From NCBI GenBank assembly GCA_014860005.1, contig JACZKP010000028.1, forward strand, positions 1-17,883: a stretch of 17,883 bases of DNA, in the 5' to 3' direction. A program made the position numbers and the translations under genes. Source of the stretch: Verrucomicrobiota bacterium (GTDB lineage Bacteria; Verrucomicrobiota; Verrucomicrobiae; Limisphaerales; UBA11358). The first letter of the stretch is position 1. Every line of letters begins with the position of its first letter. This document shows, in pieces, positions 1 to 17,883 of this stretch. A model generated the notes under the pieces. It saw only the letters and a program-made list of their open reading frames with translations, did no database searches and was not told the DNA's origin.

Positions 1-39
1 GCCGGAACAGCCACCGCCGAGGATTACCACATCAGGCAA
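1..39 (-). CDS. N-terminal start of a probable FAD/NAD(P)-binding protein, cut by the window edge
   Basis: Reading leftward from a TTG at 39-37, the frame gives LPDVVILGGGCSG up to the window edge. A hydrophobic beta strand followed by GGGCSG fits the GxGxxG dinucleotide-binding loop at the N-terminus of many FAD-dependent oxidoreductases. The frame is open back to a TGA at 108-106 and contains no ATG, so the start is TTG at 39, TTG at 96 or GTG at 30; none has a well-placed Shine-Dalgarno sequence. Only about 13 codons are visible, so the substrate and subfamily cannot be told. The call rests on the motif alone, and chance similarity is possible. Confidence 0.42.
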   Translation of the reverse strand, partial: MPDVVILGGGCSG

Positions 40-142
40 ACTGGTCGAATGAGCCTCTGTAGTGCAGACCTTTTTGATCGCTGGATTGGATGCCAACCAC
101 TTGCGTCATCATTCCACCCTGAATAGCGGAAGTCGGGTTAGC

Positions 143-160
143 GTAGCGCAGATTGCCCAT
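143..160. repeat. Possible decayed half-copy of the VGNLRY-type palindromic repeat
   Basis: The plus strand reads GTAGCGCAGATTGCCCAT, close to the left end of the compound palindrome at 12968 (GTAGCGCGGATTTCCAAT). On the minus strand both translate with the same GNLRY string. No partner arm is visible nearby, so this would be a single degenerate arm. The rest of the 40-255 spacer shows no convincing gene, RNA or terminator. Confidence 0.25.
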
Positions 161-255
161 TCGAGGGCGTTGCGGATCGGATGATTCATCCAGGAGATCG
201 TGCCACGATTTGGATTCTGTCACCGATCAAGCCGCCGCGGTCATGGACGAGGCGG

Positions 256-630
256 TCAGCGCGTCCGTGGCGGTCGCTCCGGCAAATCTCCGCCCACCGA
301 GAAGGATGCGGGCAAGCGCGCGTAAAGGTCGTGCCGGTGGGCGCGCAACCGGGCCGCCAACCAGTGCCGCATGAACGCCCACAACCAATCCCGGCCCGCG
401 TCCCCGTTCTGGTGCAGCAACCGCCGAAACTGGGCGTTCCGGTGATAGGCCATTTGCGCCCGGACGGCGAGCCGGCGCACCCAGGCGCGCGGCAGTTCCG
501 TCTGCAAATAAACCGTCGCTTCCTCCCACACGGTTTCCGCCACGGCGCGGGGTACAATCGGCGTGTCATTGTGGATGCGACGACGCGGTGGACCCGCAAT
601 GCGACCGTGAATCATGTCATCGGTGATCAT
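256..630 (-). CDS. Small basic hypothetical protein (about 124 aa)
   Basis: I do not recognise this family. The start at 630 is well supported: a strong Shine-Dalgarno AAGGAG (complement of 638-643) lies about seven bases upstream of ATG, and the frame runs to a stop at 256. The protein is rich in arginine and tryptophan, with a central stretch (around residues 30-105) that looks like a folded helical domain: TVYLQTELPRAWVRRLAVR, then DWLWAFMRHWLAARLRA, then DLYARLPASFSVGGDLP. There is no signal peptide and no clear membrane segment. It lies 85 bp downstream of the DUF4926-type gene on the same strand, so it may be read from the same transcript, but it has its own strong ribosome site. Its function is unknown; reality as a gene is likely from the ribosome site and protein-like composition. 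Confidence 0.6.
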   Translation of the reverse strand: MITDDMIHGRIAGPPRRRIHNDTPIVPRAVAETVWEEATVYLQTELPRAWVRRLAVRAQMAYHRNAQFRRLLHQNGDAGRDWLWAFMRHWLAARLRAHRHDLYARLPASFSVGGDLPERPPRTR

Positions 631-637
631 GGCGTTT

Positions 638-643
638 CTCCTT
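638..643 (-). promoter_or_regulatory. Strong Shine-Dalgarno site deciding the start at 630
   Basis: The minus strand reads AAGGAG, then AAACGCC before ATG, an almost ideal anti-Shine-Dalgarno match and spacing. Many genes in this window lack any such site, so its presence fixes this start among several upstream in-frame alternatives. Confidence 0.6.
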
Positions 644-715
644 CGGTTCTGTATGGTGGGGGTTCTTCCTTGCCGAGGCCGTGCTGCTGCGCGGAATCTC
701 GCGACAGCCAGCCGC

Positions 716-946
716 CTACACCGCTTCCAATTCGCGGACATGACTGATGTCCCGTTGACCGACCGGCCGCAAACCCGCCGCTCCGACTGTTGCCACCGCC
801 ACCGTTCGACCGGCGAGGGTCACGAATTCAATCTCGTAGGCAACGCCGTTTTGGTGGATGTGAACCACCGTGCCGACATCACCTGCCTCCAAACCCTCTT
901 CGGGAAGGCTTTTCGTCAGCACCACGCAATCGTGTTCTTTAATCAT
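716..946 (-). CDS. DUF4926-type small protein
   Basis: This 76-residue protein begins MIKEHDCVVLTKSLPEEGL and continues with GDVGTVVHIHQNGVAYEIEF, the pattern I know from DUF4926 proteins: a short, mostly beta, SH3-like fold of unknown function. The ATG at 946 shares an ATGA overlap with the stop of the upstream DUF6883-type gene, so translation is probably coupled, and a GGAGG ribosome site (complement of 954-958) sits seven bases before the start. The length fits the family. DUF4926 genes are, to my memory, often next to DUF6883 genes, and the two may form a functional pair, perhaps toxin and partner; this is inference. The last residues (after about residue 62) diverge from the consensus I recall. 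Confidence 0.75.
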   Translation of the reverse strand: MIKEHDCVVLTKSLPEEGLEAGDVGTVVHIHQNGVAYEIEFVTLAGRTVAVATVGAAGLRPVGQRDISHVRELEAV

Positions 947-1287
947 AATTCAGCCTCCAAAGGATACGCACTGATCAGACGCGGTGCAACCGCCCCCTGA
1001 TCCATTTGCCATACCGTTCGCACGCGCGGACACCGACTGCTGGGCGAGTTCAAGTCGCCTTCCACGACATAGCGCGGCCCAAAGCCAGTCTCCTGCGTGT
1101 TTGCCACCTCGTTGATGCGACCATGTTCCCGCAACGCTTCCGCCAGCCGCTCCCATTCCTCAAGCCGAAAACGCAACCCGACGAAGAAGCGCGCTTTGCT
1201 CGCCCCAAACCGGTGCGCCGGGTTAAGCAGATAATCCTCAATCTCCTCGCGCTCAACCACGAGTTTGTCGGGGTTAGGTAGTCTCAT
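943..1287 (-). CDS. DUF6883-type protein
   Basis: This protein of 114 residues starts MRLPNPDKLVVEREEIEDYL, followed by LLNPAHRFGASKARFF, a layout I associate with DUF6883: an N-terminal LPN motif, a helical YLL.P.H..G..KA.FF segment and a C-terminal beta part ending in RLISAYP. The function is not established; related domains also occur, as I recall, at the ends of large secreted toxins, so a nuclease-like or toxin-like role is possible but unproven. It starts inside the stop of the restriction-modification gene (ATGA at 1284-1287), with GGAAGG about nine bases upstream, and ends in the start of the DUF4926-type gene by a second ATGA overlap. That tight linkage says the three proteins are made together. 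Confidence 0.72.
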   Translation of the reverse strand: MRLPNPDKLVVEREEIEDYLLNPAHRFGASKARFFVGLRFRLEEWERLAEALREHGRINEVANTQETGFGPRYVVEGDLNSPSSRCPRVRTVWQMDQGAVAPRLISAYPLEAEL

Positions 1288-4200
1288 GCGGCTTTGCCTT
1301 CCACAATCTTGATCTCGTCCTCGGTCAGGCCGTAGAGATCATAAACGAGGCGGTCAATCTGCGTGTCCGTGGCGGCGATCTGGCGTTCCAGCGCGGTGCG
1401 CTCTTGCGGCGTCCGCACGGCGGCCAATTGCTTGTGCAATTCCAGCATCTGTTCCACCAGCTTCACGATCCGGTCGTGCAAGGCTTTATCAGATTTTCCA
1501 TCCCAATCCGGAAGCGGAAGTTCGCGAGTTTGTTGAATGATGATTTTCGGAAAATCATCTCGTCGAGCAACACTGTTGAAGTTCACGAAATACCAAGACA
1601 AGAGCCGGCTGTTAAGGATACCAAGGAGGAACTGTAAAGATGGCGCGGATTGGACTTCAGGATTTGGGATAAGGCTCTGAACTGACTGATTGGTCAGAAA
1701 TGTCTCTCCAGTGAATACACCTTGAAGGCGAAGCTTCCTGCTCAAGACTTGCCGAAGCATTATTCGAGGCGCGGAGAAATACTCGAAAGGTTTGGATGCC
1801 TCAACCTCCGCTTCGTAACTGACAAATCCTTTTTCACCGTGCTCCAAGTTGAACCGTTGCAGCACACCGGTGAACGCAAACTTGGGGTTCACAAGACCGC
1901 TCTTGGTCGGTTGTGGCGCGAACACCTCCATTCCACGCTTCACGAATACGAAGTCGCCAAGTGTCCGCGGTTGCTGCCTTACCTTCTCCAATATTTTGGT
2001 CTCGGCGCGCGAGCAAGTGATCAAAAACTCAATGTGCCGACTCCCCAGCCAGTCTCGATAGTATGCTGCTTTCTCGAACTGAGCAAAATCTGCCACCGAG
2101 CCAATCTTGAATTTGGATGGAAACACGAACAGTTGTACCACATCTGATTTTTCACGCTCAGGCTTCGGCACGCGTTGAGCCGTAATGACAACTGTGTCGA
2201 TATAGGCTTTGAAAATGTCGAATGGCAGCGAAACAAAGCTCAATGGCTTGAAACTCTCGATAAAGAGGTTGCGCAGTGGCTTCGCGGATGGTGCTGACAC
2301 CCAACCCGAAGGAATGATCATTCCCAGCAGGCCTTGATTGCGGATTAGTTGATGTCCGCGCTCGACGAACAACAAGAACGTATCGAGAGAGTTTGCCGGG
2401 CTACGGTATTTCGCTCGGAAGTAGATGGCTTCAAATTCGCCCGCAAATGCACCGTAAGGCGGATTCCCAATCACCGCGTCGAAGCCGCCACCACCTTCAC
2501 CTTGTAGCAGCCGACGTGAGGAGGCTCTATCTTTACCGGTCGGATCAGTTTGAGCCTCCTCACGTCGGCTGCTACGGAAAATCTCCGGGAACTCCGCCCG
2601 CCAGTCGAAGACGTTGATGCGGTATTTCTCGTCGTCGGTGAGCTGGAATAGCATTGGCTGGTGGGGCGAGGCTCCTGACGAGCCGCCGCCCGCCTTGCCA
2701 TTCAACGCCCCGGCTCGCGAGGACGCTCGCCCCACCGGCGCATAAAAATCCGGGCCGATGAGCGAGTTGCCGCACTTGATGTTGTCGCCCAGATCGGGCA
2801 ACGCGCGTTCCGCGAAGAGCCGGAAGATGGTCTGGAGCGTCTGGCCGGTTTCGCCTTCGAGCACCTTTAGCAGCAGCGAGAGTTTGGTGACCTCGACGGC
2901 CTGCGAATCAATGTCCACGCCGTAGATGTTGGCGAGCAGGATGCGCTTGCGCTCGGCAATGGTGAGTTTCCAGCCCTTGCCGGTCTGCACCAGCACGGGG
3001 CGGTTGCCCTTGGCGAACTTCACCGGGTCGTTGGCGAGATAGAATTGCAGATGCCAGTCGAGCAGGAATTGATACGCGCCGATGAGAAATGAGCCGCTGC
3101 CGCAGGCGGGATCGAGGATGCGGAGCTTCGACACCCGTTCGAGAATTCGAGCGGCTTCACGCGAACTAACCGTAGGTGGGAAAGTGGGTGAGTGAGCAGG
3201 TGGGAAGGGTTGTAGCGGAGTGCTTTTCCCACTTTCCCACTCACCCACTTTCTCACTTTCTCGCGATTCAGTCAGAGCCTCCTCACGTTGTCTCCTGCAT
3301 TGATCGAGGAGTTTCCCCACCGTCTGGCGGACGATGTAGTCCACGATGTAGGTGGGCGTGTAATAAACCCCGCCGGCTTTTTTCACCTCGGGTTTGTCAT
3401 CCACCACGGCGCGATGGCCGTCGGTCAGCCGGATGACTTTGCCAAGGAACTGCTCATAGACCTGCCCGAGGATGTCCGCGCTGAGGACGGAGAATTCGTA
3501 CGGGCTGTCGGGATAATACAAATCCCGCAGGAGACTGCGCAGGAGCTTGTCATCTATGTCGAGTTCCAGCGTGAGTTCGTCCGGCGCTTCGTGGCGGCCC
3601 GGCTCTTTCTTGAAATGAAACAGGCCGGAATTGTAGCGGTCGTCTGCCTGCTCAAAGAGTTTCGCGAGGCGCGGATAGATGCGGTCGCCATTGACGAGGG
3701 CGCGCAGCCGTCCGTAATCCTCGATGCCGCGATCTTCGCAGATGCGCAGGAAGATGATGCGATCAATGATGCGCTGGACGGCGAAATTGAGTTCGCGCTG
3801 GGTAAGCCGGGCGTTGCGCAGGGCAAGATTCTGCGCCAGTTCCTTGCGCCAGCCTTCGATGGTTTCGAGGAAGGCGGCATCCACTTCGGTCGTGCCGCGC
3901 TTGGCCCTGGTGGATTCGGCAAATTTGTCGAACGCGCCCTTGAGCACGGCCTCGCGGGAGAAACGTTCGTAAATCCAGTCCCACTTCTCCGCGTAGTCGC
4001 GGAACGTGCAGTAGAAAATACGGGCCGCACTGGCGGAATCATTCTTGTGCGGTTTGACGCGGCCATCATAGACGGCGAATTCCTCGAAGTCCGAGAGGAT
4101 GCTCAACGGCAACTTGGCCGACCACGCATAACGGCGAAGTTGGTAGGCGGATGCGGGTTCGTCCTTGATGGCGACGCTTGGCTTCTTGGCCTCCAGAAAA

Positions 4201-4460
4201 TACTTCCGCGTGCCACCAATGCGGAAGCAGTAGTCGGGAGCTTTCGTCGCGCCGGCGACGCGGATTTGGTCTTCGTGAATGACGTCCTTGTAGGCTTCGG
4301 CAAAGCCCTGGACGTTATCCATGTCCCAACCGAGCGCCTTGAAGAACGGGTCGAGGAATTCGCGGCGGACCTGGGTCTCGTTGTATTGGCCGGATTGGTA
4401 CGCGTCGAACTGTTGTTCAAAGCGGGCGACGAGGTCGAGGATGACTTGAGGCGCACTCAT
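1284..4460 (-). CDS. Single-chain type II (IIG/Eco57I-like) restriction-modification enzyme with in-frame palindromic inserts
   Basis: A single 1058-residue chain carries nuclease, adenine methyltransferase and target recognition. N-terminal region: PD at residues 75-76 and FLEAK at 88-92 form a PD-(D/E)xK nuclease core of the HsdR_N kind. The middle has the helical spacer, then GGVYYTPTYIVDYIV (363-377, motif X region), DPACGSGSFLIG (450-461, motif I, AdoMet binding) and NPPYG (666-670, motif IV, an N6-adenine catalytic motif). The C-terminal third resembles TaqI-type specificity domains. Stretches at about 387-431, 575-602 and 629-653 are foreign: they are translated palindromic elements that do not belong to the family and leave the frame intact. 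Start ATG at 4460 follows purM by 8 bp with GGTGGT upstream. The recognition sequence cannot be read. No nonsense or frameshift is seen, so the gene may be active. Confidence 0.88.
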   Translation of the reverse strand: MSAPQVILDLVARFEQQFDAYQSGQYNETQVRREFLDPFFKALGWDMDNVQGFAEAYKDVIHEDQIRVAGATKAPDYCFRIGGTRKYFLEAKKPSVAIKDEPASAYQLRRYAWSAKLPLSILSDFEEFAVYDGRVKPHKNDSASAARIFYCTFRDYAEKWDWIYERFSREAVLKGAFDKFAESTRAKRGTTEVDAAFLETIEGWRKELAQNLALRNARLTQRELNFAVQRIIDRIIFLRICEDRGIEDYGRLRALVNGDRIYPRLAKLFEQADDRYNSGLFHFKKEPGRHEAPDELTLELDIDDKLLRSLLRDLYYPDSPYEFSVLSADILGQVYEQFLGKVIRLTDGHRAVVDDKPEVKKAGGVYYTPTYIVDYIVRQTVGKLLDQCRRQREEALTESRESEKVGEWESGKSTPLQPFPPAHSPTFPPTVSSREAARILERVSKLRILDPACGSGSFLIGAYQFLLDWHLQFYLANDPVKFAKGNRPVLVQTGKGWKLTIAERKRILLANIYGVDIDSQAVEVTKLSLLLKVLEGETGQTLQTIFRLFAERALPDLGDNIKCGNSLIGPDFYAPVGRASSRAGALNGKAGGGSSGASPHQPMLFQLTDDEKYRINVFDWRAEFPEIFRSSRREEAQTDPTGKDRASSRRLLQGEGGGGFDAVIGNPPYGAFAGEFEAIYFRAKYRSPANSLDTFLLFVERGHQLIRNQGLLGMIIPSGWVSAPSAKPLRNLFIESFKPLSFVSLPFDIFKAYIDTVVITAQRVPKPEREKSDVVQLFVFPSKFKIGSVADFAQFEKAAYYRDWLGSRHIEFLITCSRAETKILEKVRQQPRTLGDFVFVKRGMEVFAPQPTKSGLVNPKFAFTGVLQRFNLEHGEKGFVSYEAEVEASKPFEYFSAPRIMLRQVLSRKLRLQGVFTGETFLTNQSVQSLIPNPEVQSAPSLQFLLGILNSRLLSWYFVNFNSVARRDDFPKIIIQQTRELPLPDWDGKSDKALHDRIVKLVEQMLELHKQLAAVRTPQERTALERQIAATDTQIDRLVYDLYGLTEDEIKIVEGKAA
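2504..2575. repeat. 72-bp perfect palindromic element in frame (SSRREEA family)
   Basis: Two perfectly complementary 24-nt arms (2504-2527 and 2552-2575, left arm starting GTAGCAGCCGACGTGAGGAG) flank a 24-nt loop. The total of 72 bp is exactly 24 codons. Read on the coding strand it gives SSRREEAQTDPTGKDRASSR. Removing it joins FPEIF to QGEGGGGFDAVIGNPPYG and leaves a normal methyltransferase segment, so it is an insertion just upstream of the catalytic NPPY motif. Confidence 0.85.
2660..2736. repeat. Palindromic element in frame (GRASSRAG family)
   Basis: Arms of 26 nt at 2660-2685 and 2711-2736 match at 22 of 26 positions when one is reverse-complemented; both begin or end with GGTGGGGCGAG. 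The coding strand reads VGRASSRAGALNGKAGGG and then SSGASPHQP, a low-complexity stretch between LIGPDFYA and MLFQLTDDEK that is foreign to the methyltransferase family. Its sequence is unrelated to the element at 2504. Confidence 0.75.
3178..3254. repeat. Palindromic element in frame (GTGGGTGAGTGG family)
   Basis: Arms of 32 nt at 3178-3209 and 3223-3254 match at 26 of 32 positions when one is reverse-complemented, sharing GAAAGTGGGTGAGTG. They are purine-rich on one strand and built from near-repeats of GTGGGAAA. The coding strand gives EKVGEWESGKSTPLQPFPPA then HSPTFPPT, inserted upstream of motif I of the methyltransferase. It is a third sequence family, different from those at 2504 and 2660. 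Confidence 0.7.
3275..3287. repeat. Core of a half-copy of the SSRREEA element
   Basis: The 13-nt core GAGCCTCCTCACG is identical to part of the right arm of the 72-bp element at 2504-2575, and on the coding strand it is followed, after two changed bases, by the same ACTGA. The coding strand reads CRRQREEALTES, echoing SSRREEAQTD. No second arm is present; it abuts the element at 3178-3254, so the two may have arrived one next to the other. Confidence 0.55.
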
Positions 4461-4468
4461 GTCTGACG

Positions 4469-5575
4469 CTACACCACCCGCGCCTCACCCCTGCCTTTCA
4501 CCACTTCGCCGATGAGCCAGGCTTTGTGCTTTTGCCCGCGGATGAATTTCAATACGGCATCCGCCTGGTCCGTGGCCACGATGGCCACCATGCCGATGCC
4601 CATATTGAAGACTTGATACAATTCCTCGTCCGGCACGCCGCTCTGCTGTTCGATGATCTGGAAGATGGGCAGCATGTCCCATGAGCCTTTCTTGATGATG
4701 ACGTCGAGCGTCTTCGGCAGCACACGCGGGAGATTATCCACGAAACCGCCGCCAGTGATGTGCGCGAAAGCCTTGAGCGTAGGACGGGCGTCGCGCCTGT
4801 CTCTGACTTTTCCTACTGAAGATGGAGACAGGCGCGACGCCTGTCCTACGTTGAACTTCGCAATAAGTTGCTGCACCAGCGGGCCGTAACTGATGTGTTC
4901 TTTCAACAACTCCTCGCCAATCGTTCCTTTCAATCCTGGCACGCGGCTCGATGGCTTCAGTTTAAGTTGCTCGAAGAAAATCTTGCGTCCGAGCGAATAG
5001 CCATTCGTGTGCAGGCCGCTGGAGGCAATGCCAATCACCCGATCCCCTGCCCTAACGGTCTTCTGACCGTTGAGCATTTTTGATTTCTCCACGATTCCCA
5101 CGATGGTGCCGCTCACGTCGTATTCGCCCTCCTGGTAGAAGCCGGGCATTTGCGCGGTTTCGCCGCCGATGAGCGCGCAGTTGTTTTCCGAACAGGCGCG
5201 GGCAAATCCCTTGATGATTTCGGTGAAGACGTGCGGCTGAAGTTTGCCCGTGCCCAGATAATCCAGAAAGAACAGCGGCTCGGCGCCCAGCACCGCGATG
5301 TCATTGACGCAATGGTTCACGAGGTCCGCACCGATGGTGTCGTGCTTGTCCATCATGAAGGCAATCTTGAGTTTGGTGCCCACGCCATCCACGCTGCTCA
5401 CCAGAATCGGCTCGCGATATTTCTTGAGGTCGAGCCGGAAGAGGCCGCCGAAACCGCCGACCTTCCCCAGCACTTCGCGACGATGCGTGCTGGCGAGCAA
5501 TTGCGGAAGCGTGGCTTTGACCTTGTTCCCCAGATCAATGTCCACACCGGCGCGCGCGTAAGCTTTCTGTTTCAT
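4469..5575 (-). CDS. purM: Phosphoribosylformylglycinamidine cyclo-ligase (AIR synthetase)
   Basis: PurM closes the imidazole ring in purine synthesis, converting FGAM and ATP to AIR in the cytoplasm. The 368-residue chain starts MKQKAYARAGVDIDLGN and carries PILVSSVDGVGTKLK, HCVNDIAVLGAEPLFFLDY, ALIGGETAQMPGFY, SSGLHTNGYSLGR and AHITGGGFVDNLPR, all hallmark motifs. The family is usually about 345 long; the excess of 24 residues (VGQASRLSPSSVGKV, then RDRRDARPT) is the translation of a palindromic element at 4778-4850. Without it the chain reads LIAKFNLKAFAHITGGGF, matching the normal spacing. Start ATG at 5575 has no good Shine-Dalgarno. The restriction-modification gene begins 8 bp after its stop. 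Upstream, 5576-5768 holds no gene and may hold the promoter, though I see no convincing -35/-10 pair. Confidence 0.96.
   Translation of the reverse strand: MKQKAYARAGVDIDLGNKVKATLPQLLASTHRREVLGKVGGFGGLFRLDLKKYREPILVSSVDGVGTKLKIAFMMDKHDTIGADLVNHCVNDIAVLGAEPLFFLDYLGTGKLQPHVFTEIIKGFARACSENNCALIGGETAQMPGFYQEGEYDVSGTIVGIVEKSKMLNGQKTVRAGDRVIGIASSGLHTNGYSLGRKIFFEQLKLKPSSRVPGLKGTIGEELLKEHISYGPLVQQLIAKFNVGQASRLSPSSVGKVRDRRDARPTLKAFAHITGGGFVDNLPRVLPKTLDVIIKKGSWDMLPIFQIIEQQSGVPDEELYQVFNMGIGMVAIVATDQADAVLKFIRGQKHKAWLIGEVVKGRGEARVV
4778..4850. repeat. Palindromic element in frame in purM (VGQASRLSP family)
   Basis: Arms of 26 nt at 4778-4803 and 4825-4850 match at 25 of 26 positions when one is reverse-complemented (start CGTAGGACGGGCGTCGCGCC), around a 21-nt loop. 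In purM it codes for 24 extra residues directly before the conserved AHITGGG segment. TTGA occurs on both sides (4773-4776 and 4851-4854), which might be a target duplication but is too short to be sure. Confidence 0.82.
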
Positions 5576-5768
5576 GGCGCGGGGAGTAAAACGGGAACGA
5601 GCCGTTCAAGCCAGTTGAAAAAAGCAGGCGCCGTCGAAGTAAGGCAAATCGTACTGAAACACGAAGCACGCACTACCAGACGAGACCGACAATTAAACCA
5701 GACGCAGCGGGCGCGGAGGTTTGCGATATTTGCGGGATTGTTTGAGCCTCGATTAAGTTCTCATCGCC

Positions 5769-7286
5769 TCACTCGGGCAAGGGCTTCCCTTTCGTCTCCG
5801 ATCCGAGCCACACGATGAAAACTCCGATCAGGTAAATTGCTGCCAGCGCCGATCCGGCTTTGGGAAAACTGCCGTCGAAGAAGCCCATCAGAGTTGCTGT
5901 CTGCAGCCCGCCCACGGCCGCGAGGATGCGGCCAAAGTTAAACGCGAAACCCTGTCCGGTCGCGCGCACGGCGGTGGGAAACAACTCCGGCAGATACAGC
6001 GGGAAGAAACCGTAGAACGCACCGGTCAGCGCCCCCGTAAAGAAGATTGAAAACAGAAATAGCGGTCCATACGCGGAGTTCGCCTGATAGAGAAACAGCG
6101 CGGCGGCAAAGGATCCGACGCACAGCATGGTGTAAGTGATCCGCCTCCCCCACCATCCCGCGATCAGCGCGGCGAGGATCGTTCCGAAAATGGCACCGAT
6201 GGCGAGCGTGATCTGCGTCCATTCCCGCGCATGGACCAGCGGATCGGGCGCAAGCTGGCCCGCCCAGCGTGCGGCCCATTGGATCGAACCCCATGTGCCC
6301 AGCAGTGCCACGCCGGCCAGGGCCGCGCCAAAGATCATCCGCCGCATGACCTGATCTCGGCTGACGGCGCGCAAACTGCCCGCGGCTTCCGCCCGCGCGA
6401 GATACTGTCGCACAGGAAAGAGATAACTCATCAAGGCGACCACCAATCCGATGACCGTGACACCCGTGGCCGCGAACCAGCCCGGACCGGCGGGCGACCA
6501 CGCCCAGATGATCGCCAGTGACGCCGCGCATCCGACGAGCACCCCCAAGAGATCAGTCTTCGCCCAATGCGAAGTCGCGCCGCGTTCGCGCTCCGCCTCC
6601 CACTTCTCCGATTCCGGCACAAACAACCGGATGAAAAAGATCAACAGCGCCGGAAAGGCGCCACTGATCATCAGAAACCGCCAGCCCGAATTTGCCAGCA
6701 GTTTGTCCGCGAACACTTCCGACAAGCCAACCCCGAGCATCAGCGATTTGGCGCCGCCAATAAAGCTGATGAGCACAATGCTCAAAACGCCCACCAGCAG
6801 GAAGCCCACGTTGGCAGCGGCGCCGATCAACCCCGCCACCAGTGCGCGGGACTTGCCGGGCCAGATTTCGTTCACCAGCGCCACACCGAGCGACCACTCC
6901 CCGCCCATGCCCAGCGACGCGATGAAGCGCAGCACCGCAATGTGCCAGGCCTCCGTGGCCAGCCCGCACAGGCCGGTGAAGATCGCGTAAGTGAAGATGC
7001 TCAACGACATCGCCTTCACGCGCCCAATCTTGTCGCCCAGCCAGCCGAACAACACGCCGCCCGTGGCCGCGCCCACGAGAAATACCGCGATGATGGCCCC
7101 GAACCATTTGGCCGCCTCCCCCGCCGCTTGCGGTCCCAGCAAATCCGCCAGCGCCGGTCCGCCGACCAACGGAAACAGGCCCATTTCAAAGCCGTCAAAC
7201 ATCCAGCCAAGAAATGCGGCCACCAGTACGAGCCATTTGGCCCGATTACCGGAGGCGGAAACAACTGTCGCCGGGTGCGTCATCAT
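5769..7286 (-). CDS. MFS transporter, metabolite:H+ symporter type
   Basis: This is a polytopic inner-membrane carrier of about 505 residues with roughly twelve hydrophobic segments. TM1 contains GWMFDGFEMGLFPL, where the acidic residues recall the DG(Y/F)D motif of acid:H+ symporters. The loop between TM2 and TM3 has GWLGDKIGRVKAM (81-93), the classic MFS motif A, and the segment RFIASLGMGGEWSLGVALV follows. The central loop carries VPESEKWEAERERG, as in sugar and organic-acid porters. The substrate cannot be told. ATG at 7286 (or the adjacent 7283) is chosen; a TTG at 7346 would add 20 residues but has no ribosome site either. It is divergent from the LysM gene, with 142 bp between. The C-terminus, ETKGKPLPE, is typical of the superfamily. 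Confidence 0.87.
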   Translation of the reverse strand: MMTHPATVVSASGNRAKWLVLVAAFLGWMFDGFEMGLFPLVGGPALADLLGPQAAGEAAKWFGAIIAVFLVGAATGGVLFGWLGDKIGRVKAMSLSIFTYAIFTGLCGLATEAWHIAVLRFIASLGMGGEWSLGVALVNEIWPGKSRALVAGLIGAAANVGFLLVGVLSIVLISFIGGAKSLMLGVGLSEVFADKLLANSGWRFLMISGAFPALLIFFIRLFVPESEKWEAERERGATSHWAKTDLLGVLVGCAASLAIIWAWSPAGPGWFAATGVTVIGLVVALMSYLFPVRQYLARAEAAGSLRAVSRDQVMRRMIFGAALAGVALLGTWGSIQWAARWAGQLAPDPLVHAREWTQITLAIGAIFGTILAALIAGWWGRRITYTMLCVGSFAAALFLYQANSAYGPLFLFSIFFTGALTGAFYGFFPLYLPELFPTAVRATGQGFAFNFGRILAAVGGLQTATLMGFFDGSFPKAGSALAAIYLIGVFIVWLGSETKGKPLPE

Positions 7287-7428
7287 TGGTTGCGTTACTT
7301 GCTCAACAGAAGGCGCTACCGGAACCCTTTTGGGTGGAGCGGGCAATCAATTTCTCGCCCGGATCGCAACTTTTTGCGCGTTGCATTTTTCAATTAGTTG
7401 TGGCACCCAATCGCCTGTAAATTCATTT
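7287..7428. promoter_or_regulatory. Divergent intergenic region
   Basis: This 142-bp stretch must hold promoters for the leftward MFS gene and the rightward LysM gene. It is locally AT-richer around 7370-7428 than its surroundings. I see no convincing -35/-10 pair, operator palindrome or riboswitch. Confidence 0.35.
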
Positions 7429-8799
7429 ATGCGCTGGCGCGTCATCTTGTTTCTCTCGCTGGCGGCCAATCTCGTTCTGGCTGCGGGATGGTTTATGTCC
7501 AGCCGCCGTGAAGCATTGCGCACCCAGGAACGGTCCCGCCCGGAAATCTCCGAGCCGGCGCAAATCAAAACCAACGTCGTCGTGCGGCGCCAGTTCTTTT
7601 CCTGGCAGGAAGTCGAATCGGAGGATTATCCCAACTACATCGCCAATTTGCGCGCCATCGCCTGCCCGGAACAAACCATCCGCGACATCATCATCGCGGA
7701 CGTGAACGCGCTTTATGCCCGGCGGCGAGCCACGGAAGTGTTCACGCCCGAGCAACAGTGGTGGCGCAGCGAACCGGATACGAATGTGCTCCAGCTCGCC
7801 CTCGCCAAAGTGCGTGGACTGGATCAGGAACGCCGCGCCCTGCTCACTCAATTGCTGGGGGATCACTGGGAAGGCGGCGACCTTGTCAACCTGCCGCGGC
7901 CCACGCGACCCGGCCTTGCACTGGATGGGCCAATCCTGGGCGGGTTGCCCGCCGACGTAAAACAGGCGGTTCAGGAAATCATCGTGCAGTCCCAGGAACG
8001 CACGGAAGCTTATTTGCAATCCGGCGAACCGGATCCTGCGGAGATGTCCCGGCTGCGCCGCCAACTCCGCGACGAACTTGCCCAGGTGCTTTCGCCGCAT
8101 CACCTCGAAGAATTTCTCCTGCGCCATTCAGAAACGGCGGCAACGCTGCGAAACCGCTTGGGCGAGCTAAAGTACTTTAACGCGACGGCCGATGAATTCC
8201 GCGCGGCGTTCCACGCCATTGACCCGATTGACTTGAAGCTGGAAAGCCTGGCGGGCGCAACCGATACCAGCAGCGTGCAAATGCGCGAGGCCTTGGAGGC
8301 GCAGCGCGAAAAGGCGCTGGAGGTCGCGTTGGGATCCGAGCGTTATCAGCAATATCGGCAGTTGCAGGACGCGACGTATCGCGACGCTTACGCCACCGCA
8401 ACGGAAGCCGGCGCACCCGAAACGGCGGGCACGCTCTACGAGATCAATCAAGCCGCCGCCCAGGAGTTGGCGCAGATTCGCGCCAATACCAATCTCAGCG
8501 CGCAGCAACTCGCGTATGAACTGAAGAAAGCCGAACTGGAACAGATCAAGGCGCTGGCCCAGGCGCTGGGCGAGGAATTGCCGCCGGAACCAACGCCCCA
8601 ACCCAAACCGCCGCCGCCAAAACTCCATGTTCTCGCGCCAGGCGAGGGCCTGGATTTTATCGCGCGACTCTACGCCGTTGATCCGAACGCGTTGCGCGCC
8701 GCTAATCCGAATTTTGACAGATTGAAGCCCGGCCAGCCCGTGAACGTTCCGCTGAATCTCCTGCCGCTCATTCCCGGCCCTCCCATGCCGCCGCAGTAA
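7429..8799 (+). CDS. Membrane-anchored or exported coiled-coil protein with C-terminal LysM domain
   Basis: This 456-residue protein begins MRWRVILFLSLAANLVLAAG, a basic start and a single hydrophobic segment, so it is exported or anchored with its body outside the cytoplasm. The middle is strongly charged and helical (EQLR/QER-rich, about 150-390), likely coiled coil. A proline run (PPEPTPQPKPPPPK, near 385-398) leads to a LysM-like domain: LHVLAPGEGLDFIARLYAVD with NPNFDRLKPGQPVNVP (398-441), which binds peptidoglycan in other proteins. ATG at 7429 is chosen because the hydrophobic segment begins there; the frame is open further upstream but antisense to the MFS gene. The main domain is not recognised, and the job is probably in the cell wall or envelope. 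dtd begins 26 bp downstream. Confidence 0.78.
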   Translation: MRWRVILFLSLAANLVLAAGWFMSSRREALRTQERSRPEISEPAQIKTNVVVRRQFFSWQEVESEDYPNYIANLRAIACPEQTIRDIIIADVNALYARRRATEVFTPEQQWWRSEPDTNVLQLALAKVRGLDQERRALLTQLLGDHWEGGDLVNLPRPTRPGLALDGPILGGLPADVKQAVQEIIVQSQERTEAYLQSGEPDPAEMSRLRRQLRDELAQVLSPHHLEEFLLRHSETAATLRNRLGELKYFNATADEFRAAFHAIDPIDLKLESLAGATDTSSVQMREALEAQREKALEVALGSERYQQYRQLQDATYRDAYATATEAGAPETAGTLYEINQAAAQELAQIRANTNLSAQQLAYELKKAELEQIKALAQALGEELPPEPTPQPKPPPPKLHVLAPGEGLDFIARLYAVDPNALRAANPNFDRLKPGQPVNVPLNLLPLIPGPPMPPQ

Positions 8800-8825
8800 G
8801 CAGGCTCGTTTTCGGCAATCAAACC

Positions 8826-9278
8826 ATGCGCACAGTCATTCAGCGGGTCAGCAGCGCCAACGTTACCATTGACGGTCAGATAAAAGGCGCCATCACCCGC
8901 GGACTGGTGGTACTGCTGGCCGTCGAAGAAGCCGACACCGCCGAGGACATCGAATGGCTCAGTGGAAAGATTGTCCGGCTCCGAATCTTCGACGATGAGA
9001 ACGGTGTGCTGAATCGCTCCGTACAAGATGTCGCCGGTGAGATTTTGCTCATCAGCCAGTTCACGCTGTTTGCCAGCACCAAGAAAGGCAACCGCCCGTC
9101 CTACAGCCGGTCCGCGAAGCCGGAAATTGCCGTGCCGCTCTATGAGCAATTTATCGCGCGCCTGACCCAAGACTTTGGCAAACCCATTCAGACTGGAGAA
9201 TTCGGCGCACAGATGATTGTCAGTCTCGCCAACGACGGCCCGGTCACGGTCATCATTGATTCGAAGCAGCGGGAGTAA
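8826..9278 (+). CDS. dtd: D-aminoacyl-tRNA deacylase
   Basis: DTD hydrolyses D-amino acids (and glycine mis-attached to tRNA-Ala) from charged tRNA, keeping D-residues out of proteins in the cytoplasm. The 150-residue length equals the usual bacterial enzyme. It starts MRTVIQRVSSANVTIDGQ and carries the active-site motif SQFTLFA (77-83), then KKGNRPSYSRSA, and the second motif NDGPVTVIID (136-145) with the Gly-cisPro pair that excludes L-residues. The start ATG at 8826 has no clear Shine-Dalgarno. It lies 26 bp after the LysM gene, possibly in one transcript, and is convergent with the small gene ending at 9349. Confidence 0.96.
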   Translation: MRTVIQRVSSANVTIDGQIKGAITRGLVVLLAVEEADTAEDIEWLSGKIVRLRIFDDENGVLNRSVQDVAGEILLISQFTLFASTKKGNRPSYSRSAKPEIAVPLYEQFIARLTQDFGKPIQTGEFGAQMIVSLANDGPVTVIIDSKQRE

Positions 9279-9348
9279 AGTGATGGTGGCAAACTGGCGA
9301 TGCCTTTGCCATGACCGTTGCGAACCCAAAGGAGGATTCAATAATCAA

Positions 9349-9822
9349 TTACTTCAGCACGATTCTTTGGCAAGTGATCCGATCATTCACAAACTCAATT
9401 GCCACATAAAAGCTGTCCCCCGACGCGTTCGTAAAGACCATGTGGCCGAAATTGGGATTCATTGTATTCCGCACCAGGTAAACATCCTTGCCGCCATCCG
9501 GGGCAGTTGAGCGTCCGTCAGGCACAGGATGGCAATCCTGCGTGTGCCCATCCCGCGCCAGCGCCGCACGCGCTTTTTGGATGGCGAGTTGTTCGGTGAG
9601 GATTGTTGCGGGATTTGCCAGTTGGAAAACGTGACGGGCGCCATCTCGGGCCGCCAACGTCCTGTCCAGCCGATGCGAGAACCAGAGAACAACTCCGGCA
9701 TATAAAAGCATAAGCGCCGAAAGAATGAGGACAATGGCCCTTGCCCGTAATCGCGAAAAAAACACCAAGCCGACAACGACCGGCACCAGAATCACAATCC
9801 CAATAATAATGAGACTGTTCAT
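9349..9822 (-). CDS. Hypothetical membrane protein, two N-terminal TM segments
   Basis: The family is not recognised. The 157-residue protein opens with two hydrophobic segments (about 3-24 and 29-49) linked by a short basic loop (SRLRARA), followed by a soluble domain of about 100 residues with TILTEQLAIQKARAALARDG, GGKDVYLVRNTMNPNFGHMV and EFVNDRITCQRIVLK. ATG at 9822 has GAGG (complement of 9830-9833) eight bases upstream. It is the third gene of a minus-strand cluster, 23 bp after the one before. The soluble part may face the periplasm. No enzymatic motif is visible. Confidence 0.65.
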   Translation of the reverse strand: MNSLIIIGIVILVPVVVGLVFFSRLRARAIVLILSALMLLYAGVVLWFSHRLDRTLAARDGARHVFQLANPATILTEQLAIQKARAALARDGHTQDCHPVPDGRSTAPDGGKDVYLVRNTMNPNFGHMVFTNASGDSFYVAIEFVNDRITCQRIVLK

Positions 9823-9845
9823 TTAGAAACCTCGTTCGCCCAACT

Positions 9846-10343
9846 TCAACTGCTCGACGATCTCACTGAGCTAACAATCAGCGGATCGCTTCGGCCGTCG
9901 AGCGTGACTCTTTTGAATGCCGTGAACGGGTAAACATCAGATAGATCAGCCTGTGCGTCTTGGCCCATTTCAAGCCGAGCCTCATAGCGATCCGCCCATA
10001 CTTCGTTAACAATCGTCTGCACTCCCCTGTGTCCACTCCGCAGAATCTCCACACGATCGCCTTTCACGAATGGAGCGCCATTCAGCCGCTCCCTCCATCG
10101 GAATACCGGCGGCAGGAACATGCTGCCGATCACCAAGGACAACAGGTAGCCCAGCAAGCCGGACACGACTGCGAGGAATCCGGCCAATGCGATCATCCAG
10201 GCAGAATCGAGTGCTGCTGACAACGGATTGAACGCAGTCAGCGCGAGGATTACTGCGCTCAACGTAAAGAGGAAGATCCAGAGCCTGGTGAACCAGGCAT
10301 CCGCGAAGAACCGCTCCATGACTGATGTCTTAACCTTCGGCAT
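9846..10343 (-). CDS. Hypothetical membrane protein with small soluble C-terminal domain
   Basis: I do not recognise this protein (about 165 aa). It has two hydrophobic segments near residues 20-40 and 49-78 (WIFLFTLSAVILALTAF; WMIALAGFLAVVSGLLGYLL), then a soluble part with FVKGDRVEILRSGHRGVQ and ADRYEARLEMGQDAQADLSD, which looks like a small beta-rich KOW- or SH3-like module, though this is only impression. ATG at 10343 is chosen because it follows the stop of the upstream gene by 8 bp with GAGTGAG ahead; ATG at 10367 is an in-frame alternative overlapping that gene. It is the middle of three linked minus-strand genes. Confidence 0.62.
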   Translation of the reverse strand: MPKVKTSVMERFFADAWFTRLWIFLFTLSAVILALTAFNPLSAALDSAWMIALAGFLAVVSGLLGYLLSLVIGSMFLPPVFRWRERLNGAPFVKGDRVEILRSGHRGVQTIVNEVWADRYEARLEMGQDAQADLSDVYPFTAFKRVTLDGRSDPLIVSSVRSSSS

Positions 10344-10351
10344 ATAGCAAC

Positions 10352-10675
10352 TCACTCTGGACTCCATCGCCAATAAATCTTCTCGCGAACACGCTCCACT
10401 ACAATTGATGCGTCGTAACGGACAACCAAGGTACGCTCATTCAACAATCCAACGCGTCTCCATGAATCTTGGCTCTTTAATTCCGCAGTGCTGGCGGTCG
10501 GTGTGCCGAGCGCCTTGATCACCTGCTCCCGCGACATACCCGGATGCACTGATCTCCATGCGCGCGGCTTCAAGGCGATGAAAAGACCCGCAGACCATTG
10601 AAGTACCAAGACCAGAGTGACCGAGCTTGCCGCTATGACGAACAACGTACGTCTCTTTGAAATGAAAGCTTGCAT
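10352..10675 (-). CDS. Small exported protein, SmpA/BamE-like
   Basis: The 107-residue protein starts with a basic N-terminus and one hydrophobic segment (LFVIAASSVTLVLVLQWSAG, 11-30), a signal anchor without a lipobox cysteine. The following WRSVHPGMSREQVIKALGTP matches the pattern of SmpA/OmlA (BamE-like) domains, 'pGMs..qV...LG.P', a small fold often found in envelope proteins. The C-terminal half, RTLVVRYDASIVVERVREKI, fits the last strands and the usual end of that fold. It is probably periplasmic, but a true BamE (outer-membrane assembly) is unlikely because the protein lacks a lipoprotein signal. First gene of the three-gene minus-strand cluster. Confidence 0.66.
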   Translation of the reverse strand: MQAFISKRRTLFVIAASSVTLVLVLQWSAGLFIALKPRAWRSVHPGMSREQVIKALGTPTASTAELKSQDSWRRVGLLNERTLVVRYDASIVVERVREKIYWRWSPE

Positions 10676-10891
10676 AGGCTCACCGACAAAGAACTCCGCG
10701 AAAATATTATCAAGGACTACAAACGCCTGAAGACCTGGATACTCCGCGATTCCAATGCTGTCGAGCCGGAAACAACTCAGTTCGTCCCCACCGTCCGCCC
10801 CACCGACTCACACCTTGATTTGCTGCTTCGCCAAACGAGGCCGGACCAGTTTGAACTTTGAATTTTGCCCGTTGCCCCCTATAACCACGGC

Positions 10892-11821
10892 GTGGCCGAA
10901 CCATTTAAGCAACCGATTGATGCGCGCACCGCCTACTGCGCGGTCTTTGGTCACCCCGTCAAACATTCCGCGTCGCCCGCCATGCAGAACGCGGGCATCG
11001 CGGCGCTCGGGTTGAACTGGCGCTATCTGGCGTTCGATGTTGACCCGGCGGAATTGCGCGCCGCGCTTTCCGGGGCGAGGACGATGCGCTTCGTGGGCCT
11101 TAACCTCACTGTCCCCCACAAGTTGCTGGCGCTCGACTTGGTGGAGGCGCTGGATGAATCCGCAAAACTGTGGCGCGCGGTGAATACGATCCGCTTCGAG
11201 GGACGCGACCGGCACAGCAACTGGCTGCCGATTCAGCACTTTGACCAGGCCGGCACGACACCGGATAAAATCCGCGCCCACGGTTTCAACACGGATGCCG
11301 AAGCCATCGTGCGATCTTTGCGCGAGGACCTGGACATCGAGCTGCACGGCAAGCGGGTGCTGCTGCTCGGGACCGGCGGTGCGGGCGGGGTGGCCGCGCT
11401 GAAATTGGCGGCAGAGGCGGTCGGGGAATTATTTCTTGTCAACCGTACTCACGCCAAGGCCGCGTCCATCGCGGCGGAAATCCGGCGGCGACAGCCGAAT
11501 CTCAAAGTGCATCTCGATTATCCCCGGGGCGAGGTGGACCTGGTGGTTAACGCCACTTCCCTGGGCCTCTCGCTGGACGATCCCTTGCCAGTGGACGAGA
11601 AGCAGTTTTCCCTGCGCCAGACGCGGGCGCTGTACGACATGATTTATCGCCCGGCGGAAACCCCGCTGTTGGCGGCCGCCAAGGCCGCCGGCTGCCGCAC
11701 CGCCAACGGGCTGGGCATGTTGCTTTATCAGGGGGCCAAGGCGCTGGAAATCTGGACCGGCCAACCGGCACCCCTTGAGGTGATGCGCCGCGCGCTGGAA
11801 GCAAATGTCTATGGGCATTGA
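10892..11821 (+). CDS. aroE: Shikimate dehydrogenase
   Basis: AroE reduces 3-dehydroshikimate to shikimate with NADPH, the fourth step of aromatic amino acid synthesis, in the cytoplasm. Visible motifs: CAVFGHPVKHSASPAMQNAG (16-35, substrate loop), NLTVPHK (71-77, catalytic lysine), AVNTI (96-100), HGFNTDAEA (130-138, catalytic aspartate), LLLGTGGAGG (157-166, NADP loop), VNRTHAKA, and the C-terminal DMIYRPAETPLL and GLGMLLYQGAKALEIWTG. Between NTI and FNTD lie about 20 extra residues (GRDRHSNWLPIQHFDQAGTT) not usual in the enzyme; they show no palindrome, so they are probably a lineage-specific loop. GTG at 10892 is chosen; a TTG at 10865 is an alternative. The 3' end overlaps the prepilin peptidase gene by 17 bp. 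Confidence 0.94.
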   Translation: MAEPFKQPIDARTAYCAVFGHPVKHSASPAMQNAGIAALGLNWRYLAFDVDPAELRAALSGARTMRFVGLNLTVPHKLLALDLVEALDESAKLWRAVNTIRFEGRDRHSNWLPIQHFDQAGTTPDKIRAHGFNTDAEAIVRSLREDLDIELHGKRVLLLGTGGAGGVAALKLAAEAVGELFLVNRTHAKAASIAAEIRRRQPNLKVHLDYPRGEVDLVVNATSLGLSLDDPLPVDEKQFSLRQTRALYDMIYRPAETPLLAAAKAAGCRTANGLGMLLYQGAKALEIWTGQPAPLEVMRRALEANVYGH

Positions 11822-12929
11822 AGCGATTTTCGATTCCCGCAATTGGGCGCCAGTGCCTTTTCATTTCTGGTCGTTGGTATTCTTTGTGTTTGGGTGCATG
11901 GTCGGTAGTTTTCTGAACGTGTGCATCCATCGGATGCCCCTGGGGATGAGTGTGATTTCGCCACCGTCGCATTGTCCGCACTGCCAGTATTCCATTCCGT
12001 GGTATCTCAACGTCCCGCTGGTGACGTGGCTTTGGTTGCGCGGTCGGTGTCGGAATTGCAGCGCGCCGATCTCGCCGCGCTATTTCCTGGTCGAACTGCT
12101 CACCGGCGTGACGTTTCTGGTCTGCTGGACGGTGTTCGGCCATCAGTCGGCGGCGCTGGCGCTCATTTATGCGCTGTTCCTCGCGGGCTTGATCGCGGCT
12201 ACGTTCATTGACCTTGAACACTTCATCATCCCGGACGAAATAACGATCGGCGGCGCCGTCGTGGGGTTCTTTTGTTCCTTCCTCGTCCCGGCATTGCACG
12301 GCGAGACTTCGCTGACCGGTGGAATGAAACAAAGCGTGCTGGGCATCCTCATGGGCGCGGGACTGATTTACGCGATCCTGCGCCTTGGCAAACTGATGTT
12401 TGGCCGGCAGACGCTGGAGTTGCCGGGTAACACCCGAATTCACTTCTCCGAAACCGCCCTGCATCTGCCGGACAAGGACATTCCCTATGAGGAACTGTTC
12501 TACCGGCAATCCGATGTCATCGCCATTCAGGCCCAGACGGTCGAACTGGTGGACCGCTGTTACAAGGATGTGCGGGTGCGCTTGTCGCCCAAGCGGCTGC
12601 TGATTGGCGATGAAGAGTTGAATCCCGAAGAAGTGCCGCACCTGGAGGCGGTGAGCGCGGAGATCGTTCTGCCGCGCGAAGCGATGGGTCTGGGCGATGT
12701 GAAATTCATGGCAGCCATCGGCGGGTTCCTGGGGTGGCAGGCGGTGATCTTCTCGCTCGTCATCAGTTCGCTCATTGGGTCGCTCGTCGGGGTGGCCCTG
12801 ATCGTGATGCGCAAACGCGAGTGGTCGTCACGCCTGCCTTACGGACCCTACATCGCTCTGGCAGCCGTGATCTGGTTGTTTGCGGGGAAACGCATTCTGG
12901 CAATGTTCTTCGGCCCCTTGAATGGTTGA
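11805..12929 (+). CDS. Prepilin peptidase (type IV leader peptidase) with large cytoplasmic insert
   Basis: This membrane aspartyl protease cuts, and often N-methylates, type IV pilin and type II secretion pseudopilin precursors. The N-terminal part has CMVGSFLNVCIHRMP (31-45) and the zinc-type cysteine pairs CPHC (57-60) and CRNC (82-85). The catalytic aspartates are D136 in FIDLEHFIIPDE and that in GLGDVKFMAAIGGFLG (295-310). About eight hydrophobic segments are present. Between the third and last blocks lies an unusual soluble insert of about 90 residues (200-292), containing RIHFSETALHLPDKDIPYEE and SPKRLLIGDEELNPEE. The usual length is about 250-290 residues, so 374 is long for this reason. 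ATG at 11805 has GGAAG just upstream. It overlaps aroE by 17 bp; no pilin genes are in the window. Confidence 0.93.
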   Translation: MSMGIEAIFDSRNWAPVPFHFWSLVFFVFGCMVGSFLNVCIHRMPLGMSVISPPSHCPHCQYSIPWYLNVPLVTWLWLRGRCRNCSAPISPRYFLVELLTGVTFLVCWTVFGHQSAALALIYALFLAGLIAATFIDLEHFIIPDEITIGGAVVGFFCSFLVPALHGETSLTGGMKQSVLGILMGAGLIYAILRLGKLMFGRQTLELPGNTRIHFSETALHLPDKDIPYEELFYRQSDVIAIQAQTVELVDRCYKDVRVRLSPKRLLIGDEELNPEEVPHLEAVSAEIVLPREAMGLGDVKFMAAIGGFLGWQAVIFSLVISSLIGSLVGVALIVMRKREWSSRLPYGPYIALAAVIWLFAGKRILAMFFGPLNG

Positions 12930-12967
12930 ATCGCCCAACTGAACCAACCCAGGTATTTGCTACTTCT

Positions 12968-13099
12968 GTAGCGCGGATTTCCAATCAGCTGTATCGCAGG
13001 GCTTCCAGCCTGCGTCGCGTTCGGCATGGTGACCGCGACCGAATTGCGACACGCTGCCGGTTGGAAACCGGGATACAGCAGGTTGGAAACCTGCGCTAC
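12968..13099. repeat. Compound palindromic repeat (GTAGCGC...GCGCTAC)
   Basis: The outer arms (12968-12995 and 13072-13099) match at 24 of 28 positions when one is reverse-complemented. Two further inner palindromes occur: GCAGGGCTTCCAGCCTGC on the left and CCGGTTGGAAACCGG on the right. The whole forms a long cruciform-like element of 132 bp. It could fold in RNA and act as a transcription end for the prepilin peptidase gene, but no T-run follows. Confidence 0.78.
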
Positions 13100-13171
13100 C
13101 TCGCCGCGCCATCGTAACTCGCGCGGAGACGTGTGAATTATCCGGGCTGTCCACACTCCGAGGTAACCAGT

Positions 13172-13231
13172 AGTGGCACGGGTGTCTCGCCCGTTCGAAT
13201 GGAGTCGCACGGACGGAACGCTCCTGCCACT
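13172..13231. repeat. Short degenerate inverted repeat (AGTGGCACGGGTGTC family)
   Basis: Arms of 26 nt (13172-13197 and 13206-13231) match at 19 of 26 positions when one is reverse-complemented. The left arm reads AGTGGCACGGGTGTCTCGCC. Its translation gives GTGVSPV, a string I associate with genome-wide repeats of this bacterial group. It lies 54 bp before the aminotransferase start. Confidence 0.62.
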
Positions 13232-13285
13232 CTTGAAAGCTGTGTCTGGTTGCCGCCGCCCGGCAATGTCTGTTTAATCCCGCCG

Positions 13286-14146
13286 ATGATTGTTTATCAC
13301 AACGGCCGGTGCCTGCCAAAGGAGGACGTCTGGCTCTCGCCGGATGATCGCGGCTTTCTTTTCGGTGACGGCGCCTATGAGGTTGTCCGGGCCAGCAAAG
13401 GCAGGCTCTTTCGCGCCGCTGCGCACTGGCAACGCCTTCAGCACAGTCTGTCGGCCATCGAAATCCAATGCCCGGAACCGGGGACGCTGGACCAGATCGC
13501 AGCCGCATTGTTGGAACAGAATCAACTACGGACCGCTGAGGCCACGGTTTATCTGCAAGTCACGCGGGGGGTTGCCCCGCGTAAACATGCGTATCCCCAA
13601 CCGCCGGTGATGGCCACCGTGTATGGATTCGCCGCGCCATTCGCGCCGCCACGCGAGAAGTGCCGGACCGGCGTCCGGGTAATCACCCTTCCCGATCTCC
13701 GCTGGGCGCGGTGCGATCTCAAGGTGATTTCTCTCCTGCCAAATGTCATGGCCAACCAGCAGGCGCAAGCCGCCGGCGCACAAGAGGCGATCTTTATCCG
13801 CGACGGCGTGATTACGGAAGGATCGCACACGAACTTCGCCGCCGTGCGCGAAGGCGCCCTCTGGACGCACCCCGAAAGCCAGCTCATTCTCAGCGGCATC
13901 ACCCGCCGCACCGTGCACGAACTGTGCCGCGAACTGCAAATCCCCATTCAGGAAATCCCCATCCGCGAAGCCGAACTCGGCGCGGTGGAGGAAGCAATGT
14001 TGCTGGGGACAACCAGCGACGTCATGCCCGTCGTCCGCGTCAATGACCAGCAAATCGGCGACGGGCGACCCGGCCCAGTGACACGCCGTCTGCAGGACGC
14101 ATTTCAAAGCTTGTTCACGCGCGAAACCAGCGTAGTCAGCCGATAA
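13286..14146 (+). CDS. Class IV aminotransferase, D-amino acid transaminase-like
   Basis: This PLP-dependent fold-type IV enzyme has 286 residues, close to the usual 275-290. MIVYHNGRCLPKEDVWLSPD and DRGFLFGDGAYEVVR are the typical N-terminal motifs; K146 in CDLKVISLLPNVMANQQA is the expected PLP lysine; ITEGSHTNFA (176-185) contains the conserved glutamate that contacts the PLP pyridine ring; the end carries LLGTTSDVMPVVRVNDQQIG. The EGSHTN and DLK..SLLPNV forms suggest a D-amino acid transaminase making D-glutamate or D-alanine rather than the branched-chain type, but 4-amino-4-deoxychorismate lyase or another class IV member cannot be excluded. ATG at 13286 is chosen because the frame further upstream is repeat-derived. 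It is convergent with trxB. Confidence 0.82.
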   Translation: MIVYHNGRCLPKEDVWLSPDDRGFLFGDGAYEVVRASKGRLFRAAAHWQRLQHSLSAIEIQCPEPGTLDQIAAALLEQNQLRTAEATVYLQVTRGVAPRKHAYPQPPVMATVYGFAAPFAPPREKCRTGVRVITLPDLRWARCDLKVISLLPNVMANQQAQAAGAQEAIFIRDGVITEGSHTNFAAVREGALWTHPESQLILSGITRRTVHELCRELQIPIQEIPIREAELGAVEEAMLLGTTSDVMPVVRVNDQQIGDGRPGPVTRRLQDAFQSLFTRETSVVSR

Positions 14147-14236
14147 GGCTGCCTATCAGCAACTCGCCCCATCGCAAGACCCAGAGGGCAATGGCTCGTT
14201 ATTCTCCGGCGCCACGGCAGCGGGAACCCGGCTTGC

Positions 14237-15166
14237 TTATTGGCTCAACGCAGCCAGATGACGTTCCGCTTCAATCGCCGCCGCGCACCCCATGCCGGCA
14301 GCGGTGATCGCCTGGCGATAAACGTGGTCAGCGCAGTCCCCCGCCACAAAAACACCGGGCACATTTGTGGACGCGCCTTGCTTGGGGACGACATAGCCAT
14401 TTTCGTCCAGATCAATCTGGTCCTTGAAGATTTGCGTGTTGGGCACGTGGCCGATGGCAACGAACACACCCGCGCAGTCAATGACACTGTCGGCATTCGA
14501 TTTCACGTTCTTCACGCGCACACCGGTGACCTTGTCCTGCTGCACATCGAGCACCTCGGTCACTACCGAATCCCACACCGGCTTGATCTTGGGATTTGCC
14601 AGCGCCCGTTCCGCCATGATCTTTGAGGCGCGCAAGGTGTCCCGGCGGTGAATGAGATGAACCACCGAACCAAAGCGGGTGAGATAGGTGGCTTCCTCGC
14701 AAGCGGAATCGCCGCCGCCTACAACCACGAGTGGTTGATTGCGAAACATCGGCAGCGCGCCGTCGCACGTCGCACAGTAGGTCACGCCCTTGTTCTCCAA
14801 CTGGTGCTCGCTCTCCAATCCCAGGTGCCGATGACTTGCTCCGGTGGCGATGATGACCGTCCTGGTTTCCACCGGTTCACCATCCACAGTTAGCACGTAG
14901 GGTTGCTTGGAAAAATCAGCGCTTTCCACCGTGCCAAAGCTGGTCTTGGCGCCAAAACGTTCCGCCTGCTTTTGCATCCGCGTCATCAGTTCAAAACCGT
15001 CCACGCCCTCGGGAAAACCCGGAAAGTTTTCCACAATCGTGGTGGTGGTAAGCAGTCCTCCCGGCTGAATGCCGGTCAGCACCAGCGGCTGAAGACCGGC
15101 ACGGGCGGTGTACAAAGCCGCGGTCCAACCCGCGCAACCGGAACCAATAATGACAACGTTTTCCAT
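14237..15166 (-). CDS. trxB: Thioredoxin reductase
   Basis: TrxB passes electrons from NADPH through FAD to thioredoxin in the cytoplasm. The 309-residue length is normal. GSGCAGWTAALYTARAGL (8-25) is the FAD loop; TGIQPGGLLTTTTIVENFPG follows; VTYCATCDGALP (128-139) carries the redox pair C131 and C134; VVVGGGDSACEEATYL (147-162) is the NADPH loop; VFVAIGHVPNTQIF and VFVAGDCADHVYRQAITAAG complete the enzyme. ATG at 15166 is chosen since MENVVIIGSG is the normal start; a TTG at 15199 would add 11 residues. It follows the antiporter gene by 39 bp on the same strand, so the two may be co-transcribed. No thioredoxin gene is in the window. Confidence 0.95.
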   Translation of the reverse strand: MENVVIIGSGCAGWTAALYTARAGLQPLVLTGIQPGGLLTTTTIVENFPGFPEGVDGFELMTRMQKQAERFGAKTSFGTVESADFSKQPYVLTVDGEPVETRTVIIATGASHRHLGLESEHQLENKGVTYCATCDGALPMFRNQPLVVVGGGDSACEEATYLTRFGSVVHLIHRRDTLRASKIMAERALANPKIKPVWDSVVTEVLDVQQDKVTGVRVKNVKSNADSVIDCAGVFVAIGHVPNTQIFKDQIDLDENGYVVPKQGASTNVPGVFVAGDCADHVYRQAITAAGMGCAAAIEAERHLAALSQ

Positions 15167-15205
15167 AGGGCGCGCAAGGTAGATTTGCAGGAGCGCCAAG
15201 GCAAG

Positions 15206-16480
15206 CTACGAGTGCCGCACGCCACCCTCCGGTCGCAATTCCTTGGGCAGCCACCAGCGCAGCAACGGTTCCGTCATCGCCGTCGTCAGCAGGGCCATGA
15301 TGACCAGCATTGTGAACAGCTCGCGATTCAACAGCTTCAGATCGAGGCCGATGTTGATGGCCACGAGCGCCATCAGGGCCCGGGTGTTCATGAGCGCCGC
15401 AATGCACCCAGCCTCACGATGGCTCTGCCCCGTCAAGCGCGCCCCCAGATAACAACCGCCCAGCTTGCCCGCAACCGCCGCCGCCAGTACCAAGGCGCAA
15501 CCCAGCCAGGCGAGGCCGGTTTTTAAAGCGCCAATTTCTGTATTCAGTCCCGTGTTGGTGAAAAAAATTGGCACCATCGCCACGATGACGAATTCGGAGA
15601 AACGATCCCGCCAAGCTTTCACCAGGTCCACCTGCTGATGCAGCGAGACCCCCAGCAGGAACGCGCCGAAGATGGCAAAGACACCGAGGCGATTGCTGAC
15701 CAGGCAACATCCGAACAGCACCAGCAACAGCAACGTGAGATAGGAGGCGGACATTCCCGCGTACTGATTCTTCGCCTGACTCCGCACCCACACGCGGCGC
15801 AGCCACGGGCCGACCAGCTTTTGCAGAATCAGGAAAAACCCGATCACGCCGATCACCTGGGCAAGCAGTTTCCAACCGTCAAAGCCGGAACTCACCAACG
15901 CCGTCGCCAGGGCGAGCAGTATCCAACCTGTCACGTCGTCAATTGCCGCCGCGCTGATGCCCATGGCGCCGATGGCGGTGCGCTCGAGTTTCATTTCGAG
16001 CAATATCCGGCCCATGATGGGCAGCGCGGAAATTGAAAGCGCGATGCAAAAAAACAGTTGAAACCCAAATTGCGGAAGCGTGGGCGCAAAGTTGCGATGC
16101 AGCCACGGGCCAATCGCCAGTCCGCACAGAAACGGCACCACAATTCCCGTCACGGACACCGCCGTCACGGTGCGCGAACGGCTGCGCAAATGGCCGTAAT
16201 CGAATTCCATTCCAACCTGAAACAACAGGAGAATCAAACCCAGCTTGCCGAGCAATTGCAGCGACTGTTGGGTCTCCGCCGGAAAGAGCACCGGCCAGTC
16301 CGCCGGCCAGATTGCCCCGATCACCGACGGGCCAAGCAGAATGCCTGCAAGAATTTCGCCCACGGCCAGCGGCTGGCCGAGCTTCTTTCCCAGGCGACCA
16401 AACACCCAGGCGGCCGCAATGATGATCATCCATTGCAGCAAAACGAGCTTGGCATGGTCCTCGATGGCGGTGGGATTCAT
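15206..16480 (-). CDS. CPA2-type cation:proton antiporter
   Basis: This inner-membrane protein of about 424 residues has roughly twelve hydrophobic segments. The N-terminal part has LGQPLAVGEILAGILLGPSV, the signature of KefB/NapA-like antiporters, followed by LGKLGLILLLFQVGMEFDYG. The transport core has SISALPIMGRILLEMKL and GISAAAIDDVTGWILLAL, where the adjacent aspartates of AAIDDV probably bind the ion. PIFFTNTGLNTEIGAL and the C-terminal MNTRALMALVAINIGLDL are also typical. No RCK/TrkA-N regulatory domain follows, unlike KefB/KefC. Na+ or K+ exchange for H+ is expected, the ion being unknown. ATG at 16480 is chosen; a TTG at 16525 is an in-frame alternative. trxB lies 39 bp downstream. 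Confidence 0.9.
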   Translation of the reverse strand: MNPTAIEDHAKLVLLQWMIIIAAAWVFGRLGKKLGQPLAVGEILAGILLGPSVIGAIWPADWPVLFPAETQQSLQLLGKLGLILLLFQVGMEFDYGHLRSRSRTVTAVSVTGIVVPFLCGLAIGPWLHRNFAPTLPQFGFQLFFCIALSISALPIMGRILLEMKLERTAIGAMGISAAAIDDVTGWILLALATALVSSGFDGWKLLAQVIGVIGFFLILQKLVGPWLRRVWVRSQAKNQYAGMSASYLTLLLLVLFGCCLVSNRLGVFAIFGAFLLGVSLHQQVDLVKAWRDRFSEFVIVAMVPIFFTNTGLNTEIGALKTGLAWLGCALVLAAAVAGKLGGCYLGARLTGQSHREAGCIAALMNTRALMALVAINIGLDLKLLNRELFTMLVIMALLTTAMTEPLLRWWLPKELRPEGGVRHS

Positions 16481-16503
16481 GAGTTCGGCTGGCCGGGAGA
16501 TAA

Positions 16504-16758
16504 TCTGGGACAGGAAATGAAGCAAGGCGGAAAAATAAAGAAGGAGCGGCCATACGAATCGGTTCGCTTCTACGCCAAGCCACGAAACGCTTCGTTGAAG
16601 CGCTGGTGAACCTGGTCGCCTCCGTCACCACCACCATCACCAAACCCTACAAATGGAAATCTCTGTCAGCCGGCGGGTTCTTTCTCTGCGAGAGTGTCGA
16701 AATCCGTGAAAATGCGATTACATCAATTAAATCCGTAACCACTGACTGGTTCATTTAA
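16504..16758 (+). pseudogene. Orphan coding-like fragment of unknown origin
   Basis: A plus-strand frame is open from after a TAA at 16501-16503 to a TAA at 16756-16758 (84 codons). It gives IRIGSLLRQATKRFVEALVN, then LVASVTTTITKPYKWKSLSA and GGFFLCESVEIREN. It has no ATG; a GTG at 16606 would give 50 residues. The composition is protein-like, and it looks like the C-terminal piece of a lost gene; a transposase tail is one guess from vague memory of similar ends, not supported by any motif. It fills most of the 330-bp space between the antiporter and the next gene. Confidence 0.3.
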
Positions 16759-16810
16759 GCCGTTTGAGCAACAGCCATCGTTGCCCAGCACGGGAACAAC
16801 ATCGCCGCGA

Positions 16811-16996
16811 TTAAAGCTGGTCATAGTCTAGTTCTGGGGCTGGTCCAAGCTCTGCCCACGTGTCCGCCACTACACTTTCCATTGGGGCTTCCGTCTCGCG
16901 TTGACGCTTCAGAAAATCGAGGTAATGCCGGAGTTCGCGGAGCACCGTCTCCGGCTGACGTTTGATTTCCTCAAGCAAGATTTCCTGTGTGCTCAT
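16811..16996 (-). CDS. DUF2281-type antitoxin-like protein, no toxin adjacent
   Basis: A short protein of 61 residues: MSTQEILLEEIKRQPETVLR followed by ELRHYLDFLKRQRETEA. The I..EI...PE.VL.ELRHYLDFLK pattern is that of DUF2281 proteins, many of which are encoded beside a PIN-domain toxin (VapBC-like) as its antitoxin. The C-terminal tail, ADTWAELGPAPELDYDQL, is acidic, as in toxin-binding tails. ATG at 16996 is chosen; ATG at 17056 in the same frame would add 20 residues of unlikely sequence. No PIN toxin or other partner gene is found on either side, so it is an orphan antitoxin or a stand-alone protein. No clear ribosome site. Confidence 0.6.
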   Translation of the reverse strand: MSTQEILLEEIKRQPETVLRELRHYLDFLKRQRETEAPMESVVADTWAELGPAPELDYDQL

Positions 16997-17059
16997 GCCG
17001 GAAAAATAGCCTGTCTTGCGAGCGAAGCAACGCGATTTCCGCAGCGAATCCGGCATCGT

Positions 17060-17224
17060 TCAGCCCGGCGGGACCGGCAGGTTGCCCGTGTCACCGGCCA
17101 ATTGAAGCAACGAGTCTGTCACGCTGCCGCCCTCGTCCAGTTGACGAAGGTGTAGCCGCTGTTGGCCGTCGCCGCTCACATCCGCGAACTGCTCGCCGGA
17201 CGAGGTGACTCGCGGATTGCAATT
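17060..17224 (-). pseudogene. Decayed InlB-type (GYTFVNWT) repeat domain fragment
   Basis: Just after the stop of the RCC1/Ig protein, in the same frame, an open stretch runs to a TGA at 17062-17060 and contains DEGGSVTDS. In a neighbouring frame the stretch 17135-17178 reads ATANSGYTFVNWT, the signature of bacterial InlB B-repeats of surface proteins. Deleting one G after GTGAGC and adding one base before GAGGGC would join them into VSATANSGYTFVNWTEGGS. So this seems to be a repeat domain broken by a +1 and a compensating -1 shift, left without a start codon. Confidence 0.45.
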
Positions 17225-17883
17225 CTATTGGACGCGGACACGGTAAAGCCGACTTAACCCGGTGGCTCCGGTGTCTTGCAAATCAATAGTTCCCCCTGTG
17301 CCGCCAACCGTTTGAACAACCGTCCAGTTTCCCTCGTTCAACGAGTTCTTGAATTCCAAGACATAGTTGAAGCCGATTTGCGACGACAGGGAAAGCGTGA
17401 AAGTCGTTCCTGTCAAACGGGGATTGGTGAGCGCCGGTCGCGAGGGCGCTGCCACAATGAGATGTGCCTCGGAACTCGTAACGCTGCCGACGGCGTTCGA
17501 CACGAGAACGGAATAAGCGCCAGTGTCTCCGAAGAGAGTATTTGCACGCGTGTAGCTGTTAGATGTGGCTCCCGCGATATTGGTCCCGTTCAACTGCCAT
17601 TGATAAGTGAGCGGTTGCGCGCCCACCGCCAAAACCGTCAAGCTCACGGCCTCGCCATGCGCGACCGTGCGGCTGAACGGTTGAACCGTAATCACCGGCG
17701 CGCCGTTGCCCAAGAGCGCCAGACTGTGATTCCACCCCGCGGCAATGCCCACCACGTTGGTGGCAGTCGGCGGAACCGTCGCCAGCCCGAAGCCATTGGT
17801 GCCCCAACTAACCACCGTGCCATCGGCGCGGAGGGCCAGATTGTGATAAGCACCCGCGGCAATGGCGACCACGTTGCTCGCCG
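17225..17883 (-). CDS. C-terminal part of an RCC1/Ig-like surface protein, cut by the window edge
   Basis: The frame is open through the right edge, so the N-terminus is outside the window. The visible 219 or so residues start with RCC1-type repeats (VVAIAAGAYHNLALRADGTV VSWG, then VVGIAAGWNHSLAL), a beta-propeller. Next comes an Ig-like domain beginning APVITVQPFSRTVAHGEAVS with the core YQWQLNGTNIAGATSNSYTR and GAYSVLVSNAVGSV, then a C-terminal beta module with FNYVLEFKNSLNEGNWTVVQ and GLSRLYRVRVQ, a common end of Verrucomicrobial secreted proteins. The likely site is the outer surface or outside the cell; ligand unknown. The stop TAG is at 17225-17227, followed by the decayed repeat fragment. 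Confidence 0.85.
   Translation of the reverse strand, partial: ASNVVAIAAGAYHNLALRADGTVVSWGTNGFGLATVPPTATNVVGIAAGWNHSLALLGNGAPVITVQPFSRTVAHGEAVSLTVLAVGAQPLTYQWQLNGTNIAGATSNSYTRANTLFGDTGAYSVLVSNAVGSVTSSEAHLIVAAPSRPALTNPRLTGTTFTLSLSSQIGFNYVLEFKNSLNEGNWTVVQTVGGTGGTIDLQDTGATGLSRLYRVRVQ

Follow-up and report, generated by a model that had tools for sequence, protein, structure and literature searches.

Four segments lie within the reading frames of purM and of a restriction-modification (R-M) gene in the window (the whole stretch of DNA analyzed, 17,883 nt). They are strong inverted repeats of four families and likely derive from RAYT-type palindromes, of which selection has kept those that inserted in frame at permissive protein loops, the same loops being reoccupied repeatedly. 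In the mechanism that we favor, the palindromes are small mobile elements of the non-autonomous type, three of them REPIN-like REP dimers, that would insert widely, including into genes, and selection would purge the copies that shift the frame, add a stop, or strike a structured part. In-frame copies in a tolerant loop would persist and be translated as additional, presumably harmless, disordered peptide. The loops would be reoccupied when a new element lands in or beside an old one, which then decays, an order of events that we infer; by an alternative route, the old element would be lost and another would then arrive.

Palindromes in the R-M gene and purM

A search for inverted repeats (arms of at least 16 nt, at most 200 nt apart) found the four palindromes of Table 1, whose arms are 29 to 31 nt long, are 83 to 93% complementary, and differ in sequence from one palindrome to another. 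In the window, four repeats exceeded the score cut-off, whereas 200 dinucleotide shuffles gave 0.03 on average and never more than 1, which confirms the description in an earlier note on this DNA of four palindromes of four sequences, three in the R-M gene and one in purM. The statements that the inserts are in frame, lack stops in the frame used, and leave flanking motifs intact also hold: both reading frames are uninterrupted across all four palindromes, and both proteins retain their Pfam domains. The fold of the R-M protein matches BrxX/PglX and CamA methyltransferases.

F1, F2, and F3 are head-to-head REP pairs, REPIN-like, with inverted halves and a spacer, an arrangement not present in the palindrome at 3176-3256 (here, the 3176 palindrome). 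The hairpin inside each arm is clear in F1 and, by eye, weaker in F2 and F3. The 3176 palindrome was under the cut-off of the array scan, and no array in the window was above it.

Table 1. Genes and repeat features of the window
Feature	Position	Strand	Description
R-M gene, 1058 aa	1284-4460	-	Eco57I-type adenine methylase, HSDR_N and TaqI_C domains; three palindromes inside
purM, AIR synthase, 368 aa	4469-5575	-	One palindrome inside
Palindrome F1	4773-4855		REP halves 4779-4801 and 4827-4849; outer tag GTAG (exact); in purM, read as VGQASRLSPSSVGKVRDRRDARPT
Palindrome F2	2504-2575		REP halves 2504-2527 and 2552-2575; outer tag GTAG (exact); R-M site 3, read as SSRREEAQTDPTGKDRASSRRLL
Palindrome F3	2657-2739		Halves 2660-2684 and 2712-2736, the second with 4 mismatches; tag GGTGGGG; R-M site 2, read as VGRASSRAGALNGKAGGGSSGASPH
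3176 palindrome	3176-3256		Inverted octamer-like arrays, units GTGGGAAA/GTGGGTGA (by eye); outer tag GTGG; R-M site 1
Decayed F2 REP half	3275-3298	-	4 mismatches in 24; adjoins 3176-3256, R-M site 1
F4-type REP family, spacer copy	12968-13099		Halves 12968-12989 and 13078-13099
Degenerate GTGG-tagged pair	13173-13230		Same spacer as the F4-type copy; pairing by eye

Variable loops and their changing occupants

The earlier note had placed the palindromes at loops, in agreement with the structural comparisons. In the R-M model (mean pLDDT 79.3, 31 sequences), four of the eight stretches with pLDDT below 50 (404-427, 566-607, 632-639, and 641-656) coincide with the three inserts, which by codon arithmetic span residues of about 402-429, 574-602, and 629-653. 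For PurM, whose model was unusable (mean pLDDT 33.3), the alignments shown to two solved structures, 2z01 (aligned over 4-242 and 264-364) and 2btu (4-237 and 269-363), both leave out the insert stretch. Alignment with insert-free homologues, the check proposed earlier, gave the same picture: among 120 rows of R-M homologues, site 1 is short in 48, site 2 is short in 117, and site 3 is empty in 64, while the PurM loop is short in 49 of 76 genome-derived rows. Judged against these homologues, the four palindromes are insertions at variable loops.

The PurM rows (P0113 excluded; L002 and L259 are one gene) were classed by peptide patterns that we set, with 17 rows reassigned by hand; F9, F10, and F11 are known only from their peptides, and the sole DNA copy of F8 seen forms a weak palindrome. 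Usable rows came from 76 of 79 genome loci, with a palindromic class in 3 and a short array in 13, shares that are not population estimates because the loci were partly picked by hand (30 + 40 further places), with some preference for longer matches. Among the PurM proteins listed as relatives, 115 of 118 have a loop that is not short. This high occupancy, and arms still palindromic in the DNA where it was seen (window, L239, and L262), would fit inserts kept for use, for example as peptide linkers or as RNA hairpins that delay translation from one domain to the next, with filled sites paying for themselves. We consider such a use improbable: the protein lists are biased to rows with similar loops, the less biased genome rows are mostly short, and unrelated families, arrays, and empty forms do equally well.

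What is novel is the turnover: the same PurM, PurL, and R-M loops hold different families in different relatives. Outside the loop, three pairs of PurM proteins with different inserts share 98.8% (P0056/P0076), 98.5% (P0003/P0052), and 95.0% (window/P0022) of their residues. At the DNA level, PurL site c carries F1 in one genome (G089) and F5 in another (G092); by family, F5 was assigned in 32 rows, F1-like in 21, and F3-like in 7, besides others (92/121 rows). R-M site 3, filled by F2 in the window, holds F1 in G092. The earlier note had read four families within 2.4 kb as a trait of the host; in part, these are permissive loops that have been refilled repeatedly within this lineage, and by many more than four families.

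A single ancient insertion per site followed by plain divergence would account for the F1-type segments common to 54 of 195 PurM rows, and therefore some inheritance is real. Some PurM copies of F1 are inherited, with F1-type segments in 52 of the 118 relatives of the protein list; distant homologues carrying the same segments with ordinary divergence, which the earlier note had named as counterevidence, were otherwise not found for F1 to F3. As an explanation of the whole, an ancient insertion is very improbable, being contradicted by near-identical PurM proteins that differ in family, by the F1 and F5 forms of PurL site c, and by inserts of one site that match different multi-copy genome repeats.

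Nested intermediates exist, as arrays lying within REP dimers. Where the window has the 3176 palindrome and a decayed F2 half (R-M site 1), the locus L361 has a whole F2 dimer, and G128 has one whose spacer contains a heptamer array. Arrays were observed within the spacers of 3 of 23 F2 dimers, against 0 of 23 in shuffled sequences. The period-7 units of the PurM loops in G136 and G089 recur elsewhere in the same genomes.

Homologous recombination could also produce switches, by importing, through the conserved flanks, PurM or PurL segments of other lineages together with their own inserts, so that a switch need not be a new insertion. Exchange would be favored by the close similarity of the PurM flanks throughout the group; the two residues that follow the loop partly track the family (F5 mostly LR, F8 mostly IK), and the PurM tree is weak, with 24 of 186 inner branches starred. 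Recombination, however, moves variants and makes none, so the site must still have received insertions of several unrelated, dispersed families. Moreover, the PurM proteins of the window and P0022 resemble each other right up to the loop from either side, the same switching is seen in PurL and R-M, and the nested forms point to insertion on site. We regard recombination as an unlikely main cause.

Repeated insertion filtered by selection remains our preferred reading. A further-reaching and tentative one is that certain loops of the R-M protein and of the essential enzymes PurM and PurL are exchange sites, where RAYT-type REP dimers and short arrays swap quickly, one family for another, while the rest of the protein stays nearly unchanged. 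If true, selfish DNA would go on renewing the same surface peptides in these bacteria. Mobile DNA would then drive protein evolution in a new mode, whether through element-for-element replacement (with nesting, decay, and GTAG ends in common) or through a preference of insertion for such spots.

Dispersal, reading frames, and a candidate helper

The arms of F1, F2, and F3 are dispersed repeats in related genomes, as judged from exact matches in other genomes of the order rather than in the genome of the window. Among 146 genomes, the F1 arm occurred in 22 (at most 104 copies per genome), the F2 arm in 57 (at most 173), and the F3 arm in 12 (at most 27), while reversed-pattern controls gave 0 in each genome listed. 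The exact arm of the 3176 palindrome had a single match in each of 2 of the 146 genomes. The proposal of several mobile families thus stands for F1, F2, and F3, and less so for the 3176 palindrome; likewise, the absence of the palindromes elsewhere, which would have spoken against mobility, is not what was found for the former three. A loose pattern for F5 was abandoned because it also hit ordinary coding sequence in hundreds of places.

To count frames, we retained clean F1 dimers of at least 50 nt, shorter "pairs" being a single half matched on both strands. This gave 31 dimers in 1.89 Mb of four relatives' genomes, 1 of them at an edge. Of the other 30, 23 lay in genes in an open frame, and none was frame-shifted or stopped. 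The phase in which the tag reads TAG was used 0 times in 23, and the two open phases were used 13 and 10 times. In-frame F1 dimers show all three lengths modulo 3, and a fixed element length of a multiple of 3 was rejected. Apart from a C preceding the tag (65%), no conserved target sequence emerged, and therefore target specificity was not adopted. Most of the relatives, like the window, come from metagenome assemblies, which multi-copy palindromes can break, and misjoined repeats might in principle imitate insertions. Such an artifact is hardly credible, since a single gene runs in frame across each element in many independent contigs, and misjoins would not put 23 of 30 dimers in frame with none shifted.

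Residence in genes varied with family and genome. F1 was mostly within genes in G089, G092, and G136. In G089, 14 of 18 F1 copies but 1 of 9 F4 copies were in frame in genes (Fisher test; P = 0.0027); the pooled contrast over all genomes (F1, 23/30; F4, 1/16) is partly a difference between genomes. In G097, one of the four relatives, F1 was mostly in spacers, mainly as single copies: without the filter, 2 of 29 were in frame, 27 were single halves shorter than 50 nt, and two were frame-shifted. Only 2 of 62 palindromes away from edges were in frame in this genome. Intragenic life is not general, because only 6 of 21 F2 dimers away from edges were in frame, with 2 stopped and 1 frame-shifted.

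The earlier note had left a helper enzyme to be searched for. Y1_Tnp was present in 9 of 10 and 8 of 8 genomes of two sets, and a flank scan centered on the transposase domain showed that 4 of the 24 RAYT loci examined had a pair of F1-type REPs no more than about 540 nt away. Two loci, both in G089, had F1-type REPs on both sides, and those of G107 and G012 had them on one side. One F1-flanked RAYT scored 67.6 bits against NCBIfam REP_Tyr_transpos, below the cut-off of 80. F4-type REPs also flank RAYT genes in relatives, but no RAYT tied to F2 or F3 was found among the loci examined. The loci of relatives make RAYT a concrete candidate helper for one family, F1, that of purM. It may move F1 in the host of the window, and F2 and F3 may move in the same way.

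If these interpretations are right, REPs are not only extragenic in this lineage, and some of its genomes carry a RAYT-linked family mostly within reading frames. The inserts would be a natural record of loops of PurM, PurL, and other proteins tolerating 20 to 50 extra residues. The long-standing question of how REP dimers move would be testable with F1 and its own RAYT in one genome, with an extragenic sister family as a control. The inserts would also be a warning that "variable regions" and odd low-complexity peptides of Verrucomicrobia proteins can be translated mobile DNA.

Relation to known systems

In-frame palindromes are already known, according to the reports cited here, as Rickettsia palindromic elements (RPE) and as intragenic REPs, Opitutus included. 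RPE (Ogata 2000, 2002) are described as in-frame palindromes in many unrelated genes, with several families in one genome (PMC10969869, PMC3733652), and the RPE-4/RPE-6 repeats as CGTC tagged (PMC3733652). The palindromes of the window resemble RPE, as described there, in being inserted in frame in protein genes and in belonging to several families. They differ in lineage and in comprising GTAG REPs with a RAYT candidate, in contrast to the CGTC-tagged RPE-4/RPE-6. The analogy with RPE drawn in the earlier note therefore holds for in-frame insertion, whereas three of the four palindromes are better described as REPIN-like REP dimers. We did not adopt membership in RPE; the likeness is one of mode only.

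Heptamer short tandem repeats of cyanobacteria (STRR) are short period-7 arrays dispersed in the genome. The period-7 arrays of the relatives are similarly dispersed but, unlike STRR, also lie in coding loops and in the spacers of REP dimers, and the 3176 palindrome pairs two octamer-like arrays head to head (by eye).

The closest likeness is to REPIN/RAYT systems. GTAG-tagged REPs and RAYT "REPtrons" were described by Di Nocera 2013 (PMC3733652), a report that includes REPs within ORFs, those with a GTAG tag being most numerous in O. terrae, a verrucomicrobium, and also notes that recB of two Xanthomonas carries different REPs at roughly one position. Bertels and Rainey 2011 (PMC3116915) described REP dimers (REPINs) and RAYT. 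As in these accounts, F1, F2, and F3 are short tagged hairpins, head to head with a spacer and dispersed, and F1 lies beside Y1_Tnp/RAYT genes in relatives. REPINs are usually mostly extragenic, while F1 is mostly genic in three genomes and in spacers in G097. Unlike GTAG REPs, F3 lacks the GTAG tag, and neither F2 nor F3 could be linked to a RAYT. In contrast to the REPs of those reports, a single loop here is occupied by many different families, proteins that are almost identical carry different ones, and REP dimers have arrays nested within them. The Verrucomicrobia case is an unusually intense form of the in-frame palindromes known in a few other bacteria.

Palindromes of the window compared with relatives

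Exactly four inverted repeats were found in the window at the search setting used, against a mean of 0.03 in 200 shuffled windows. The R-M protein carries Eco57I, N6_Mtase, HSDR_N and TaqI_C domains, and its structure model shows likeness to BrxX/PglX and CamA. The earlier note had described the palindromes as lacking stops in the used frame, and the R-M and purM frames are indeed both open across all four.

Features of the window and REP pairs beside Y1_Tnp loci of relatives
Feature	Position or locus	Context	Basis
F2 (REP pair)	2504-2575	R-M gene, minus strand, 1058 aa	inverted-repeat search
F3 (REP pair)	2657-2739	R-M gene, minus strand	inverted-repeat search
Fourth palindrome	3176-3256	R-M gene, minus strand	inverted-repeat search
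F1 (REP pair)	4773-4855	purM	inverted-repeat search
DUF6883 gene	943-1287	immediately downstream of R-M gene
F4-type REP dimer and degenerate GTGG-tagged pair	12968-13230	spacer; peptidase A24 and aminotransferase genes either side
F1-type REP pair	L348, L349 (G089)	both sides of RAYT-like gene
F1-type REP pair	L339 (G107), L334 (G012)	one side of RAYT-like gene
F4-type or further REPs	L342, L337, L326, L328	beside Y1_Tnp

Comparison with homologues shows the window palindromes to be insertions. In an alignment of 120 R-M rows, the window included, site 1 (the place of the fourth palindrome) is short (at most 14 residues) in 48, and site 2 (F3) has more than 24 residues in just three rows: that of the window and two whose residues are different. 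Site 3 (F2) is empty in 64 rows and holds F2-like sequence alone in 7, other sequence in 7 and a long non-palindromic domain in 42, accompanied by an F2-like piece in 5 of those 42. This long segment starts GELRETPASPLDYTMPGVPLHG... where the window has F2. In the structure model the three R-M inserts form low-confidence loops between folded parts. The PurM insert falls after ...KFN and before ...AFAHITGGGF; more distant relatives have short loops there, and neither of the two printed alignments with solved PurM structures covers the insert stretch. Of the 195 PurM rows, 7 are longer by 11-23 residues at a second insertion point in relatives (residues 346/347).

The palindromes are also, for the most part, dispersed repeats. 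Exact arms were counted in 146 genomes from the order of the PurM relative G010, and the counts are those of relatives, not of the window's own genome. The F1 arm occurred in 22 genomes (highest G092, 104; G089, 70; G097, 56), that of F2 in 57 (G118, 173; G128, 108; G132, 104) and that of F3 in 12 (G061, 27; G132, 18); a backwards control pattern gave 0 matches in the genomes listed. The arm of the fourth palindrome had 2 matches, in 2 of the 146 genomes. By eye this palindrome consists of octamer-like units, and a tandem-array scan of the window did not flag it.

Insert families sharing one loop

The PurM set comprised 118 listed proteins, a list biased toward similar inserts, the window and 76 genome rows. 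The protein rows held F1 (52), F8 (18), F5 (17), F9 (12), F10 (8), F11 (5), short arrays (3) and short loops (3), and the genome rows short loops (49), arrays (13), other sequence (11) and F1, F5 and F8 (1 each). On a tree built without the loop, the insert labels require 67 changes, with only 24 of 186 inner branches well supported and few changes forced (three each for F1 and F5). Stronger evidence of insert change comes from near-identical proteins with different inserts, whose identity outside the loop reaches 98.8% (P0056/P0076), 98.5% (P0003/P0052) and 95.0% (window/P0022).

PurL is a second case of one loop holding many families. At its site c, F1 in G089 stands against F5 in G092 at the DNA level; by peptide patterns, the 92 of 121 rows located there included 32 F5, 21 F1-like and 7 F3-like, the rest being others. 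Sites a and b gave a similar picture with other families. The PurL genes of L202 and L166 have three separate insert sites in both genomes, two being F1-type in G089. R-M site 3 likewise holds F2 in the window versus F1 in G092.

Nesting, reading frame and a candidate helper

In G128, an F2 dimer at R-M site 1 has a heptamer array in its spacer, and in the window a decayed F2 half adjoins the fourth palindrome. Arrays were found inside 3 of 23 F2 dimers (0 of 23 shuffled) and 0 of 51 F1 dimers. In both G136 and G089, units of the arrays in the PurM loop recur elsewhere in the genome. The nested arrays, the F2 relic and the recurring units together suggest that old elements serve as landing places for new ones.

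The 1.89 Mb examined from G089, G136, G092 and G097 contained 31 distinct F1 dimers of at least 50 nt, one at an edge. Each copy was classed from its 120-nt flanks by a coding model based on hexamers, for which long ORFs served as training set. By this classifier, which has no external calibration, 23 of the 30 non-edge dimers continue an open reading frame (G089 14/18, G092 6/8, G136 2/2, G097 1/2). Random 72-nt placements fell in the same class in 51-63% of cases. None of the 30 dimers shifts the frame; the 7 that do not continue a frame are one-flank, between opposite genes or non-coding. Only the two phases free of the tag's TAG are in use, 13 and 10 times. Of 9 F4 copies in G089, 1 is in frame, against F1 in the same genome (p 0.0027). 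F1 dimers live in genes, but two results tell against a simple picture. In G097 most single halves of F1 are found in spacers, and of 62 non-edge palindromes just 2 are in frame; the F2 dimers are in frame in 6/21, with 2 stopped and 1 frame-shifted.

A RAYT, recognized by its Y1_Tnp domain, is a candidate helper for F1. The domain (PF01797) was present in 9/10 and 8/8 related genomes and in 5/14 control genomes. Scanning around the domain at 24 Y1_Tnp loci revealed REP pairs of F1 type at distances up to about 540 nt in 4; about half of the 24 had no matching REP pair, and none tied a RAYT to F2 or F3. The ORF of the RAYT-like gene at L348:10723-11533 (G089) stays in frame across the F1 REPs on either side, and its reading frame scored 67.6 bits against NCBIfam REP_Tyr_transpos, under the cut-off of 80.

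Relation to known intragenic palindromes

Our literature search, which most subscription papers lay outside, returned nothing on palindromes in genes of Limisphaerales or Pedosphaera, or on family turnover in one loop. REPs within genes are not new: one study reports them in several species, the verrucomicrobium O. terrae having the most intragenic GTAG REPs (PMC3733652), and Rickettsia RPEs are the classic case of palindromes in genes (PMC10969869). The former source also describes recB of two Xanthomonas, in which roughly one and the same position is occupied by different REPs (PMC3733652).
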